From NCBI GenBank assembly GCA_023150555.1, contig JAKLKQ010000029.1, positions 1-64,000 on the forward strand: a stretch of 64,000 nt of DNA, in the 5' to 3' direction. Within the stretch, counting starts at the first letter, position 1, and every line of letters begins with the position of its first letter. Below are positions 1 through 64,000 of this stretch, in pieces. The position numbers and the translations under genes are program-made. Below the pieces are notes generated by a model. That model did no database searches and had not been told where the DNA came from. It saw only the letters and a program-made list of their open reading frames with translations. This DNA comes from Planctomycetota bacterium (GTDB taxonomy: Bacteria > Planctomycetota > SZUA-567 > H5-PLA8).

Positions 1-271
1 TGCGCAGGCGTTCGGCCAGCGCGTGCGCCTTGTTCCGGCCGATGTCCTCAGCGCGGTACATCTGGCGATTGAGGTTGTGGGGTTCGATGGTGTCGCCGTC
101 GGCGAGCGCCAGGTGCGTGAAGCCCGCGCGTACGGCGCACTCGGCGATCACGCTGCCCAGGCCGCAGCCGGCGACCAGCAGGTGCGCGTCGCGCACGCGT
201 TTCTGGAGGGCAGGGGAGAGGAATCCCCGGTTGCGCGCCGTCAGCTGTTCGTAGAAGGCGTTGCGTTCCAT
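1..271 (-). CDS. ThiF/MoeB/HesA-family E1-like adenylyltransferase, N-terminal part (cut by window edge)
   Basis: Only the first 90 codons lie in the window. They read as the Rossmann nucleotide-binding half of a ThiF-family enzyme, which adenylates the C-terminus of a ubiquitin-like sulfur carrier or a related substrate. Visible marks are the glycine motif VAGCGLGSV (usual form GxGGxGS, so the third glycine is Leu here), the acidic end of beta-2 in ALADGDTIE, and the family signature NLNRQ followed by DIGRNKA. The ATG at 271 has AAGGAG 6 bases upstream. The rest of the protein, including any zinc-binding cysteines and catalytic Cys, is outside the window, so the specific member (ThiF, MoeB, TcdA or a stand-alone homologue) cannot be told. 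Confidence 0.85.
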   Translation of the reverse strand, partial: MERNAFYEQLTARNRGFLSPALQKRVRDAHLLVAGCGLGSVIAECAVRAGFTHLALADGDTIEPHNLNRQMYRAEDIGRNKAHALAERLR

Positions 272-357
272 GGGCCGGCTCCTTTCGCGAGACAACACGT
301 CCCCTGCGCCGGGCCGCGCGGCCCGGTCAAAAAGCGTCCTCCCCAAGACGCGATGCG

Positions 358-2961
358 TTATTTGTTCACGGCGCCCGCTTCCGCTTCGCGCGCGAGCTTT
401 GCCTCGGCGTCCGGCCCGTAGGTCAGCCGCACGTTGTCGATCAACACATCCGTGCCGTGGAGTTCGATGAAGAGTTCGCCGCCGGGCGCCGTGTACAGGT
501 CACCCTCGGCGACGCCGAACTGGCCCACCTTCTGATCCCCGTAATGCTGTTCGACCAAGACCTTGCCGTCCGCGCGTAACGTGACGCGGCGAACCCAGCG
601 TTCCCATCGGTCCGTGTGCCATTTGGTCACCGGGAGGGACTCCGGCTCGGCGGTCCGGATCTTCATTCCATTGCCGTCCTTGTCTGTGAGGGCCGTGCCG
701 AACTGCGCGTACTGCGTGTTCAGCGCCTTGATGTCGAAGGTCACGTATAGCGGCAGGATCTTGCCCGTCGGCAAAGTCACGGGCAGCTGCAGGCTGCCGC
801 CGGTTCGGGCGAAGCGTAATGCGCCACTGCTATTCACACCCTGGCCGGCCTGGAACTCGGGCAGCGGGAAGTCCTGCAAGCCGGCGGGGCGTTTGCCGAT
901 GTTGCGAAACGCCGGGTCGATGCCGGTGTCAAAGTGCCAGGTAATGTCGGTAACGTTCTCGGTTTTCAGCCCGGTCTCCGGTTTGTCGCCGAAGACCAGC
1001 CGCACGTTGTCGACCAGCACGTCCCGCCCGTGAATGCGCAGGCGGATGGACGGCGGCACGGATTCATTCTCCGTGCCGGGCTTGTTGCCGAGCGTCATGC
1101 CCAGGTCGATCGTCACCCATTTCCGCGTCTCCCACTGAAGCGGCGCCTGCCCGTCCTTGGCGCCGGAGAGGGGAATCGCGCCGCTCCCGTCGCTGATGCC
1201 GGAAAGGTCCCAGGAGCTCTGGGCGCTGAGCGGCTTGATGTCGAAGAGCAGGCGGATCGGAAGTTTTTGCGCGGTCGACAGGGGTGGGGGAATGACCAAA
1301 ATGCTGCCGCCCGGCGCGAAGCGCACGCAGGCGCTGTCGTCCTTGCCGCCGTTCGCGGACCATTCGGGCAGCGGGGCGTTGGCCGTGCTGTTGGTCAGAT
1401 GCGCGGCGAGATTGAACACTCGGCTCATGCCGTCGTCGAAGTGGTAGAAGAAATTCCCGTTCGCGAGCGGTACCCCGACGATTTTCGTCATTGCGTCCTC
1501 GCCGTACACCAGCCGCACGTTGTCGATCAGGACGTTCTTCGCGTGAATGTAGAGGCGAATCGTGCCGCCCGGCTCGGTGATCCAGTCGGCTTTGACGGGC
1601 GGCGAGGAGCCTGCGTCTGCGCCACCGTAGGACTGCTGCGCCACCGTCAATCCGCCGTCATGCCGGGCGATGCGGCGCTCAAAGCGTACCCATCGCCCGG
1701 CATGCCAGGAGATAACCGGCGTAGACTCGTCGGTCATGGGCACCGACTTGGAATACCCGCTGACCGAGATCGCCGTGGTGGCTACGACGCCCTTGGCATC
1801 CAGCGCCAGGAGGTCGAAGGTCAGGCTGATCGGAAGGCTGTTGCCGGACGGCACGCCAACGGGGAGTTTCATAGTGCCTCCGTCCGTCGGAAAGCGAAGC
1901 GCGCCGCTGCCGTTCACGCCTTCCTTGGCTGTCCATTGGGGAAACGGCCAATGCAGATTGCCTACTACCGGCGAGTCCTGGGGCTGGAACTCCGGATCGA
2001 TTCCGGTGTCGAAGTTCCAGAAGTACGTTCCGCTGTGGCGCTCGTCGGCCGGATCTGCGGGCGCCGCCAGGTCCACGGGCTGGGCCACATTGGCTGGCGT
2101 GGGGTCAGGTGCATTGCCGGCCGTGTTGTAGTACCACGCGCTGGCCCCAACGGCGGTAGCTAGCGTCACGGCGAGAACTGCCGCGGTGGGGAAACTCGCC
2201 GCCGGAATCGCCTGGCTGGCGCGGGCCGAATGCGCGGCCAGCTTGGCGAGGCGTGTGAGGTCGAGCGCGTCGAGGCTCGCGCGCAGTGACTGTGGCGCGC
2301 TGAGCACGTCCGGGCGATTCAGGAGCATCGGCAGGGCGGCGGCGGAGGCCGTCACCCCGCGCGCCCCAAGGCGCTTGCGCAACAGCTCCAGGCCCTGCTG
2401 CAAGCGCCGGGCGATCAGGGTCTGCGATACGCCCACCATGCGCCCGACTTCGTCCTGCGTCATCCCTTCGAAGTAGTAGAGCACGATCGGCAGGCGCAGG
2501 TCTTCGTCCAGGTCGCCTAGCGTGTCCTTTAATGCCGTTCGGGTCTCGTCGGTCATGGCATCGCCGGATTCGCGTGCGGCGAGGGCCTGCGCCTGCAGGG
2601 ACTCCAGCGCTTCGCGGCTGCGGACGCGTTTCATGGCTCGAACCTCTTTGCGCAGATGTTTTCGCGCGACGTTGGTCACGACGCTGCACAGCCAGCGCTT
2701 GAAGCTGCCCGGCCCTTCGCTGGCGAAACGGCATTCCGGGCGCGCCAACTGGAGGTAGGCGTCTTGCACGACCTCTTCGGCCAAGGCGCTGCCGCACCGG
2801 CCGAAGGCCACGCGGTAGGCGAAATCCTGGGTGCGATGGACCAAGGTGGCGAAGGCCTGCGTATCGCGGGAGGCCAGGAAGCGTTCGGCCAGAGCCTCCT
2901 CGGACTCCGCATCTTCCTGGGTTTGGGGGACCCGCTTCATGGTGGACGTTCCCGTCGGCAT
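358..2961 (-). CDS. ECF sigma-70 factor fused to a transmembrane helix and three extracytoplasmic repeat domains
   Basis: An 867-residue fusion. Residues 25-200 are a sigma-70 ECF protein: region 2 with ERFLASRDTQAFATLV and AEEVVQDAYLQLAR, and region 4 with LPIVLYYFEGMTQDEVGRM as the helix-turn-helix. Residues 258-278 form one hydrophobic helix followed by a Pro/Ala linker. The rest is three copies of a domain of about 160-185 residues, at roughly 313-488, 504-660 and 673-850. Each opens with a [FH]xFDxG motif such as WNFDTGIDPEF and closes with LIDNVRLVYG or a near copy. The fold looks like a secreted beta-sandwich, but I cannot name the family. Topology puts the sigma part inside and the repeats outside, so signal and transcription may be linked in one chain. 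A second Met at residue 8 is a possible start; the upstream one is kept because a GAGGAAG lies before it. No anti-sigma gene is adjacent. Confidence 0.85.
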   Translation of the reverse strand: MPTGTSTMKRVPQTQEDAESEEALAERFLASRDTQAFATLVHRTQDFAYRVAFGRCGSALAEEVVQDAYLQLARPECRFASEGPGSFKRWLCSVVTNVARKHLRKEVRAMKRVRSREALESLQAQALAARESGDAMTDETRTALKDTLGDLDEDLRLPIVLYYFEGMTQDEVGRMVGVSQTLIARRLQQGLELLRKRLGARGVTASAAALPMLLNRPDVLSAPQSLRASLDALDLTRLAKLAAHSARASQAIPAASFPTAAVLAVTLATAVGASAWYYNTAGNAPDPTPANVAQPVDLAAPADPADERHSGTYFWNFDTGIDPEFQPQDSPVVGNLHWPFPQWTAKEGVNGSGALRFPTDGGTMKLPVGVPSGNSLPISLTFDLLALDAKGVVATTAISVSGYSKSVPMTDESTPVISWHAGRWVRFERRIARHDGGLTVAQQSYGGADAGSSPPVKADWITEPGGTIRLYIHAKNVLIDNVRLVYGEDAMTKIVGVPLANGNFFYHFDDGMSRVFNLAAHLTNSTANAPLPEWSANGGKDDSACVRFAPGGSILVIPPPLSTAQKLPIRLLFDIKPLSAQSSWDLSGISDGSGAIPLSGAKDGQAPLQWETRKWVTIDLGMTLGNKPGTENESVPPSIRLRIHGRDVLVDNVRLVFGDKPETGLKTENVTDITWHFDTGIDPAFRNIGKRPAGLQDFPLPEFQAGQGVNSSGALRFARTGGSLQLPVTLPTGKILPLYVTFDIKALNTQYAQFGTALTDKDGNGMKIRTAEPESLPVTKWHTDRWERWVRRVTLRADGKVLVEQHYGDQKVGQFGVAEGDLYTAPGGELFIELHGTDVLIDNVRLTYGPDAEAKLAREAEAGAVNK

Positions 2962-3024
2962 ACGTCGCGCCTCGCGCCTTGCTTCCTCGCCCCGTAATGC
3001 CGGGCAACGCGACGTTTAGAACCG

Positions 3025-3052
3025 ATTATTTCTTAATTTTTCAATCTTGCAA
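3025..3052 (-). promoter_or_regulatory. Possible sigma-70-type promoter for the sigma-fusion gene
   Basis: In the A+T-rich gap between the fusion gene and the lipoprotein gene, the minus strand reads TTGCAA, 16 bases, then AATAAT. This is close to the -35/-10 consensus and lies about 64 bases before the start codon at 2961. It is called by inspection only. Confidence 0.4.
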
Positions 3053-3089
3053 CATATTGATTCTATTTGAGTTACGCTCTTGATGTGGG

Positions 3090-4352
3090 CTACTTGATCC
3101 CTGCCTTGAGGACCTGGAGCAGTTCCTCCCAGTCCTTCAGAGTCAGCTCCATGCTGCCGATGCGTTGCTTGATTTCGGCGACCAGGCGGGCGCGGTCAGG
3201 CACGGTGCTGAGGCGCTTGGCGTCCGCACGGTCGAGGTCGAGCTGCTTCTTGAGGCTCGCCATCGACTCCTCTACCCGCAGGGCCGCGCCGCGGAAGGTT
3301 TCGGACCGAGCCAGGTCCGTTGGGGCCGTTCCGGCCACGGCGCCCGTGGCCTTATTGGGGTCGGCCTCCACCGCCAAGAGGTGCTCTTCGAGGGGGGCCA
3401 GTTCCTGTTCGCGCTTTTGGCGCGCGGTCTCGCCGAGACCCGGCGTCGCGAGTTCCGCCTTCAACCGTTCGATCCGGGCGGTGGTCCGCGCCTTGTCGTG
3501 TTTAGCCAGGACGGGGTTTACGACGCTCGCCACGGCGAGGTGCTCCTTCGCGGCCTCCTTGAGCAGGCGCTCCCAGGTCGGCGGGTCGGCGCGGAGTTCC
3601 TCGGTGTCCAGCCAGGCGCTGCCGGTCCAGAAGAGCCGGAATTCGACGGTCACCGGCGGCTTCCACTGATAGTTGAAGGCCCAGATGTAGGTCTGCTTCG
3701 CGGGCGGCTGCTGCATGAAGCGCACGACGCGCCAGATGCCGTCCGCCTTTGTGGGAACGGCGGAGGCGATCTCGGTCTTGCCGTTCGTGTGGTGGATGCG
3801 CCAGCGCGGCCCCTCGACGATGGACAGCGCGCCGGGGGCGGACGGAAGCTTCTGCGCCGCGGCCAACTTGAGCAGTTCCGCGGCCTTCGCCGGATTCTTC
3901 TCGATGCCATCGCCCGTGTAGTACGCCCAAGCCAGCGCCTGCTGCGAATGAGCATCGCCGCGTTCGACGCCGGCCTGCAGCCAGCGAATGGCCTCGGCCA
4001 GGTCCAGAGGGATGTCCTTGCCGCCCCGGTAGTAGATCACCGCGAGTTCGTAGCACGCCGCTGCATGGCCCAGGGACGCGGCTTCCTTGAAGTGTTCGAT
4101 GGCCTTGACGCGATCGAACTCGTTGCGGCCCGTCGCGTATAGGGTCTTGGCGCGTTCATTCCTCTCCTCAGCGGCTTTTTTCTCTGCCTCGGCAGCCGCC
4201 TGCGTGGCGGCGGCCGGTCCCAGCTGCGCGTGCTGGCCGCCCGTCGGGGGCTCCTTCTCCCCGTCGCTGCAGCCCGCGAGCAGAACCAGTGCGGCCGATG
4301 CGAAGACCTTGGCGGCAGCGCGGATCGGGGGCGGTGGGGTGGGGCTAGCCAT
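3090..4352 (-). CDS. Sel1-repeat lipoprotein
   Basis: The product is a 420-residue lipoprotein. The signal peptide ends in the lipobox LLAGC with the lipidated Cys at residue 28. After a charged linker there are two to three Sel1-like (TPR-related) repeats, seen as AIEHFKEAASLGHAAACYEL, AIRWLQAGVERGDAHSQQAL and AAELLKLAAAQKLPSA, about 35-36 residues apart. The C-terminal third is helical and charged, probably coiled coil. Sel1 proteins serve as protein-binding scaffolds; the partner is unknown. The start was set at the ATG at 4352 because an AGGAGG lies 6 bases upstream; the longer reading frame from 4379 has none. The gene follows the channel gene on the same strand after 38 bases, so the two may be co-transcribed. 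Confidence 0.85.
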   Translation of the reverse strand: MASPTPPPPIRAAAKVFASAALVLLAGCSDGEKEPPTGGQHAQLGPAAATQAAAEAEKKAAEERNERAKTLYATGRNEFDRVKAIEHFKEAASLGHAAACYELAVIYYRGGKDIPLDLAEAIRWLQAGVERGDAHSQQALAWAYYTGDGIEKNPAKAAELLKLAAAQKLPSAPGALSIVEGPRWRIHHTNGKTEIASAVPTKADGIWRVVRFMQQPPAKQTYIWAFNYQWKPPVTVEFRLFWTGSAWLDTEELRADPPTWERLLKEAAKEHLAVASVVNPVLAKHDKARTTARIERLKAELATPGLGETARQKREQELAPLEEHLLAVEADPNKATGAVAGTAPTDLARSETFRGAALRVEESMASLKKQLDLDRADAKRLSTVPDRARLVAEIKQRIGSMELTLKDWEELLQVLKAGIK

Positions 4353-4390
4353 TAAGGCCTCCTGGATTCGGTGCGCCAAGTCCGGGCATT

Positions 4391-5830
4391 CTACCCCAGT
4401 TTCGGACAGTGCCGCGCGATCAGCACTAAATTGTCGTTTTCGCGGAGGAGATGGTCGCTGGGTGGATTGACGAAGGTCTCGATCTGGCGCTGGTCCTCGG
4501 CGCGCCGGCCTTCCTTGGGCCGCTCGATTCCCACCAGCAGGGCGTCGTGTTTGGCCTTCAGGTCCGAGAAGATCTCGCCCACCGCGTGCCCGGCCCAGGC
4601 CTTGGGCGCCTCGACCTTGTAGAGGTTATTGCCGAACTTCACGTCCAGCAGCTCGGTGATGACGCCGGTCAGGCCGCGGTTGCGGATGCTGGTGGCGATC
4701 AGGGTTCCACTGACTTCGTCGTCGATGACGATGTTTTCTACGCCGGCGGCCTGAAGCTGGGTGCTGTTCTTGCGGTCCAGCAGTTGGGCGCAGGTGAAGA
4801 TACCCGGATTGAGTTTCTCGATGGTTAGCGCGGCCAGCACGGTGCGCGCGTCGCGGTCCTGGTCGCTGCGCGGGCGGCATTTGTCGGCGAGCAGGATGGC
4901 GTAGGAGGCATTGCGGATGCCCACGGAATCCAGTGCGTCCATGCTGGTGTATTCGCCCTGCTGCAGGAACACGCGCGTGCGGTCAACCTTCTTCAGTTCG
5001 CCTTCCGGAAGCCCGTCCAACTCGGCCAGAACCACTATGGCGCGCGCGCGTCCGGCGCCGTCGGCCTGCAGTTCCTCCAGGATCAGGTGAGCTGCGCGGT
5101 TCCAGCCGCAGATCACCACGTGCTCGCGCAGTTCGTCCAGTTCCATGTCCACGACCTCCAGGCCTGCTTTCAGACGGTGAACCATCACGGCCGACATCAC
5201 GCCGGTAAAGACCGCCACCGTGGCCAGGCCGCCGACGACGACGAAGGCCATGATGACTTTGCCCATCTCGGTGTTAGGCTCGCCCAGCGTCGGCTGCAGC
5301 GAGACGAGCGTGAAGAAGCTCCACCACACCGCGTCGCCCAACGACGCGAAATGCCCACCCGGACGGCCGCCTTCCACCTTGTACATCGCCATGCCGCCGA
5401 CCAGGACGATGATCCCGATGGTCAGGACGATCATCAACTGCATCCCGAAGCCCGTGGCCATCGCGGCGTTGCGGGCCAGCAGGCGCCGGTGCAGCAGGAT
5501 GCCTACGCGGTGCAGGCGTAGCAGCCGGATTACCCGCAGGAAACGCAGCGGGTGAAGCATCGGCAGCACCGAGATCACGTCCACCCAGTAGTACCGGAAG
5601 AATCGTGCTTTCTTCTGTGCCACGCAGAAGCGCGCCAGGAGTTCCAGGGCGAATAGGGCCGTGATCGCGTCGCCCGCAAAATGCACGCCGGTGTAGGCCA
5701 GTCCGTCGCGGTCGAGGCCGATCTCGACTATCAGCAGTGCGACCCATACCAGGATCAGCACGATCAGCGCGGATTCGGTCCACGGATGCCGCAGGAGGCG
5801 GTCGAGCTTCCTTCTCATAGATGCCCGCAT
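4391..5830 (-). CDS. Six-helix ion channel with RCK (TrkA-N) domain and non-canonical pore loop
   Basis: A voltage-gated-type channel subunit of about 479 residues. Helices S1 to S6 are visible: S1 near 18-37, S2 near 49-70, S3 near 80-92, an S4 with Arg every third residue (LRFLRVIRLLRLHRV, near 95-109), S5 near 130-150 and S6 near 190-215. From about 234 there is an RCK/TrkA-N domain (HVVICGWNRAAHLILEEL), which in known channels binds nucleotides or ions and gates the pore, followed by a TrkA-C-like part. The pore helix DAVWWSFFTL is normal, but the filter that should read TVGYGD reads SLQPTL (VSLQPTLGEP). Ion selectivity therefore cannot be assumed to be for K+. The ATG at 5830 is the first ATG; a GTG at 5884 and an ATG at 5818 are alternatives. 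Confidence 0.85.
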   Translation of the reverse strand: MRASMRRKLDRLLRHPWTESALIVLILVWVALLIVEIGLDRDGLAYTGVHFAGDAITALFALELLARFCVAQKKARFFRYYWVDVISVLPMLHPLRFLRVIRLLRLHRVGILLHRRLLARNAAMATGFGMQLMIVLTIGIIVLVGGMAMYKVEGGRPGGHFASLGDAVWWSFFTLVSLQPTLGEPNTEMGKVIMAFVVVGGLATVAVFTGVMSAVMVHRLKAGLEVVDMELDELREHVVICGWNRAAHLILEELQADGAGRARAIVVLAELDGLPEGELKKVDRTRVFLQQGEYTSMDALDSVGIRNASYAILLADKCRPRSDQDRDARTVLAALTIEKLNPGIFTCAQLLDRKNSTQLQAAGVENIVIDDEVSGTLIATSIRNRGLTGVITELLDVKFGNNLYKVEAPKAWAGHAVGEIFSDLKAKHDALLVGIERPKEGRRAEDQRQIETFVNPPSDHLLRENDNLVLIARHCPKLG

Positions 5831-6067
5831 TCTCTCGGGGGTTCGAGTCCTGTCCAGCGTCCAGCGCCGGGCTAGGCTGTGCACAAACCGAGCCGGCGCA
5901 GGCCGTCTGACTAGTGCTCATGTGCAACTCTATGTATATCAATAGATTGTATAATCCACCTGCGATCCTTTGTGACCCCGAAAGTGGCCGTTTTCCCAGA
6001 ACCTCCAATCGCCGAAAGCAGTCTAAGATTGTACGTAATCAAGAAGTATCTGGCACCCGGAAGAGCG

Positions 6068-7975
6068 ATGCGAACGATCTCGATTTCACGGACCCACGTA
6101 GCCCTTTGCCTAGCGTTCGCCATGTGGGCGGGCGGCTGCCTCCAGGCCGCAGACGGCCCGGTCCTTTTGTGGGCGCAGGAACTCGCCGCCACCGGCAGGA
6201 CCGACGCCCTGAAAAAGCTTGCAGGCAAGGATGGCGCGGGCCTACAGGGCGAGGCGCTCGCCGCAGCCGCCGCCGCAAAGCTGAGCGTGCGCGTCGACTT
6301 CTTCCTCCCCAACGAAAGCGGGCTTCCCGCCGAGCGCTACTTTGCCATCGGGGCCGAGAAGGACCGCCGATTCCCGTGGGAGCGCATCCTGATGGTCGAG
6401 GCCGCGCCGGGGAAGGGGGCCCTGGGCAGCGGGCGCTTCCAGGTGCGCGCCGTCGTCTCGGGCATGCAGCCGCTGATTGACGCGAATGACCCCGCTGCCA
6501 ACACGCTGCCGCTGCGCCTGTACCGCATGTTCTGCAACGACCTCGACGACCCTGAAGACCTGTACGCCACCGCTTTCAAGCACCTCTATGGCGAAGCCAA
6601 GATGGACCACGCCGGCCTGGTGCGCGAGCCCGACGGCCTGCGCGTTGAACTCAAGCGCCTGCCTGGCGGCGCCGGCGGTCCGGCGGTCTTCGTCTCCGAG
6701 CTGCTCGACGTGGCCAAGGACAAGGCCCTGAACCCGGCAGCGCATCCCGCGCCGCCCAGCTTCGCGGCCTTCGACAGCGATGCCTGGTTCGCGCAACAGC
6801 ACAAAGAGGAAGGTGACGAGGAGCCCGACGGCTGGGCCTTTGCGCAAGCGATGAAGAAGGCCGGCTTCGTCAGTGCGGGCTTGGCCCATCCGTGGCCGGC
6901 GCGGTTCTTTCCACTCGAGAGCGCCCCGTACCAGTTCGCGCTGGCGCTGGAGGATCCGCAGGTCCTGAACCTGCGCCACGCCTATGGCGCGTTTGAAGGC
7001 CCGCTGGACGATCGCGTGCGCTCGGTGTTGCGCACGCTGCCCGAAAAGCTGCGCGTCGGCGAGGCGCGCAAGTACATGAAGAACTTGGGCGCCAGCCGCG
7101 TGCTGGGCCGCCCGGTCTGCAACGGCGCGTTCCTGGTGGCAACGGGCGTGCAGAAACTTGTCGCGACGGCCTGGGGCCCGGTGCTCAACGGCGACCGGCG
7201 GTGGCGCTTCGCCGGGCTGGCGCACGTCACCGACGGCTGCATGGACCAAGTGCTGGTGCGCGCGCCCGCGCACGTCTTCCTCTTCAGCGGGCACGGCTAC
7301 ACGACCCGGGTGCAGGGCCTGCCGGTTGCGCTGTTCAACACCTGCGCCAAAACCAACGGCGCGGCCTTCGAGCAGAACTACCTCTACCAGGTCTTCGCGA
7401 CCCCGCGCTTGCCGCGCCCGGGCCACTGGGACGGCATCGACTGCGGCTCGGCGCCGGAGAACTGCATCGAACTGGTGGAGAAGTGGAAGCGCGAGGAGTT
7501 GAACCTTCGCTGGCTGATCGTCGTCGGCTGCCAGAACCTGGACCGCTCGGGCAGCCCCTTCCGCAGTTCGAGCAGCAGCGCGGGTGCCATGGGCGACGCG
7601 GTGATCCACCGCGCTGGCGCAAAGGGCGTGCTGGGTTTCAGCGAGCACGGCTTCAGCGGCGCGTCTTTCATGCGGCGCTTCGTCGAAAAGGGCCAGGAGC
7701 AGTCGGTCGCCGCCACATGGCGCGGTCTCTTTCACGACGACTTCGCCAAGACCTACACCTGGTTCGAACGCAACGAGGAATATGGGCAAAGCCGCCAGTA
7801 CACCTACGCCAACTCGCTTTCCTCGAAGGTCCCGGCCTATTTGGTCCGCCACGAGGCCCTGGCCGAGCGCCTGACCCCCGCCGATGTCGTGCCCGAGGCA
7901 AAGGGCGATACCGTCGAATTCTGCACGGACTTCGCCGGACGCCCCGTTCGCGAGAGTGGCAGCTACTCGCGCTGA
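6068..7975 (+). CDS. Secreted CHAT/caspase-like (clan CD) cysteine peptidase candidate
   Basis: The product is 635 residues long with an N-terminal signal peptide (hydrophobic stretch within residues 8-27); AGGC could act as a weak lipobox, otherwise cleavage near LQAADG is likely. The first 370 residues match nothing I know. The C-terminal part carries the pattern of CHAT/caspase-fold peptidases: HVFLFSGHGYTT with His409, then about 79 residues later LIVVGCQNLDRSG with Cys488 after a hydrophobic strand, then GDAVIHRAGAKGVLGF, which matches the glycine-rich strand after the catalytic Cys in CHAT proteins. Family assignment is by motif only. The ATG at 6068 was chosen over an upstream in-frame ATG (5972) because it begins a clean signal peptide. 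The gene is divergent from the channel gene; the AraC regulator follows after 30 bases. Confidence 0.75.
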   Translation: MRTISISRTHVALCLAFAMWAGGCLQAADGPVLLWAQELAATGRTDALKKLAGKDGAGLQGEALAAAAAAKLSVRVDFFLPNESGLPAERYFAIGAEKDRRFPWERILMVEAAPGKGALGSGRFQVRAVVSGMQPLIDANDPAANTLPLRLYRMFCNDLDDPEDLYATAFKHLYGEAKMDHAGLVREPDGLRVELKRLPGGAGGPAVFVSELLDVAKDKALNPAAHPAPPSFAAFDSDAWFAQQHKEEGDEEPDGWAFAQAMKKAGFVSAGLAHPWPARFFPLESAPYQFALALEDPQVLNLRHAYGAFEGPLDDRVRSVLRTLPEKLRVGEARKYMKNLGASRVLGRPVCNGAFLVATGVQKLVATAWGPVLNGDRRWRFAGLAHVTDGCMDQVLVRAPAHVFLFSGHGYTTRVQGLPVALFNTCAKTNGAAFEQNYLYQVFATPRLPRPGHWDGIDCGSAPENCIELVEKWKREELNLRWLIVVGCQNLDRSGSPFRSSSSSAGAMGDAVIHRAGAKGVLGFSEHGFSGASFMRRFVEKGQEQSVAATWRGLFHDDFAKTYTWFERNEEYGQSRQYTYANSLSSKVPAYLVRHEALAERLTPADVVPEAKGDTVEFCTDFAGRPVRESGSYSR

Positions 7976-8005
7976 TTCCCGCCCGACTGCTATAATGCCC
8001 GCGCC

Positions 8006-8911
8006 ATGGAACATCCGGTCCTGCGCGGCGAATCGTACTTCGACCGCACCAAGCTCTCCCTGGCCGTCATCGAGGCCAAGCACGGCGACCGCCCCGTGCG
8101 CATGCACTCGCACGACTTCATCGAACTGGTCCTCTTCGCGCAGGGCACCAGCCAGCACACCTACGCCGGCAAGCAGTACCGCCTGGCCCCCGGCGACTTG
8201 GTGGTGATTCACCCCGGCGAACCGCACAGCTACGAACACGGCCGCCGCGCGCGCATCTTCAACTGCCTCTTCCTGCCCGAGACCATTGCGCCGGACCTGG
8301 AGTACCTCCGGCGCGTCGACGGATTCTTCGACCTCATCGTCGTCGAGCCCTTCTTCCGCCGCGAGACCGGCCTGCGCGACGTGTTGCACCTCGACCAGGC
8401 CGAACGCCTGCGCGCGCAGGACCTGCTGCGCGAGATGATGCGCGAACTGGAACGCAAGAAACCGGGCTACGAGGCCGCCGCGCGCGCGATGCTGGTGCAG
8501 TTGTTGGTGCTGGCCGCGCGGGCCCACGCCGCGCGCCGCGAGAAGCGAACGGACGGCGAATCGGAGGTCCTGGCCGGCAAGCGTACGCTGATCCGCGACT
8601 GCATCGCCTACATTGAGGAGAACTACGCCGAGGAAATCCGCCTCGAGACCCTCGCCGGGCGCAGCTTCCTGAGCCCCGACCACTTTTCCAAGGTCTTCAA
8701 GCGCCTGACCAAGAAGACGCCCGTCGAGTTCATCAACAGCCTTCGCGTAGACAAGGCCAAGCACCTGCTCGGCACGACCTCGCAAACCGTCACCGAGATC
8801 GCTTTCAAGACCGGCTTCCACGACAGCAACTACTTCGCGCGGCAGTTCAAGAAGATCACCAAGATGACCCCCAAGCAGTACCGCGCTCGTGCCCTGGGTG
8901 GGTACTTCTAA
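8006..8911 (+). CDS. AraC-family transcriptional regulator with N-terminal cupin domain
   Basis: The protein has 301 residues. Residues 20-100 form a cupin sugar-sensing domain of the AraC type (MHSHDFIELVLFAQG and YRLAPGDLVVIHPGEPHSY), and residues 190-298 carry the two helix-turn-helix motifs of AraC/XylS proteins (IRLETLAGRSFLSPDHFSKV and VTEIAFKTGFHDSNYFARQF). Such regulators bind a small sugar-like ligand and activate a neighbouring catabolic operon, which fits the isomerase-oxidoreductase-hydrolase run that starts 200 bases downstream on the same strand. The ligand is not known. No clear Shine-Dalgarno precedes the ATG. Confidence 0.93.
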   Translation: MEHPVLRGESYFDRTKLSLAVIEAKHGDRPVRMHSHDFIELVLFAQGTSQHTYAGKQYRLAPGDLVVIHPGEPHSYEHGRRARIFNCLFLPETIAPDLEYLRRVDGFFDLIVVEPFFRRETGLRDVLHLDQAERLRAQDLLREMMRELERKKPGYEAAARAMLVQLLVLAARAHAARREKRTDGESEVLAGKRTLIRDCIAYIEENYAEEIRLETLAGRSFLSPDHFSKVFKRLTKKTPVEFINSLRVDKAKHLLGTTSQTVTEIAFKTGFHDSNYFARQFKKITKMTPKQYRARALGGYF

Positions 8912-9114
8912 CCCTCCGCGCTCCAACGCTTTCTCTCTCGTTTGAATTACACGCCTTAAAAGTGAAGGCGTATTGGCCTGCACACGTTCATTTCGCCGGA
9001 ATCGTGCTAGCACAAAACCGGTTCCGTCCTATCTCGTGCCCGGGCCGGATGAGTATAAATCCGTGCAATGCAGGAACGGAACCCGCGCACGCTACGGACG
9101 AAAGGAACCGCCCC

Positions 9115-9924
9115 ATGGCTCAGAAACTGAAACTCGGTTGCAGCACCCTCCTTTACGGCGGCCACCTGGTGGAGACCGCGCTCGACGAGATCCGCGACGC
9201 TGGCTACGAAGCGGTGGAACTTTGCTGCATCGGCGGCATGGCCCCGCACTTCTGGCCCAAGCTCACCAAGCAGGCCCTGACCGAGATCAAGAAGAAGATC
9301 GCCGACCGCGGCCTGGTCCTGGAGTCCGTTGGCGCCAGCGGCTGCTGCGGCGACCTGGAGGCCACCAAGGCGGTGCTCGGCGCCGCCGCCACGCTGGGCG
9401 CGCCCTGCGTCACCACCGCCACCGGCGGCAAAAGCGACGACGAGGCCAACTTCAAGGAGATCGTCGAGACCTGGCGCGGCTACGCCAAGGCCGCCTCGGA
9501 AGCCGGGGTCCGCCTGAGCGTCAAGCCGCACGTGCGCTCGGCCGTCTACCACGGGCCGACGACGCTGCGCTTTCTGAAGGAACTCGACACCACCTGGGTC
9601 GGCGTGAACTACGACCCCACGCACATCTACCGCACGCCGAGCAACGAAGACCCCACCACGACGCTGAAGCAGCTGGCGCCGCATGTCCTGACCGCGCGCT
9701 TCCGCGACTGCGCGGGGCGCGAGCTGAACATCGGGCCCGTCGAGAAACAGGTCTGCGGTGAAGGCGTGCTGGACATCAAGGGCTACTTCGCGGCGCTGAA
9801 GGACGTACCGAATCTGAAATACGTCACGCTCGAAATCGTCGGCGCGGTCGGCATGGAACGCGCGCAGGTCCGAAGCGTGCTGGACCGCTGCGCGAAGTAC
9901 GTCAAAGACAACAACCTGCTCTAA
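9115..9924 (+). CDS. Sugar phosphate isomerase/epimerase-like TIM barrel (AP endonuclease 2 family)
   Basis: This 269-residue protein belongs to the xylose isomerase-like TIM-barrel family. It starts with the first barrel strand KLGCSTLLYGG and carries AGYEAVELCCIGGM, then VNYDPTHIYR, a strand supplying metal ligands, and YVTLEIVGAVG near the end. Family members isomerise or epimerise sugars, keto-sugars or inositol derivatives with a divalent metal. The start at 9115 follows a GAAAGGAA element at the usual distance; a longer frame from 8962 has no support. It is the first gene of a tightly packed plus-strand run with oxidoreductases and sulfatase-like hydrolases, so a role in converting a sugar freed or oxidised by its neighbours is likely. 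The substrate is unknown. Confidence 0.88.
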   Translation: MAQKLKLGCSTLLYGGHLVETALDEIRDAGYEAVELCCIGGMAPHFWPKLTKQALTEIKKKIADRGLVLESVGASGCCGDLEATKAVLGAAATLGAPCVTTATGGKSDDEANFKEIVETWRGYAKAASEAGVRLSVKPHVRSAVYHGPTTLRFLKELDTTWVGVNYDPTHIYRTPSNEDPTTTLKQLAPHVLTARFRDCAGRELNIGPVEKQVCGEGVLDIKGYFAALKDVPNLKYVTLEIVGAVGMERAQVRSVLDRCAKYVKDNNLL

Positions 9925-9944
9925 TCGCGAAAGGGAAGACCATC

Positions 9945-10949
9945 ATGGCACTCAAGATCGGCGTGATCGGCTGCGGCGGCATCGGGAACCGGCACAGCAT
10001 CAACTACAAGAGCCTCCCGGGCTCGGAACTCGTCTGCGTCTGCGACATGGACAAGGAACGCGCCGACAAACTCGCCAAGAACCACGGCGTTAAGGCCTAC
10101 TACGACGTCGGCGAGATGCTCAAGAAGGAGAAACTCGACGCCGCCAGCGTCTGCACCGCCGGCGCGGAGAACGGCGGGCACCACTATCAGCCCACGATGC
10201 AGTGTCTCGAGGCCGGGCTGCACGTCCTGTGCGAGAAGCCCATCAGCAACGACATCGAGGAAGGCCGCAAGATGGTCGCGAGGGCGAAGGAGCTCAAGCG
10301 CTGCTTCGGCATCAACCTCAACCACCGCTTCACGCCGCTGACGCAGCGCGCCAAGGGCTGGGTCGTCGAAGGGAAGCTGGGCGAGGGCCTGATCATCAAC
10401 ATGCTGATGTGGATCAACAACAAGAACGACTCGAGCCCCTGGTTCCACGTCAAGGCCCTGCACCCGCACAGCATCGACGTGATGCGCTACTTCGCCGGGC
10501 CCGTCCGCAAGGTGCAGTGCTTCATGATGAAGCCGGCCACGCGCAAGGCCTGCTGGTCGAACCTCTCGATCAACCTGCAGTTCGCCAACGGCATGATCGG
10601 GCACTTGACCGGCAGCTACGACGTCAACCCCGCGCACGGGCTGGAGCGCTGCGAGTTCATCGGCACGAGCGGGCGATTCTACCTCGACAACCTCTTCGAC
10701 CGCCTGACTCTGTTCAACAACGCCAGCGACGAACGCACCGTCATCGAACGCAACATGATGAAGGCGGAAAGTTTCGACGATACGTTCAAGAACCGCATCG
10801 CGCGCTGGGTCGAGCAGCTCAACGAGGGCGCCGACCCGGAGAAGATCGAGGCCAGCGGGCGTGACGGCCTGGGCGCCAGCGAGATCACGCACGCCGCGAT
10901 CGAGTCCTTCGAGAAGGGCACGGTTGTCGACCTGGAGGACCGCGGCTAA
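9945..10949 (+). CDS. Gfo/Idh/MocA-family NAD(P)-dependent oxidoreductase
   Basis: A 334-residue protein with an N-terminal Rossmann fold (GVIGCGGIGNRHSINY, then the acidic end CVCDMD) and the family motif CEKPISND with Lys98. The second half is the mixed alpha/beta substrate domain, with LHPHSIDVMRYFAGP at the active-site His/Asp region. These enzymes oxidise or reduce a hydroxyl of a sugar, sugar acid or inositol with NAD(P). The gene is 20 bases after the isomerase and has a purine-rich GAAAGGGAAG ahead of its ATG. A second, distant paralogue lies three genes on, so the locus may run an oxidation and a reduction around the isomerase. Confidence 0.93.
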   Translation: MALKIGVIGCGGIGNRHSINYKSLPGSELVCVCDMDKERADKLAKNHGVKAYYDVGEMLKKEKLDAASVCTAGAENGGHHYQPTMQCLEAGLHVLCEKPISNDIEEGRKMVARAKELKRCFGINLNHRFTPLTQRAKGWVVEGKLGEGLIINMLMWINNKNDSSPWFHVKALHPHSIDVMRYFAGPVRKVQCFMMKPATRKACWSNLSINLQFANGMIGHLTGSYDVNPAHGLERCEFIGTSGRFYLDNLFDRLTLFNNASDERTVIERNMMKAESFDDTFKNRIARWVEQLNEGADPEKIEASGRDGLGASEITHAAIESFEKGTVVDLEDRG

Positions 10950-10982
10950 GCGCCGCGGAAAGCGAAACGCTAGGCAGACGCC

Positions 10983-12329
10983 ATGAACGTCCTGCTCATC
11001 GCCATCGACACGCTGCGCGCCGATCACCTGGGCTGCTACGGCTACAACAAGCCGACCAGCCCGGCGATCGACGCGCTGGCGGCCGCGGGCGTGCGCGCGG
11101 ACCGCTTCCTGGCGCCGGGCATCCCCACGCATCCGTCGTTCACCACGCTCTTCAGCGGGCAGCATCCCATCCGCCACGGCGTGGTCGCGCACGGCGGCCG
11201 CAACGTGCTGGCCGACCGCACGCCGACCATCCCGCAGCTTTTCAGCGAGAAGGGCTACACCACCGCCAGCTTCGACAACCTGCCGCGCCACCGCTCGTAC
11301 TTCGGGAAGGGCTTCGAGATCCAGGTCGACGCCAGCGTCCGCCGCAAGTGCGACCTGCTCGTCTCGTGCGAGGAGATCAACGCGCGCGTGCTGCCGTTCC
11401 TGAAGCAGATGGGCGAGTCGCGCGAGCCGTTCTTCGCGTTCCTGCACTACTGGGACCCGCACACGCCGTACTGGGCGCCGCCGCGCTACCGCAGCCTCTT
11501 CTACGAAGGCGATCCCTTCGACGCCAAGCAGTCGTCGCTCGCCCCTCTGTACGAGCATCCGTTGGGCAGGCAGTGGAGCGGCACGTGGTTCCAGACGATC
11601 GCGCGCGCGTGGGAACGCGCGCCCGACGCGAAGATCACCGACGCCGCCTACATCTCCGCGCTTTACGACCAGGAGATCCGCCACGTGGACGACGGCGTGG
11701 CCGACGTGCTGGCCGCGCTGGACGCGAACAGACTCGCCGACGATACGCTGGTGCTGCTGGTCGGTGACCACGGCGAGTGTCTGGCCGAACACGCCATCTA
11801 CTTCGACCACCACGGGCTCTACGACGAGAACCTGCACGTTCCGTTCGTCGCGCGCTTCCCCGGCCGCATCCCGGCGGGCCGCGAACTCGGAAGCCTCGTC
11901 CAGCACCTCGACGTGATGCCGACGCTCTGCGAGGCCGCTGGCCTGCGCACGCCGGAGGAGATCGATGGGCGCAGCGCCTGGGGCCTGCTCACCGGCGCGC
12001 GCGATGGCGAGGTGCTCGCCGAACGCATCGTCAGTGAGGAATGCACCTGGCAGATGAAGTGGAGCCTGCGCGATCCGGCGTGGCACTTCATCCTCTCGCG
12101 CGAACGCGACGCCTACGGCAACCCGCTGCGCGAACTCTACGACCTGAAGACCGATCCGGGCCTGACGCGGAACCTTGCGGAGACGAAAGCCGACGTCGCG
12201 CGTGAACTGGAAGGGGAGTTGGAAGGCTGGATCGCCGAGCGCCTGAAGGCCTGTGGGCGCACGCAGGATCCGCTGGTCGAGCACGGCATCACGCTGGGCA
12301 AGCGAAATGAAAAGGGGGAGGCGGCATGA
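10983..12329 (+). CDS. Sulfatase-like hydrolase, alkaline phosphatase superfamily, Thr at the nucleophile position
   Basis: A 448-residue enzyme of the sulfatase/phosphodiesterase branch of the alkaline phosphatase superfamily. Metal-site motifs are AIDTLRADHLGCYGY at the N-terminus (Asp9) and VGDHGECLAEH in the second half, plus HYWDPHTPYWAPP. In true sulfatases the nucleophile is a Cys or Ser in CxPxR that becomes formylglycine. Here the matching site reads PTHPSF, with Thr49 in place of Cys and Phe in place of Arg. That makes a phosphodiesterase, phosphonate hydrolase or phosphotransferase role at least as likely as a sulfatase. It has no signal peptide, so it should act in the cytoplasm. 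It overlaps the next gene by 4 bases (ATGA), showing translational coupling. Confidence 0.88.
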   Translation: MNVLLIAIDTLRADHLGCYGYNKPTSPAIDALAAAGVRADRFLAPGIPTHPSFTTLFSGQHPIRHGVVAHGGRNVLADRTPTIPQLFSEKGYTTASFDNLPRHRSYFGKGFEIQVDASVRRKCDLLVSCEEINARVLPFLKQMGESREPFFAFLHYWDPHTPYWAPPRYRSLFYEGDPFDAKQSSLAPLYEHPLGRQWSGTWFQTIARAWERAPDAKITDAAYISALYDQEIRHVDDGVADVLAALDANRLADDTLVLLVGDHGECLAEHAIYFDHHGLYDENLHVPFVARFPGRIPAGRELGSLVQHLDVMPTLCEAAGLRTPEEIDGRSAWGLLTGARDGEVLAERIVSEECTWQMKWSLRDPAWHFILSRERDAYGNPLRELYDLKTDPGLTRNLAETKADVARELEGELEGWIAERLKACGRTQDPLVEHGITLGKRNEKGEAA

Positions 12330-13369
12330 GCCTGGGCATCGGGATCGTATCCTTCGCGCACGGGCACGTCGGCCTGTACGCCCGAGAGATCGCCAAGATG
12401 GACGATGCGAAGGTCGTCGCCTCCTGGGACGACGACATTGAACGCGGCAGGAAACAGGCCGCGGCGTTCGGCTGCGCTTTCGAGAGCGACCTCGATGCGC
12501 TGCTGGCCCGCGCCGACGTGCAGGCCGTCATGATCGCGAGTGAGACATCCAAGCACGCCGCGCATGCTGTCGCCGCCGCGCGCGCGGGCAAGCACATCCT
12601 GCTGCAGAAGCCCATGGCCATGAACCTGCAGGAGTGCGACGAGATCATCGCCGCGGTCAAGAAAGCCGGCGTGCGCTTCTCGATGGCCTGGCAGATGCGG
12701 TGCGACCCGCAGAACGAATGGATGCGCGAGAAGGTCAAGGCCGGCACGCTGGGCAAGATCACGATGGTGCGCCGCCGCCACGGGCTCCCGACGCAGGCCT
12801 GGGGCGAGGCTTTCGTGAACTCGTGGCACGTCAAACCCGAGCTGAACATCGGCATGTTCTTCGACGATGCCTCGCACGCTGCCGACTGGCTGCAGTGGAC
12901 CTTCGGCAAGCCCGAGAGCGTCACGGCGGAGATCTCCACGGTTTTGAATCCGAAAGTGCCCGACGACAACGGCGTCGCCGTGTACCGGTATGCGAACGGC
13001 ATGATCGCGGCCCTGGAATGCAGCTTCACCTGTCTCGGCGCCGAGGAGTCGACCTTTATCTGCGGCGAGAAGGGCAACATCGTCCAGAAATACGGCGACG
13101 CCCCGTCGGCGAATCTTGAGGCCGCGTCGCGCACGGGCCCCGGGCTGAGATACCTCGAGGCCGGGCAGAAAGCCTGGACCGCCGTCGATATCCCCACGCC
13201 CGCTCAGCACAGCGAGCGTATCGGCGGCGTGGCGAAGCCGGCCGTCGCGTTCCTGTCGGGCAAGGGCCCGGCGATCGCGACCGCCGAGGAAGGCCGGACG
13301 GCCGTGGAGATGGTCCTGGCCGCATACGCGTCGGCGCGCGAAGGGCGCCGCGTTTCATTGAGCAGGTAA
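12326..13369 (+). CDS. Gfo/Idh/MocA-family oxidoreductase, second copy in the cluster
   Basis: A 347-residue paralogue of the enzyme at 9945, but distant. The nucleotide-binding loop is altered (GIVSFAHGHVGLYA in place of GxGxxG), which is known in a subset of this family, and the catalytic motif reads LQKPMAMN with Lys95 kept. The substrate domain has FDDASHAADWLQWTFG at the position of the usual His/Asp pair. The ATG overlaps the stop of the sulfatase-like gene by 4 bases, so both are made together. A partner oxidation or reduction step on the sugar handled by the locus is the simplest reading. Confidence 0.9.
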   Translation: MSLGIGIVSFAHGHVGLYAREIAKMDDAKVVASWDDDIERGRKQAAAFGCAFESDLDALLARADVQAVMIASETSKHAAHAVAAARAGKHILLQKPMAMNLQECDEIIAAVKKAGVRFSMAWQMRCDPQNEWMREKVKAGTLGKITMVRRRHGLPTQAWGEAFVNSWHVKPELNIGMFFDDASHAADWLQWTFGKPESVTAEISTVLNPKVPDDNGVAVYRYANGMIAALECSFTCLGAEESTFICGEKGNIVQKYGDAPSANLEAASRTGPGLRYLEAGQKAWTAVDIPTPAQHSERIGGVAKPAVAFLSGKGPAIATAEEGRTAVEMVLAAYASAREGRRVSLSR

Positions 13370-13398
13370 AACCCCGAACCCGAGGCAAGGAACAGACC

Positions 13399-14919
13399 AT
13401 GGCCAAGAACGTCATCCTCTTCTCGCTGGATACGACCCGTGCAGACCACCTGTCGTGCTACGGGTACCACCGGCCCACGTCGCCGAACCTGGACAAGATC
13501 GCGGCCAAAGGGACGATCTTTGCCGAATGCATCAGCGCGAATATCCCGACGTTCCCCGGGCACATGGCGATGTTCACCGGTACCGACCCGTACTCGCACA
13601 ACCTGACCGGCATGTCCGGGGACAAGTACCAGCCTGCCGAGAACATCAAGATGCTGGCCGAGATCCTGAAGGAAAACGGCTACTGGTGCGGCTGCGCCGA
13701 CAACCTGGGGCGCTGGTTCACGCGCGGCTTCGACCAGGTCGAACGGTACAGCTGGTCCACCGACAAGTCTCAGGTCTGGCGCAAGGGAGAGTCGGTCAAC
13801 ACGGCGGCGCTGAAGGCGCTCGACGGCGCGGCTGGCTCGGGCAAACCCTTCTTCCTCTTCTTCCACTACTGGGACCCGCATACGCCGTATCTGCCGCCGG
13901 AACCTTTCTCGCACATGTTCTACTCGGGCAATGAGAAGGACCCGAAGAACAAGTCGCTGGAGAAGATGTGGAAGTTCGAGCCCTTCAAGGACTACTTCGC
14001 CGAGTGGATGCCCGGCGTCACCGACCGGGACTTCGTCATCGGCCAGTACGATTCGGAGATCGCGTACCTGGACGTCTGCCTCCAGCACGTCTTCACGCGG
14101 CTCGCGCAACTGGGCCTCGCGGACGACACGCTGTTGGTCATCACCGCCGACCACGGCGAGGAGATGGACGAACACGACTGCTGGTTCGACCACCATGGCC
14201 TGTACGACACCAACCTGCACGTTCCGATGATCCTGCACCATCCGGGCGTCGTGCCCGCGGGACAGACCCGCACCGGCCTGGTGACGCTCTACGATGTCGC
14301 GCCGACGATCCTCGATTACGCCGGGCTGGGCGGACTGGCCGCCAAGCACAAGATGCTGGGGCAGTCGCTGCTGCCGTTGGCGCAGGCGAAGAGCCCGATC
14401 TCGCGCGGCACCTGCGATGAGGTCTACCTCAGCGAGAACACCTGGATGCGGAAGCGCGGCGTGCGCACGCACCAATGGAAGTACATTCACGCGCTGGAGC
14501 CCGACTGCCACGGCCTGCCGGAAGAGGAGCTGTACCACCTCACGACGGATCCGGAGGAGAAAGTCAACGTCGCGGCGAAGCGCCCCGAGGTCACGAAGTA
14601 CTTCCGCGAGCGCCTGGATGCGTACGTCGCCAAGCGTGTGAAGGCCACCGGCCGCAAGGACCCGTTCCTCGAGCAGCCCATCCCCATGCACCGCATCGGG
14701 AAGCTTGCCACCGCCGTGCCCAAGGGCAAGGACGAAGCGCCCAAGGCCGCTGCGCCGGCGCCGGAGGCCAAGGCTGCGAAGTCTTCGCGCAATGGGAAGC
14801 CCGCCCAGGCGAAATCTTCGGGCGGCAAGAAGTCCAAGCCTGCTTCGAATGGGAAGGTCAAGTCCGCGTCGCGCATTGGGCGCGGTAAGTCCATCGCCGA
14901 CCCGCTGGACCTGAAGTAG
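13399..14919 (+). CDS. Second sulfatase-like hydrolase with Thr nucleophile position and a Lys/Ala-rich tail
   Basis: A 506-residue paralogue of the enzyme at 10983. It shares SLDTTRADHLSCYGY, HYWDPHTPYLPP and ITADHGEEMDEH. The nucleophile site reads IPTFPGH, again with Thr (Thr51) where sulfatases have Cys or Ser. It differs by a C-terminal extension from about residue 440 that is low in complexity and rich in Lys, Ala, Ser and Gly (for example KSSGGKKSKPASNGKVKS). Such basic tails can bind nucleic acid or acidic polymers, but the role here is not known. No signal peptide is present. The ATG has a purine-rich AAGGAA at suitable spacing and follows the second Gfo/Idh gene by 29 bases. Confidence 0.88.
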   Translation: MAKNVILFSLDTTRADHLSCYGYHRPTSPNLDKIAAKGTIFAECISANIPTFPGHMAMFTGTDPYSHNLTGMSGDKYQPAENIKMLAEILKENGYWCGCADNLGRWFTRGFDQVERYSWSTDKSQVWRKGESVNTAALKALDGAAGSGKPFFLFFHYWDPHTPYLPPEPFSHMFYSGNEKDPKNKSLEKMWKFEPFKDYFAEWMPGVTDRDFVIGQYDSEIAYLDVCLQHVFTRLAQLGLADDTLLVITADHGEEMDEHDCWFDHHGLYDTNLHVPMILHHPGVVPAGQTRTGLVTLYDVAPTILDYAGLGGLAAKHKMLGQSLLPLAQAKSPISRGTCDEVYLSENTWMRKRGVRTHQWKYIHALEPDCHGLPEEELYHLTTDPEEKVNVAAKRPEVTKYFRERLDAYVAKRVKATGRKDPFLEQPIPMHRIGKLATAVPKGKDEAPKAAAPAPEAKAAKSSRNGKPAQAKSSGGKKSKPASNGKVKSASRIGRGKSIADPLDLK

Positions 14920-14932
14920 GAAAGGAGGAGCC

Positions 14933-15670
14933 GTGCTCGAAGCGTTTATCTCGTCCGCCGAGGCTGTGCTGGCGCGCTACGCTGGCACGCACGGCAACCT
15001 GGCCGCCGCGTCGGAGGTGCTCGGCGCCTTGCATGGTGCTGCGCTGAAGGTGCACGGCGTACGGCGCACGGTGGCGGTATCGCCGCGCGTCGTCGCGCTG
15101 GTCGTGCAGGGCGAGCACGCGAAAGGCGAGGCGCGCGTCAACGAGCGAATCTCGCTCACGGCGCGCACTGTGGATGTGGACGTCGGCGGGTTGGACGACA
15201 AAGCCCGCAAGCAACTCGCGAAGGACCTGGAAACGGCGCTGGGTATATTTGCCCCACTAGGCGAGGGTGCGCATGTCTGGGTCGTGCCCGACGGTTACAT
15301 GGCCGCGCTGACGGACGAGGAGAAGCGTTTCGAGCGCGACGGCACGGGGTACTTCTCGCACGAGGCGCTCTGCGTGCAGAACATGGGCTCGAAGGCCACC
15401 CGCTGTGAACTGTTCGTGTACTTCGAGGCGCCCGGCAAAGAGGTTTTGCGGCATGCGTTCGATGTCGAACCTGCGCGCTCGATCCATTTGCGTCTCGACA
15501 AGATCCGCGCCGGCAAAGGCGAGCCGTTCATTCCCAAGAGCGCGCCGGTGGGCTACAAGGTCGTGAGCCTGGACGCGCCCGTCGTCGTGCAGGGATCGAG
15601 AATCCTGACGTCGGGCAAGCAGAGCGAGTTCGCCAGCTTCGGCACCGTGATGGGGTGGACGCCTGAGTAG
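14933..15670 (+). CDS. ASRT-family (sensory rhodopsin transducer-like) domain protein with extra N-terminal domain
   Basis: The C-terminal 130 of 245 residues match the family of the Anabaena sensory rhodopsin transducer (PF07100): VWVVPDGYM, then GYFSHEALCVQNMG, CELFVYFEAPGKEVLRHAF, IHLRLDKI and PVVVQGSRI, in the same order and spacing as I recall for the family. The fold is a beta-sandwich suggested to bind small molecules such as carbohydrates. No rhodopsin gene is in the window, so a sugar-binding or regulatory job inside this locus is more likely than light signalling. Residues 1-105 are an added alpha/beta part (TAEAR-like hydrophobic strands VSPRVVALVVQG) that I do not recognise. Translation starts at GTG 14933 behind a strong GGAAAGGAGGA element, 13 bases after the previous stop. 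Confidence 0.8.
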   Translation: MLEAFISSAEAVLARYAGTHGNLAAASEVLGALHGAALKVHGVRRTVAVSPRVVALVVQGEHAKGEARVNERISLTARTVDVDVGGLDDKARKQLAKDLETALGIFAPLGEGAHVWVVPDGYMAALTDEEKRFERDGTGYFSHEALCVQNMGSKATRCELFVYFEAPGKEVLRHAFDVEPARSIHLRLDKIRAGKGEPFIPKSAPVGYKVVSLDAPVVVQGSRILTSGKQSEFASFGTVMGWTPE

Positions 15671-15683
15671 GGGAAGGGAACCC

Positions 15684-16298
15684 ATGGCCGATCGAGTGCT
15701 CCTAGTCCGAACCAAGCGCGACGGCGCAACGCTGCCACGCTGGGACGCGTTGCGTGCACGCGGGCGCAACGGAAAGCTGAACGCCGGCGCAGCCGAGGAA
15801 GGTAAGATCCCGTCCGCGTTTTTGGTACGCCTTAGTACGAGCAAGTCGGTATTTCGGTCGGCCGGCGTTGAACCGGCCGATTCCGCAAAGCGTGGTGCCA
15901 CGGTTGCGGAAGCGGCCCACCGCACGGCCATGCTGGAGCCGTGGGACGTGCTGGCGATCGACGTGGATCTGTCCGACGCCGCGGAGCGCGCAGCGTTCGA
16001 GGCGAAGGTAGTTCCATTCGTGGAACATCTGATCCCGGGGGTCGCCGTGCTGGCGGTGGAGAGCGGCGCTCACTCGGGCTACACGGCATGGAGTGGGGGA
16101 CTGCCGGCGGGTCCGGGCGCGCTGCCGGATGCGAATGCCGAAGACCTCTGGCCGACCATTCTGAACCTGCTGGGGCTCAATGCGCCGGAGTTGGCCGGCA
16201 GCCCGCTGGAGTTGCAGGCCGCGGCCGTCAGTTCGGACTATGCCGCGGACGAAGAGGCCAAGATCCAGGAGCGCCTGGAAGACCTGGGTTATCTATAA
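15684..16298 (+). CDS. Small protein resembling the C-terminal end of alkaline phosphatase-superfamily enzymes
   Basis: A 204-residue protein, last in the run. From about residue 85 it follows the end of sulfatase/phosphodiesterase proteins: LAIDVDLSD, VLAVESGAHSGYTAW, LWPTILNLLGLNAPELAGSP, and a final DEEAKIQERLEDLGYL, which is a typical last helix of that superfamily. The metal motifs at the front (DTxRAD) and DHG are absent, and ESGAHSG sits where SDHG would be. It therefore looks like a catalytically dead, shortened relative. It might be a partner subunit of the two upstream enzymes or a decaying gene. It has an AGGGGAAGGGA element before its ATG and normal high-G+C codon use, which argues for a live gene. 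Confidence 0.6.
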   Translation: MADRVLLVRTKRDGATLPRWDALRARGRNGKLNAGAAEEGKIPSAFLVRLSTSKSVFRSAGVEPADSAKRGATVAEAAHRTAMLEPWDVLAIDVDLSDAAERAAFEAKVVPFVEHLIPGVAVLAVESGAHSGYTAWSGGLPAGPGALPDANAEDLWPTILNLLGLNAPELAGSPLELQAAAVSSDYAADEEAKIQERLEDLGYL

Positions 16299-16371
16299 AT
16301 CTGGAATTTGCTGTTCCTGAAAATTCGATTCACTTCCTGGCGCATTCGAAATTTGATGGTTAGATGTCCGG

Positions 16372-17151
16372 ATGGACGTTGCGAAACGTATCCGAGATGC
16401 CCTCGCGCAGATCGAGCGCGAGCATAAGGTACGCATCTTCTATGCGTGCGAGTCCGGCAGCCGGGCGTGGGGTTTCGCGTCCCCGGACAGCGACTACGAC
16501 ATCCGATTCCTTTATCTTCATCCGCGTGACTGGTACCTCTCGGTGCGCCTTGAGAAGAAGCGCGACGTCATCGAATTGCCCATCGACGACAGCCTGGACG
16601 TAAACGGCTGGGACCTGCGCAAAGCCCTGCAGCTCTTCCAGAAGTCCAATCCGCCGCTCATGGAGTGGCTGGGTTCGCCGATCGTCTATCTTGAGTCCCG
16701 CGGAGTCGCCGCGGACATGCGCGCACTTGGCGCCAAAGCCTACTCGCCGGCCGCCTGTCACTACCATTACTGGAAGATGGCGAAGGGCAATTTTCGCGAT
16801 TACCTGCAGGGAGAGACCGTCTCCCTCAAGAAGTACCTTTACGTCCTGCGTCCGATCCTGGCCGTGCGCTGGATCGAGCGCGGCTTGTGCGTGGTGCCGA
16901 CGGAGTTCCAGCGGCTGGTCGATGCCGTGGCCGATGCCCCGGGTTTGAAGAAGGAGATCGAGGCCATGCTGGCCCGAAAGGCCGCGGGCGAGGAACTTGC
17001 GCGCGGTCCGAGGATAAATGTGCTCAGCGAGTTTCTGGAATCAGAACTTGATCGCCTTCAGCGCACTTCGTTTGAGAAGAACGAGGAGCCTTGCCCGACG
17101 TCGGAATTGGACCAGCTCTTTCAGAACGCGCTTCAGAAGGTCTGGGCGTAG
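16372..17151 (+). CDS. RlaP/YcgL-type nucleotidyltransferase (polymerase beta superfamily)
   Basis: A 259-residue protein of the RlaP family of predicted RNA-repair-linked nucleotidyltransferases. The active-site signature is ESGSRAWGFASPDSDYDIRF: the GS at 29-30 and the metal-binding pair Asp41/Asp43. Further family marks are ELPIDDSLDVNGWDLRKAL and SVKKYLYVLRP-type sequence (here VSLKKYLYVLRPILAVRWIE). Family members transfer a nucleotide to an unknown acceptor. The gene follows a 73-base gap after the sugar cluster and is convergent with the peptidase gene, with only 3 bases between the stops. Confidence 0.88.
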   Translation: MDVAKRIRDALAQIEREHKVRIFYACESGSRAWGFASPDSDYDIRFLYLHPRDWYLSVRLEKKRDVIELPIDDSLDVNGWDLRKALQLFQKSNPPLMEWLGSPIVYLESRGVAADMRALGAKAYSPAACHYHYWKMAKGNFRDYLQGETVSLKKYLYVLRPILAVRWIERGLCVVPTEFQRLVDAVADAPGLKKEIEAMLARKAAGEELARGPRINVLSEFLESELDRLQRTSFEKNEEPCPTSELDQLFQNALQKVWA

Positions 17152-17154
17152 GAT

Positions 17155-18255
17155 CTACCGTCCGTATTTCTTCATGATCGCGTGCAGGCGTTCGGTGGGG
17201 AGGGCGCGCGCTACGCGCCCGTCCTTGCCGGTGGTGTCTTCGGCGGCGCAGAGCGCGTTGAGGATCGCCTCTTCGGTAGCCTCGGCGGTAGCTTCGAAGA
17301 GTATGCTCAGGTGCTCGTTCGGAAAGCTCTTGATCTCAAAGTTCTTTTCGCTGTGTTTGGTGATCGCGTTCCCGGTGGCGAAGGCGAGGAAGATGTCGCC
17401 GCTTCCGTTGAATCCGAATCCCCCGGTCTTGGCCAGCCCCACGGTGGCATGGCGGGCCATGCGCCTGCATTGAATCGGCAGCAGCGGCGCGTCGGTGGCG
17501 ACGACGATGATAATCGATCCGTCGGGGCGCCCCTTGTTCTCCTTGGGCGCTACGTCGCTGAAGATGGACTTTGCGGCGGGTATATCCTCGACGGGAATCT
17601 CCTTGCCGACGGGCACGCCGTTGATCCGCAGATGATGGCGCTGCCCGTAGTTGGCCTGCACCAGTACGCCAACGGTGTAGCGGCCGGGCGGCGTCTGTGC
17701 CACGCGCGACGACGTGCCGATGCCGGACTTGAATCCGTGGCAGTTCATGCCCGTGCCGCCGCCTACGCATCCTTCGGTGACCGGGCCGCCCTTCGCTGCG
17801 CCAAGCGCTTCGAAGACGTGTTCCTTCGTGACGTGGAAGGCGTTGATGTCGTTCAGCCCGCCGTCGAAGGTCTCTGCGACCACCGGCGCGACCCAGGTTT
17901 CCAGCAGGCCGTGCCTATGGCCCCATTCGACGATCGCGTCGCGCACCACGCCCACCTGGTGCGTGTTGGTGATACCCACCGGCGCCGTCAGCGTCCCGAA
18001 TTCATCCAGCCACGCCAGGCCGGTCATCTCGCCCGCGCCGTTGAAGCTGTGGTATCCGGCGTAGACGTGCTCGAGCCATTCCTTGCCGCCGCGCGGGCAG
18101 ATCACCGTCACGCCGGTACGCGCGACGCGCGGGCTGTCTTTCTTGATCGTCGCGTGCCCGACGGTCACGCCGGGGACATCGGTGATGGCGTTGCCTTCGC
18201 CGGCGGGAAAATCGCCGATGACGATGCCTAGGTCGCGCAGGCGGGGGCGGGGCAT
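17155..18255 (-). CDS. P1-family (S58, DmpA-like) aminopeptidase
   Basis: A 366-residue Ntn-hydrolase-like enzyme of family S58. These proteins cut themselves in front of a Ser that then becomes the N-terminal nucleophile, and remove N-terminal residues from small peptides or beta-/D-amino acid amides. The self-cleavage region is GGGTGMNCHGFKSGIGTSSR, with Ser182 or Ser183 as the new N-terminus. Other marks are RLRDLGIVIGDFPAGEGNAI, DVPGVTVGHATI, and VGITNTHQVGVVRDA. The start was placed at 18255, preceded by AGGAG; the frame opens farther upstream (18321), without a ribosome site. No signal peptide is seen, so it is likely cytoplasmic. Confidence 0.92.
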   Translation of the reverse strand: MPRPRLRDLGIVIGDFPAGEGNAITDVPGVTVGHATIKKDSPRVARTGVTVICPRGGKEWLEHVYAGYHSFNGAGEMTGLAWLDEFGTLTAPVGITNTHQVGVVRDAIVEWGHRHGLLETWVAPVVAETFDGGLNDINAFHVTKEHVFEALGAAKGGPVTEGCVGGGTGMNCHGFKSGIGTSSRVAQTPPGRYTVGVLVQANYGQRHHLRINGVPVGKEIPVEDIPAAKSIFSDVAPKENKGRPDGSIIIVVATDAPLLPIQCRRMARHATVGLAKTGGFGFNGSGDIFLAFATGNAITKHSEKNFEIKSFPNEHLSILFEATAEATEEAILNALCAAEDTTGKDGRVARALPTERLHAIMKKYGR

Positions 18256-18451
18256 GGGCGGGACTCCTAGCGGTTTGTGATTCGCAAAGACTTCTTTTAT
18301 ACCGAACCGCTCGCGGCACAAATGAAGGCGGCGCGAACCGGCCCTGGCTCATGCGCTTTTGCGCGGCTGGGTTTCGGTGCTGTGATTAAACCGGAAAGAG
18401 GTACAATGACTTTCGCGTATCGAATGCCGCGGGATTATCGGAGCCGCTGCG

Positions 18452-19183
18452 ATGTCCGGCCACAAACCCATTGACCCGCAGGAGCGCTTTCCCGGCGGCT
18501 GGGGCGTGATGACGCCCTGGACGATGCTCGTCGGCGACCAGACCCAGGCCGGGCAGCTCGAACATCTGTTGACGCTTTATTTGGAGCCCGTCCTGGGGTA
18601 CTACCGCGCCGAGGGCCTGAGCCCGGCGGACGCCGAGGACCTGACGCAGAGCCTGCTCATGGACTTCTTCCTGGTGAAGTCCAGTCACCGCAACGCCGAA
18701 CCGTCCAAGGGGCGCTTTCGCAATTACCTGCTGGCCGCCGCGCGCCACGCGCTGCTGGACTGGCGCAAGCACGGCAAGACGATCCGCCGCGGCGGGAACA
18801 AGAAGCGCTTCTCGCTCGAGGGCCTGAAGGACGGGGAGGTCGGTTGGGAGCCGGCGGCCGGCGCGACGCCCGAACAGGAGTTCGACCGGCGCTGGGCGAT
18901 GGCGACCTGGCGTGGCGCGCTGGAACTCTTCCGTTCGAAGCACGACGCGCAACTGGTGGAAGCCCTGGACCTCTTCTATGCGCACGGACAGCGCCTGAGC
19001 CAGCAGGAGGCGGCCGCACAACTGGGCATCAGCGTCGCTGCTTTCAACAGCCGGCTCTACAAGGCCCGCCAGCGGCTTTTCGCATGCCTTCGCGAGATCG
19101 TGCAGTCGACGGTCGAGGATCCGGATGACCTCGAGCGTGAGCTTGCCCAATTGCGCGACCTATTGGCGAATTCTGGGCTGTAA
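18452..19183 (+). CDS. ECF-type sigma-70 factor
   Basis: A 243-residue sigma factor with region 2 near residues 40-105 (AEDLTQSLLMDFFLVKSS, FRNYLLAAARHALLDWRKH) and region 4 near 160-220 (LSQQEAAAQLGISVAAFNSRLYKA). The long acidic linker between the regions and the C-terminal extension DDLERELAQLRDLL resemble the planctomycete ECF groups that are usually tied to Ser/Thr kinases instead of anti-sigma factors. No kinase is next to it; the nearest, at 23249-27241, is on the other strand. A small helical protein gene follows after 112 bases and could be its partner. A GGAG lies before the ATG. Confidence 0.9.
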   Translation: MSGHKPIDPQERFPGGWGVMTPWTMLVGDQTQAGQLEHLLTLYLEPVLGYYRAEGLSPADAEDLTQSLLMDFFLVKSSHRNAEPSKGRFRNYLLAAARHALLDWRKHGKTIRRGGNKKRFSLEGLKDGEVGWEPAAGATPEQEFDRRWAMATWRGALELFRSKHDAQLVEALDLFYAHGQRLSQQEAAAQLGISVAAFNSRLYKARQRLFACLREIVQSTVEDPDDLERELAQLRDLLANSGL

Positions 19184-19295
19184 CGCCTTTCCTGTAAGCA
19201 AGTAATGACATTGTTTCTTCTGGCGATATTCGCAAAGCGAAGGTAAAGTCCGTCTCTTATGTATCCGGGGAAGATTCGCAACTGGAGAGTTCATC

Positions 19296-19850
19296 GTGGG
19301 GCAACCTGGCAACGCCGCGGGGTCCTCGTCCAAGCTTCGCTGGAACGACCTCGTGCAGGACGTCTTCCAGAGCGGCATCCAGCCGCTCGACCCGGACTTG
19401 GAGTGGCCCGATCCGGATTACGCGGCGGCTGCGAAGCGCATCGGCGACGATTCCGAGACGCTCGACAAGCTCCGTCAACTCTGCGAAGACCTGGAGAGTG
19501 TCGTTACCCTGGCGCCGGGGCCGGGCTCGCTGCGCCGGGTCGCCGGTGTGCCGCTGGACGCGCTGCGCGCGATCGAGGGCCGCTGCTGGCGCGCGGCGCT
19601 GCTGGACGAAAAACTTTCCCGTACGACGTTGATCGGCATCCGCAATTACGCCGCCGCGCTGAAAAGCCGCCATATGGACGCCTGCACGCGCCGGGCCGGC
19701 GCGGTGATTCACGCCGTTGCCATCGCCAGGCTTGAGAAGTTGGGCGAATTCGAAGCCGATGCCCACCGCCGCGAGAAGCAGCGCCAGGAATGCCAGGCCC
19801 TGGCTCAAAAGCCTTACCTGCCCGCATGCCTTGCCGCCGTCCTGGCGTGA
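19296..19850 (+). CDS. Hypothetical helical protein downstream of the sigma factor
   Basis: A 184-residue frame starting with GTG, with GGAGAG ahead of it. I do not recognise the family. It has no signal peptide or membrane helix and is predicted by eye to be mostly helical, with a conserved-looking core LDKLRQLCEDLESVV and a basic, Gln-rich end. Codon use is like that of its neighbours, and the same-strand place right after the sigma gene suggests a linked function, possibly control of that sigma factor. The overlapping opposite-strand frame is a shadow of the downstream enolase-family gene. Confidence 0.55.
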   Translation: MGQPGNAAGSSSKLRWNDLVQDVFQSGIQPLDPDLEWPDPDYAAAAKRIGDDSETLDKLRQLCEDLESVVTLAPGPGSLRRVAGVPLDALRAIEGRCWRAALLDEKLSRTTLIGIRNYAAALKSRHMDACTRRAGAVIHAVAIARLEKLGEFEADAHRREKQRQECQALAQKPYLPACLAAVLA

Positions 19851-19888
19851 CCGGGAAGTCCCGCAGGCGAAGCATTCGCTACAGATCG

Positions 19889-21154
19889 TCAGAGTTTCGA
19901 GCCGAGTCCGATCGCGAACGCGTCGGGAATGCGGTGGGTGCCGTCGCGAGGCTCGATGAGTTTCTGCAGTCGGGGCAGCCACGACGCATTCGCCGCTGGC
20001 GTGTACTGCGGGCTGTTTAGCTCGACCCCGTTGATCGACGGCAGGTGCGCGGCCAGCAGCGCCGAGTGGATCGCCGAAAAACCCGGATTGGTGAGATCCT
20101 GCACGGAAAGCTTCATGCCGCGGGCATGCGCCCAAGCGGCCGCCGCCAGCACGAAGCTGTGCCCTTTGCACGTCTTCAGCGCCAAGCCGCTCCAACCCTG
20201 CGCCGCCGCCTCTTCCAGCAGGTCCAGCGACGTCAGGCCCTCGTCGAGCATCACCGGCTTGAATTTCGTCACCGCGCGCCAGTCGTGCCGGTGCTTGCGG
20301 ATGTCGCGTCCCGTGGGCTGTTCGAGATACAGCAGCGAACCGAAGGCGTCGCGGTCGATGGCGCGCAGGCGGCCCAGGTAATCGAGCACGTGCTCGGCAT
20401 CGGGGTTGGCCTCGTTGCTGTCGGCGCTCAGGCGGGGCGCCGGCACGCCCGCCGACTTGGCCGCGCGATAGACCGCGACCGTGCGTTCGACGTCCTCCGC
20501 GTTGCTGCGCGCCAGCAGCTTGAGCTTGAAGCAGCGGTAGCCGCGTTCCTTGATCCACGGCACCAGGTCGCGCGCAAGATCGTCCTTCGCGCCGACAATC
20601 ACCCAGGCGTCCAGCGCCGAATGCGGCGGCTGCCGGAACAACTCGCGGATCGCGCGGCAGGCGCGGCCCTCCTGCCCGCCGAAGTGGCGGTCGGCCGACG
20701 GCGCGGGGTGCGGCTGCTCGTAGAATTTGAACGCGGACAGGCCCAGGGCGTGGCCGGCGGCGTCGTGGATCGCGGCGTCGAAGGGGCTGGCGCACATTGC
20801 TCGTGCCAGCGGCGGCGGGTCGTCGCCGTGGCAGAAGGCGTCGTGCAGGCGCAGGCCCAACTCGAGCGGGTGGGCCGGTTCTCCGCAGAAACGCTTCAGG
20901 TTCGTGCTGATGTGTTCGCAGTGTTGGCGCAGCAGCGAGTCCTTGACGTCGTGGGTGAAGCTGGCGTCGGGCCAGGCCCACAGGTCGCTTAGGTAGATCG
21001 AGCCCCGGCCCATGGCGCGGGTCTCGCCGGCCTTGACGACGACGTTGACCTGGGCCTCGGTGATGACCTCGATGGTCCCGCTGCTCAGTTGCAGGGGTTT
21101 GACGAAGGGGCGGGTGATGAAGGCGACTTCGCTGCCCAGGATCTCGACGCGCAT
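19889..21154 (-). CDS. Enolase-superfamily (mandelate racemase/muconate lactonizing-like) enzyme
   Basis: The protein is 421 residues. The barrel carries the expected catalytic set: FKLKL (Lys210 and Lys212 as KxK base), metal ligands Asp245 in SADSNEA, Glu278 in LEQP and Asp304 in LDEG, and Lys327 in LKTCK on the other face. This pattern marks the muconate lactonizing subgroup, which includes acid-sugar dehydratases, dipeptide epimerases and o-succinylbenzoate synthase. The substrate is unknown; the lone setting gives no pathway. The start was taken at 21154 (MRVEILGSEV), where the N-terminal capping domain begins; the longer frame from 21265 would run through unrelated sequence. Confidence 0.9.
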   Translation of the reverse strand: MRVEILGSEVAFITRPFVKPLQLSSGTIEVITEAQVNVVVKAGETRAMGRGSIYLSDLWAWPDASFTHDVKDSLLRQHCEHISTNLKRFCGEPAHPLELGLRLHDAFCHGDDPPPLARAMCASPFDAAIHDAAGHALGLSAFKFYEQPHPAPSADRHFGGQEGRACRAIRELFRQPPHSALDAWVIVGAKDDLARDLVPWIKERGYRCFKLKLLARSNAEDVERTVAVYRAAKSAGVPAPRLSADSNEANPDAEHVLDYLGRLRAIDRDAFGSLLYLEQPTGRDIRKHRHDWRAVTKFKPVMLDEGLTSLDLLEEAAAQGWSGLALKTCKGHSFVLAAAAWAHARGMKLSVQDLTNPGFSAIHSALLAAHLPSINGVELNSPQYTPAANASWLPRLQKLIEPRDGTHRIPDAFAIGLGSKL

Positions 21155-21293
21155 GGGGGCGTTATAGCCGGGCGGGACGGGCCTCAACCACTGCCTTTTG
21201 TGGCCGCGGATTCGCCGCTCTCCGCTTGACAGGTCGGAACATTTGCCCAAAATGCGTTGCTTCAAGGCGTTGGCAGGTGTGCCTCCCTACCGT

Positions 21294-21368
21294 TCCCCGG
21301 TAGCTCAATGGTAGAGCATGCGGCTGTTAACCGCAGGGTTGTAGGTTCGAGTCCTACCCGGGGAGCCA
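21294..21368 (+). tRNA. tRNA-Asn (anticodon GTT)
   Basis: A complete cloverleaf can be folded by hand: acceptor stem TCCCCGG/CCGGGGA, D stem GCTC/GAGC, anticodon stem TGCGG/CCGCA with loop CTGTTAA and anticodon GTT at 21326-21328, and T arm GTAGG-TTCGAGT-CCTAC. The discriminator is G and the 3' CCA is encoded in the DNA. It sits in the gap between two genes read away from it on the minus strand and has no tRNA neighbours. Confidence 0.97.
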
Positions 21369-21414
21369 TTTTCCAAGTGCCATTTCGCTCGGTCCGGCAG
21401 TCTGTTTCGCGCCC

Positions 21415-22158
21415 TTAATTCTTCTCTCGTTTGAGCAGGTAGACCAGGCCCGAACGGCCTTCGCCCACGTTGATGTCGTGGATGCTGGCGATCGTCCATC
21501 CGTCGGCCAGCTTGCGGTTGAGTTCGTCGCGGCTGCGGATGAGATGGGTGAAGGGTCGCCAGCCGTGATACGTGGTCAGCCCGGCGGCGTAGCCCTGGGC
21601 CCGGGCACGCGCATCGAAGATGCGTTGCCATCCGGCGAGGTCGCTGCGCAGAACGTCGGGCAGGGGATCGAGCAGGAAGTTCTCCACGAGGCACGGCCCC
21701 TTGACCGCGACGTACGAATAGACCCTTCCGTCGCCTTCCCCCTGAATCGCCCAGGTTGGCCAGCCGCCCGGCAGGCCGTCGTGGTCATGGGCCTGGTTGA
21801 ATACGGTCCGATGGAAATGGTCGCGGTCCACGTACGCATTCCAGGGATGCGGCCACAACGCTTTGTGCGTCGCGGTGCCGCGCTGGAAAGAACCGGCCGC
21901 CAGGCAGGCGACCTCCACTTTGGGGCTGTGCTCGCTGCCGCAGGGCCGGAAGGTGGGGAAGGCCGCCTCCTGCCGGGCCAAGGCCCAGGCGTCGGCGGCG
22001 CGAAAGAGCGCGATGGGGTCGGTGGTATCGACGTCGTTCAACTCGCGCGGAGACAGTTCCCGCAACGAGACGGCGTTCTTGCTGAAGAGCATCCCGTGCA
22101 GGTGTCCGATCTGCTTGGTATCGCCTTCCAGGATAAAGATCTCTTGCTGCTGCGCCAT
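21415..22158 (-). CDS. Hypothetical protein, 247 residues
   Basis: I do not recognise this protein. It has an excellent AAGGAGGGG ribosome site and typical codon use, so it is almost surely real. There is no signal peptide or membrane segment. The front, EIFILEGDTKQIGHLHGMLF, and the middle, with many His, Trp and Asp residues (HPWNAYVDRDHFHRTVFN and QAHDHDGLPGGWPTW), could hold a metal site. The final segment WTIASIHDINVGEGRSGLVY reads like a beta-rich closing unit. It ends 46 bases from the tRNA-Asn. No functional link to neighbours is evident. Confidence 0.75.
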   Translation of the reverse strand: MAQQQEIFILEGDTKQIGHLHGMLFSKNAVSLRELSPRELNDVDTTDPIALFRAADAWALARQEAAFPTFRPCGSEHSPKVEVACLAAGSFQRGTATHKALWPHPWNAYVDRDHFHRTVFNQAHDHDGLPGGWPTWAIQGEGDGRVYSYVAVKGPCLVENFLLDPLPDVLRSDLAGWQRIFDARARAQGYAAGLTTYHGWRPFTHLIRSRDELNRKLADGWTIASIHDINVGEGRSGLVYLLKREKN

Positions 22159-22283
22159 GGCCCCTCCTTTTGCATATAGCTTAAGGAGTATACTCAGGCT
22201 CTTTTAGGCACACAATCTTTCCTGGCTGCGCACGTGTGACGCACGCACAGGTTCCCTGGCCGTTTGGCGGGGCGGGTTCTATG

Positions 22284-23117
22284 TTACTTTTTGCCGGGTA
22301 TAGACTTTTCCTTGGCCTGCCATTCGGCGCGGCGCTTCTGGCGCGGGGTCTCGTTGACCTCCTGCCAGGGGAAGCGCCGGGGCTCCGTGCGCGGCTTAGC
22401 CGGAAGGCCGAAGCCGAAGATCAGCGCGCGGCGCGCGCCGTCGCTGCGGTTGGGGCCCGCGTAGTGCAGGGTGCTGTTGCGGTGGAAGGTCGCTCCTCCG
22501 GCGGGGATGGGGCAGGGCACCGCGCCCGCGGTGTGCTTCTCGAAGTCGTCGAGTTCCAGGCCGTGCACGCGCGGGTCGTTGTTGATGCGGTGGTGCGGCA
22601 GGATCGCCAGCCGGTGGCTGCCCGGGACGAACCACAGGCAACCGTTCTCGACCGTCGCGTCCTGGAACGGAATCCAGACGCTCAGCGAACAGTATTCCTT
22701 CGAGGGATCCCAGTAGGCCTCGTCCTGGTGCCAGGGCGTCGGCGCGCCGTAGCCGGCGGGCTTCAGGATTGCGTGGCTGCCGCCGCCGTCGCATTCGGGG
22801 CCCAGCAGCTGCTTCGCGATCGCCCGCGCGTTGACGCGCGCCTGGATCTCGCCCAACTCCGGCGCGTGCTTTAGCGGGTTGAGGATCTGCGGCAGCACCG
22901 CCGGCTTGCCCTCTTCGTCGCTGCCGCCCAGATCGAACTGGCCGCCTTCCTCGCGCCCGGCACGCTGCGCGAAGATGCGGTCGTAGACCGCCTGCAATGC
23001 GCGCACTTCCTCCGGCGTGGTGATCGATTCGACGGTCAGGTAGCCGTTCTCGCGAAAGAAGGCGATCTGCTCGGGCGTGACGGTGACGGTGGGAGCGCGG
23101 TCTATGGCGGCGGGCAT
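22284..23117 (-). CDS. Phytanoyl-CoA dioxygenase (PhyH)-family Fe(II)/2-oxoglutarate oxygenase
   Basis: A 277-residue oxygenase with the double-stranded beta-helix core. The iron ligands are His130 and Asp132 in PWHQDEAYW and distal His218 in STLHYAGPN, and an Arg at 229/230 would bind 2-oxoglutarate. Other family marks are FFRENGYLTVESITTPEEV at the N-terminus and GCLWFVPGSHR in the middle. Members hydroxylate very diverse small molecules, so the substrate is open; in planctomycete-like genomes these enzymes are abundant and mostly uncharacterised. The start at 23117 follows a GGAG; a frame open upstream to 24005 only mirrors the kinase gene and is rejected. Confidence 0.92.
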   Translation of the reverse strand: MPAAIDRAPTVTVTPEQIAFFRENGYLTVESITTPEEVRALQAVYDRIFAQRAGREEGGQFDLGGSDEEGKPAVLPQILNPLKHAPELGEIQARVNARAIAKQLLGPECDGGGSHAILKPAGYGAPTPWHQDEAYWDPSKEYCSLSVWIPFQDATVENGCLWFVPGSHRLAILPHHRINNDPRVHGLELDDFEKHTAGAVPCPIPAGGATFHRNSTLHYAGPNRSDGARRALIFGFGLPAKPRTEPRRFPWQEVNETPRQKRRAEWQAKEKSIPGKK

Positions 23118-23248
23118 GAGTGTCTCCAGAAGGGCCGGGCCTGCGGCGACTCGAACCAGCCGCGGCAACGCTATGGGGATATACACGCGCGGATGCCGGA
23201 GCGCGTGCATGGGTGGAGATCGTAGAATGGTGTACGCCGCAGGTGGGA

Positions 23249-26200
23249 CTACTTGCCTTCCTGCTTCTGCTTCGCGAGCGCTTCCTTCAGCCAGGCCGGG
23301 TCGAGCGTCCCCAGGACGCTGACTTCGCGGTAGAGCTGGTCGGAGGTCTTGGTCAGCGCCCAGCGGTTGTACGTCGCGGGGTCCAGGGGCTCGGGGTCGG
23401 TCCATTTCAGCACGATCTGGTTCTCGCATTGGAACAGCCAGGTGGCGCCGTCGGCGGTGGTGATGTCCGTCACCACGCCCGCCGGGCGCTTGGGCAGCGT
23501 GTAGTCGGTGTCGTCGGCCTGCCGCCCCAGGCGTGTGAGATACAGGCGGTGGTTCTGTCCGAGCTGCATGACCATGCCGGCGGTGAAGAAGTCGTGCGGC
23601 TTTGCCGGCGGCTCGGGGTGCGCGAGGTAAAGGCGGACCAGGTCGTTGGTCTGGCAGCGTACGGTCAGCGTCAGCGGCGGGCGCCAACCGGCCTTGTGGA
23701 ACACGCACGCCTGGTTCACGGCCTGCAGGTCCAGGGCGTTGTTTCGGATCACCGGCTTGGCCCCGGCGAGGGCGACGAAGTCCTGCACCTGGTCCGCGTT
23801 CGAGAAATCGTAGCTGATGCGGTAACGGCCCTTGCCTTTGGCCTCGACTTTGCCCTTGAACAGCGCCGCCACGGCTTTGGCGTCCTCGTCCACGACCGGG
23901 CCGTCGGCAACGCCCTTGCGCGCGGCGATGATCGCGCGGCGCTTGGCGGCCAGCCATTCGGCGTCGAGTTTGCCTTTGATGCGCAGGTTGTCGAACCACG
24001 CCCACTCCCAGGTCTGCAGGCTGACGTAGCGCGTGTCGAGCGCCACCTCGGCCCCGTAGATCAAGGCATCCTTGTCGCCGTTGAGCTTGCCGGTAAAGAG
24101 CTTGCCGTCGCGCGCGACCAGCACCGTGTTGGGCTTGCCGGTCAGCAGCCTGGCCTTGGTCTTCTGTAATACCGTGTCGGTCGGGTCGACCAGCTCCGAA
24201 CCGAGGTTCTTCGTGCGGCCGAAACGGAAGCTGTAGCCGCCCAGCGTGTCGGCCTTGATCTCCGGGCCGATCAGGCAGTTCAGGTCCATCGGCGCTTCGC
24301 CTTCGAAGCCCACGGCCAGCGTGTCGCCGGCGAAGCGCAGCTGCAGCCAGATTTGCCCGTCGTTGGGCGGGTTCTTGGCCTGCAGGCGACCGTCGGCGAT
24401 GGCCCAGTTGCCTTTGACGATGGTGAAGTCCGTGAGCTGCGCGGGGTCGGAGAAGTCGTATTGAATCTCGACCTCGCCGTTGCCGGCGTCCTTGATCTTG
24501 CCCTTGCAGATCTCCGAGAGCGGCACGGACTGCGCTTCCATGTCCAGCACCGCGGCGTCGACGACCGCGCCCAGTTCGGCGATGCGTTCGGCGTGCTTCT
24601 TGGCGAATTCGGAATCCTTCAGCGGATCGGAGCGCAGTTGGGCCAGCGCGTCCTGCGCGCGGGTCCAGGCCTTCGTCTTAACGTGCGCGTCGAGTTCGCT
24701 CAGGCGCGCGGCGGCGGTGGCTTCCGCGGCGCCGTGTTCCAGCACGTCCAGCAGGCCGGTCCAGACGGAAACCTTTTTCGCCAGGGCCTCGCCGCCCTTC
24801 TCGGCCGATTTGCCGAGCAGCACCTTCGATTGGGCGGGTTCGCCGGCCAGAGCCAACAGCCCCGCGACGGCCAGGCTGCGCTCGGGCGCCAGCTTCTGGA
24901 CCAGTTCTGCGTCGATGATCTTGTCCACCTCGGGCGTGTGCAGTCCGCTGAGGCCCAGCAGCTCCGCGTTGGTCATGCCGGCGGCGCTCTTGTCCGTGCG
25001 GTGATTGATCCCGACGGTGGCGTAGTGGAGCCGGCCGTCAGCGAGCTTGTAGTACACGTTCTGCGCGCCGGTGTAGCTCAGGCCCGTCTTGCCAGCCTGC
25101 TCCAGGCGCCGCGCAATCAGCGCGTGAAGTTCTTTCAGCGCCAGCAGGGCCTCGCCGACTGCGTCGACGGTCCCGGCGCGCGCGGCCAGCACCTCGTCGG
25201 TGCGCGCGGCCAGGACGGCCTGCTTCGCGTCGTCCCATTTGTGGGCGATGACGAGTTTCTGGATCGACTCCAGGAATCCGCGCACGCGTTCGGCGGAGGC
25301 CAGTTCCGCGGCGGCCCGATCGGCTTCCAGCAACGCCTCCAGCGCCACGATGCGCTGTGCAGCGGCTTCCGCGGTCTCCTTGAACTTGAACGCGGCGGCC
25401 TCGCGGAAGGCTGCCAGCGCTTCGGTGCGGCGTCCCGCCGCGTTCTGATCGTCGGCGGCATTGAGCAACTTCTCGCCTTCGGCGCGCGCTCGATCGCGGA
25501 TGCGCGCCGCTGCCTCGGCCAGCTTGCCCTGCGTCTGCTCGTGGTAGAGCTTGGGGTCGAACTTCGCGAATTGAGCCAGCGCGCTGTCGTAGTCGCCGCC
25601 CCGCGCGGTCTCCTCGATACCCGCGATGAACTTCGCCAACGCCGCGTCGGCTGCCGCCCGGCGCTTCTGTCCGATCGCGTCGAGCCGCTTGCGCGCGGTG
25701 TCTTCCTCGGTGCCGCCGTCGGCCGCGTCGAGCACCGCCTTCCAGGCGGCCTCGATCCGTTCGAAGTCCTCCGGCGCGTCGCGGTCCAGCGCAGAAGCGG
25801 CCTTGGCGAGCTTCACGGCCTCGGCGCGCCGCAGTTCCTCCGGCGTGGGCCCGGGCGGCGGCTTGGGCGGTTCGGGCTTGTCGGGCGGCTTCGAGGCGAT
25901 CTCGGTCTTCTCCGGCGCCGGCCCGGTCGGTGTGCGGTCCCCGTCGGAACGCTTCGGCGATTCGCTCCCGCCCGAGAAAACGAAGATCAGGAGCCCGACC
26001 AGCAGCACGCCACCGCCGATCGCAACCGGCACGACCGGGAACGGTTTGGCCGGCGCGTCCTCGAGTTTCGCGGAGGCCGCGCGCACGCGCACGGGTTTCT
26101 GGCCCTGCGTGCCCGCGCGGCGGCGCTGAACGACCGTCACGTGTTCGGGACGCTGGCCTTTCGCGATCCGCTCCAGGTCCTCCGCGAGCGCATTGGCCGA

Positions 26201-27241
26201 AGGGTAGCGCGCGTGCGGCTCCTTCTGCAGGAGCTTGATCAGGATCGCGGCGAGGTCGTCGGGGACGTCGGGGTTGACGGCGCGCGCGTCGGGCACCGGA
26301 TCCTTGAGGTGCTTGGCCATCACGACGGCGCTGGTCTCGCCGCTGAACGGCGTGTAGCCGGTGGCGAGGTGGAACATCGTGCCGCCCAGGGCGTACAGGT
26401 CGCAGGCGGGCTTGAGGTCCTTGATGCCGCGGGCCTGTTCGGGCGCCAGGTAGTGCGGCGTGCCGATGGCCGAACCGTCCTGCGTCATGGAAGCGTCGTC
26501 GACGTCGGTGCTGCGGGCCAGACCCAAGTCCATGACCTTCAGGTCTATGCGCTTCTTGGCGTCGCCGTGGCGCGTCAGCATCAGGTTGTCGGGTTTGATG
26601 TCGCGGTGGATCAGGCCTTTGGCGTGGGCGTGGGCGAGCGCCAAGGCGGTCTGGCGGCCGATCTCGATCACTTCCTCGGTCGGGAGCTTTCCCTTGCTCT
26701 TCATGCGCTGGCGCGCGGTCTCGCCGTCGATGAACTCCATGGCGAAGTAATGCAGGCCCTGGTCCTCGCCGACGTCGATGCCCTGAACGATGTTGGGATG
26801 GTTCAGTGCGGCGCTGGCGCGCGCCTCGCGCTTGAAGCGTTCCACCGCGACGGGGTTCTTGGCGAGTTTCGGCGGGAGGATCTTGATCGCGACGATGCGG
26901 TCCAGGCTGCGCTGGCGGCCCTTGAAGACCGCGCCCATGCCGCCGACGCCGATCTTCTCGAGGATCTCGAAGCCCGCGATGGAACTCAAGCCCCGGCGCG
27001 TCGGCGAACTGACGTGCGCCGCGCCGGCGGTGTCCGCCTGGGCCTTCGTGTTCACGTCTTTTACCTGCTCGGCCGTCAGCAGGCCTTTCTTCTCGCAGAG
27101 TTCCAGGAAAGCAGTTTCGATGCCGAATTGCGTGGTGATCTGTTGGCGCAGGGCCACCATCTCGTCCGCCTGGGCCGGCGTGAGATACCCTTTCTGAAGG
27201 CAGATGCTGCGATAGGGTTCGACCGAAGCTTCGCCCGCCAT
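23249..27241 (-). CDS. Membrane Ser/Thr protein kinase with large extracytoplasmic region
   Basis: A 1330-residue receptor-like kinase. Residues 10-70 hold two copies of a short helical unit (CLQKGYLTPAQADEM, CEKKGLLTAEQVKDV) often found before bacterial kinases. The kinase domain spans about 91-357 with loop GVGGMGAVF, Lys120 in VAIKIL, IHRDIKPDN with Asp214, DLG (usual DFG) with Asp238, and APEQARG. One membrane helix at 403-422 follows. The outside part has a Pro-rich stretch, then long charged helices near 460-840, then two beta-rich domains near 900-1110 and 1115-1320, which begin with similar QYDFSDPAQLTDF and SYDFSNADQVQDF. These resemble LamG/DUF1080-like sandwiches that bind sugars. 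The ATG at 27241 has GAGGAG upstream, though with wide spacing; the TTG at 27262 is less likely. Confidence 0.93.
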   Translation of the reverse strand: MAGEASVEPYRSICLQKGYLTPAQADEMVALRQQITTQFGIETAFLELCEKKGLLTAEQVKDVNTKAQADTAGAAHVSSPTRRGLSSIAGFEILEKIGVGGMGAVFKGRQRSLDRIVAIKILPPKLAKNPVAVERFKREARASAALNHPNIVQGIDVGEDQGLHYFAMEFIDGETARQRMKSKGKLPTEEVIEIGRQTALALAHAHAKGLIHRDIKPDNLMLTRHGDAKKRIDLKVMDLGLARSTDVDDASMTQDGSAIGTPHYLAPEQARGIKDLKPACDLYALGGTMFHLATGYTPFSGETSAVVMAKHLKDPVPDARAVNPDVPDDLAAILIKLLQKEPHARYPSANALAEDLERIAKGQRPEHVTVVQRRRAGTQGQKPVRVRAASAKLEDAPAKPFPVVPVAIGGGVLLVGLLIFVFSGGSESPKRSDGDRTPTGPAPEKTEIASKPPDKPEPPKPPPGPTPEELRRAEAVKLAKAASALDRDAPEDFERIEAAWKAVLDAADGGTEEDTARKRLDAIGQKRRAAADAALAKFIAGIEETARGGDYDSALAQFAKFDPKLYHEQTQGKLAEAAARIRDRARAEGEKLLNAADDQNAAGRRTEALAAFREAAAFKFKETAEAAAQRIVALEALLEADRAAAELASAERVRGFLESIQKLVIAHKWDDAKQAVLAARTDEVLAARAGTVDAVGEALLALKELHALIARRLEQAGKTGLSYTGAQNVYYKLADGRLHYATVGINHRTDKSAAGMTNAELLGLSGLHTPEVDKIIDAELVQKLAPERSLAVAGLLALAGEPAQSKVLLGKSAEKGGEALAKKVSVWTGLLDVLEHGAAEATAAARLSELDAHVKTKAWTRAQDALAQLRSDPLKDSEFAKKHAERIAELGAVVDAAVLDMEAQSVPLSEICKGKIKDAGNGEVEIQYDFSDPAQLTDFTIVKGNWAIADGRLQAKNPPNDGQIWLQLRFAGDTLAVGFEGEAPMDLNCLIGPEIKADTLGGYSFRFGRTKNLGSELVDPTDTVLQKTKARLLTGKPNTVLVARDGKLFTGKLNGDKDALIYGAEVALDTRYVSLQTWEWAWFDNLRIKGKLDAEWLAAKRRAIIAARKGVADGPVVDEDAKAVAALFKGKVEAKGKGRYRISYDFSNADQVQDFVALAGAKPVIRNNALDLQAVNQACVFHKAGWRPPLTLTVRCQTNDLVRLYLAHPEPPAKPHDFFTAGMVMQLGQNHRLYLTRLGRQADDTDYTLPKRPAGVVTDITTADGATWLFQCENQIVLKWTDPEPLDPATYNRWALTKTSDQLYREVSVLGTLDPAWLKEALAKQKQEGK

Positions 27242-27404
27242 CCCCGGGTCGGCTCCTCTCAATAGCCCCGCGTCCCCATACCTATGTACACCCAGAACAT
27301 GTGCATTGGGGCGCGACTCCTTATATTAGATCATTTCAGGCTCGGGTAGGAGAGGCAATTTGCCTCGCAGCGAGGGGTGGCTTGCCGGAAAATCCACGCG
27401 CCGA

Positions 27405-28535
27405 TTAGCGTTTTTTCTTCTTTGCCGGCTTCTTCGTGGCCGGCTTCCTCTTCGCTTTGCGCGAAGGATTCGAGTCGAAGCGCAGCGGCAGGGCCACGGC
27501 CTCCCCGGACAGCGCCGAACGCTCCACGGCCTCGGTGAAGTCCATGTACTTCACGCCTTCCTCGAAGGACGGCGAGACCGGCGCGCCGGATCGGATCGCC
27601 GCGGCGAACTCGGCCTCGACCTGCCACGTGCGGGCCTTCTCCGGCGGGATGGGGACCTCGCGCAGGTCCTTCTCGCCCTTCGAGGCCGCGTAGATGCGGT
27701 CGGTGGACATGTCGTAGCGGATCATGCCTGCGCTGCCGTAGGCCTCGACGCCGTTCGCGCAGACGTGGCCCGCGCCCAGCGCGACCTGGCTGAACATGTA
27801 CGTCGCCTGCATCCCGTTCTTCATCTCGGCGAGGATCGAGATCACCTCGGGGCGTTCGACCTTGCCCGGCTTGCCGGTGGCCGGATCGGTGCGCGTCTTG
27901 GTGAAGATGCGCGTCGAGGCATATACGCGCGTCGTCTCGCCGAACCAGCGTTCGACGGGCTCGGCGATCATGCCCAGCGTCATCGCGTTCAGGCCCTGGA
28001 ACTTCTTCGTCATCCGCCAGTGCAGCGGCGCGGCCGGGTCCAGGTAGCCGGCGCCCATCTGCCGCGCGTAAAGCTGGTACGGCGTGCCGATCTGCCCCGC
28101 CGCGATCAGTTCCTTCATCACGTAGTCGCCCTTGAAGCCCGTGGGCGGCGGCGCGAGCATCGTCACCAGGCCCTTGCGCCGGGCGGCCTTGGCCGCGGCG
28201 AGCATCTCGTGGGCATGCCGCGCGTCCCACGCCATGCGCGACTCGCACAGCACGTGCTTGCCGGCGGCCAGCGCGGCCAGGGTCACGTCGCGGTGCAGGT
28301 ACGGCCAGGTGCCGACCAGAACCACGTTGATGTCGGGGCGCGTCACCAGCCTGCGCCAGTCGTCCTCGACGTGCGGGATGCCGAATTCCTTGGCGACGCG
28401 TACGCCCGATTCGCGCGTGCGGTTGGCGACGGCGACGAGGTTGCAGTCGTCGATCTTCGCGAAGCCGGGAAAGTGCGCGCTGCGGCAGATGCCGCCTGCG
28501 CCGACGACGCCGATGCGGATGGGGACGTGGGGCAT
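27405..28535 (-). CDS. Gfo/Idh/MocA-family oxidoreductase with altered EKP motif and basic tail
   Basis: A 376-residue member of the family, starting at the ATG at 28535 behind GGAGG. The Rossmann loop is GVVGAGGICRSAHFPGF. The motif that normally reads EKP with a catalytic Lys reads CESRMAWD, so Lys is replaced by Arg and Pro by Met. A related ARMA-type variant is known from many planctomycete-like proteins. The last 15 residues are almost all Lys, Pro and Arg (KRKPATKKPAKKKKR), like the tail of the sulfatase-like protein at 13399-14919. No operon partner is present; the kinase gene follows on the same strand after 163 bases. Confidence 0.9.
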   Translation of the reverse strand: MPHVPIRIGVVGAGGICRSAHFPGFAKIDDCNLVAVANRTRESGVRVAKEFGIPHVEDDWRRLVTRPDINVVLVGTWPYLHRDVTLAALAAGKHVLCESRMAWDARHAHEMLAAAKAARRKGLVTMLAPPPTGFKGDYVMKELIAAGQIGTPYQLYARQMGAGYLDPAAPLHWRMTKKFQGLNAMTLGMIAEPVERWFGETTRVYASTRIFTKTRTDPATGKPGKVERPEVISILAEMKNGMQATYMFSQVALGAGHVCANGVEAYGSAGMIRYDMSTDRIYAASKGEKDLREVPIPPEKARTWQVEAEFAAAIRSGAPVSPSFEEGVKYMDFTEAVERSALSGEAVALPLRFDSNPSRKAKRKPATKKPAKKKKR

Positions 28536-28628
28536 TTCGGACCTCCGTTCTCGGGTTGGCAAGGACACTCTAAATAATGAAGGTGCCGGCTGCCAGGGAA
28601 GGCGGGGCGGGGAAGTGGGATGAGGGAT

Positions 28629-28657
28629 GAAAAGGAGAGCGCGCTGCAGCGCGCTCC
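28629..28657 (-). terminator. Rho-independent terminator of the ferredoxin gene
   Basis: A perfect 18-base palindrome AGCGCGCTGCAGCGCGCT at 28638-28655 is followed on the minus strand by CTCCTTTTC. It stands 23 bases past the ferredoxin stop codon. Confidence 0.6.
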
Positions 28658-28679
28658 CGTCCTGCTACGGCAAAGCCTC

Positions 28680-28955
28680 CTACGGCGTTATGCGGATCGC
28701 GTCGAGTTCCTCCGGTGTCTTGGCGGCGAAGAAATTGCGAGCCTTCTGGATGAAGGCCGACTCGACTGCAGGTACCTCCTCGCTTGGGAAAATGGCGTTG
28801 ACCGGGCCTTCCGGGGTGCAAAGTCCGCAGACCGTGCATTCGTCGGGATGGATCATCAGCTGTTCCCCGGCATCGTAAAAGCAGTTCACCGGGCAGACCT
28901 TCGTACAGGCACCCTCCTTGCGCCCAATACACGGCGAGGTGATGACGCTGAACAT
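28680..28955 (-). CDS. 7Fe-type ferredoxin lacking one 3Fe-4S cysteine
   Basis: A 91-residue ferredoxin like Azotobacter FdI/FdxA, which carries a 3Fe-4S and a 4Fe-4S cluster and moves low-potential electrons. Cysteines are at 9, 17, 21, 25, 40, 43 and 46, all matching the FdI order with an offset of one. The expected Cys at 50 (third ligand of the 3Fe-4S cluster) is Gly50, in CTVCGLCTPEGPVNAI; the codon is GGC, one base from TGC. The 4Fe-4S set (21, 40, 43, 46) is intact. The ATG at 28955 follows GGAGG; an upstream in-frame ATG (28970) is less likely. No partner oxidoreductase is next to it. Confidence 0.9.
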   Translation of the reverse strand: MFSVITSPCIGRKEGACTKVCPVNCFYDAGEQLMIHPDECTVCGLCTPEGPVNAIFPSEEVPAVESAFIQKARNFFAAKTPEELDAIRITP

Positions 28956-29454
28956 GGCAAAGCCCTCCACGTGGGGCGGCGGCTGGTGCTGTCCGCCGCC
29001 CGGCTTTGGTGGCCGCGTGCACGCGCGCGCGGCGAAACGTGGAGCGCTCCACTGCCTCTACCCATTCGATACCACAAAAAATTTCGCGGCGCCATTCGCC
29101 GGCGCGCACGAATTAACGCCGGTAATGGAACTCATAATGCCGCCTTATAGTGCTGCCCGGCGCAGCGGCTTCGCCTGGTTTCCGGACGTGCGGCGTTGGG
29201 TTCGATGCGCTGCCCGGACGGGGCGAGGGGCTTGTATTCGTAGCCTCCGGGCCGATTCGGCCCTCCCGGCACGGCGAATGCACGGGCTTGCCAAGCATCC
29301 TTGAATGGCCTCCGGATTTTTCCTTGGGACTTGGCTTCGCGCGAAGGGGAGCGCGCCCAATACGTCTTTCCCTACGCCCAAAGTTGGAAAAGGGTTAGGA
29401 TTTTCCTCTGTGTGCTCTGTGTCCCCTGTGGTTAAAGCCGTTGGGTAAGTGGCG
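28956..29454. other. Gene-free region before lpxB
   Basis: About 500 bases without a convincing gene. Short frames here have no ribosome site and mirror each other. The last 50 bases contain a copy of the CTCTGCG-type repeat (listed separately), which ends 17 bases before the lpxB start codon. I see no clear promoter. Confidence 0.6.
29406..29437. repeat. CTCTGYGNN tandem repeat, copy 1
   Basis: Reads as 9-base units CTCTGTGTG, CTCTGTGTC and CCCTGTGG, ending in TTAAAG. Two more copies of the same pattern, with the same TTAA ending, are at 32066-32087 and, inverted, at 43039-43071. Confidence 0.7.
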
Positions 29455-30717
29455 ATGGCGCTGAAACTCTTCCTCCTGGCGGGCGAGGCCTCCGGCGACA
29501 TGCACGGGGCCAAGCTGATCGAGGCGCTCAAGGCCGCCGAACCCGGCGCCACGTTCGTCGGCATGGGCGGGCCGAAGATGGCCGCCGCTGGCCTGCAGAT
29601 CGCGAAGGACCTCGACGGGATGCAGGTGGTCGGCTTCTGGGAGGTCGCCAAGCACTACGGATTCTTCCGCACCGTCTTCTACGAACTGCTCGACCGCGTG
29701 AAGCAGGAGAAGCCCGACGCGCTGGTCTGCATCGACTACCCCGGTTTCAACGTGCGCTTCGCCAAGGAAGTCGCCAAACTGGGCATCCCGTGCCTGTATT
29801 ACATCGTGCCGCAGGTCTGGGCCTGGAAGCCGCACCGCGCGGCCAGGATCGCCGAGATCTTCGACCGCGCCTTCTGCGTCTTCGAGTTCGAACCGCCGTT
29901 CTTCGACCGCCACCTCAACGGCAACCCCAAGCGTAAAATGAAGACGACGTTTGTTGGGCATCCGCTGCTCGACCAGCCGAAGCCGCCGAAGGTGGAACTG
30001 CCGCGGGATCGATCTACTATTGCGATGTTGCCTGGAAGTAGAAAAAATGAATTCATACAGTTGAGTGGAATCATGATTCGTTCGTTTTACAAGGCATATG
30101 ATGGGATGTTTGATGGAGAAGCTAAACTGAGAGCGCTGCTTTCAGTTCACCGTGGCCTTCCCAAGTCCGTATTGCCTCGGACACAGTATAGCTTAGAGAA
30201 GGGACTGGGGGGGCGTGTTGATTTTCGCCTAGAAGTTGGCAATCTGGAAAGACCAATGATTCTAGTCGGGCGCGAACAGCAGTCGGAGATCTGTTCACCA
30301 CTGCTGAACCAATATGAATCATGCTCCCACGCCTCCTTGCTTCCTTCCATCTCCGACTTCTCGGTGGTGAAGTCGGGGACCTCGACGCTGGAGGCGGCCT
30401 TGCAGGGCAATCCGATGTGCGTGGTCTATAGAGTGGGCGCGATCAATTACGCCATTGCGAGGCTGCTGGTCAATATACCGGTCTTCAGCCTGGTCAACAT
30501 CGTGATGGGAAAATACGCGGTGCCGGAACTCCTTCAGGACGAGGTCAACCCGCAGCGCATCGCCGCGGAGATCGAGCGCGGCCTCACCGACCGCAAGTAC
30601 ATCGACGCGCAGCGCGCGGCGCTGGCCGAACTGCCGGGCAAACTCGGCGGCCCGGGCGCCTCTCAACGCGCCGCGCAGGGGATGCTCGACTTCCTCCGCG
30701 GCCGTTCGGGTTCCTAA
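29455..30717 (+). CDS. lpxB: Lipid-A-disaccharide synthase
   Basis: A 420-residue glycosyltransferase of family GT19 that joins UDP-2,3-diacylglucosamine and lipid X on the inner face of the inner membrane, a committed step of lipid A synthesis. Clear marks are LAGEASGDMHGAKLI, FVGMGGPKMAAAGL, CIDYPGFNVRFA, YYIVPQVWAWKPHRA, TTFVGHPLLDQ, AMLPGSRKNE and VVKSGTSTLEAALQG. It is the only lipid A gene in the window. The stretch 30001-30360, coding for residues about 183-302, is far poorer in G+C than the flanks (my line-by-line counts give 43, 38, 57, 52, 50 and 52 percent) and its protein is less like usual LpxB. The ATG at 29455 is preferred over GTG 29449; neither has a good ribosome site. Confidence 0.93.
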   Translation: MALKLFLLAGEASGDMHGAKLIEALKAAEPGATFVGMGGPKMAAAGLQIAKDLDGMQVVGFWEVAKHYGFFRTVFYELLDRVKQEKPDALVCIDYPGFNVRFAKEVAKLGIPCLYYIVPQVWAWKPHRAARIAEIFDRAFCVFEFEPPFFDRHLNGNPKRKMKTTFVGHPLLDQPKPPKVELPRDRSTIAMLPGSRKNEFIQLSGIMIRSFYKAYDGMFDGEAKLRALLSVHRGLPKSVLPRTQYSLEKGLGGRVDFRLEVGNLERPMILVGREQQSEICSPLLNQYESCSHASLLPSISDFSVVKSGTSTLEAALQGNPMCVVYRVGAINYAIARLLVNIPVFSLVNIVMGKYAVPELLQDEVNPQRIAAEIERGLTDRKYIDAQRAALAELPGKLGGPGASQRAAQGMLDFLRGRSGS

Positions 30718-30720
30718 CGA

Positions 30721-31266
30721 CTATTCGGAGACGATCCAGATATCCGGGTCGAAGTAGGTAACCGCCTGTCTGTCTACGTCGCCGCGGTCTTGGCTGTACA
30801 CGGTGCCGTTGATCTGGAAACTGCTGCTGCCGGTTTGGTCGTAGCTTTGAGGGATTGCAGACAGGGCGTAGCTCAGTTCCTGAGAGTGCGCTCCATTCCC
30901 TGTATTAGAGTTCCCATTACGGACGCGCGCTAATCGCCTGTCGTACGCCTCCCGCCGCGCCCATGTCTCGAGGATCTCGAAGAGCCGAGTGCGAGCCTCC
31001 AGGTCCTTTACTGCAGCCAGGGCTGCTTCGATCTCGGCGCCGAACGATTCGCCGAGTTCGATCAGTGCGTCCTGCGCTTGCTCGCGGATTTCAGCCTCAT
31101 CGGAGGCTAGGTCCGCGAGGTATTCCTTCAGTGCGAGCAACTGGTCGCTGCGCTGCTCCCGCTGTTCGGCGGTGGTCGGCGACTGCGGCGACTGCGAGTC
31201 GACGGCGCCGGCGATTCCCGGCAGCGTCAGGATCAGAAGGGCGGGGAAGACGATGGTGCGGCACAT
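30721..31266 (-). CDS. Secreted hypothetical protein
   Basis: A 181-residue protein with a clear signal peptide (VFPALLILTLPGIAGA, cleavage near residue 21) and AGGGAGG before the ATG. The middle is helical and acidic, with EQREQRSDQLLALKEYLADL and LFEILETWARREAYDRRLAR, and the end is Ser/Asn/Gln-rich and probably disordered or beta. The helical part has a weak HEAT-like feel (DEAEIREQAQDALIELG), as in regulators that repress or chaperone, but I cannot name it. It is convergent with lpxB, with 3 bases between the stops. Confidence 0.75.
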   Translation of the reverse strand: MCRTIVFPALLILTLPGIAGAVDSQSPQSPTTAEQREQRSDQLLALKEYLADLASDEAEIREQAQDALIELGESFGAEIEAALAAVKDLEARTRLFEILETWARREAYDRRLARVRNGNSNTGNGAHSQELSYALSAIPQSYDQTGSSSFQINGTVYSQDRGDVDRQAVTYFDPDIWIVSE

Positions 31267-31491
31267 ATACGGCCTCCCTATATTGACCTGTCGCCAGAAT
31301 AGCGCGCGCGCGGCGGAAGCGTTGTAAGAAGGCTGTAAAAGTATCGCGGGTGCCGGAAAACCCCGGAGTGGTGAGACCCGTCCCCGGAGCCCGCATTCGT
31401 AACACCCGGAAAAGTTCTATTCCTTGCGCGTTCGGAGGTTAGCAACCAAAGCGTAACGACCTACTTTGAAAAATTCGTTTAACAGTATGAG

Positions 31492-31607
31492 AGGGGTCAG
31501 GAAACAGGATTCAGGAGCCAGGATTGGCCAGGCAAAGGCAAGCTGTTTCAGGAGGGTGAGCCGAAGGCGCTCCACCTCTGCGTCCTGATTTCTGAAGCCT
31601 GACCCCT
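31492..31607. repeat. Inverted-repeat (MITE-like) element
   Basis: The ends are a perfect 10-base inverted pair, AGGGGTCAGG at 31492-31501 and CCTGACCCCT at 31598-31607. The match continues imperfectly inward for about 15 bases (CAGGATTCAGGAG against CAGAAATCAGGAC). The core of about 65 bases codes for nothing. A 13-base piece, CAGGATTCAGGAG, recurs at 45462-45474. Confidence 0.55.
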
Positions 31608-31891
31608 GCAGTTTAGCGGCAGGAGGAAATCGCAGGAACCGGCGCGGCCGTCATGCGCCGGAGCATCGCCCGAGCCAAGGACGTACCGCCTGTCCCGGGT
31701 TCCTCGCGTCCGGAGCGAGGGGCGCGGCAGGCAACGGCGATGCCTCGGAGCATAGCAGCCATCTGTTCGCCGGTTCTCTGTCGTGCGAGTTCTTCCGCGC
31801 GCTTCGTAGCTGCGAATACGGAGCGCACCGCGAAAAAGCCGCGCCCCGCGCTTGGATGTGTCTTAGGCGAGGGCCCGGGACAGGCATCCGC

Positions 31892-31919
31892 ATTGCGGAT
31901 TGTGGATTGCGGATTGGGA
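31892..31919. repeat. ATTGYGG 7-base tandem repeat
   Basis: Three units, ATTGCGG, ATTGTGG and ATTGCGG, followed by ATTGGGA. A related ATTGCGGACTTCGGG run lies at 43010-43030. Confidence 0.6.
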
Positions 31920-32065
31920 GAGCAAAGAGCGCGATGAACTGAGAACGAGAGTGCAGGGCAAGATGAGCGCACCAAAAGAGAACCGGGATCCGGGCTCCGG
32001 CCTGCCCGCTGAAGGCTTGGCGAAGGCCGGGTGGCCGGACTCTGGAGAGGAAGTTCCTAAGCGGG

Positions 32066-32087
32066 CTCTGCGTTCTCTGCGGTTAAG
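32066..32087. repeat. CTCTGYGNN tandem repeat, copy 2
   Basis: Reads CTCTGCGTT CTCTGCGG TTAAG, the same unit and ending as the copies at 29406 and 43039. Confidence 0.7.
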
Positions 32088-32248
32088 GTCGTTTCCCGGT
32101 GTCCGGGTACCGGCCCCCGGGTCTCCGGGAGTAGCATAAAAGTCCAGAAAAATAAGCCCATGGCTCCATTCCCCAGGAACCCCGGATCGGCTATTCTTTG
32201 CACTTGTGAACGGCGCTACGGCGCCCCTTCCCAGGAGCAAGAAAGTCC

Positions 32249-33184
32249 ATGGCTCAGAACACTCCAAACCCCCAGACCCCCGCCACCCTGGACCTGCTCG
32301 ACGAGGCCGACGTGCTCGTCGCCGGCGGCGGCCTGGCCGGCGTCTGCGCGGCGCTTTCCTGTGCCGAGGCGGGCCTGCGCGTGGCGCTGGCCGAAGAACG
32401 CGGCGCGCTCGGCTGGGAGATCCCGCACGGCCTGGACCTCTTCCTCGCGGAGAAGGAAGCCGTGCCGCCCACGCTGCAGCGCGTGCTCGACGAACTGACG
32501 AAGCGCAACGCCTTCCGCGCCGGGACGCTGGACCCCGTCGCGACCGAGTGCCTGCTCGACGACCTGACGCAGGCTGCCGGCGTGCGCGTGCACTTCCGCG
32601 CCTTCGCCGGGACGTACGACGCCGAGCGCGGCGTCGCGCGGCTGACGACCAAGTCCGGCCCGCTGGGCATCCGCGCGCCTTTCCTGATCGATGCCACCGA
32701 GAATTCGCGGCTGGCCGTTTCGGCGGGCGCACGCTTCGAAGCGGCTTCCGATGCCCGCGTCGCACGCGCTTGTTTGCTGACGGGCGTCGAACCGCCCGCG
32801 GCGCCGGCGCGCGTCGAAGTCGAGGGCGTGAGCGAAGTGACTGCCCGCGCGACGCTGTGGCCCAACGAGGCCCACCTTTCGATCGTTACGGATGCGAAGG
32901 ACGCCGCGCGCGCCGAGTCGCAGGCGCGCTTCGCGCTGGCGAAGGCCATCGAGGCCGCCCGTGCGACGCTGCCGGGCTTCGAGAAGGCGAACCTCTCGCT
33001 GAGCGCCCACGAGTCCTTCGCTCTGCGTTGTCCAAAGCTGGTCCCGAGCAGCCTGCCGGGCAACGTGGCCGTCGCGGGGCCCGCGGTTAAGGGCGAACGG
33101 CTTTCGCTGCAGGCGCGCGCCGGGCTGGGCGAGGCCGCCGCCAAGAAGGCCGCCGCGGCTCGCGCCGCCGGCGCGACCGCGTAA
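32249..33184 (+). CDS. FAD-dependent oxidoreductase, short form
   Basis: A 311-residue protein with an FAD-binding Rossmann fold at the start (DVLVAGGGLAGVCAALSCAE, glycines 26-28 and 31) and the second dinucleotide segment APFLIDATENSRLAVSAGAR. It belongs to the FAD_oxidored group (PF12831-like) common in sugar loci of planctomycete-like genomes, but it is shorter than usual and has no visible catalytic motif beyond FAD binding. A CAGGAGC element precedes the ATG. It is followed after 37 bases by a full-length paralogue, so the two may work as a pair or the short one may be an accessory subunit. Confidence 0.85.
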   Translation: MAQNTPNPQTPATLDLLDEADVLVAGGGLAGVCAALSCAEAGLRVALAEERGALGWEIPHGLDLFLAEKEAVPPTLQRVLDELTKRNAFRAGTLDPVATECLLDDLTQAAGVRVHFRAFAGTYDAERGVARLTTKSGPLGIRAPFLIDATENSRLAVSAGARFEAASDARVARACLLTGVEPPAAPARVEVEGVSEVTARATLWPNEAHLSIVTDAKDAARAESQARFALAKAIEAARATLPGFEKANLSLSAHESFALRCPKLVPSSLPGNVAVAGPAVKGERLSLQARAGLGEAAAKKAAAARAAGATA

Positions 33185-33221
33185 CGCATTGCGTAATGGA
33201 ACTCTCCTGGAGACCCGTCCG

Positions 33222-35150
33222 ATGAATGCTCTTCGCACCAACCGCCTGCCGCAGCACGACGTGGAGGGCGCCGCCGGGGCCGCGCCGAGCGCCCTGCCGA
33301 AGCTGGGCAGCTACGACGTCGTCGTGGTCGGCGGGGGCACGGCCGGCGCGCCGGCGGCCATCGTCGCCGCGCAGGAGGGCCTGAAGACGGCGGTTGTCGA
33401 GCCGCAGTCGTTCCTGGGCGGCATCGGCACCGGCGGCGGCATCCACATGTACTACCACGGATTGCAGACGGGCGTGCAGCACGCGATCGACGAGCGCACC
33501 GCCGAGTGGACCAGGCGTATCGGCGGCACGGCAAAGGGCTTTCACCCCGAAGCGAAGAAACTTGCGCTGCAGGAACTGGCCGACGCCGCGGGCGTGACGT
33601 GCCTGTTCCGCACCTTCTTCCTGGGTGCGGTGATGGATGGCGCGCGCGTCGTTGGCGTGGCCGTCGAAGGCCCCGCCGGCGCGGGCTGGCTCGAGGCCAA
33701 GGTCGTGATCGACAGCACCGGCGACGCCGACGTGGCAGCGGCGGCCGGCGCCCCGATGCTCTTCGGGCGCGAAGGCGACCACGCGCCGCAGCCGTACAGC
33801 CTGGCGCCGGGCTGGATCAAGGATGGCCACTCGGTCATGTTCAAGAATTTCGACGCCGGCTACGTGGATCCGACGAACGCGCGGGACCAGAGCCGCGCGC
33901 AGCGTGAGGCCCGCGGGCTGCTTTCGCTCGAACGCTGCGAAGCGGAGAACCGCCTGCTGTACGTCTCGCCGGTGCTGGGCATCCGCGAGAGCCGCTTCCT
34001 CGACGCCGAGTACGTGATCACGCTCGACGACCAGCAGAAGCAGCGCCGCTTCGCCGACGTGATCGCGCGCGGCAAGGCGCACTACGACAACCACGCCTTC
34101 GACTACGAGAACGAGTCCATCGAGGCAAAGCTTTGGGTCGCGTCGACGGGCAACTGGCGCATGCTGATGTGCCACGACATCCCGTACCGCTGCCTGGTGC
34201 CGAAGAAGATCGACGGTTTGCTGGTCGCCTGCCGCGCCGTCGGCATGACCCACGACGCACACCAGCTGCTGCGCATGCAGCGCGACATGCAGGCCCTGGG
34301 CGAGGCTGCCGCGGTGGCCGCCGGCGTGGCGATCCGCAGCGGCACCAGCGTACGCAAAGCGGAAGTGAAGGCGGTCCAGAAGCGCTTGGTCGAGCGCACT
34401 GCGCTGGAAGAATCCGCGCTGCGCGGCGATGGGCTGGGCACGACGCTCGAATCCAACGCCGAGCTGGAAGCCAAGGACGTCGCGGGGCTGTTGGCGTGCT
34501 ACGGGACCAAGTACGAGGGCCCGGCGCAGTACGAGCTGCTCAAGCGCGGAGCAACCGCCCACGCGGACCTGCGCAAGGCGCTGAAGGACGGCGACGCGGA
34601 CCGCAAGCTGATGGCCGCCGTCGCGTTGGGCGTGCAGGGGCTGGCCGACGGCGCCGAGGTGCTGAAGGCCGCGGTCGCCGAACGCCGCGCCGACGTTATC
34701 AACGACGGCGTGCGCAGCGGCCCGCGCTGGAAGGGCGCCTTCTACCTGCTGGAGAAGCTGGGCCTGCGCGCGACGAAATCGATCGAACTCGCCGCCGGCC
34801 TGCTGAAGGATGCGGCACTGGACGTACACCAGGCCGTCGCCGCGATCCGCGCGCTCAACCGCGAAGCCACCGCCGCCGAAGCGTGTGGGAGCGTCCTGGC
34901 CGCCGCGAAGCGCACGGACATCCCCTGTACGCTGCAGCTTCAGGTCAGCACCAAGGGCGCGGGCGGGCGCACGGGCGCGCAGGACCGCCGCTTCGAGCTG
35001 GACCTGGCGGCGGCGGAGGCGCTGGCGAAGTTCGAGGCCTACGACGAGGCGCGCGCGCTGGCCGCCAGGCACGTGCACGACGAACGCGCGCTGGTGCGCG
35101 GCTACGCGCGTAAGGTGCTGTCCGGAATTCCCGAGGCCGTCGCGCGGTAG
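33222..35150 (+). CDS. FAD-dependent oxidoreductase with C-terminal helical repeats
   Basis: A 642-residue enzyme. Residues 25-400 match the FAD_oxidored family: YDVVVVGGGTAGAPAAIVAA, then LGGIGTGGGIHMYYHG, DSTGDADVAAAAGAP, and VACRAVGMTHDAHQLLRMQ near the end of the FAD part. These proteins oxidise or reduce unknown, probably carbohydrate, substrates. The last 230 residues form a HEAT/armadillo-like helical array (for example LRKALKDGDADRKLMAAVAL, AERRADVINDGV), unusual for this class and probably a binding module. The start is at the ATG at 33222, with CTGGAGA upstream. No signal peptide is present. Confidence 0.88.
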   Translation: MNALRTNRLPQHDVEGAAGAAPSALPKLGSYDVVVVGGGTAGAPAAIVAAQEGLKTAVVEPQSFLGGIGTGGGIHMYYHGLQTGVQHAIDERTAEWTRRIGGTAKGFHPEAKKLALQELADAAGVTCLFRTFFLGAVMDGARVVGVAVEGPAGAGWLEAKVVIDSTGDADVAAAAGAPMLFGREGDHAPQPYSLAPGWIKDGHSVMFKNFDAGYVDPTNARDQSRAQREARGLLSLERCEAENRLLYVSPVLGIRESRFLDAEYVITLDDQQKQRRFADVIARGKAHYDNHAFDYENESIEAKLWVASTGNWRMLMCHDIPYRCLVPKKIDGLLVACRAVGMTHDAHQLLRMQRDMQALGEAAAVAAGVAIRSGTSVRKAEVKAVQKRLVERTALEESALRGDGLGTTLESNAELEAKDVAGLLACYGTKYEGPAQYELLKRGATAHADLRKALKDGDADRKLMAAVALGVQGLADGAEVLKAAVAERRADVINDGVRSGPRWKGAFYLLEKLGLRATKSIELAAGLLKDAALDVHQAVAAIRALNREATAAEACGSVLAAAKRTDIPCTLQLQVSTKGAGGRTGAQDRRFELDLAAAEALAKFEAYDEARALAARHVHDERALVRGYARKVLSGIPEAVAR

Positions 35151-35190
35151 GCGACGGTTGAAGGTTCCACTCTGCTTTTCAGGAAACCCA

Positions 35191-35862
35191 TCAGGCCAGC
35201 GCTTCGGCCTTGGCGGCCCAGAGCAGCCCACGCACCATCAGGCGCAGGACCTCGGGCTTGCGCACCACGTCGGCGACGTGGCCTAGCGCATTGTAGTAGA
35301 CGCGGCCTTCGCCCCAGCGCCGTGTCCACAGCTGCGGCATGGTTACGGTCCCGTTGGGCGTGTGCGGCCCGGGTGCGATGGGAAACTGCGTCGTGGCCAG
35401 CACGTGGTTGGCCGGATCGACGTGCATGTAGTACTGCTCGCTGCTGACCTCGAAGTCCGCGCTGCCCTGCGTGATGAAGTGCGCGCGGTCGGCGATCGTG
35501 ACATTGTACTTGGTGCCGTCGCCGCCGGGATGGCCCACGAACTGCCCGCCGGTCATGAACTGGTACTCGGTATTCTTGCGGAAGGCGTCGCACATGCCGC
35601 CGTGGCAGCCGCCCAGGCCCACGCCCGATTGCACGGCGTCGTTCAGCGGATTGAACTGCTCTTTCGTAATCTCGCCCATCGTCCAGATCGGGACGATCAG
35701 GTTCAGCGCTTTCAGCTTGGCGGCGTCGGCAAGGCTGTCGAGCGTATCGGAGACCGTTACCTCCACGCCGCGCTCCTTCAGTGCTCCGGCGAGCACATCG
35801 GCGACTTCCTTCGGCTGGTGTCCGGCCCAGCCGCCCTGGACGATCAACGCGCGTGTGGCCAT
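35191..35862 (-). CDS. ThuA-like domain protein
   Basis: A 223-residue protein of the ThuA family (class I glutamine amidotransferase-like fold), known from trehalose utilisation loci and abundant in planctomycete-like genomes. Visible marks are ALIVQGGWAGHQ at the front, GVGLGGCHGGMCDAF as the nucleophile-elbow-like turn, and PQLWTRRWGEGRVYYNALGH near the end. The exact reaction is not established for the family, though a link to 3-keto-sugar metabolism has been proposed. An AAGGAGA element precedes the ATG. It is convergent with the FAD enzyme at 33222-35150. Confidence 0.9.
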   Translation of the reverse strand: MATRALIVQGGWAGHQPKEVADVLAGALKERGVEVTVSDTLDSLADAAKLKALNLIVPIWTMGEITKEQFNPLNDAVQSGVGLGGCHGGMCDAFRKNTEYQFMTGGQFVGHPGGDGTKYNVTIADRAHFITQGSADFEVSSEQYYMHVDPANHVLATTQFPIAPGPHTPNGTVTMPQLWTRRWGEGRVYYNALGHVADVVRKPEVLRLMVRGLLWAAKAEALA

Positions 35863-35997
35863 GGCGGGTCTCCTTGGGAGGTGCGTTCCCGAGGATACGC
35901 GCAGTCGGTGCGGGGCTCAAGCGCTGCGACTGGCCCGCGCCCGCCGTACTTGGTAGGCTGCCCGCAGCCCGTCTCGAACCGTGGAAGGAGTCTGCCG

Positions 35998-37176
35998 ATG
36001 CCGATGCCGCTGCGCGCCCGCGATGCCGATCCTATCTATTTGCTGAAGGGCATGATCGAAAGCGAGTCGGTGAACTTGGGCCCCGAGTTCGCCGACAGGG
36101 TCAACCCCGAGCGCACGGTCGTGGCGTTCCTGGAGCCGATCCTTAAGCGCGCGGGGTTCGAGGTGCGCAAACAGAAGGTGCGCGCCGGGCGCGTGAACCT
36201 GGTTGCGCGCCTGCGGGGACGCAAGAGCAGCCATCCCGTGATGTTCGAAGGGCACATGGACACGGTGGGCGTCGACGGCATGACGGTTCCGCCCTTCCGC
36301 CTTACGAAGCGCGGCGGCAGGCTGTACGGGCGCGGCACCGCCGACACCAAGGGCCCCACGGTCAGCTACCTCGGGGGGATCTTTCAGGCGCTGCGCGACG
36401 GCGTGCGCCCTGCGCGGGATATCGTCTTCGTCGGCGCGATGGGGGAGGAGACCGGCTGCGAGGGCTCGCGGCACCTGGCCCGCAGCGGCTTCCATGCTTC
36501 GTCGGGGCTTGTGGCCGAAGCCACGCGGCTGAACCTATGCGTCGCGCACAAATGCGCGCTGTGGTGGCGCGTGGCGGTGAAGGGCAAGACCGCGCACGGC
36601 AGCACGCCGCATCTGGGCGTCAGCGCCATCGAAGGCGCCGCGGCGGCGGTGCTGGCGCTCAAGATGCACGGCGGGCGGCTGGCGAAGCGCGGCAGGACGG
36701 AACTCCTCAGTGCCCCGACGCTGCACGTCGGCTGCATCCGCGGCGGCGAGAAGGTGAACGTGGTGCCCGCGCGCGCGGAGTTCGACGTCGACAGCCGCCT
36801 GCATCCGGACGAGGACGTGAAGGCGTACCTGCGCCGCGCCAACGCGCTGCTGCGCGGCACGCGCCTGCCGGGCGGCAAGGCCGTCGATGCGAAGGTGGTC
36901 GCGCACGAGCACTTCCTGGGCTTCGGCGCCGACCCGGATGCGCCGTTCCTGAAGCTGCTGGGCGAGATCGCGCGCGAAGTCACGCGCGGGTGCGGCGGGC
37001 ACGTGAAGGGCGGGGCCTTCTTCAGCGACGCCGGACCGCTGGCGAAGCGCGTGCGCGAGTTGGCGGTCTTCGGCCCCGGCGACATCGCACAGGCGCACAC
37101 GCCCGACGAGTACATCGACGCGGCGCAGCTGGAGGCCGGCACGCAGATCGTGCGCAAGCTCGTCGCCGCGCTGTAG
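35998..37176 (+). CDS. M20-family metallopeptidase/deacylase
   Basis: A 392-residue zinc hydrolase of family M20 (ArgE/DapE/CPG2). Zinc and catalytic residues are visible: His86 and Asp88 in FEGHMDTVGV, Asp116 in GRGTADTKGP, Glu150 and Glu151 in GEETGCEGSRH, and a final His in AQAHTPDEYID. The dimerisation lid domain begins with VKGKTAHGSTPHLGVSAIEG. Members cut N-acyl amino acids, succinyl-diaminopimelate or dipeptides. There is no operon context to choose between them. A GGAAGGAG lies at good distance from the ATG at 35998. Confidence 0.92.
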   Translation: MPMPLRARDADPIYLLKGMIESESVNLGPEFADRVNPERTVVAFLEPILKRAGFEVRKQKVRAGRVNLVARLRGRKSSHPVMFEGHMDTVGVDGMTVPPFRLTKRGGRLYGRGTADTKGPTVSYLGGIFQALRDGVRPARDIVFVGAMGEETGCEGSRHLARSGFHASSGLVAEATRLNLCVAHKCALWWRVAVKGKTAHGSTPHLGVSAIEGAAAAVLALKMHGGRLAKRGRTELLSAPTLHVGCIRGGEKVNVVPARAEFDVDSRLHPDEDVKAYLRRANALLRGTRLPGGKAVDAKVVAHEHFLGFGADPDAPFLKLLGEIAREVTRGCGGHVKGGAFFSDAGPLAKRVRELAVFGPGDIAQAHTPDEYIDAAQLEAGTQIVRKLVAAL

Positions 37177-37185
37177 GGCCTTTGC

Positions 37186-37219
37186 GCAAAAAGGAAAAGG
37201 CGCCCGTCTCCGGGCGCCT
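37186..37219 (-). terminator. Terminator of the matrixin-like gene, probably bidirectional
   Basis: The stem GGCGCCCG-TCTC-CGGGCGCC at 37199-37218 is perfect. On the minus strand it is followed by TTTTCCTTTTT, a good slip run; on the plus strand by TCTCTCTT. It lies between the convergent M20 and matrixin genes. Confidence 0.7.
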
Positions 37220-37245
37220 CTCTCTTCGGGATTTCAGAAGTTCGC

Positions 37246-39456
37246 TTACGGAACGATGACGCCTTGTCCTTTCTTGTTTTCGGTGGCCGTGTAGTCGAAG
37301 CTTCCGGTGGCCGTCGCAAAGATGCCGGAACCGGTGCCCAGCCAGACGTGGATCGGCACGTCCACCTCCACGTTGTCGGTGGCGAGGATGTTCGCGTTGA
37401 TCGCGCCGAGCGGGCTGAGCAAGGAGAAGAGGTCGGTCTTGGCGAGCTTCAGGGTCAGCACGCCCGTGACGTCGTTGACCTTGATCTTCACGCCGCCTAC
37501 CTGCACGGTCTTGCCCTTGATCAAGTCGTACTGGAACGGGAACGACGCGCCGCCGATGGTCACGTAGCCCGTCTTGATGGGGTCCGGCGTGCCTTGGGGT
37601 TGCTTGGAACCGATCAGCGCGTCGCTCTGCATCGTCACCGCGATGCTGTCGCTCTGGAACTTGGTGAAGGGCAGGACGAACTTGGCCTTGGTCACCTGCG
37701 CGTTGTCGCCGATGGTTACGGTGAACGTATCGGTGCCGACCAGGCCGTCGCTGTCGGTGACGGTCAGGGAGACGGTGAAGTTGCCCAGGAAGTCGAACTG
37801 GTGCGAGGGCGCCGCGGCCGTGGACGTGTTGCTTCCGCCGCTGCCCGGATCGCCGAAGTTCCACTCGGTGCTTACGATGGTCGCCGGGTTCACCGCCGAG
37901 GAATTCGACGAATCGAAGTTTACGACCAGGCCCGGATCGCCGAAGTTCTCGTCGGCGTCGATCACCGCCGTCGGCACCGGATCGCTGGCGGGAGAATCGC
38001 CGGGGTACATCGCCTGCGCGGCGGCGATCTCGTCGGCGGTGGGATCCTGGATGTTTTGGTCGAAGGGGAACATCAAGCTCGAATTACTGGTGCTATGGTC
38101 GAGGCCGATGCTGTGCCCGATCTCGTGCAACGAGACCGAATTCACGCGCTGGGTGTTGGCCCAGGAGAAGTCCTCGTCGTTGAAGATAATGTCCGTGTTC
38201 GCAAAGAACGACGGCGGGCCCAGGAAGAACGACGAGAAGCAGATCGCCAGCGTGTTGTTGCTGAAGTCGCCGCTGGGCGTGGTGTCCCAGGCCACGACAT
38301 TCAGGCTGTCGCCGGGGTTGTTCGTCGCGATGGCGGTGGTGTTGCCCAGGTTGAAGTCGAAGGCCAGACGCGAGCCCACGATGTCTTCCCACTTCTGGAA
38401 GCTGCCCTGCACCGTGGTCATGCAGTTGGGGTTGGTTACAGAGGTTGTCGTGCTGGGCCGCCAGATTACTTCGCCGTTGGCCACGCGGCCGGGCAGGTCG
38501 TTGTCCAGGTCCCAGATGGTGTCGTTGGGGAACTGCACGAACGCCTGCGAGGCGCTCCAGCCGATTCCGCCGCCGGCCGCCAGCATCGCGCCCAAAAAGA
38601 GCGCCAGCGTCCTGACGGTCGCGCCTTTCGCGCGCCGGTGCCTGCGGAAGTAGACGTAGCCGGCCGCGGCGAGCGCGAAGAGCACGCACGCCAGGCCCGC
38701 GTAGAACCAGCTGCGCTGCTGCGCCTGCGCTTCGTGCGCCTGCTGCGCGGCCAGCGTCTCCTGCACGATCGCGGGCACGGCGTTGTGTCCGTGCGCCTGG
38801 CTGGGCCCGAGGGTCTCGGCCAGCTTCGCGGCGACCTTGTCGGCGTCAACAGCGGCGGCCGGCGTGCCGGCGGCGTACGACGTCACCAGTTCGCAGAAGG
38901 TGCCGTAGGGGATCGCGCGCGAGAGCAGCTTCGCTTCGGCGTCCTCCTTCGAGCCGTCGCCCTTCAGCTGCATCGCCTGCGGGCACAGGGCGCTCTCGAC
39001 GTAGGTCTCGTTGTCGCGTTCCGCGAGGTTGAACTTGCCCAGGCCCAGGTCCTGCATCATCCAGCCGCGCCCTTCGACCTGCTTCAGGAACACGATGGCC
39101 TGCTCGCCCATCTTGAAGTCGGGGCCGTCCGGCACGTAGTAGCCCATGTTGCCCAGGATTCCGCCGGGCGTGTCGACGCTGATCTGCTCGGGCAGCTCGC
39201 CTTTCAGCACGCGCAGGACCTTCATGCCGACGTGCGTGCGCGGGTAGTGCTCGCCCGCGGGCGGTTCGGCGTAGGTCTTCTCGACGACCTGGATCTCGGC
39301 GATCGCCGCGGCGTTCTGCGTCAGGTCCTGCAGCGAGGTCCGCAGGTACGTCGCCGCGGAACCCGCGAAGCCGAGCAGCGCCACCAGCGCGAAGGCCAGC
39401 ACGGGCGCGAGGCGGCGGGTCCGTCGGTGGGGCGGGGTAGGACGGGCAGACGGCAT
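37246..39456 (-). CDS. Matrixin-like metalloprotease with PKD domain and internal membrane helices
   Basis: A 736-residue protein. A signal anchor lies at 16-36, then an outer domain of about 200 residues with EISVDTPGG-type sequence (EQISVDTPGGILGNMGYYV) reminiscent of proteins placed before matrixins. Two more membrane helices follow at about 250-270 and 282-302. The protease domain has the full zinc motif SLHEIGHSIGLDHS with His444, Glu445, His448 and His454. A PKD domain follows at about 494-590 (EWNFGDPGSGG, FTVSLTVTDSDG), then a beta-rich C-terminal part. Matrixins (metzincins) cut extracellular protein. The start at 39456 has a perfect AAGGAGGAG; a longer frame to 39621 is not used. 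Confidence 0.9.
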   Translation of the reverse strand: MPSARPTPPHRRTRRLAPVLAFALVALLGFAGSAATYLRTSLQDLTQNAAAIAEIQVVEKTYAEPPAGEHYPRTHVGMKVLRVLKGELPEQISVDTPGGILGNMGYYVPDGPDFKMGEQAIVFLKQVEGRGWMMQDLGLGKFNLAERDNETYVESALCPQAMQLKGDGSKEDAEAKLLSRAIPYGTFCELVTSYAAGTPAAAVDADKVAAKLAETLGPSQAHGHNAVPAIVQETLAAQQAHEAQAQQRSWFYAGLACVLFALAAAGYVYFRRHRRAKGATVRTLALFLGAMLAAGGGIGWSASQAFVQFPNDTIWDLDNDLPGRVANGEVIWRPSTTTSVTNPNCMTTVQGSFQKWEDIVGSRLAFDFNLGNTTAIATNNPGDSLNVVAWDTTPSGDFSNNTLAICFSSFFLGPPSFFANTDIIFNDEDFSWANTQRVNSVSLHEIGHSIGLDHSTSNSSLMFPFDQNIQDPTADEIAAAQAMYPGDSPASDPVPTAVIDADENFGDPGLVVNFDSSNSSAVNPATIVSTEWNFGDPGSGGSNTSTAAAPSHQFDFLGNFTVSLTVTDSDGLVGTDTFTVTIGDNAQVTKAKFVLPFTKFQSDSIAVTMQSDALIGSKQPQGTPDPIKTGYVTIGGASFPFQYDLIKGKTVQVGGVKIKVNDVTGVLTLKLAKTDLFSLLSPLGAINANILATDNVEVDVPIHVWLGTGSGIFATATGSFDYTATENKKGQGVIVP

Positions 39457-39619
39457 GGGCTCCTCCTTAACAGGGTGTCTATTCCCCCAACACGTTGCAC
39501 CAGTGCAGCGTGTTCTTGTCACCGGACGTTGTCCCAGCCAACGTCCGATGTGGTAGCGGCGCGCAATGCGCCGGGCTACGGTATGTCGTACTGCTCTACC
39601 AAAGGAGGGCGCACCTGCC

Positions 39620-41053
39620 ATGCCAAAACCAGGCGCCGATATGGACCCTGCGCAGTTCCGCGCCGCCGCGCATCGCGTCGCGGACCTGCTCGCCGACTAT
39701 CTCGAGGGCGTCGAACGCTACCCTGTGCTTCCGAAGATTCAGCCCGGCGCCGTGCGCGCGCAGCTGCCTGCGCAAGCGCCCGCGCAGGGCGAGTCCATCG
39801 ACGCGATCCTCGACGACTACCAGGCGCTCATCGAGCCCAACGTCACGCACTGGAACCACCCCGGCTTCCTGGCCTACTTCGCGATCACCGGCTCGGGCCC
39901 GGGGATCCTCGGCGAAGCCCTCGCCGCGGGCCTGAACGTCAACGCGATGCTGTGGCGCACAAGCCCCGCCGCCGTCGAGCTGGAGGAGACCGTCTGTGAC
40001 TGGCTGCGCGGGCTGCTCGAACTGCCCGCCTCCTTTAAGGGGCACATCAACGACACCGCCTCGATCAGCACGCTGGTCGCGCTGGCCGCCGCGCGCCACC
40101 GCGCCGATCCGGCCGTGCGCGAGAAGGGCCTGGCCGGGCGCGGCGATCTTCAAGCGCTGCGCGTCTACTGCAGCGACCAGGCGCACTCGTCGGTCGACAA
40201 GGCCGCCATCGCGCTGGGCTTCGGCGTCGAGAACGTCGTGCGCGTGAAGAGCGACGCGGACTTCCGCATGGACGCGAACGCGTTGGGCAAAGCGATCGCC
40301 GCCGACCGCGCGGCGGGCCGGCGGCCCATCGCCGTCGTGGCGACGGCAGGCACGACGGTGACGACGAGCGTCGATCCGCTGCGCGCGGCGGCGGAACTCT
40401 GCGCACGCGAAAAACTCTGGCTGCACGTCGATGCCGCCTACGCCGGTAGCGCGGCGATATGCCCCGAATTCCGCAAACTGCTCGACGGGCTGGAGGCCGC
40501 GGACTCGATCGTGGTCAACCCGCACAAGTGGCTCTTCACGCCCGTGGACTGCTCGGTGCTGCTGGCGCGCGAGCCCGGCGCGCTGCGCGCGGCCTTCGCG
40601 CTGGTGCCCGAGTACCTCAAGACGAGCGAGGCCGCGACGAACCTGATGGACTACGGCGTGCAGCTGGGCCGGCGCTTCCGCGCGCTGAAGCTGTGGATGG
40701 TGCTGCGGCACTTCGGCGCCGAGGGCCTGCGCGAACGCATCCGCGAGCACGTGCGCCTCGCGGGACTCTTCAAGGCGTGGATCGAGGCCGACGCGCGCTT
40801 CGAATGCGCCGCGCCGGTGCCGTTCAGCACCGTCTGCTTCCGTGCCGTGCCGAAGGGTAAGCCCGAAGCGCAGGACGCCTTCAACGAGAAGCTGGTGAAC
40901 GAAGTCAACGCGGCGGGCCCGGTCTTCCTCTCGTCGACGAAGTTGCGCGGGCGCACGATCCTGCGCCTGGCGGTGGGCAACCTGCGCACGGAAGAGCGGC
41001 ACGTTCGCAGAGCTTTCGATCTGCTTTGCGAAGCCTACGCGCGGCTGGCGTGA
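39620..41053 (+). CDS. PLP-dependent aromatic-L-amino-acid decarboxylase-like protein (group II)
   Basis: A 477-residue group II pyridoxal-phosphate decarboxylase, as in tryptophan/tyrosine/dopa decarboxylases. The cofactor Lys is Lys303 in VNPHKWLFTP, the pyridine-nitrogen partner is Asp271 in HVDAAYAGSA, and the stacking His is His189 in DQAHSSVDKA. Other family marks are NHPGFLAYFAITGSGPG and HLRVGNLRT-like end sequence (LRLAVGNLRTEERHV). It should make an aromatic amine such as tryptamine, tyramine or phenylethylamine; the substrate is not readable. An AAAGGAGGG precedes the ATG. The next gene starts 122 bases downstream on the same strand. Confidence 0.93.
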   Translation: MPKPGADMDPAQFRAAAHRVADLLADYLEGVERYPVLPKIQPGAVRAQLPAQAPAQGESIDAILDDYQALIEPNVTHWNHPGFLAYFAITGSGPGILGEALAAGLNVNAMLWRTSPAAVELEETVCDWLRGLLELPASFKGHINDTASISTLVALAAARHRADPAVREKGLAGRGDLQALRVYCSDQAHSSVDKAAIALGFGVENVVRVKSDADFRMDANALGKAIAADRAAGRRPIAVVATAGTTVTTSVDPLRAAAELCAREKLWLHVDAAYAGSAAICPEFRKLLDGLEAADSIVVNPHKWLFTPVDCSVLLAREPGALRAAFALVPEYLKTSEAATNLMDYGVQLGRRFRALKLWMVLRHFGAEGLRERIREHVRLAGLFKAWIEADARFECAAPVPFSTVCFRAVPKGKPEAQDAFNEKLVNEVNAAGPVFLSSTKLRGRTILRLAVGNLRTEERHVRRAFDLLCEAYARLA

Positions 41054-41175
41054 GGCCCGCGCGGGCCGCGACCTTATACGTCCCAAATTCGCCCCTCGGG
41101 GCGGCATTGAATGCGGGAGTCTTTGACCCCGCTTCGGTGTATACTGGGGGAAGCCCGCCGCTTGAGGAGCCCGCC

Positions 41176-43002
41176 ATGCCCGAACGAATCGCCCCGCAGC
41201 GCGTCTTCTTCCGCAGCTACGAGCCCGAGGGCTATCGCTTCCAGAAACGCTCGGCCGAGGCCGAACGCGTGGCCTCCCGTCCGAACCTGGACGACCTCGC
41301 GGGGCTGGCGGCGCCGGCGTGGTTCGAGCACGCGAAGGCCTTCGGCGATTTCTTGGACCTGTGGGGCAACGTGCGCGAGTCGCTCGCCACGAAGGTGCGC
41401 GCGGTCTACGACGCCGGCGGCCTCTTCGTCGGCGTTCGCATGGACGAGCCGCGCACGAAACAGATGCGCGGGCTGGTGCCGGCGGGCCATCCCGAGCCGC
41501 GCCTGAAGATCGAGGGCGTGCCGCTGGGCTATCCGCCCGAACGCGACGACAATTTCCAGATCGCCATCGATCCCGCGCACGCCGGCCGGCAGTATTTCCA
41601 GTTCCTGGTCACCAACACCGGCTACGCGCACGTCCGCGCCAAGGAGTACTCGTACAACGAGTCCGTGCAGCCGCGCGTGGAGGGCGGGGAGGTGCAGCAG
41701 GTCGCGACGGCGAAGATCGTCGAGGCCGGCTGGGCGCACCGCGCCGTCGTCGCGCCCAACGGCGAGGCCGCGTGGTACGCGTTCTTCTCGATTCCGTGGA
41801 CCTCGCTGGGGCTCGCCGGCCCGCCCGCGCATTCGCCCATCGGCTTCCAGGCGCTGCGCACGCGCACGGCGCCGGAACTGACGCACGAAAGCTGGACGGT
41901 GGTCGGCGATCCGGACTTCATGGTCGCGATGGAATTCGGCGACCTGTACCTGAAGCCGCCCGTCGTAACGCTGGACGCCGTGGACTTCGGCCGCCCGGTG
42001 CTGGGGCGCAACGAACTGAAGCTGCTGCTGGGCTCGCCGAACGGGCACGCCTCGGTCAAGGCCGAGGTGCAGATCCGCCGCCAGCGCACGGGCGAGTTCC
42101 TGAAGCTGACCAGCAAGACGCCCCAGATCGACATCGAGGCGCGCGGCGCGGCCGAGGCGAGCCTGCCGTACACGCTCGACTGGCAGGAGCCCAAGATCCA
42201 GGAGCTGATCCTGACCATCCGCGACGCCGACAGCGGCGCGGAGGTCTACCGCGGGCTGTACGAACTGGGCCGCTTCGCGCAGATCCCCACCGAGGACCAG
42301 CACCGCTGGGACGACCGGCAGCCCAACCCCTCGCCGGACGACTCGAACTTCGTCGAGGCCAAGCGCAACTACCTGCTCTCGCGGCTGCCGCGCTTCGAAC
42401 GCAAGACCACGGCGCAGGGCGCGCCCTCGGACTTCTGCGTGGAGAGCGAGGACGGGCAGACGCGCTTCAACTTCATGCAGCCGGGCGTCTGCCGCAAGAT
42501 CGCGGCGTTCGTCGAGTCGAAGTTCGACAACGATCTCGACCGCATGGCCGCGGCCTCGCTGCTGGTCCACCAGAAGGTCTTCGCGATGCACTGCGCGCCG
42601 CTGTCGTCGCTGCACAACAACTTCACGCCCGAAAGCGCGCTGCGCCTGAACGGCGGGCACTGCTACTCGCGCGCGCTGTCGCTGGCCGGGGTGATGCGCG
42701 AGATCAACTACGCGGCCGGCCCGCGCAAGGGCCAGCCCTACGACGCCACGATCATGTTCGTGCTCGGCCACGTGATCGTGCGCGTGCGCGAGGACGGGGA
42801 GAACTACCTCTTCGACCCGACCTTCGGCAGCTTCTACTACGCGAAGGACAACAAGCGCTTCGCGACGGAGAAGGAGCTCGGCGCGGACCTTTCGCTCGCC
42901 GACCGCTACATCTTCGACCGCCACAAGGACTTCCGCCACCCCGCCAGCCACGCCGCCGCCGCGGTGGGCAACGTGATCTGGCCCGCCGGCGCGCCCGAGT
43001 GA
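41176..43002 (+). CDS. CBM9-like domain fused to a transglutaminase-like (papain-fold) domain
   Basis: A 608-residue protein with no signal peptide. Residues 40-260 look like a family 9 carbohydrate-binding module or DOMON-like sandwich (FGDFLDLWGNVRESLATKV, DDNFQIAIDPAH, AWYAFFSIPWTSLGL, PIGFQALRTRT). The C-terminal part is of the transglutaminase-like fold with a Cys-His-Asp triad: Cys496 in LNGGHCYSRALSLAGVMR, His532 in FVLGHVIVRV and Asp547 in NYLFDPTFGS. Such domains act as amide- or ester-cutting enzymes or cross-linkers. I do not know this pairing. A GAGGAG lies before the ATG at 41176. The lack of a secretion signal is odd for a carbohydrate-binding protein. Confidence 0.8.
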   Translation: MPERIAPQRVFFRSYEPEGYRFQKRSAEAERVASRPNLDDLAGLAAPAWFEHAKAFGDFLDLWGNVRESLATKVRAVYDAGGLFVGVRMDEPRTKQMRGLVPAGHPEPRLKIEGVPLGYPPERDDNFQIAIDPAHAGRQYFQFLVTNTGYAHVRAKEYSYNESVQPRVEGGEVQQVATAKIVEAGWAHRAVVAPNGEAAWYAFFSIPWTSLGLAGPPAHSPIGFQALRTRTAPELTHESWTVVGDPDFMVAMEFGDLYLKPPVVTLDAVDFGRPVLGRNELKLLLGSPNGHASVKAEVQIRRQRTGEFLKLTSKTPQIDIEARGAAEASLPYTLDWQEPKIQELILTIRDADSGAEVYRGLYELGRFAQIPTEDQHRWDDRQPNPSPDDSNFVEAKRNYLLSRLPRFERKTTAQGAPSDFCVESEDGQTRFNFMQPGVCRKIAAFVESKFDNDLDRMAAASLLVHQKVFAMHCAPLSSLHNNFTPESALRLNGGHCYSRALSLAGVMREINYAAGPRKGQPYDATIMFVLGHVIVRVREDGENYLFDPTFGSFYYAKDNKRFATEKELGADLSLADRYIFDRHKDFRHPASHAAAAVGNVIWPAGAPE

Positions 43003-43038
43003 TCTCGATTGCGGACTTCGGGTTTCGGGTTAAACGGC

Positions 43039-43071
43039 TTTAAGCGCAGAGATCGCAGAGAACGCAGAGAC
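43039..43071. repeat. CTCTGYGNN tandem repeat, copy 3 (inverted)
   Basis: Three 9-base units CGCAGAGAT, CGCAGAGAA and CGCAGAGAC at 43045-43071, preceded by CTTTAAG. On the minus strand this reads as the same CTCTGCG units ending in TTAAAG as the other two copies. Confidence 0.75.
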
Positions 43072-43079
43072 CAGACAGT

Positions 43080-44042
43080 ATGGGCAGCAGCCCGGCGCCT
43101 TATCTCTGGACCTTTGACAAACCCTCCGACGATTTCGTTGCTGGGTTTGTCAGGCTTTCCGTCAGTGTCTATCAGTGGATCCCGAAGTCGTCCGGCAAGG
43201 GTCTGAAACGTTCCAAGTCCATCCGTGTCCACGGTTACACCGCCGAAGCCCAACGGCTCTACGACAAAGCAAATGAGCTTTGCAATCGCCTGAACAAGGA
43301 AGGCGCGAGGGCTGAAAGTCCACCGCCTTGGCTGCAAAAGCAATACTCGGTCCCTAAGCCGGAGGGCCTGGAACTTGGACGGTTCAGCGATCAATTGAAG
43401 GGCAGCTTGGTTCGGTCGATTAGGCTGAAGGTGATGAAGGAATGCCTGCTTCCTGAAGGTTTCGTGAAAGGCAAGGGCGGCACCTACGTCAGGAAATGCG
43501 GAAACCAGATTCATCTGATCGATTTCCAGGCGATGACCTTTGGATACGAGTATGCGGTCAATGTCTGTCTGCACTTTGACTTTGTCATCCCGCTATTTCA
43601 TCGCCGAGAAATTGAGTTGGATGAATTTGATGTGTTGGATTGTGGGCTGCGGGGAAGGCTTGGAAGAACCTACCCCTATGGACAAGACCCGGAAATATTA
43701 CGATCCATCTTCATCCAGAATGCCGAAGGTTGTTTGAAAGTATTTGCGAAATGTAAGGCCGAATGGAGCAATCCTGAGCGCTTGATGGGACTAGCCTCTT
43801 CTGAATGCAAAGAGGAATTGAAGGGTTTAAAATTTCACTGGTGCATGGACCGCGAGCTTTTTGGAGTGTTTGTCGCACTCTTCCTGGGCAAACGAGGTGA
43901 AGCGCGTGCTTTCTTAAAGGATCATTTGTCTGGACCATTGCCGCACTGTCGGGAGGAGGTAAAGGCTTATCTTGCGGCGTCGACTCGAGAGCAGGCTGAA
44001 GTGGGCGACCCAGGGAAGTTTTCGAAGTCCTGGGTCCTGTAA
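43080..44042 (+). CDS. Hypothetical protein with DUF4304-like C-terminal half, atypical base composition
   Basis: A 320-residue frame. Residues about 115-175 (MKECLLPEGFVKGKGGTYVR, then QIHLIDFQAMTFG) resemble the DUF4304 family, whose role is unknown. The first 80 residues (VYQWIPKSSGKGLKRSKSIR, AQRLYDKANELCNRLN) form a separate helical unit. G+C is near 48 percent in three lines I counted (45, 50, 48), far below the neighbours, so the gene was probably acquired. Its first codons follow directly on a CTCTGCG repeat, and phrases like GTCCATCCGTGTCCACGG near 43218 look repeat-derived, so the true start may lie farther in. There is no ribosome site at the ATG at 43080. Confidence 0.55.
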   Translation: MGSSPAPYLWTFDKPSDDFVAGFVRLSVSVYQWIPKSSGKGLKRSKSIRVHGYTAEAQRLYDKANELCNRLNKEGARAESPPPWLQKQYSVPKPEGLELGRFSDQLKGSLVRSIRLKVMKECLLPEGFVKGKGGTYVRKCGNQIHLIDFQAMTFGYEYAVNVCLHFDFVIPLFHRREIELDEFDVLDCGLRGRLGRTYPYGQDPEILRSIFIQNAEGCLKVFAKCKAEWSNPERLMGLASSECKEELKGLKFHWCMDRELFGVFVALFLGKRGEARAFLKDHLSGPLPHCREEVKAYLAASTREQAEVGDPGKFSKSWVL

Positions 44043-44348
44043 GTTCTTGGCTTGGGTCTGCAAAAGGGGTCGGGTTCAGACCCAATACCAAACCTCGATG
44101 GCGGTTTCAGAGCGGCGGGTGGCCCGGCATGTTCCGTGGCTCTCGGATGCCGTGTCGCCCCTCGTTCGGGTGCCATTACGTCGTGGCGTGTCGTGAAGCA
44201 TAGCGCAGGTATCGCCGGCACACCACTTCGTGGTGATGGCACCCAAGGCCTGCGACACGGCTTTCGCGGCCGCTGTTCGGCTTCCACGGCCACCTGCCTG
44301 CCCGCTGCCTGCCGATATCCGAAAGCATTTCCGCTTGGTTGCCGCTGC
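44043..44348. other. Gene-free region with a large hairpin element
   Basis: About 300 bases without a gene. It begins with AAAGGGGTCGGGTTCAGACC, a partly palindromic piece, and contains the hairpin element listed at 44150-44260. Small frames on both strands are explained by the hairpin sequence. Confidence 0.6.
44150..44260. repeat. Large imperfect hairpin element
   Basis: Two nested perfect 9-base stems: CCGTGTCGC (44150-44158) with GCGACACGG (44252-44260), and GGGTGCCAT (44168-44176) with ATGGCACCC (44236-44244). Just inside is a perfect hairpin CACCAC-TTC-GTGGTG at 44221-44235. If transcribed it would form a long three-part structure. Confidence 0.6.
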
Positions 44349-45410
44349 TCAATAGGGAGGCAGCAGGCGGCGGAAGCCGTGCAGCAGCACCACGGCGAGG
44401 AAGAAGAGGTTGCGCGCCAGCACGCCCCCCGCCGGCAGGCGCGGCGGGCGCTCCGGCGCTCCGCTCCGAGCGGCGCGTTCGAGGCACTCGCTCAGGCCTT
44501 CCATCCAGGCCACCGTGCGCGGCCATTCGCGGAGTCCCGCGAGCCACGCGGCCGGCAGGCCTTCCTGGCCCACGCCGGCGCCGACGATGCCGCCCGCGAT
44601 CGCCGCGGTGGTGTCCGTGTCGCCGCCGCAGCGCACGACCGCTTCCACGGCCTGCGGGAAGTCGCGGGGAAAACGGAACCACGCGTGCAGCACCACGGGC
44701 ACCGTGTGGTACGCGTAGCCTGTGACGCCGTGCGCCAGGCCGATGGAATCCGCGAAGGCCGAAGTTTCCTCGCCCGCCCGGGCCGAGGCGACCGCGCGCG
44801 CGGCCAACTCGAGCAGTTCGTCCTCTTCGCCGCGCAGGGCCTCGCGCAAGTCGCGCAGGAATTGCTCGGGGTCGATGGCCTCCCTGCCGCAGGCGGCTTT
44901 CGAGGCGAGCGCCACGGCCAGCGCGGCGCGTTCGGCCTTCGGATCGGTGTGCGTCAAACGCGTTGAGGCCTTGACTAGCTCGCGCAGCGCAGGGTTCTCG
45001 CCGGCGGCCGCGCCCAGGACCGCCGCGCGCATTGCCGGGCCGTTGCCCGCCGAGAAGACACCGCTGCGCTCGGCGCCGAACCCGAACCAGAGCTTCAGCG
45101 TCGCGCGCAGCGTGGCAAGCCCGACGCCCGCGGGAAGCCCGAGCAGCCACCAGCGCATGCGCGACGCGAGTTCTCTGCGGAAGGCGGCGGGCTCGAAGCC
45201 GCTCGCGATCAGCGCCTGCGCGGTCATGCAGGCGTGTTCGGTGTCGTCGGAGACCATGCCGCGACCAAAGAGAAAGGCATGGCGCAAGGGGTGGGGCGGG
45301 CGGGGCAGAAAGCGCGCCGCGCGCCGGCGGGTCAGGCCTTCGCAGGGCAGCCCGATGGCGTCGCCAAGGGCCGTGCCGAGCAGGCAGCCAGCGAGGGGCG
45401 AGCGGTTCAT
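44349..45410 (-). CDS. ADP-ribosylglycohydrolase (DraG-like)
   Basis: A 353-residue member of the ADP-ribosylglycohydrolase family. Metal-binding motifs are MVSDDTEHACMT near residue 52 and VRCGGDTDTTAAIAGG near residue 262, which hold the two Mg ions of DraG. The front AGCLLGTALGDAIGLPCEG is typical of the fold. These enzymes remove ADP-ribose from proteins or small molecules. No ADP-ribosyltransferase is next to it, so the target is not known. The last 20 residues (NLFFLAVVLLHGFRRLLPP) are hydrophobic and may be a membrane-binding tail. No ribosome site is visible at the ATG at 45410. Confidence 0.9.
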   Translation of the reverse strand: MNRSPLAGCLLGTALGDAIGLPCEGLTRRRAARFLPRPPHPLRHAFLFGRGMVSDDTEHACMTAQALIASGFEPAAFRRELASRMRWWLLGLPAGVGLATLRATLKLWFGFGAERSGVFSAGNGPAMRAAVLGAAAGENPALRELVKASTRLTHTDPKAERAALAVALASKAACGREAIDPEQFLRDLREALRGEEDELLELAARAVASARAGEETSAFADSIGLAHGVTGYAYHTVPVVLHAWFRFPRDFPQAVEAVVRCGGDTDTTAAIAGGIVGAGVGQEGLPAAWLAGLREWPRTVAWMEGLSECLERAARSGAPERPPRLPAGGVLARNLFFLAVVLLHGFRRLLPPY

Positions 45411-45587
45411 GCTGCGCCACAGGATACGGGTGGGGAGGTGGCGCGCAACCCTCGAAGGGCTCAGGATTCAGGAGTCCGGAAGCAGGGCAGGCGCGGCTTC
45501 GCCGCACTATTCATGCCGCCGGGGACGGCGGCGCCACTTGGTGTCGCGTCTGTCCAACCGGGATCGTGCCTTTCCGGCTTTCCGTTC

Positions 45588-45613
45588 TTCGCGCCTTTGC
45601 GACTTTGCGTGAG
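45588..45613. repeat. CTTTGCG short tandem repeat
   Basis: Reads TTCGCGCCTTTGCGACTTTG followed by CGTGAG, an 8-base periodic relative of the CTCTGCG family. Confidence 0.5.
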
Positions 45614-45817
45614 CTCGCCGCTTAATCGCGCGGCCGGACGAGCCGGCCGTGTTGCATGTTTGCCACAGCGGCCGCTTTTCCTTTCGCTGTTTTTCCGTTT
45701 TTTGCTGTTTGACGTTTGCCGTTTTCAGGTTGCCGTTATCTTTCATCTTTAATCTCTAATCTCTTATCTCTTACTTGTCTCCCTGCCCCTCGCCCCGGGT
45801 AATACGCAATGCGTATA

Positions 45818-45927
45818 TTGCACCTGGCGCAGCACGTCGAGCAATGTAACACATCCACATCGTGCAACGTAACATCCCTCGTTCGTCTAAACCCTATTTG
45901 CACCGCGCGCAGCACCTCGCGCAAAAG
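45818..45927. repeat. Pair of 30-base direct repeats (iteron-like)
   Basis: Copy one at 45818-45847 begins TTGCACCTGGCGCAGCACG; copy two at 45898-45927 begins TTGCACCGCGCGCAGCACC. They match at about 23 of 30 bases and are exactly 80 bases apart. A third partial copy (GCGCAGCACCTGG) is at 46024-46036, and GCAATGTAACA/GCAACGTAACA recur between them. Confidence 0.55.
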
Positions 45928-46041
45928 CGTCGTAAGTCCAATGATTCCGTGGAACGAAGTTGGATGCCCCATGTTTGAATCGAGGAAAGATTGATGCAAA
46001 TCGCAAAGTGCACTCCAGCACGTCGCGCAGCACCTGGTGAT

Positions 46042-46091
46042 TCGCGAAATCTCGCGACCGATGTTTCTTGTCACTCGCGAAATTTCGCGAG
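46042..46091. promoter_or_regulatory. Two operator-like palindromes upstream of the membrane protein-lnt operon
   Basis: Site 2, CTCGCGAAATTTCGCGAG at 46074-46091, is a perfect 18-base palindrome. Site 1, TCGCGAAATCTCGCGA at 46042-46057, matches it at all but one of the 16 core bases. The centres are 33 bases apart, about three helical turns, and site 2 ends 20 bases before the start codon at 46111. This is the layout of a dimeric repressor binding twice on one face of the DNA. The regulator is unknown. Confidence 0.6.
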
Positions 46092-46110
46092 AGCCGGTTA
46101 GACTCTTTGG

Positions 46111-46830
46111 ATGCCCGATTCCGCCATCACCAGGCCGCCGGCCGCCGCCGACTTCGCCGCGCTGCACGCCGCCGCCTCCGAGGCCCTCGACGGCCCGGAA
46201 AATGACGAGGCCGCGCGCGCCGCGCGTCTGGCGCTTTGGCGCGCCCAGGAGTGGCACGGCTGGTTTCGCTGGGCCGCCGCCGCGCGCGGCTTCGATTGGT
46301 CTAAACTCGTCTGGTTCCTCGTCTTAGCAGGCGGGCTGGGGGCGCTGGTCTGGTACGGCATCGCGACCGAAGCGTGGCACGTGACGGCGGGCGGCATCGT
46401 GGCCTGGTTCACCGTCGTAAATCTTGGATTCTTCAGCTACTTGGGACTCCATCCGCCGCGTCCGCCGCGGCCCATTCCGGGGCCATTCGCCGCGGGCGTC
46501 AAAGTCCGCGCGCGCATGGCGCTCTATCCGGCAGGCTACGACGGCCGCAAGCTCCCGCGGCTGTGGCTGAAGGTCGCGCGCGCGGGCGGCGACTCTAACG
46601 CATTGTGGCTCTTCGAGTTGCCCATCGCGGGGGCACTCGATCCGCGCTGGGCCGAGTTGATCGCGCGGCAGACGACCTTCCGCATGCAGCGCGGCGACGC
46701 GCCGGCGATGCGCGCGGTCTGCGAGACGCTCGGCGTGACGCGCGCGCAGATCGACGGCGGCGCGCATCCGCTGCAAGTGTTGGCGTGGGATTGGGATGCG
46801 GCGAGTACGGAGGTCTTCGGGCGGCCATGA
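46111..46830 (+). CDS. Hypothetical two-helix membrane protein upstream of lnt
   Basis: A 239-residue protein. After a helical cytoplasmic front (AAARAARLALWRAQEWHGWF region, near 30-60) come two membrane helices, about 67-84 (LVWFLVLAGGLGALVWYGIA) and 90-112 (VTAGGIVAWFTVVNLGFFSY). A soluble C-terminal half of about 125 residues follows. I do not recognise the family. Its stop overlaps the start of lnt by 4 bases (ATGA), so the two are translationally coupled. The operator-like palindromes sit just upstream, and no ribosome site is seen at its ATG. Confidence 0.75.
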   Translation: MPDSAITRPPAAADFAALHAAASEALDGPENDEAARAARLALWRAQEWHGWFRWAAAARGFDWSKLVWFLVLAGGLGALVWYGIATEAWHVTAGGIVAWFTVVNLGFFSYLGLHPPRPPRPIPGPFAAGVKVRARMALYPAGYDGRKLPRLWLKVARAGGDSNALWLFELPIAGALDPRWAELIARQTTFRMQRGDAPAMRAVCETLGVTRAQIDGGAHPLQVLAWDWDAASTEVFGRP

Positions 46831-48395
46831 AACTGCTGCCCGCCTGCCTGCTGGCCGTCGCCTGCGGCGTGCTGGCCGCGTGGCCGTTTCTCGACGGCGC
46901 GGCCTTCTTCGTCTGGTTCGCCTTCGCGCCGCTGTTCTGGGTGCTGGCGCAGGCGCCGACGCGCAAGCGCTTGTGGGCGTTGGTGTTGCTGTTCCTCGCC
47001 ACCTGGATCGGGCTGGGCCAAGGCTTCATCGCCTACCGCACGCTGCCGGGGTATTTTCCCGCGTGCCTGTGGACGATGCTCTTCTATCTCCCGCCGCTGC
47101 TTTGGGTCCGCGCGCTGGCGAAGCGCGGAATCTACTCGGCAGTCTTCGTCACCGCGGCGCTCCTGACGCTCACCGAACTCGCGCGCACGCGCATGCCCAT
47201 CTTCGGCTTCCCCTGGCTGCTCCTGGGCCACGCCGTGGGCGAGTACCGCAACCTCCGCCAGGGCGCGGACTTGCTGGGCGTCCCGGGGCTCAGCTTTCTG
47301 GCCTTTGCCGTGAACGCCGTGCTGGCCTTCGTGGTGCTGCCTGCGCTGCGGCGCGACGAGCGGACCTTCGGCACGCGCGGGCGGCGCTGGGCCTGCTCGG
47401 CGGCCGTCGTGGGGATGCTCGCGGCGCTATGGATCTACGGCGCCGTGCGCGCGCGCACCATCGAGTCGCACCTGGTGCCGGGCCCGTTGGTCGCGTGGGT
47501 GCAGGGCAGCGTCTACGAGAAGGTCGAGGTCACCGACGAGCAGCGCATGAAGTGGCTGGAGGACCACGTGGAACTCCATGCCAAGGCGGCACTTGGCGAC
47601 GAGCACGCGCGCACGCCGGACCTGATCTGCTGGGCCGAGACGATGGTCCCGGGGCTCTACAACAAGCCCGGCGACGAGTTCCACAAGGCCTTCGTGGCCT
47701 GCGTGCGCGCGCACGGCATCCCGACACTCTTCGGTTCCACGCGCTGCCATCCGGACGACTTCGAACTCCCGGTTGCCGACCAGCGCTGGTACAACTGCGC
47801 CTTCCTCGCCGACCGCCAGGGCGAGATCATCGCTGATTACGCCAAGCGCAAGCTGGTGCCCTTCGGCGAGTACATTCCGCTGAAGGAGACGTTTCCCTTC
47901 CTGAAACACATAACGTCCGTCACGAAGGACACCTACACGCCTGGCGGCGAGCCCAGCCCCGTCGCCGACTGCGCGGGCGTGCGCTTCGCCTTCAACGTCT
48001 GCGTGGAGGACACCTATCCGGAACTGGCGCGCGAGGGCGCGCTCGCCGGCGCGGAAGTCTTCCTCAACGTGACCAACGACGCCTGGTTTTTTCCCAGCAG
48101 CGGGCAGCACGCGCATCTGTTGGGAGCGCGGCTGCGCGCCATCGAGACCCGCCGGCCGCTCCTGCGCGCAACGAACAGCGGCGTCAGCGCCTGGGTCGAC
48201 CCGCTGGGCGAGATCCACCGCGTCGTCGAGCCTGACACCGTGGGCGTGGGCTTCGCCGAAGTGCGCCTGGTCAGCGGCGCCGGCTCCGACGGCCCGCGCA
48301 CCATGGCCATGCGCCTGGGCGAAGGCCCCGCGGCTCTGCTGCTGGCCCTGCTGGCCTTCGCCTGCTTTATGATGGACCGTAAGATCAAACAATAA
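46827..48395 (+). CDS. lnt: Apolipoprotein N-acyltransferase
   Basis: The enzyme adds the third acyl chain to the N-terminal Cys of lipoproteins at the periplasmic face of the inner membrane. The 522-residue protein starts with about six membrane helices (first LLPACLLAVACGVLAAWPFL, last near 185-205), then a nitrilase-type domain with the Glu-Lys-Cys triad: Glu271 in ICWAETMVPG, Lys340 in YAKRKLVPFGEYIPL and Cys392 in FNVCVEDTYPEL, and closes with one more helix near 500-516. The order and spacing match E. coli Lnt (Glu267, Lys335, Cys387). It serves the several lipoproteins in this window. Confidence 0.95.
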   Translation: MKLLPACLLAVACGVLAAWPFLDGAAFFVWFAFAPLFWVLAQAPTRKRLWALVLLFLATWIGLGQGFIAYRTLPGYFPACLWTMLFYLPPLLWVRALAKRGIYSAVFVTAALLTLTELARTRMPIFGFPWLLLGHAVGEYRNLRQGADLLGVPGLSFLAFAVNAVLAFVVLPALRRDERTFGTRGRRWACSAAVVGMLAALWIYGAVRARTIESHLVPGPLVAWVQGSVYEKVEVTDEQRMKWLEDHVELHAKAALGDEHARTPDLICWAETMVPGLYNKPGDEFHKAFVACVRAHGIPTLFGSTRCHPDDFELPVADQRWYNCAFLADRQGEIIADYAKRKLVPFGEYIPLKETFPFLKHITSVTKDTYTPGGEPSPVADCAGVRFAFNVCVEDTYPELAREGALAGAEVFLNVTNDAWFFPSSGQHAHLLGARLRAIETRRPLLRATNSGVSAWVDPLGEIHRVVEPDTVGVGFAEVRLVSGAGSDGPRTMAMRLGEGPAALLLALLAFACFMMDRKIKQ

Positions 48396-48532
48396 CTCCT
48401 TTAATATAAAAGACTTATGCGATCAACGTGTGCTCCTTTTGGCCCTGCAATTCAGGCAATAAAGCGGGGCCTCGAGGCGTCATACGCAATGGGGGAAACG
48501 TCCAGCTACCGCCAGGTACGAGGGTTACGCCA

Positions 48533-49624
48533 GTGAACGTGTATCGAAGCCGCTCCAACCGGACGCCGCCGCGGCCCCCGCAGGCCGGGCGTGTGGAGCT
48601 CACGCGCGAGGCGTGGCTGCGCTGGGCGATGGCCCTCGCCGCTGCCGTGATCCTCTTGCTGGGCGCCGGGTTAGCGCGCGGCGTGGAAGGCGGGACGACC
48701 TCCGGCGGCAAGCAGGTCAAGGTTTACGAAGGCAACCCCAACGCAGACGTGCTCGAGAAGCGCCTCAAGAAGGCCTACGAGGACGCCCAGAAGGAACAGG
48801 CGGCCAAGGACGCTGCCAAGAAGGACGGCAACGGCAAGGACGGTGCGCAAGGTAAGGACGGCGCCAAGGGCAAGGATGGCAAGGATCCGCTGAAAGACCC
48901 GGAGTACAAGGAGAAGGTCGCGCTCTCCGAGGAACGCATCAAGGAACTCTTTACGAACGCGGAACTTAAGTATGAGGAAGGCAGCTACCGCGAGGCCGGC
49001 GCCTTTTACTACCAGGTGATGCAGGCGCGCGACGACGCGGCCCTGCCCAAGGCTCAGGACCTGGTCAAGAAGGCCACCGACAAAGTCTTGGCCATGGACG
49101 GTTTGGCGAAGCAGCACCTCGACAACGCCAAGGACGCCGACGTCAAGCGCGACTTCATGAAGGAGATCGAGGAACTCGGCGAGCTCGTCAAACAGTTCCC
49201 CTTCGCCAAGTGCTACGACGAGGCCCGCGAACGCCTGACCGCGCTGAAGAACCGCAAGGAAGTCGCCGGACACGTGGAACTGGCCGAAGCCGAAGAACTG
49301 GCCGCCGCTGGTAAACTCAGCGCAGCCATCGAGTTGCTCAAGAAGATCCAGGAGAACCCGCGCTACCAGAACTCCATCGTCACCATGAAGGCCGCCCGCC
49401 GCCTGCAGGAGCTGAACGAAGGCGACGCGGCCAAGGAGCGCCTGCAGCAGGAGCGCGAGGCCCTCGCCGAGAGCGAAGCTCCCAAGCTGATGGCCACCGC
49501 CAAGAACTTCATCCTGAACAAGGAAACGTCGCGCGCCAAGGAGCAGCTCAACGCCATCATCGAGAAGTTCCCCGGGACCAAGTACGCCGAGGAGGCCAAG
49601 AGCAAGCTGGACGAACTCCCGTAG
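48533..49624 (+). CDS. Secreted or anchored TPR-like protein with a collagen-like linker
   Basis: A 363-residue protein. An N-terminal anchor or signal helix spans about 31-51 (WAMALAAAVILLLGAGLA). A linker follows with six Gly-x-y triplets (GKD GAQ GKD GAK GKD GKD), like a short collagen stretch. The rest is helical: TPR-like pairs such as ELKYEEGSYREAGAFYYQVM, ELVKQFPFAKCYDEARERLT and AKEQLNAIIEKFPGTKYAEE. The last pair looks like those of BamD/YbgF-type envelope proteins. A partner in the outer membrane is possible but not proven. GTG 48533 was chosen since GAGGG lies 9 bases upstream; a frame open to 48428 has none. Confidence 0.75.
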   Translation: MNVYRSRSNRTPPRPPQAGRVELTREAWLRWAMALAAAVILLLGAGLARGVEGGTTSGGKQVKVYEGNPNADVLEKRLKKAYEDAQKEQAAKDAAKKDGNGKDGAQGKDGAKGKDGKDPLKDPEYKEKVALSEERIKELFTNAELKYEEGSYREAGAFYYQVMQARDDAALPKAQDLVKKATDKVLAMDGLAKQHLDNAKDADVKRDFMKEIEELGELVKQFPFAKCYDEARERLTALKNRKEVAGHVELAEAEELAAAGKLSAAIELLKKIQENPRYQNSIVTMKAARRLQELNEGDAAKERLQQEREALAESEAPKLMATAKNFILNKETSRAKEQLNAIIEKFPGTKYAEEAKSKLDELP

Positions 49625-49652
49625 CCTAACTGCCCGGCGATTCACGCCTTAC

Positions 49653-49678
49653 AAGGGGCCGCGATGCGGCCCCTTTTT
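49653..49678 (+). terminator. Rho-independent terminator
   Basis: The perfect stem GGGGCCGC-GAT-GCGGCCCC is followed by TTTTT, 28 bases after the stop of the TPR-like gene. Confidence 0.9.
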
Positions 49679-49763
49679 ACGCCCGGGCCAAAAGATACGT
49701 GTACGGACGATTGACGCTGCCGCCCGGTGCGCGTAGCATGACGGTCTGGCCAAAGGCTTTTCA

Positions 49764-51092
49764 ATGCCGATGCATATAGATCGAAGCACTCGGGTCCTCC
49801 CACTCCGCCCAGCGTTCGTCGCGCTGTGTGTGTGCGCAATCCTTATCGCGGTCGGTGGTTGCGGCGACAGGGCCAAGACGGAATCCGGCGCCAAAGGCCC
49901 GCGCGCCTACCGCGTCAAGACCGCCTCCGTCGAAGTGCGCCAGGTCAACTACGAGATCGAGTCGACCGGCACCGTTGAGGCGCAGGACGTCTACCGCGTG
50001 GACGTGCAGGTCGCCGGCGTCGTCGAGGGCGTCTCGTTCAATGAGGGCGACGAGGTCTCGCCCGCCGGGGTGCTCTGCCGCGTCTCGCCCGCCACCTACC
50101 AGCTCGCCGTCACCCGCGCCCAGGCCGCACTGCTGAAGGCCAAGGCCGACCTCGCCGATGGCCAGCGCTTCGTCACCAACGCGGTCTCCACCGCCGAGGT
50201 CAATGTGAAGGAGGCGAAGGCCGAAGTCGACCGGCGCAAGGCCCTGCGCGAAGCCGGGGCCATCGCAGACGAGGAGGTGTACCTCTACGAGATCCGCCTC
50301 GACCGCGCCCAGATCGCGCTGAAGGACGCGCGCGAGCGCGCCGAGACGCAGGTGAAAGTCCTCTCCGCCGCGGTGGCCGAGCAGGAAGCCGAGCTGAAGC
50401 TGGCTGAGGAGAACCTGCGCAAGAGCGCCATCGCCGCGCCCATCGCGGGCGTAATCGAGCAGCGCCTGGTCACGAACGGATCGCACGTCTCGCCCGGCGA
50501 GCCCATCGCGCGCCTGGTGGACCGGCGTAGCTGGAAGCTGCGCTTCACGCTTCCAGAGAGCAAGGCGCCCTACGTGGCGGTGGGCTCGGCGGTGAGCTTC
50601 CAACTCGAGGCCTTCCCCGGGCAGCGGCTTTCCGCGACGGTCTACCGCATCGGGGACCTGTCCGACGCTCGCACCCGGGAACTCGTTTGCTGGGCCAAGG
50701 TTGCGCCGACGGAGCTGCAGCTGAAGGCGGGCATCTTCGCGGTCGTGACGATCGTCAGCGAGTCCAAGGCCAAGGCCGTGGTGGTGCCGGTCACCGCCGC
50801 GCTGCCGACGGAACACGGCTTCGTGGCGTACGTGATCGAGGATGGTAAGGCCGTGCGGCGCAGCCTGCGCCTGGGCCTGCACGTCACCGGCGAACTGGTG
50901 GAAGTGCTCGACGGGCTTCGCGAAGGCGAGCGCGTGGTGGTCGAAGGCAGCAACGCACTCCAGGAAGGCGTGCCCGTCCAGGAGCAGGAGTCCAAGTCCG
51001 GGCCGAAGGACGCGCCTGGGGCGTCGAAGCCCGCCGCAGGGCCCGCCGGATCCAAGATCACGCCGGAACTGGAATCCGCCGGCCGCAGCTAA
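49764..51092 (+). CDS. RND efflux membrane fusion (adaptor) lipoprotein
   Basis: A 442-residue periplasmic adaptor of the AcrA/MexA type. It has a lipoprotein signal peptide with AVGGC (Cys33). The lipoyl-like part opens with GVVEGVSFNEGDEVSPAGVL, the helical hairpin spans about 115-210 (QAALLKAKADLADGQ, VKVLSAAVAEQEAELKLAEE), then the second lipoyl half AIAAPIAGVIEQRLVTNGSH. The beta-barrel and membrane-proximal domains follow. A Pro/Ala/Lys-rich tail ends the chain. The pump gene starts 25 bases downstream; no TolC-type channel gene is near. The ATG at 49764 has no strong ribosome site; one further ATG (49770) is two codons in. Confidence 0.93.
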   Translation: MPMHIDRSTRVLPLRPAFVALCVCAILIAVGGCGDRAKTESGAKGPRAYRVKTASVEVRQVNYEIESTGTVEAQDVYRVDVQVAGVVEGVSFNEGDEVSPAGVLCRVSPATYQLAVTRAQAALLKAKADLADGQRFVTNAVSTAEVNVKEAKAEVDRRKALREAGAIADEEVYLYEIRLDRAQIALKDARERAETQVKVLSAAVAEQEAELKLAEENLRKSAIAAPIAGVIEQRLVTNGSHVSPGEPIARLVDRRSWKLRFTLPESKAPYVAVGSAVSFQLEAFPGQRLSATVYRIGDLSDARTRELVCWAKVAPTELQLKAGIFAVVTIVSESKAKAVVVPVTAALPTEHGFVAYVIEDGKAVRRSLRLGLHVTGELVEVLDGLREGERVVVEGSNALQEGVPVQEQESKSGPKDAPGASKPAAGPAGSKITPELESAGRS

Positions 51093-51117
51093 GCCGCCGC
51101 TGGAGAATGAGCGTGGC

Positions 51118-54100
51118 ATGAGCCTGCCAGCCCTGTCCATACGCAATCCGGTCTTCGCCTGGATGATGATGCTGGCCTTCATCCTCTTCGGCGCGATCAG
51201 CTTTTTCCGCCTGGGAGTGGGGCAGTACCCCGACGTGGACGTACCCATTGTCAGCGTCGAGGCCACCCTGGAGGGCGCGGCGCCGGAGATCGTCGAGTCC
51301 GAGGTCGTCGACATCCTCGAGGACGCCGTCATGTCCGTCGAGGGCGTCAAGGGCATCACCAGCAAAGCCGAGCAGGGCAAGGGCAGCGTCACCGTCGAGT
51401 TCGAAGTCGACCGGGACATCGACTTGGCCGTGCAGGACATACAGGCGAAAGTCGCCGCCGCGCAGCGCAATCTACCCTTAGACCTCAAACCTCCTATCAT
51501 TCGCAAGACCAACCCCGAAGACCGTCCCATCATGTGGGTCGCGCTCACCGGCGCCCGCAGCCCGCAGGAACTCAGCGACATGACGCGCAACGTCCTGCGC
51601 GACAAGTTTCTGACCGTGCCCGGCAACGGCGACGTGATGATGGGGGGGTACCTGGAGCGCAACCTGCGCGTCTGGATCGATCCGCACAAACTTCGTGCGC
51701 GCGGCCTGACCGTCGAGCACGTGACCCGCGCCATCGAGCGCCAGCATTTGGAGGTTCCAGCCGGGCGCATCGAGGCTCCGAGCCGCGAGGCCAACCTGCG
51801 CGTGCAGGGCGAGGCCATGAACCTGGCCCAATGGCGCGACCTGGTGATCGACGAGCGCGACGGCGCGGTGGTGCAACTGAAAGACGTAGCCCTGGTGGAG
51901 GACGGCTTCGAGGACCGCCGGCGCATCGCGCGCATCAACGGGTTGCCCGCGCAGGGCATGGGCATCATCAAGCAGCACGGCGCGAATACCGTCGCGCTGG
52001 CCAAGGCCGTGCGCGAGCGCGTCGATGAGCTGAACAGGACGCTTCCCGAAGACCTGGAACTTACGATCCGCGTCGACAGTTCCAAGTACATCGAGGCGGC
52101 GATTCACGAAACTTCGGAGACGCTGTGGCTGGCCGTTCTGCTGACGGCGCTGGTCTGCTGGATTTTCCTGGGCCGTATCTCGCCCACCTTCAATGTGGTG
52201 CTGGCGATTCCCGTCTCGGTGCTGGGCACCTTCGCGGCGATGTATTTCCTGGGCTTTACCCTGAATACCTTCACGTTGCTGGCCCTGTCGCTGTCGGTCG
52301 GTATCGTCGTGGACGATGCGGTGATGGTGCTGGAGAACATTTACCGGCACGGTGAGATGGGCAAGGACCGCGTCACGGCGGCGCGGGTCGGGGCGGAGCA
52401 GATCTCCTTCGCCGCGCTGGCCACGACGATGGCGATCATGGCCATCTTCCTGCCGGTGGCGTTCATGGAAGGGACCATCGGGCGTTTCTTCTTCCAGTTC
52501 GGCGTGGTGCTTTCGGTCGCAGTCTTCATCTCGCTGCTGGAGGCCCTGACTCTTACGCCAAGCCGCTGCGCGCAGTTCCTGGCCGTCGGCGGGCGCCGCA
52601 ACGCGCTGGAGCGCGGCGTGGGATGGATGTTTACGAAACTGGCCGCCCTTTATGCTTCCTCCTTGCGCGGCGCGCTGCGTTGGCGCCTGGCGGTGCTGGG
52701 TTCTGCCGTCATCTTCTTCGCCATCTCTCTGCTGCCGGTGGTGAAGTTTATCACGGGGCTGGACATCCCAGGCGTTCCTCAATTGGCTGGGGAGACTGTA
52801 CCGCTGCAGGACCAGAGCATCTTTCGAGTCATGGTCGAGACGCCCGTAGGGAGTTCCATCGAATACACCGACGGGGTCATGCGGAAAATCGAGGAGGCCC
52901 TCAAGGAGCGGCCCGAGATCGTAAGTGTGTACGCCATCATCGGGGACCAGGGCAACGAGGCGCGTGCGTTCGTGGGCATGAAGCCACGCGAGCAGCGGGA
53001 GAAGACGCAGCAGCAGGTCATCGCCGAGCTTCGCAAGGAACTAAACCGCTTTCCCGGCACCAGCGTGCGGCTGCAGGATCCTTCCAGCGAGGGCCTGCCC
53101 GGCGGGCGCGGCGGGCAATACCCCGTCACCTTCTCGATTCGCGGGCCGGACTGGGAGCGTTTAGGGAATTTGAGCACCGAGCTGGGCGAAGCCATGAACG
53201 CCAGCGGGAAGATCGTCGATGTCAACAGCGACTACGAAGTGGGCATGCCCGAGGTACAGGTGACGCCCAACCGCACTCGAACGCTCGCTTACAATGTGGA
53301 CATCGCCGAGGTCAGCCGCGCCATTCAGGCGCTGATGGGAGGCACACGCGTGGCCAAGTTCACTCGCGATGGCCGGCGTTACGACGTGCGCGTGCGCCTG
53401 CTTCGAGAAGACCGCCTGCGTCCTGAGGATATCGAAGGCCTGTACGTGCCGAATAAGGACGGCCACCTCGTGCGCTTGGCCGACCTGGTGGATGTGGCGA
53501 CGCGCCCGTCCCTGCAATCGATCACGCGGCAGGACCGCGAGCGTGCCGTAACCATTACCGCCGGGCCAGCGCCGGGGGTCAGCCAAGGCGACGCCATTCA
53601 TGAGGCCGAAGTACTAGCCGCGTCGATCCTCCCCGACGGTTATCGAATCGTCTTCAGCGGTCAGTCCCAGATCTACCGCGAGGCGATGGGCAGCCTCTTG
53701 TTCGCCCTTTTGCTGGGGCTGGTTGTCGCCTACATGATCCTGGCCAGCCAGTTCAACAGCTTCATACATCCGTTCACGATTCTGCTGGCGCTGCCTTTCA
53801 GCATCAGCGGTGCGTTCTTCGCCTTGGTCGTTATGGGCCAGACCATCAATATCTACAGCGCCATCGGCGTGATCCTGCTGACCGGCATTGCCAAGAAGAA
53901 CTCGATCCTGCTCGTCGAGTTCACGAACCAGGTTCGCGAAGCGGGCAAGGGCTGCGACGAGGCCCTGAAGGAAGCCTGTCCCGTGCGCCTGCGCCCGATC
54001 CTGATGACCAGCGTCGCGACCATCGCCGGAGCCATTCCCGGCGTGTTGGCCGGCGGGGCGGGCGCCGAACTGCGCATACCGATGTCCGTCACGGTCGTAG

Positions 54101-54285
54101 GCGGCATGATCGTCTCGACCCTGCTGACGCTCTTCGTCGTGCCCTGCTTCTACAGCCTCGCCGACGAGTTCCGGACCGTGGTCATGGCGGTCTGGCACAA
54201 ACGCTTCCCGCCGGTTGCGGAGTCGGCCCAGGTGCCCTCAAACCCGTCCGCGCCTTCGACCGATGCCCACGGGGCAGCGAAGTAG
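51118..54285 (+). CDS. RND-family efflux transporter permease
   Basis: A 1055-residue inner-membrane pump of the AcrB/HAE-1 family that uses proton flow to export drugs, lipids or other small molecules. It starts with LSIRNPVFAWMMMLAFILFG, helix 1, and the first porter loop carries YPDVDVPIVSVEATLEGAAP. The proton-relay pair of Asp lies in helix 4, SVGIVVDDAVMVLENIYRHG. The second half repeats the plan, with ILLTGIAKKNSILLVEFTN in helix 10 and LRPILMTSVATIAGAIPGVL. It forms an operon with the adaptor. A GGAGA precedes the ATG at 51118. The substrate cannot be predicted. Confidence 0.96.
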   Translation: MSLPALSIRNPVFAWMMMLAFILFGAISFFRLGVGQYPDVDVPIVSVEATLEGAAPEIVESEVVDILEDAVMSVEGVKGITSKAEQGKGSVTVEFEVDRDIDLAVQDIQAKVAAAQRNLPLDLKPPIIRKTNPEDRPIMWVALTGARSPQELSDMTRNVLRDKFLTVPGNGDVMMGGYLERNLRVWIDPHKLRARGLTVEHVTRAIERQHLEVPAGRIEAPSREANLRVQGEAMNLAQWRDLVIDERDGAVVQLKDVALVEDGFEDRRRIARINGLPAQGMGIIKQHGANTVALAKAVRERVDELNRTLPEDLELTIRVDSSKYIEAAIHETSETLWLAVLLTALVCWIFLGRISPTFNVVLAIPVSVLGTFAAMYFLGFTLNTFTLLALSLSVGIVVDDAVMVLENIYRHGEMGKDRVTAARVGAEQISFAALATTMAIMAIFLPVAFMEGTIGRFFFQFGVVLSVAVFISLLEALTLTPSRCAQFLAVGGRRNALERGVGWMFTKLAALYASSLRGALRWRLAVLGSAVIFFAISLLPVVKFITGLDIPGVPQLAGETVPLQDQSIFRVMVETPVGSSIEYTDGVMRKIEEALKERPEIVSVYAIIGDQGNEARAFVGMKPREQREKTQQQVIAELRKELNRFPGTSVRLQDPSSEGLPGGRGGQYPVTFSIRGPDWERLGNLSTELGEAMNASGKIVDVNSDYEVGMPEVQVTPNRTRTLAYNVDIAEVSRAIQALMGGTRVAKFTRDGRRYDVRVRLLREDRLRPEDIEGLYVPNKDGHLVRLADLVDVATRPSLQSITRQDRERAVTITAGPAPGVSQGDAIHEAEVLAASILPDGYRIVFSGQSQIYREAMGSLLFALLLGLVVAYMILASQFNSFIHPFTILLALPFSISGAFFALVVMGQTINIYSAIGVILLTGIAKKNSILLVEFTNQVREAGKGCDEALKEACPVRLRPILMTSVATIAGAIPGVLAGGAGAELRIPMSVTVVGGMIVSTLLTLFVVPCFYSLADEFRTVVMAVWHKRFPPVAESAQVPSNPSAPSTDAHGAAK

Positions 54286-54464
54286 CTCGCCTGCTCCTAA
54301 CCCACGTCGAGCACAGCCTTTGCAATGCAACCTATGGCGCAGCCCGGCTGATTCTGGCATACTGTTGAAAGAGAAGGAGTTGCCTCCTTTAATCCTGGGC
54401 CGGATGAGGGGCGGCGCTTGGGAGCGTGCGTCCGGTTCAGGCGGCGCGATGGAGCGTTTTGGGC

Positions 54465-55205
54465 ATGCGGAGTGTTTTGAAGCGCTTGAGGCTGGCGGTG
54501 TACGGCGGCGACGAACTGCTGCTGGCGCTGGTCGCTTGCGGGCTGGCCGCATGGGCGCTTTACACGCTGGTGCATCCGCATGCGGCCTGGGCTGCGCTCC
54601 CGCCGCTGCTGCTGGTGGTCTGGTTCTTCCGCGATCCCGAACGCGCCGGCCCGGACGATCCTCTGTTGGTGCTCTCGCCGGCCGACGGCGAGATCCGCGA
54701 CATCGAGATCGTCGACGAGCCGCGGTTCTTCGGCGCCAAGGCCCTGCGCGTTGGCATCTTTCTCTCGCCTCTAAATGTCCACGTCAACCGCGCGCCGTGC
54801 GAAGGCACCGTCGCACACCTGCGCTTCGCGCACGGCGAATTCCTGCCTGCGTACAACCCCGACGCAGCCACGCGCAATGAGGCCCAGGAACTGGGCCTCG
54901 TTACGCCGTCCCAGATCAAGGTGATGGTCAAACAGGTCACGGGCGTGGTGGCTCGGCGCATCGTCTGCGAGGCTCAGATGGGCCAGCGGCTGGCGCGCGG
55001 CGAGCGCTATGGCATGATCAAGTTCGGTTCGCGCACGGAGCTGTACGTGCCCAGCGACGCTGGCTTCGAGGCGGCGGTCGAGTTGGGCCAGCAGGTGCGC
55101 GGCGGCACGACGGTGCTGCTGCGCCAGAAGGCCGGGGTGGCCCGGCCTGCAACGAGCGACACGGCACAGCCCGAGGCGGTGGCCTCGACAGCGGAACAGG
55201 CCTGA
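54465..55205 (+). CDS. psd: Phosphatidylserine decarboxylase
   Basis: A 246-residue short-type enzyme that turns phosphatidylserine into phosphatidylethanolamine at the inner membrane. It has two close N-terminal membrane helices (LLLALVACGLAAWALYTLV and AALPPLLLVVWFF). The core has VLSPADGEIRDIEIV, VGIFLSPLNVHVNRAPCEG, and the self-cleavage site MIKFGSRTELYVP, where the Ser becomes the pyruvoyl group. The start at 54465 has GGAGCG at a suitable distance; the open frame from 54426 is not needed. It is followed after 10 bases by the synthase gene, giving the classic psd-pssA pair. Confidence 0.94.
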   Translation: MRSVLKRLRLAVYGGDELLLALVACGLAAWALYTLVHPHAAWAALPPLLLVVWFFRDPERAGPDDPLLVLSPADGEIRDIEIVDEPRFFGAKALRVGIFLSPLNVHVNRAPCEGTVAHLRFAHGEFLPAYNPDAATRNEAQELGLVTPSQIKVMVKQVTGVVARRIVCEAQMGQRLARGERYGMIKFGSRTELYVPSDAGFEAAVELGQQVRGGTTVLLRQKAGVARPATSDTAQPEAVASTAEQA

Positions 55206-55215
55206 GGACGCATTC

Positions 55216-56310
55216 ATGGCACTGCGCCTGAAACGACTTCGCCTGCGCAAAAATGGCCCCAAGCGCAAGCGCCGCCTGCTGAGCGTGCGTCCGGTGCCGA
55301 CGATGATCACGCTCGGCAACCTGCTCTGCGGCTTCGGCGCGATCGTGCTGGCCATGCGCATACACACGCCGCCGACGGACCTCCCGCCCGCAGACTGCCT
55401 GTACTACGCTGGGCTGCTGATCTTCGTGGCCATGGTCTTTGATGCCTTAGATGGCACGGTGGCGCGGTGGACCAACCAGACCAGCCGATTTGGGCTCGAG
55501 ATGGACAGCCTGGCCGACGTGGTCACTTTCGGCGTCGCGCCGGCGGTGATCGTGAAGGCGGCGATCGATTTCTTCGGCGCGGAGAGTTTCCCCGGGGGGC
55601 CGTATCCCATCCTGGACCGCTACGTCTGGCTGATGTTGGCCGTGTATGTGGCCTGCGCGGCGCTACGGCTGGCGCGCTACAACGTCGAGTCGGGTACCTC
55701 GCACAGCGACTTCTTTTTCGGCATGCCTTCGCCGGGCGCAGCCGGCTGCGTCGCCAGCTTGATGGTGATGCTGATGCCTGTAGCGAAACACCTCGACCAC
55801 CTGAAACTTGCGGGAGGGCACGGGGTCGTGCGCGAGAAGATCCCGTTCCTGGGCGCGCTGAACCACAGCGAAGCCACCACGCTGCTGCAGATCGGCCTCG
55901 TCATCCTGCCCTTCCTGATGCTCTGCCTGGGCATTCTGATGGTCTCGCGCGTGCACTACACGCACCTCGGCGAAAAGCTGCTCAGCGGCCGGCGCAGCTT
56001 CATGAACTTCCTGATCCTGCTCCTGGCGGGCGTGCTGATCGTGATGCAGCACGAGATTATGCTGGCGTTGGCGTTCAACGGGTACATGCTGCTCGGTCTG
56101 GTCAACGAGGTGCGCTATCAGCTCTTCCCTTCACAGCGGCCGAAGGGCTGGGTGGCCTCCGCCGACGAGGAACTGCACCGCCTCCAGGAAGCCCAAGGCG
56201 CGGCGCCCGCAGTTACCGATGGCGCCGAGACCTCATCTGCCGGCACACCGGATGCGCCGCCCGCATCGCCTGCCGAACCAGAAGCAAACGCTCACCACGC
56301 TGGAGACTGA
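55216..56310 (+). CDS. pssA: CDP-diacylglycerol--serine O-phosphatidyltransferase
   Basis: A 364-residue CDP-alcohol phosphatidyltransferase that makes phosphatidylserine, the substrate of the adjacent decarboxylase. The signature is VFDALDGTVARWTNQTSRFG followed by LEMDSLADVVTFGVAPA, matching DGx2ARx8Gx3Dx3D. Before it come basic residues (RLRLRKNGPKRKRRLLS) and the first helix TMITLGNLLCGFGAIVLAM. Six to eight membrane helices follow in all. A C-terminal tail of about 60 residues rich in Ala and Pro has no known role. A GAGGA lies upstream of the ATG. Confidence 0.95.
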   Translation: MALRLKRLRLRKNGPKRKRRLLSVRPVPTMITLGNLLCGFGAIVLAMRIHTPPTDLPPADCLYYAGLLIFVAMVFDALDGTVARWTNQTSRFGLEMDSLADVVTFGVAPAVIVKAAIDFFGAESFPGGPYPILDRYVWLMLAVYVACAALRLARYNVESGTSHSDFFFGMPSPGAAGCVASLMVMLMPVAKHLDHLKLAGGHGVVREKIPFLGALNHSEATTLLQIGLVILPFLMLCLGILMVSRVHYTHLGEKLLSGRRSFMNFLILLLAGVLIVMQHEIMLALAFNGYMLLGLVNEVRYQLFPSQRPKGWVASADEELHRLQEAQGAAPAVTDGAETSSAGTPDAPPASPAEPEANAHHAGD

Positions 56311-56316
56311 AGCCGA

Positions 56317-56772
56317 GTGCCCCCTAATCCCACCGACGCTCGAACTTCCAACGCGACCGAGCCCTGGTTTCAGGACGGCGTGCGCTTCACCTGTCTTTCG
56401 GGCTGCCGGCGCTGCTGCGGCGGCGCGCCCGGGGACGTCTGGGTCACCGAGGAAGAGGTCGCTGCGATCGCCAAGCTGCTGAGGCGAACGGTCGACGATT
56501 TTGAGCGCACCTTCGTGCGGCGCTACCGCGACGGCCGCAAGACGCTAAAGGAGCGCGCCAACTACGACTGTGTGCTGCTGGGCGAGGAGGGCTGCACCGT
56601 CTATGCCGCGCGCCCGCGGCAGTGCCGCGACTATCCCTTCTGGCCCGAGGTGATGCGCAGCCCTCTCAGTTGGGTGCGCGAGATGAGCCGGTGTCCGGGC
56701 ATTGGAGAGGGCGGCCTTCATGAGGCCCCCAAGATCGCCGACTTGCTACGGCAGCAGGGTGTGAATATCTAG
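56317..56772 (+). CDS. YkgJ-family cysteine cluster (zinc- or iron-chelating) protein
   Basis: A 151-residue protein of the YkgJ/CxxCxxCC family. The cysteines are in FTCLSGCRRCCGGAPGDVWV (four Cys near 26-34), DCVLLGEEGCTVYAARPRQC and RDYPFWP, with one more in MSRCPGIGEGG. The set is thought to bind Zn or an Fe-S cluster; the biochemical role is not established. Translation starts at GTG 56317 with GGAGA 12 bases away, 6 bases past the pssA stop, so it is the third gene of the phospholipid operon. Confidence 0.88.
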   Translation: MPPNPTDARTSNATEPWFQDGVRFTCLSGCRRCCGGAPGDVWVTEEEVAAIAKLLRRTVDDFERTFVRRYRDGRKTLKERANYDCVLLGEEGCTVYAARPRQCRDYPFWPEVMRSPLSWVREMSRCPGIGEGGLHEAPKIADLLRQQGVNI

Positions 56773-56820
56773 GTCTACCCCTCATACATCCTAGTAAAAT
56801 CCAAATGGACGTGCCTTCCC

Positions 56821-56849
56821 TTGACGCTAATGCTCGGGGTGCATAAAAT
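56821..56849 (+). promoter_or_regulatory. Strong sigma-70-type promoter
   Basis: TTGACG at 56821-56826, a 17-base spacer, then TAAAAT at 56844-56849: five of six at both boxes with ideal spacing. The start of transcription should be near 56856. Confidence 0.65.
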
Positions 56850-56862
56850 GTTGCAACGTAGA

Positions 56863-56890
56863 CCGGGAGATCCGAATTTTCGGAGCCCGG
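56863..56890 (+). ncRNA. Possible structured non-coding RNA or leader, 5' hairpin
   Basis: Beginning about 7 bases after the predicted start of transcription, CCGGG pairs with CCCGG and, inside, TCCGA with TCGGA across a short A/T loop. The G+C-rich stretch after it, to about 57115, has more potential stems and no gene. I could not match it to RNase P, tmRNA, 6S, SRP RNA or a known riboswitch. Confidence 0.35.
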
Positions 56891-57474
56891 GCATGAGAGT
56901 GAAGAGTTTGGGATTCGGTGGCGGGCCGGACGCCTGCCCCGAGCGATAGGAAACTCAGTTCCGAAAGGGATGCAGCCGTAACGACGCCGGCGGGATCGGC
57001 ACGACACGATCACGTGGGTGCGGCACCTGAAACCCCTCGAACCGGCCCGATTTGCGGGGCTCTTCCGTTCGAGGCGCGGCCCTGCGAGGCTGCCCGGTGT
57101 CCCCTCCGGCGAAGGCGTAAAACAAACTAAAGAGGCGCATCTGTGTTCAAGTCAATGGTGCAGGGTGCAGGTAAAAAGAGTCGAGCCACCGGCGAGTACG
57201 CGGCTGGTCGCTTGCGGACCATGTTCGCATGGTTCGGGCGCGTGCATTGGGCGCGCTCGCAAACCCTGGCTGGAACCTCTGACGAGACGGACTGAGTTCG
57301 TACGCGCAGGTAATCCCATCCGGCGTGCCGGTGGCGCTTTGGCGCAGGCCGGTTTGCACCTTCGCCTTCTGCCCTTCTCCCGCTGAAAAAATAAACTGGC
57401 GATGCCGGCCGCGTCGTGGCCGTCTGGGACGTGCCCTTCGCATCGGGTGTCGCCTTTTCCGGGAGATCCCAGTC

Positions 57475-59043
57475 ATGCCCATTGATCCCGTAAGCATCAT
57501 CACCGGTGCCGTTGGCGGCGTTGTCGCCGGCGGCATCCTGGCCAGCCTTGTCATGAAGGGCAACAAGAGCAAGCAACTCGAGGAAACCAAGGCCGAGGCC
57601 GAACGCACCCGCCAGCGCATGATCGAGGAAGGCCGCGCCGAGATCGCCAGGCTGAAGGCCGAAGAGGCCGAGGCGCAGCTGAAGAACCGCAAGGAAATGG
57701 ACAAGGAACTCAAGCAGGGCCTGGATGAGCTGCGCGCGGCCGAGAAACGCCTGGAGCGCCGCGAGGACCTGCTGGACCGAAAGCTGAATGTCGTCGAGCG
57801 CAAGGAGCAGGAGGTCGAGCAGCTGGAAGCCAAACGCAAGGAACTGATGGCTGGCATTCAGACCAAGAACGAAGAACTCGACCGCATGATTGCGGACGAA
57901 CGCGTCAAGCTGCAGAAGATCGCAAGCCTCACCACCGAGCAGGCCAAGGCCATGCTTCTTCAGCGCGTCGAATCGGACATCGCCAGCGAGGTCGCCGAGC
58001 TGACCCAGCGCGCGCTCAACCGCGCCAAGGAGGCCGCCGAGCAGGAGTCCCGCAAAGTCATCCTCAACACCATCCAGCGCCTGGCCTCGGACTTCGTCGC
58101 CGAGAATACCGTAGCCACCATTGACCTGCCCAACGACGACATGAAGGGCCGCATCATCGGCCGCGAAGGCCGCAACATCCGCGCCTTCGAGAAGGCTACC
58201 GGCGTGGACGTTATCGTCGACGATACGCCCGGCGTAGTGGTGCTGTCCGGTTTCGAGCCCGTGCGGCGCGAAGTCGCGCGGCTGGCCATGGAGAAGCTCG
58301 TCGTCGACGGGCGCATCCATCCCACGCGAATCGAGGAGGCCGTCGGCAAGGCGGAGAAGGAGGTCGCCTCCAGCATCGAGAAGAACGGGCGCGAGGCGGC
58401 CATCGAGTTCGGCTGCCACGACCTGCACCCGAAGCTGCAGGAGCTGCTCGGGCGGCTGCGCTACCGCACCAGCTACGGCCAGAATGTCCTGAACCACAGC
58501 AAGGAAGTGGCCCACATCTGCGGGCTGCTGGCCGCCGAACTGAAGCTGGACGTGGCGCTGGCCAAGCGCTGCGGCCTGCTGCACGACTGCGGCAAGGCCC
58601 TGGACCAGGAAATGGAAGGCACGCACCCCAAGATCGGCATGGACATCGCGCAGGGCGTCAACGAGCGCGTCGAGGTCTGCGAGGCCATCGGCGGGCACCA
58701 TGGCGACATCGAGATCCACAGCCTCTATCCGATCCTGGTGCAGGTCGCCGACGCCATCTCCGCCGCGCGCCCCGGCGCCCGCCGCGAGTCGCTGGAGAAG
58801 TACATCCAGCGCATGAAGCGCCTGGAAGAGATCGCCACCAGCAAGTCCGGCATCGAGAAGGCCTTCGCGATCCAGGCTGGGCGCGAAGTTCGCGTGCTGG
58901 CCAAAGCCGACCAGCTCAAGGACGGCGACTGCGCCCGCACCGCGCGCGAGATCGCTAAGCAGATCGAGGACGAATTGAGCTACCCCGGCGAAGTGCGTGT
59001 GACGCTGATCCGCGAATCGCGCTTCGTCGAGTACGCGCGGTAG
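57475..59043 (+). CDS. rny: Ribonuclease Y
   Basis: A 522-residue membrane-anchored endoribonuclease that starts mRNA decay. Order of parts: an N-terminal membrane helix (VSIITGAVGGVVAGGILASL, residues 6-25), a long coiled coil to about 200 (EETKAEAERTRQRMIEEGRA), a KH RNA-binding domain (MKGRIIGREGRNIRAFEKAT) and an HD domain with the metal pair in GLLHDCGKALDQE and EAIGGHHGDIE. The length is that of the usual family. A GGGAGA lies before the ATG at 57475. The YmdB gene, its usual neighbour in Bacillus, lies 2.6 kb downstream past inserted genes. Confidence 0.97.
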   Translation: MPIDPVSIITGAVGGVVAGGILASLVMKGNKSKQLEETKAEAERTRQRMIEEGRAEIARLKAEEAEAQLKNRKEMDKELKQGLDELRAAEKRLERREDLLDRKLNVVERKEQEVEQLEAKRKELMAGIQTKNEELDRMIADERVKLQKIASLTTEQAKAMLLQRVESDIASEVAELTQRALNRAKEAAEQESRKVILNTIQRLASDFVAENTVATIDLPNDDMKGRIIGREGRNIRAFEKATGVDVIVDDTPGVVVLSGFEPVRREVARLAMEKLVVDGRIHPTRIEEAVGKAEKEVASSIEKNGREAAIEFGCHDLHPKLQELLGRLRYRTSYGQNVLNHSKEVAHICGLLAAELKLDVALAKRCGLLHDCGKALDQEMEGTHPKIGMDIAQGVNERVEVCEAIGGHHGDIEIHSLYPILVQVADAISAARPGARRESLEKYIQRMKRLEEIATSKSGIEKAFAIQAGREVRVLAKADQLKDGDCARTAREIAKQIEDELSYPGEVRVTLIRESRFVEYAR

Positions 59044-59068
59044 ACGCGCGGCACCCAAGCAGGCTCTT

Positions 59069-59111
59069 GGCTCCTGGACGGCAGCAGTTAAGCTCTGTTC
59101 AGGAGCCTTTT
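59069..59111 (+). terminator. Possible terminator of rny
   Basis: The perfect 8-base pair GGCTCCTG (59069-59076) and CAGGAGCC (59100-59107) encloses a 23-base loop and is followed by TTTT. The long loop makes it weaker than usual. Confidence 0.5.
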
Positions 59112-59146
59112 GCTAGGAATTACGTACCCAACCCAGGAGCTTTGCC

Positions 59147-59992
59147 ATGTACAAGAACCTCAACTGCGGTGCGATCGGACAGAAGGCGTCGTTCGAGGAG
59201 GCCGTTGCGTTGGCGGCCGAGTTCGGCTTCGGAGGCGTGGACATCGACCTCAAGTACGCGCAGGAGAAGGGGCCCAACGCGGTCAAGGCGCTGCTGGCCA
59301 AGCACGGCCTGCGCGCGGGGGCCTTCGGCTTCGGGATCAAGTTCCGCGACGGCGACAGCGAAGCCGCCTGGGCGGAGAGCTTGGGCGAACTGACCCGGCA
59401 GGCGCCGCTGGCCGCCGCGTGCGGCTGCACGCGCTGCGCGACGTGGGTGCCGCCGGCGAGCGACGCCACGCCCTTCCGCGCGAACCTCAAGCGCTTCATC
59501 GACCGCATCAAACCCGCCACGGAGGTCCTGGCCGCGCACGGCATCTCGGTGGGCCTTGAGTTTATCGGGCCGCGCACGCTGCGCGCCGGCAAGAAGCACG
59601 GCTTCCTTTATACGATGGACGGCATGCGTGCCGCGACCGCGCAGATGGGGCCCAACGCCGGTCTGCTGCTGGACTGCTGGCACTGGTACACCTGCCAGTC
59701 GACGGTCACGGACCTGGAGCAGTTGACAGCCGATGAGGTTGTCGTCGTGCATTTGAACGATGCGCCCGCCGGCATCGCCGTCACCGACCAGGTCGACAAC
59801 AAGCGCGAACTGCCCGCCGCGACGGGCGTGATCGACATCAAGGGCTTCCTTGGCGCGCTGAAGAAGATCGGCTACGACGGGCCGATTACGGTCGAGCCCT
59901 TCAACCAGGCGGTGCGCGAGATGTCGGTGAAGGATGCGGTGAAGGCCACCGCCGCAAGCCTCGACAAGGCCTTCAAGCAGGCGGGCGTCTGA
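59147..59992 (+). CDS. Sugar phosphate isomerase/epimerase-like TIM barrel
   Basis: A 281-residue xylose isomerase-like TIM-barrel protein. The barrel strands FGFGGVDIDLKYA, GISVGLEFIGPRTL, GLLLDCWHWYTC, VVHLNDAPAG and DGPITVEPFNQAV carry the Glu, Asp, His and Glu ligands of the metal. It is a distant relative of the protein at 9115-9924 and works alone here, not in a sugar cluster. An AGGAG sits before the ATG. It stands between rny and the minus-strand PspB-like operon. Reaction and substrate are unknown. Confidence 0.88.
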   Translation: MYKNLNCGAIGQKASFEEAVALAAEFGFGGVDIDLKYAQEKGPNAVKALLAKHGLRAGAFGFGIKFRDGDSEAAWAESLGELTRQAPLAAACGCTRCATWVPPASDATPFRANLKRFIDRIKPATEVLAAHGISVGLEFIGPRTLRAGKKHGFLYTMDGMRAATAQMGPNAGLLLDCWHWYTCQSTVTDLEQLTADEVVVVHLNDAPAGIAVTDQVDNKRELPAATGVIDIKGFLGALKKIGYDGPITVEPFNQAVREMSVKDAVKATAASLDKAFKQAGV

Positions 59993-59999
59993 ACTTGGC

Positions 60000-60335
60000 C
60001 TACATCACCCGGTCCTGTGCCCAGGGGTAGCGCACGGACAGGCTGTATTCCTTGTGTTTCGCACCGGGTGGTGGCGGGTTGGCGACGAACTGCGGGTTGA
60101 AGGCCGCTCCGACGGCACTGAGGAGCTTCTTGATGTCGGCGTGCACGTAGCCGACGCCGTCGAATACCATCTTCTTGCCGTTAACGTCCGCGATGGCCGT
60201 GCGCGTCTCTTCGACGAAGGCCTTGCTGAGTGCGCTCAGTTCGGTCTGCCGGTGCTTGAAGACTTCCCAGCAGTCCTCGAAGGATGCGACTTTTACGCCG
60301 ATGTCGCCGACGCTCTGTTCTTTTGGATTGGCCAT
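60000..60335 (-). CDS. Hypothetical protein, last gene of the PspB-like operon
   Basis: A 111-residue soluble protein I do not recognise. It is helical in the first half (CWEVFKHRQTELSALSKAFV) and has a central FDGVGYVHADIKKLLSAVG segment, then a Pro-rich turn (NPPPPGAKHKEY). GGGAG precedes its ATG, 15 bases after the stop of the third PspB-like gene, so it should be co-transcribed with it. A role in membrane-stress response with the upstream trio is a guess from position only. Confidence 0.75.
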   Translation of the reverse strand: MANPKEQSVGDIGVKVASFEDCWEVFKHRQTELSALSKAFVEETRTAIADVNGKKMVFDGVGYVHADIKKLLSAVGAAFNPQFVANPPPPGAKHKEYSLSVRYPWAQDRVM

Positions 60336-60350
60336 CGATTCACTCCCGGA

Positions 60351-60713
60351 TCAGGCACGCACACGCTCGTCGCCCTGCACGGGCTTGTCCTTTGCCGGGC
60401 CGACGGTCTTGGCTTCGCTCTCCGCTTCGTCGCCGGGCAGGATCGAACTGAGCTTGCGGTCGAGCACGCGGGTCTCGTCGGCCATCTCTTCGTGAAGAAC
60501 CAGGATGTCGCGCTCCAGCGTCTCGCAGCGTTTGCGCAGTTCCGCCACCTCGTTCTTCAAAGCTGAAATCCGGTCTTCCTCGACACCCTGCATTTTTGCC
60601 ATGAGCCGCCGGTGGTGAAGGTACACGGGCAAGCCGACCACGATGGTGAAGAAGGCGATCGTTGCGATGACGATGCCGCCGCCGACGCCCAGTAGTCCAA
60701 CTAGCCAGTCCAT
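60351..60713 (-). CDS. PspB-like membrane-anchored coiled-coil protein, copy 3
   Basis: A 120-residue protein with an N-terminal membrane helix (GGIVIATIAFFTIVVGLPVY, about 12-31) and a coiled coil with heptads (ISALKNEVAELRKRCETLER). It ends with DETRVLDRKLSSILPGDEAE and KTVGP. The plan of helix, coiled coil and DRKL..ILP is shared with the two genes upstream, and it resembles phage shock protein B, in which the last helix ends in LExILDaExPxW. It lacks the final Trp. The gene starts 7 bases past the stop of copy 2. A weak GGAGC lies before the ATG. Confidence 0.75.
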   Translation of the reverse strand: MDWLVGLLGVGGGIVIATIAFFTIVVGLPVYLHHRRLMAKMQGVEEDRISALKNEVAELRKRCETLERDILVLHEEMADETRVLDRKLSSILPGDEAESEAKTVGPAKDKPVQGDERVRA

Positions 60714-60720
60714 GCCGTTT

Positions 60721-61119
60721 CTAGCTCCGCTGTGCGGCTCTGGTCTCGTCCTGTGGCCCGATGGTCTTGTTCGCCGGCGCAGCATCGGCGTCGGGCAGGA
60801 TCGCGGTAAGCTTGCGGTCAAGCGCGCGCTGCTCGTCGGCCAGCAGTTCGTGCGCGGTGCGGACCTGTCTTTCCAACTCCCCGCAGCGCGCTTCGAGTCT
60901 ACCGCAGCGTTCGGTCAGCGCCGCCACTTCTTTGGCCAGCGATTCTTCGCCGCCCTGGCTCTCGGCGTGCAGCCTGGCCATCTTCTGCTTGTGTGACAAT
61001 AGAAGGGGTAAGGCGATGGCCAGCGCGAAAATGCCGATGATCGCCAAGATGAAAAGACTTCCGAGAACTTCGGTTATGCCCTGACCCAATACCAGGCCGT
61101 TGCAAAAGAGTCCGCTCAT
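60721..61119 (-). CDS. PspB-like membrane-anchored coiled-coil protein, copy 2
   Basis: A 132-residue paralogue with a membrane helix at about 18-41 (VLGSLFILAIIGIFALAIAL) and a coiled coil (VAALTERCGRLEARCGELER). The end is DEQRALDRKLTAILPDADA and KTIGP, almost as in copy 1. Its ATG overlaps the stop of copy 1 by 4 bases, which shows coupled translation. The set may act as membrane-stress sensors or scaffolds like PspB/PspC, but no PspA or PspC is in the window. Confidence 0.78.
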   Translation of the reverse strand: MSGLFCNGLVLGQGITEVLGSLFILAIIGIFALAIALPLLLSHKQKMARLHAESQGGEESLAKEVAALTERCGRLEARCGELERQVRTAHELLADEQRALDRKLTAILPDADAAPANKTIGPQDETRAAQRS

Positions 61120-61433
61120 GCTCGCTGTGACTCCCGCTCCGGGCCGATGGTCTTGCTGGCCGAAACCGCGTCGGCGTCGGGCAGGATCGCATTGAGCTTG
61201 CGGTCCAGCGTGCGCTGTTCATCGGCAAGGAGGTCGTGCACGGTGCGGACCTGTTCATCCAGCTTGGCGCAGCGCCGGTCGAGCGCCTCGCAGGCCTTTC
61301 GGAGTTCGGCGATCTCGGCGGCTGAGGTATCGCCCTGTTTGGCCTGGGCGGACCGGTACTTCGCTCGTTTTGTAAGATAATCCCCAAATATGGCCACCGT
61401 CACGATGATTACGGCGGCCGTCCAGAAATCCAT
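61116..61433 (-). CDS. PspB-like membrane-anchored coiled-coil protein, copy 1
   Basis: A 105-residue protein, first of the operon. A short membrane helix spans residues 3-19 (FWTAAVIIVTVAIFGDY). The coiled coil has AEIAELRKACEALDRRCAKL, and the end reads DEQRTLDRKLNAILPDADAV, then KTIGP. Three tandem paralogues with a constant C-terminal signature and variable N-terminal helices suggest a hetero-oligomer. A GAGGAAT lies near its ATG. Confidence 0.78.
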   Translation of the reverse strand: MDFWTAAVIIVTVAIFGDYLTKRAKYRSAQAKQGDTSAAEIAELRKACEALDRRCAKLDEQVRTVHDLLADEQRTLDRKLNAILPDADAVSASKTIGPERESQRA

Positions 61434-61638
61434 GGGTCGATTCCTCGAGCTTGGCTTGCGCTCCTAATAGTACAGGCATCATTGGAAAGCTTTCAAGCAT
61501 TCCTGGGCCCCGCCGGTTGCAAGAAATCCCATTTTAGGCACAATGAGCATTGGCAGCCTTTCTTCAATGCGCTGCTAGCCGGCCGAGCGCCGCGGGCCGG
61601 CCCCGCAGATCCTGCCGTGGCGCTGGAAAGGCCGATCC

Positions 61639-62439
61639 GTGCCGGTTCTCACGATTCTCTTTTTCGGCGATGTCGTCGGGCGTCCCGGGCGCAGCGGGCT
61701 GTGCCATGGCATTGCCAAGCTGAAGGCTGCCCACGCGCCGGACCTGATCGTCGCCAACGGCGAGAACTCCGCCTCGGGCTCGGGCGTGACCCAGTCGACC
61801 CTGCACAAGATGCTCAGCTACGGCGCCGAGGTAATCACCACCGGCGACCACTTCTTTCGAAACAAGGAGTACGTGACGGTCGTCGATGACCCGCGCGTAT
61901 TGCGTCCCGCCAATTTCCCCAAGGGCGTTGGCGGGCGGGGGTGGGGCGTCTTCGAGACCGCCAAGGGCGAGCGCGTCGGCGTCGTGAATGTGATGGGCCG
62001 CATTTTCATGGAGCCGCTGCAGTCGCCTTACGACGCCGCCGACGAGGCCGTTGCGGCGCTGGCCAGCCAGACGAAGGTGATCCTGGTGGACATGCACGCC
62101 GAGGCCACCAGCGAAAAGATCGCGCTGGGCTGGCATCTCGATGGCCGCGTCAGCGCCATCGTCGGTACCCACACGCACATCCAGACCGCCGACGAGCGCA
62201 TCCTGCCCAAGGGCACCGCCTACATCACCGACCTGGGCATGACCGGGCCGTACGACTCCGTGATCGGCCGTGAAAAGGAGCCGGTGCTCAAGAAGCTTCG
62301 CACGGGCGTGCCCGCGCGCTTCGAAGTCGCCGAGAACGACGTGAAGGCCTGCGGCGTCGTGCTGAAGATCGATTCGGCCACCGGACGCGCGCAGTCCATC
62401 GAACGCTTCCAGGTGCCGCTGGAGGGCAAGCCCGAGTGA
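61639..62439 (+). CDS. ymdB: YmdB-family metallophosphoesterase
   Basis: A 266-residue enzyme of the YmdB family, a dinuclear-metal phosphodiesterase that cuts 2',3'-cyclic nucleotides and controls biofilm and motility choice in Bacillus. Metal motifs are FFGDVVGRPGR at the front, VANGENSASGSG, TTGDHFFRNKE, LVDMHAEATSEK and VGTHTHIQTADE. The length matches the family. Translation starts at GTG 61639 with GGAAAGG upstream. Its stop overlaps the start of xseA by 3 bases. RNase Y lies in the same region, as in Bacillus, supporting an RNA-linked role. Confidence 0.93.
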   Translation: MPVLTILFFGDVVGRPGRSGLCHGIAKLKAAHAPDLIVANGENSASGSGVTQSTLHKMLSYGAEVITTGDHFFRNKEYVTVVDDPRVLRPANFPKGVGGRGWGVFETAKGERVGVVNVMGRIFMEPLQSPYDAADEAVAALASQTKVILVDMHAEATSEKIALGWHLDGRVSAIVGTHTHIQTADERILPKGTAYITDLGMTGPYDSVIGREKEPVLKKLRTGVPARFEVAENDVKACGVVLKIDSATGRAQSIERFQVPLEGKPE

Positions 62440-63722
62440 GCCCCGGAGGGCCGCGCCGCAGTCGGGGGCTACAGGATCCGGCCCGCCGAGCCTCGCGCCC
62501 GGACGCCGATCCGGCGACCGGCAAACCACGCGCGCTGACCGTCACGGAACTCACTCGCCAGGTGAAAGGCGTGCTCGAACGCGGCTTCCCGCCGCTGTGG
62601 ATCGAAGGCGAAGTCTCCAACTTTCGCCGCTACGCCTCGGGGCACTGCTATTTCACGCTCAAAGACGCCGGCGCGCAACTCAGCGCCGTGATCTGGCGCG
62701 GCGCCTTCGGTGCGCTGCGTTTCGAGCCGCAGGACGGCATGCAGGTGCTCGCCCATGGCAGCATCAAGGTCTACGAGCCGCGCGGGCAGTACCAACTCGT
62801 TGTCGACCGTATGGAAGCCAGCGGCCTGGGCGCGCTGGCGGCGGCCTTCGAGCGCCTGAAGGCGCAACTGGCCGAGGAAGGGCTTTTCGACGAGGCGCGC
62901 AAGAAGCCGCTGCCATCGTTCCCGCAGCGCATCGCGCTGGTGACCAGCCCATCGGGTGCCGCGATCCGTGACATGATGAAGGTCATTCTGGGGCGCTGGC
63001 CGACGCTGGAACTCGTTGTCGTGCCCGTGCGCGTGCAGGGCGAAGGCGCCGCGCACGAGATCGCCGAAGGTATTCGTGACGCCAACCGCCTGGGTGGCAT
63101 CGACGTGATGATCGTCGGCCGCGGCGGCGGCAGCATCGAGGACCTGTGGGCGTTCAATGAGGAAATTGTCGCGCGCGCCATCGCGGACTCAAAAATTCCA
63201 GTCGTCAGTGCGGTGGGCCACGAAGTCGACTTCACTATTGCCGACTTTGTTGCCGATGTCCGCGCCGCCACGCCCAGCCACGCCGGCGAATTGGTCGTGC
63301 CTGAGAAGGCTGCCGTCGCCGAGCACCTTGCGCGGTTGCGGGACCAGCTTCCCGCAGCCCTCCGTGAGCGCCTGCGCCTGGCGCGTGAGCGCCTGCGGGC
63401 CATAGGCTCGAGTTATGCGCTGCGCCATCCTGGCGAGCGTCTCCAGGTCCACCGCCAGCGCCTGGATGACCTCCAGGCACGGCTCGCGCCCGCCGCGAAG
63501 GGCCGCTTGGCCGAAGTGCGGGTGCACCTCGAGGGCCTGTCCGGCCAGCTGGAGGGGCTCTCTCCGCTGCGGGTGCTCGAGCGCGGGTACTCGATCACCA
63601 CCTGCGCGAAGGACGGCACGCTGGTGCGTTCGCCCCGCGACGCCCAACCAGGCGAGCGGCTGCGTACCCGGCTGCGAGAAGGCGAGGTGACTTCGACGGT
63701 CGACAAGCCGGAGAACGGCTAG
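62436..63722 (+). CDS. xseA: Exodeoxyribonuclease VII large subunit
   Basis: A 428-residue large subunit of the single-strand-specific nuclease ExoVII. The OB-fold domain is at 25-130 (LTVTELTRQVKGVLERGFPP, VEGEVSNFRRYASGHCYFTL-like, here EGEVSNFRRYASGHCYFTLK). The catalytic domain has ALVTSPSGAAIRDMMKVI, IVGRGGGSIEDLWAFNEEIV and SAVGHEVDFTIADFVADVRA. A coiled-coil C-terminus follows (LARLRDQLPAALRERLRLAR) and the end is VLERGYSITTCAKDGTLVRS. It starts with GTG at 62436, overlapping the ymdB stop. The small subunit follows after 32 bases. Confidence 0.95.
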   Translation: MSPGGPRRSRGLQDPARRASRPDADPATGKPRALTVTELTRQVKGVLERGFPPLWIEGEVSNFRRYASGHCYFTLKDAGAQLSAVIWRGAFGALRFEPQDGMQVLAHGSIKVYEPRGQYQLVVDRMEASGLGALAAAFERLKAQLAEEGLFDEARKKPLPSFPQRIALVTSPSGAAIRDMMKVILGRWPTLELVVVPVRVQGEGAAHEIAEGIRDANRLGGIDVMIVGRGGGSIEDLWAFNEEIVARAIADSKIPVVSAVGHEVDFTIADFVADVRAATPSHAGELVVPEKAAVAEHLARLRDQLPAALRERLRLARERLRAIGSSYALRHPGERLQVHRQRLDDLQARLAPAAKGRLAEVRVHLEGLSGQLEGLSPLRVLERGYSITTCAKDGTLVRSPRDAQPGERLRTRLREGEVTSTVDKPENG

Positions 63723-63754
63723 CGGCCGCGCGAAAGCGGGGTACAAGGAACGCC

Positions 63755-64000
63755 ATGGCCAAGAAGACCAAATCTGCGGACTCAAAGGGAACTGCCGACG
63801 CTCCGTCGCTGGCTTCCTTCGAGAAGACCCTCGCGGAACTCGAGGAAATCGTCCAACAACTCGAGGAAGGCGACAAACCGCTCGACCAGAGCATCGCACT
63901 GTACGAACGCGGCGTGAAGGCGCTGAAGACCTGCCACGCGGTCCTGGACCAGGCGGAGCAACGCATCAAGACGCTGGTCAAGGATGCCGGCGGCAAGCCT
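63755..64000 (+). CDS. xseB: Exodeoxyribonuclease VII small subunit (cut by window edge)
   Basis: The first 82 codons of XseB are in the window. Family marks are LASFEKTLAELEEIVQQLEE, GDKPLDQSIALYERGVKALK and CHAVLDQAEQRIKTLV, which cover nearly the full usual protein. A 17-residue Lys/Ser-rich front (MAKKTKSADSKGTADAP) is longer than in most relatives. A CAAGGAA lies before the ATG at 63755. It is part of the ymdB-xseA-xseB operon. The stop is beyond the edge. Confidence 0.93.
   Translation, partial: MAKKTKSADSKGTADAPSLASFEKTLAELEEIVQQLEEGDKPLDQSIALYERGVKALKTCHAVLDQAEQRIKTLVKDAGGKP

Follow-up and report, generated by a model that had tools for sequence, protein, structure and literature searches.

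The closest described systems to the locus analyzed here are two sugar operons: lgdA-lgdB1-lgdB2-lgdC, for levoglucosan, in Bacillus smithii (PMC7676230), and GlycDH/AtOGE/AtHYD/Gfo in Agrobacterium (PMC10628242). Both, like our locus, combine oxidoreductases, including Gfo/Idh proteins, with TIM-barrel "sugar phosphate isomerases", and they act on the sugar ring through oxidation, elimination, hydration, and reduction. These β-elimination pathways use a C3 dehydrogenase, two TIM barrels, and a Gfo reductase, whereas the locus encodes two Gfo/Idh proteins and a single TIM barrel; moreover, its two Thr-type AlkP-fold hydrolases, its ASRT fusion, and its AlkP-like fragment have no counterpart in either operon. 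Myo-inositol catabolism (IolG, IolE) shares its top NCBIfam models with the locus, but the scores lie far under the equivalog cutoffs and the other iol genes are missing from the operon. Formylglycine (FGly) sulfatases of SulfAtlas family S1 have the PF00884 fold in common with the locus hydrolases, which instead carry a threonine and lack the arginine of the (C/S)xPxR signature. ASRAH/ASRT domains share the 1nc7 fold, the SHEshChhN signature, and a sugar-operon context with the locus protein; intracellular ASRT members are described as stand-alone (PMC2739507), whereas this one is fused to an N-terminal domain. No description of the gene set as a whole was found in the open-access literature searched.

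The locus lies in a 64,000-nucleotide stretch of a Planctomycetota MAG, hereafter the window. All eight ORFs proposed in the initial annotation are present, each on the + strand:

8006-8911, + strand: AraC-family regulator, 301 aa, with a cupin sensor and HTH_18
9115-9924, + strand: TIM barrel, xylose-isomerase-like and IolE-like (PF01261, 8.9e-20)
9945-10949, + strand: Gfo/Idh/MocA oxidoreductase 1 (Gfo1; PF01408)
10983-12329, + strand: hydrolase 1, PF00884 fold, Thr nucleophile in T-H-P-S-F, no formylglycine signature
12326-13369, + strand: Gfo/Idh/MocA oxidoreductase 2 (Gfo2; Pfam assignment)
13399-14919, + strand: hydrolase 2, PF00884 fold, Thr nucleophile in T-F-P-G-H
14933-15670, + strand: ASRT fusion, 245 aa (PF07100, 2.3e-16)
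15684-16298, + strand: AlkP-like fragment, 204 aa, with C-terminal kinship to type I phosphodiesterase-like AlkP proteins

The mechanical ORF of the TIM barrel begins at 8962, but conservation marks the ATG at 9115 as the start. Pfam families were as expected for seven of the eight genes; the AlkP-like fragment had no match in a Pfam search. The proteins look cytoplasmic, with no hydrophobic leader, in agreement with the intracellular location first proposed, and the eight genes include neither a transporter nor a glycoside hydrolase. An Rfam scan returned one tRNA and nothing else. The genes after the regulator had been described as tightly packed with 4-base overlaps or short gaps; the packing is indeed tight, with gaps of 13-33 bp, but there is only one 4-bp overlap, between hydrolase 1 and Gfo2. 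A gap of 203 bp separates AraC from this seven-gene run.

The regulator combines HTH_18 (PF12833, 1.1e-23) with a cupin-type sensor (PF02311, 4.3e-17), the architecture of the AraC/XylS family. Its top NCBIfam model is RhaS (121 bits, below the cutoff of 288), and relatives 64% identical to it occupy the corresponding position at loci L006 and L007. A sigma-70 promoter scan reported no promoter; cross-genome comparison revealed a candidate operator. The regulatory features are as follows:

7991-7996, + strand: TATAAT box, likely araC promoter, 9 nt upstream of the AraC start codon
8995-9009, + strand: predicted AraC half-site 1, GCCGGAATCGTGCTA, from conservation with G006
9017-9031, + strand: predicted AraC half-site 2, a direct repeat with a 22-bp period
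9054-9059, + strand: -10-like TATAAA, candidate operon promoter, its spacing conserved in three genomes

Read by eye, the TATAAT box recurs at the matching place, 6-9 nt upstream of the ATG, in three genomes and is likely araC's own promoter, which would leave a very short leader. Predicted half-site 1 has 14 of its 15 bases in common with G006 (none of 200 base shuffles did as well) and is the sole perfect match within its own genome. The 22-bp period is found in the window, G006, and G003; the fractions of shuffles with an equal repeat are 0.196, 0.029, and 0.007, respectively, so that the repeat in the window is weak by itself. A -10-like box (TATAAA or TTAGAT) lies exactly 22 bp past half-site 2 in all three genomes. 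Judged from these sequence features, the 203-bp gap appears to hold a regulated operon promoter. AraC is probably on its own transcript, and the operon therefore comprises seven genes; a single eight-gene transcript was rejected on account of the gap, with its predicted operator, behind AraC. This refines the earlier view of an AraC-controlled eight-gene locus.

Two genomes from a different genus carry the eight genes in identical order (AraC-TIM-Gfo1-Sulf1-Gfo2-Sulf2-ASRT fusion-AlkP fragment), with 32-75% protein identity across genera in the same-order clusters, and a rearranged copy that ends at a contig edge occurs in a third genus (G002). Relatives of the seven genes are therefore found together elsewhere, and the conserved order and operator spacing bear out the claim that they form a functional unit. 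Among 392 Planctomycetota genomes searched, the TIM barrel was present in seven, Gfo2 in seven, and both in six, an overlap with a probability of ~1e-11 under independent draws, a figure that is only indicative because the genomes are related. A single-sequence scan of the genome contigs gave no match, and an alignment-based scan returned three loci, none beyond those already known.

A smaller core, consisting of an IolE-like TIM barrel and a Thr-nucleophile PF00884 hydrolase, usually with a Gfo/Idh protein, is found in other Planctomycetota families and also on a plasmid from Paenibacillus (spread outside Planctomycetota was judged from plasmid records only). The TIM barrel lies near a Thr-type hydrolase in G293, G038, G011, G392, G399, G655, and Paenibacillus. 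ASRT and the AlkP fragment are absent from this core, and the pair is a lineage-specific addition. The TIM barrels of window-type and distant clusters are only 32-33% identical, so their function may have shifted. Neighbors of the core include a sulfotransferase (PF13469) in three clusters (G038, G011, and G655), a GH31 glycosidase in G038, and, in Paenibacillus, a carbohydrate ABC importer, an APS kinase (TIGR00455, 217.9 versus a cutoff of 138.7), and a Cys-type sulfatase. These neighbors point towards sulfate and carbohydrate over inositol phosphate. Because the order is kept in relatives and the core in distant relatives and one Paenibacillus, the locus looks like a real, undescribed pathway handling a sulfated or phosphorylated sugar-like molecule in the cell.

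The PF00884 fold spans most of the length of both hydrolases. Relative to (C/S)xPxR, threonine replaces Cys/Ser and the arginine is lost, which confirms their initial designation as Thr-type; they were rejected as ordinary sulfatases because the formylglycine signature is absent. The motif T-x-[PS]-x-[FYH] is found in 14 of 14 module hydrolases, while two non-module outgroups have C-x-P-S-R. In hydrolase 2, which has a Lys/Ala-rich tail beyond about residue 430, D11, T51, D251, H252, and H265/H266 are invariant across 11 aligned proteins, and the Asp and His residues are putative metal ligands, as expected of an AlkP-superfamily Thr enzyme. Both hydrolases show weak matches to EptA/CptA/LtaS, and a Thr nucleophile is typical of EptA/LtaS-type transferases. 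According to PMC5066984, formylglycine formation has never been demonstrated for Thr proteins, and such PF00884 proteins are not countable as sulfatases without evidence. Thr-type "sulfatases" occur widely and are regularly misannotated; the literature searched yielded none with an assigned pathway. Here, they sit in a compact conserved cluster with named partners and links to PAPS enzymes, which makes their chemistry directly testable.

The TIM family profile matched IolE (3cny, 3.6e-10), the O-glycoside β-eliminase AtOGE (8bvk, 3.4e-8), and a 2-hydroxy-3-keto-glucal hydratase (8ro4, 1e-3). The nearest solved relatives of Gfo1 are the dehydrogenase 3ezy, the inositol dehydrogenase 3cea, and DgpA (7xr9). 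The sugar and inositol enzyme kinship seen at first is thereby upheld. None of the operon enzymes tested reached an NCBIfam equivalog cutoff, including that for levoglucosan dehydrogenase (LevoglcsnDh, 59-65 versus 650 bits).

The ASRT fusion consists of a ~105-aa N-terminal α/β domain (model pLDDT mostly 75-95) and a C-terminal ASRT domain at residues 112-231. It carries SHEALCVQN, matching the SHEshChhN signature, and the domain resembles the ASRT/ASRAH β-sandwich of TM1070 (1nc7) both by sequence (5.4e-11) and by Foldseek (4.1e-6). Within the 392 genomes, the N-terminal fusion is restricted to the ASRT family of this cluster, and a search of plasmids gave no match. The co-occurrence of fusion and AlkP-like fragment, singled out earlier for checking, holds in three of three intact copies. 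Since modeling of the 204-aa protein gave a poor structure (pLDDT 57, no significant Foldseek match), we compared its profile with those of full-length AlkP proteins; hhalign gave 95.9% and an E value of 6.4e-9 over 58 columns against AlkP phosphodiesterases, versus 0.2% for an unrelated control protein. Kinship is confined to the C-terminal ~60 residues, conserved metal ligands and catalytic residues were not found, and the full PF01663 fold with its catalytic Thr and metal ligands is lacking. The earlier label "AlkP relative" applies to the C-terminal part only.

We propose, with a probability of roughly 0.45, that the locus is a cytoplasmic, substrate-induced seven-gene operon degrading an ester-bearing carbohydrate or cyclitol. 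In this scheme, whose reaction steps, substrate, and roles for the ASRT fusion and the fragment we infer, AraC would bind a sugar-like inducer and activate the promoter in the 203-bp gap, as the conserved operator spacing suggests. On the model of the levoglucosan and glycoside β-eliminase operons, Gfo1 would oxidize a hydroxyl of the ring, giving a ketone beside which the IolE-like barrel would isomerize, dehydrate, or β-eliminate, and Gfo2 would reduce the product. The two Thr-nucleophile metallohydrolases would take off or transfer a charged ester group, the ASRT fusion would have the sugar or some intermediate as its ligand and would probably tune an operon enzyme, and the AlkP-like fragment would be a non-catalytic partner. 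Sugar binding by ASRT/ASRAH domains is itself a prediction (PMC2739507); the locus gives an ASRT protein a regulated operon and conserved partners, and a role of such proteins as intracellular sugar sensors is likewise a proposal. What the sequences show is gene content, conserved gene order, the wider core, active-site residues, and conserved operator spacing. Counting against the scheme, the tested elimination pathways have two TIM-barrel enzymes and the locus one, a transporter and a glycoside hydrolase are missing from the eight genes, and the operon enzymes tested stay below the equivalog cutoffs. As to the type of ester, the evidence conflicts: core neighbors favor sulfate, and the active-site residues resemble those of phosphodiesterases and transferases.

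The PAPS-using sulfotransferase in G038, G011, and G655 could signify synthesis rather than breakdown. The Thr-type enzymes would then be sulfo- or phosphotransferases like EptA and LtaS, whose nucleophile they share and which they weakly match, and the Gfo and TIM proteins would build a modified sugar destined for a glycan of the cell surface or a secondary product; the Paenibacillus APS kinase fits such tailoring as well. Yet the Paenibacillus copy sits after a sugar importer and with a Cys-type sulfatase, the AraC regulator and conserved predicted operator suit substrate induction, and no glycosyltransferase was found among those cluster genes that were annotated or scanned for families, so we consider synthesis unlikely.

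Cleavage of an inositol phosphodiester by the Thr-type enzymes, with the Gfo/Idh proteins and the barrel taking inositol via inosose, is doubtful. The Thr nucleophile and DHG motif are compatible with phosphodiesterases, both Gfo proteins have inositol 2-dehydrogenase as their first- or second-ranked NCBIfam model, the barrel has IolE as its first, and IolE is among the barrel's nearest solved relatives. However, the scores fall far under the cutoffs of TIGR04380 (Gfo1 126 and Gfo2 115 versus 355 bits) and TIGR04379 (TIM 23 versus 290 bits), DgpA, a glycoside dehydrogenase, is about as near Gfo1 as inositol dehydrogenases are, and core neighbors elsewhere are linked to sulfate and carbohydrate. 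The initial interpretation, breakdown of a phospho- or sulfo-ester of a sugar or inositol inside the cell, has partial support.

A bolder version of the degradative reading, which we hold to be improbable, is that Thr-nucleophile PF00884 enzymes are FGly-free sulfate-ester hydrolases or transferases acting on a ring-oxidized sugar, in a redox-assisted desulfation pathway common to Planctomycetota and Paenibacillus and linked to PAPS chemistry, with ASRT as an intracellular sensor in one lineage. Finally, that the eight genes are independent and adjacent by chance is scarcely credible: all the families are large and common among Planctomycetota, and the order in G002 is rearranged, but the same eight-gene order persists across genera at 32-75% protein identity, the wider core recurs in other families and another phylum, and the operator spacing is conserved.

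An ORF check of the window confirmed, at the positions proposed in the initial annotation, the eight genes that had been read as an AraC-controlled locus of sugar enzymes, sulfatase-like hydrolases, an ASRT protein and an AlkP-like protein. Pfam assigned an AraC regulator, a xylose-isomerase-like TIM barrel (TIM), two Gfo/Idh/MocA oxidoreductases (Gfo1 and Gfo2), two PF00884 hydrolases (Sulf1 and Sulf2) and an ASRT domain spanning residues 112-231 of a 245-residue fusion protein (ASRTf); the last, 204-residue protein (AlkPf) had no Pfam match. Within the run of seven downstream genes, hydrolase-1 and Gfo2 overlap by 4 bases and the other neighbours lie 13-33 bp apart; AraC is set off from the run by 203 bp. 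The window represents bases 1-64000 of contig C105 in a genome of 6.62 Mb and 183 contigs.

The operon is genuine and conserved. Among seven genomes compared within the family, the identical order AraC-TIM-Gfo1-Sulf1-Gfo2-Sulf2-ASRTf-AlkPf was found in G003 and G006, from one other genus. In G002, from yet another genus, Gfo2, Sulf2, Gfo1 and Sulf1 are followed by the beginning of ASRTf, where the contig stops. The genomes bearing the same operon are Planctomycetota MAGs, and no description of it was found in the open-access literature searched.

Identity of the G003 and G006 proteins to those of the window
TIM: 71-75%
Gfo1: 62%
Sulf1: 64-65%
Gfo2: 60%
Sulf2: 41-43%
ASRTf: 57-59%
AlkPf: 32-33%

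The upstream flanks are not alike between genomes; a 667-residue ORF upstream of AraC (window 5972-7975; no Pfam or NCBIfam match) is not kept there in G003 or G006. On the 3' side, two more genes come after the operon in G006 (L006:12797-15023) and G003 (L007:5077-7142), one for an aldo/keto reductase and one for a protein with no assignment; the window lacks both at this place. An RlaP (PF10127) nucleotidyltransferase starting 73 bp past the operon (window 16372-17151) is probably unrelated to it, because it is absent from this place in G003 and G006.

Within a set of 392 Planctomycetota genomes, the full ASRT fusion was confined to the window's family. A TIM profile search returned matches in further families, adjoining Gfo and hydrolase relatives.

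Wider core clusters
G293: Gfo1-TIM-Gfo2-Sulf-Sulf-Gfo1'
G011: Gfo1-TIM-Gfo2-Sulf-sulfotransferase-Gfo1'
G038: GH31-Gfo1-TIM-Sulf-sulfotransferase-Gfo1'; Gfo2 on another contig
G399: Gfo1-TIM-Sulf, then contig end (later search)
G392: TIM-Sulf only (later search)
G655: Gfo1-TIM-Sulf-sulfotransferase-Gfo1' (later search)

The minimal core is a TIM barrel adjacent to a Thr-type hydrolase, in most cases together with Gfo/Idh; the ASRT protein and AlkP fragment were added in one family. In three Planctomycetota families a conserved PF13469 sulfotransferase-family protein lies between the Thr-type hydrolase and Gfo/Idh (L040:6030-6806, L041:4272-5015 and L085:6672-7445), a spot comparable to that of the ASRT and AlkP-fragment genes in the window's family. 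The core module also occurs on a Paenibacillus cellulositrophicus plasmid (L079, NZ_CP045296.1 825910-856623). There a two-component system and a carbohydrate ABC importer come first, followed in order by Gfo, TIM, a Thr-type hydrolase, another Gfo, an APS kinase, a second hydrolase of Thr type, AraC and a Cys-type sulfatase carrying C-C-P-A-R. Its TIM is 61% identical to that of G038 and its first Thr-type hydrolase 64% to that of G011. The plasmid hydrolases are annotated plainly as 'sulfatase', yet two bear a Thr nucleophile.

All 14 hydrolases from the operon and wider-core clusters have Thr at the formylglycine position, with the Arg of (C/S)xPxR replaced by Phe, Tyr or His (14/14); the Asp and His positions that correspond to metal sites of related proteins do not vary among the 11 sequences aligned. 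A tree separates the module hydrolases, with 100/100 support, from two relatives in the same family that lie outside the module and bear C-x-P-S-R. Thr nucleophiles are known from phosphodiesterases and phosphoethanolamine transferases, and EptA/CptA/LtaS models match the hydrolases weakly; on these grounds the hydrolase residues appear to lean to phosphate, while the cluster neighbours appear to lean to sulfate. Thr replaces the catalytic Cys or Ser in 30 of 59 PF00884 seed proteins, and a sulfatase label for such proteins has been cautioned against without evidence (PMC5066984).

The TIM family profile matched IolE at 3.6e-10, AtOGE (8bvk), an O-glycoside beta-eliminase, at 3.4e-8 and 8ro4, a 2-hydroxy-3-keto-glucal hydratase, at 1e-3, and the nearest solved relatives of Gfo1 include inositol dehydrogenase and DgpA. 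Experiments on operons combining Gfo and TIM-barrel enzymes have shown oxidation, elimination, hydration and reduction of sugars (PMC7676230; PMC10628242); because no operon enzyme tested reached an equivalog cutoff, the likeness to these is one of working, not of membership. We tentatively read the operon as one that processes a sugar or cyclitol bearing an ester, assisted by redox steps (probability about 0.45). Of the main rival readings, a sulfation or tailoring pathway seems unlikely, and inositol-phosphodiester catabolism is somewhat less probable still.

The ASRT part of the fusion matches TM1070 in both sequence and fold, with the ligand-pocket signature conserved as SHEALCVQN; the unassigned N-terminal domain of the fusion gave a structure prediction of good confidence. 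Stand-alone ASRT genes of other Planctomycetota adjoin cytochrome c552 and cytochrome c assembly genes (L045:8549-8977) or M24 peptidase and amidohydrolase genes (L046:6341-6703), not sugar genes. AlkPf had been taken for a dead-looking AlkP relative. Its profile was aligned to that of full-length AlkP proteins of the type I phosphodiesterase-like kind from the same bacterial family; the match (95.9%, E 6.4e-9; TIM control 0.2%) covers the last 58 columns only. The protein has no conserved metal ligands, and structure prediction gave no usable model. The view of a dead AlkP relative therefore holds for the tail and is unproven for the rest of the protein.

In the AraC-TIM gap, the window, G006 and G003 share the half-site GCCGGAAT(C/T)GTGCTA, which is repeated 22 bp further along; exactly 22 bp past this second copy stands a -10-like box. 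Such spacing would put a -35 element at the end of half-site 2, the arrangement known for AraC activators. The first half-site has one mismatch-free occurrence in the window's own genome. Taken by itself, the window's repeat is weak (equalled by 0.196 of shuffles), so the case for a putative operator rests on the spacing shared with G003 and G006, which represent one genus. TATAAT lies 6-9 nt upstream of the AraC ATG in all three. The G006 AraC gene (L006:4027-4925) is broken across two frames near residue 212, either through an error in the assembly or through a frameshift of recent origin.
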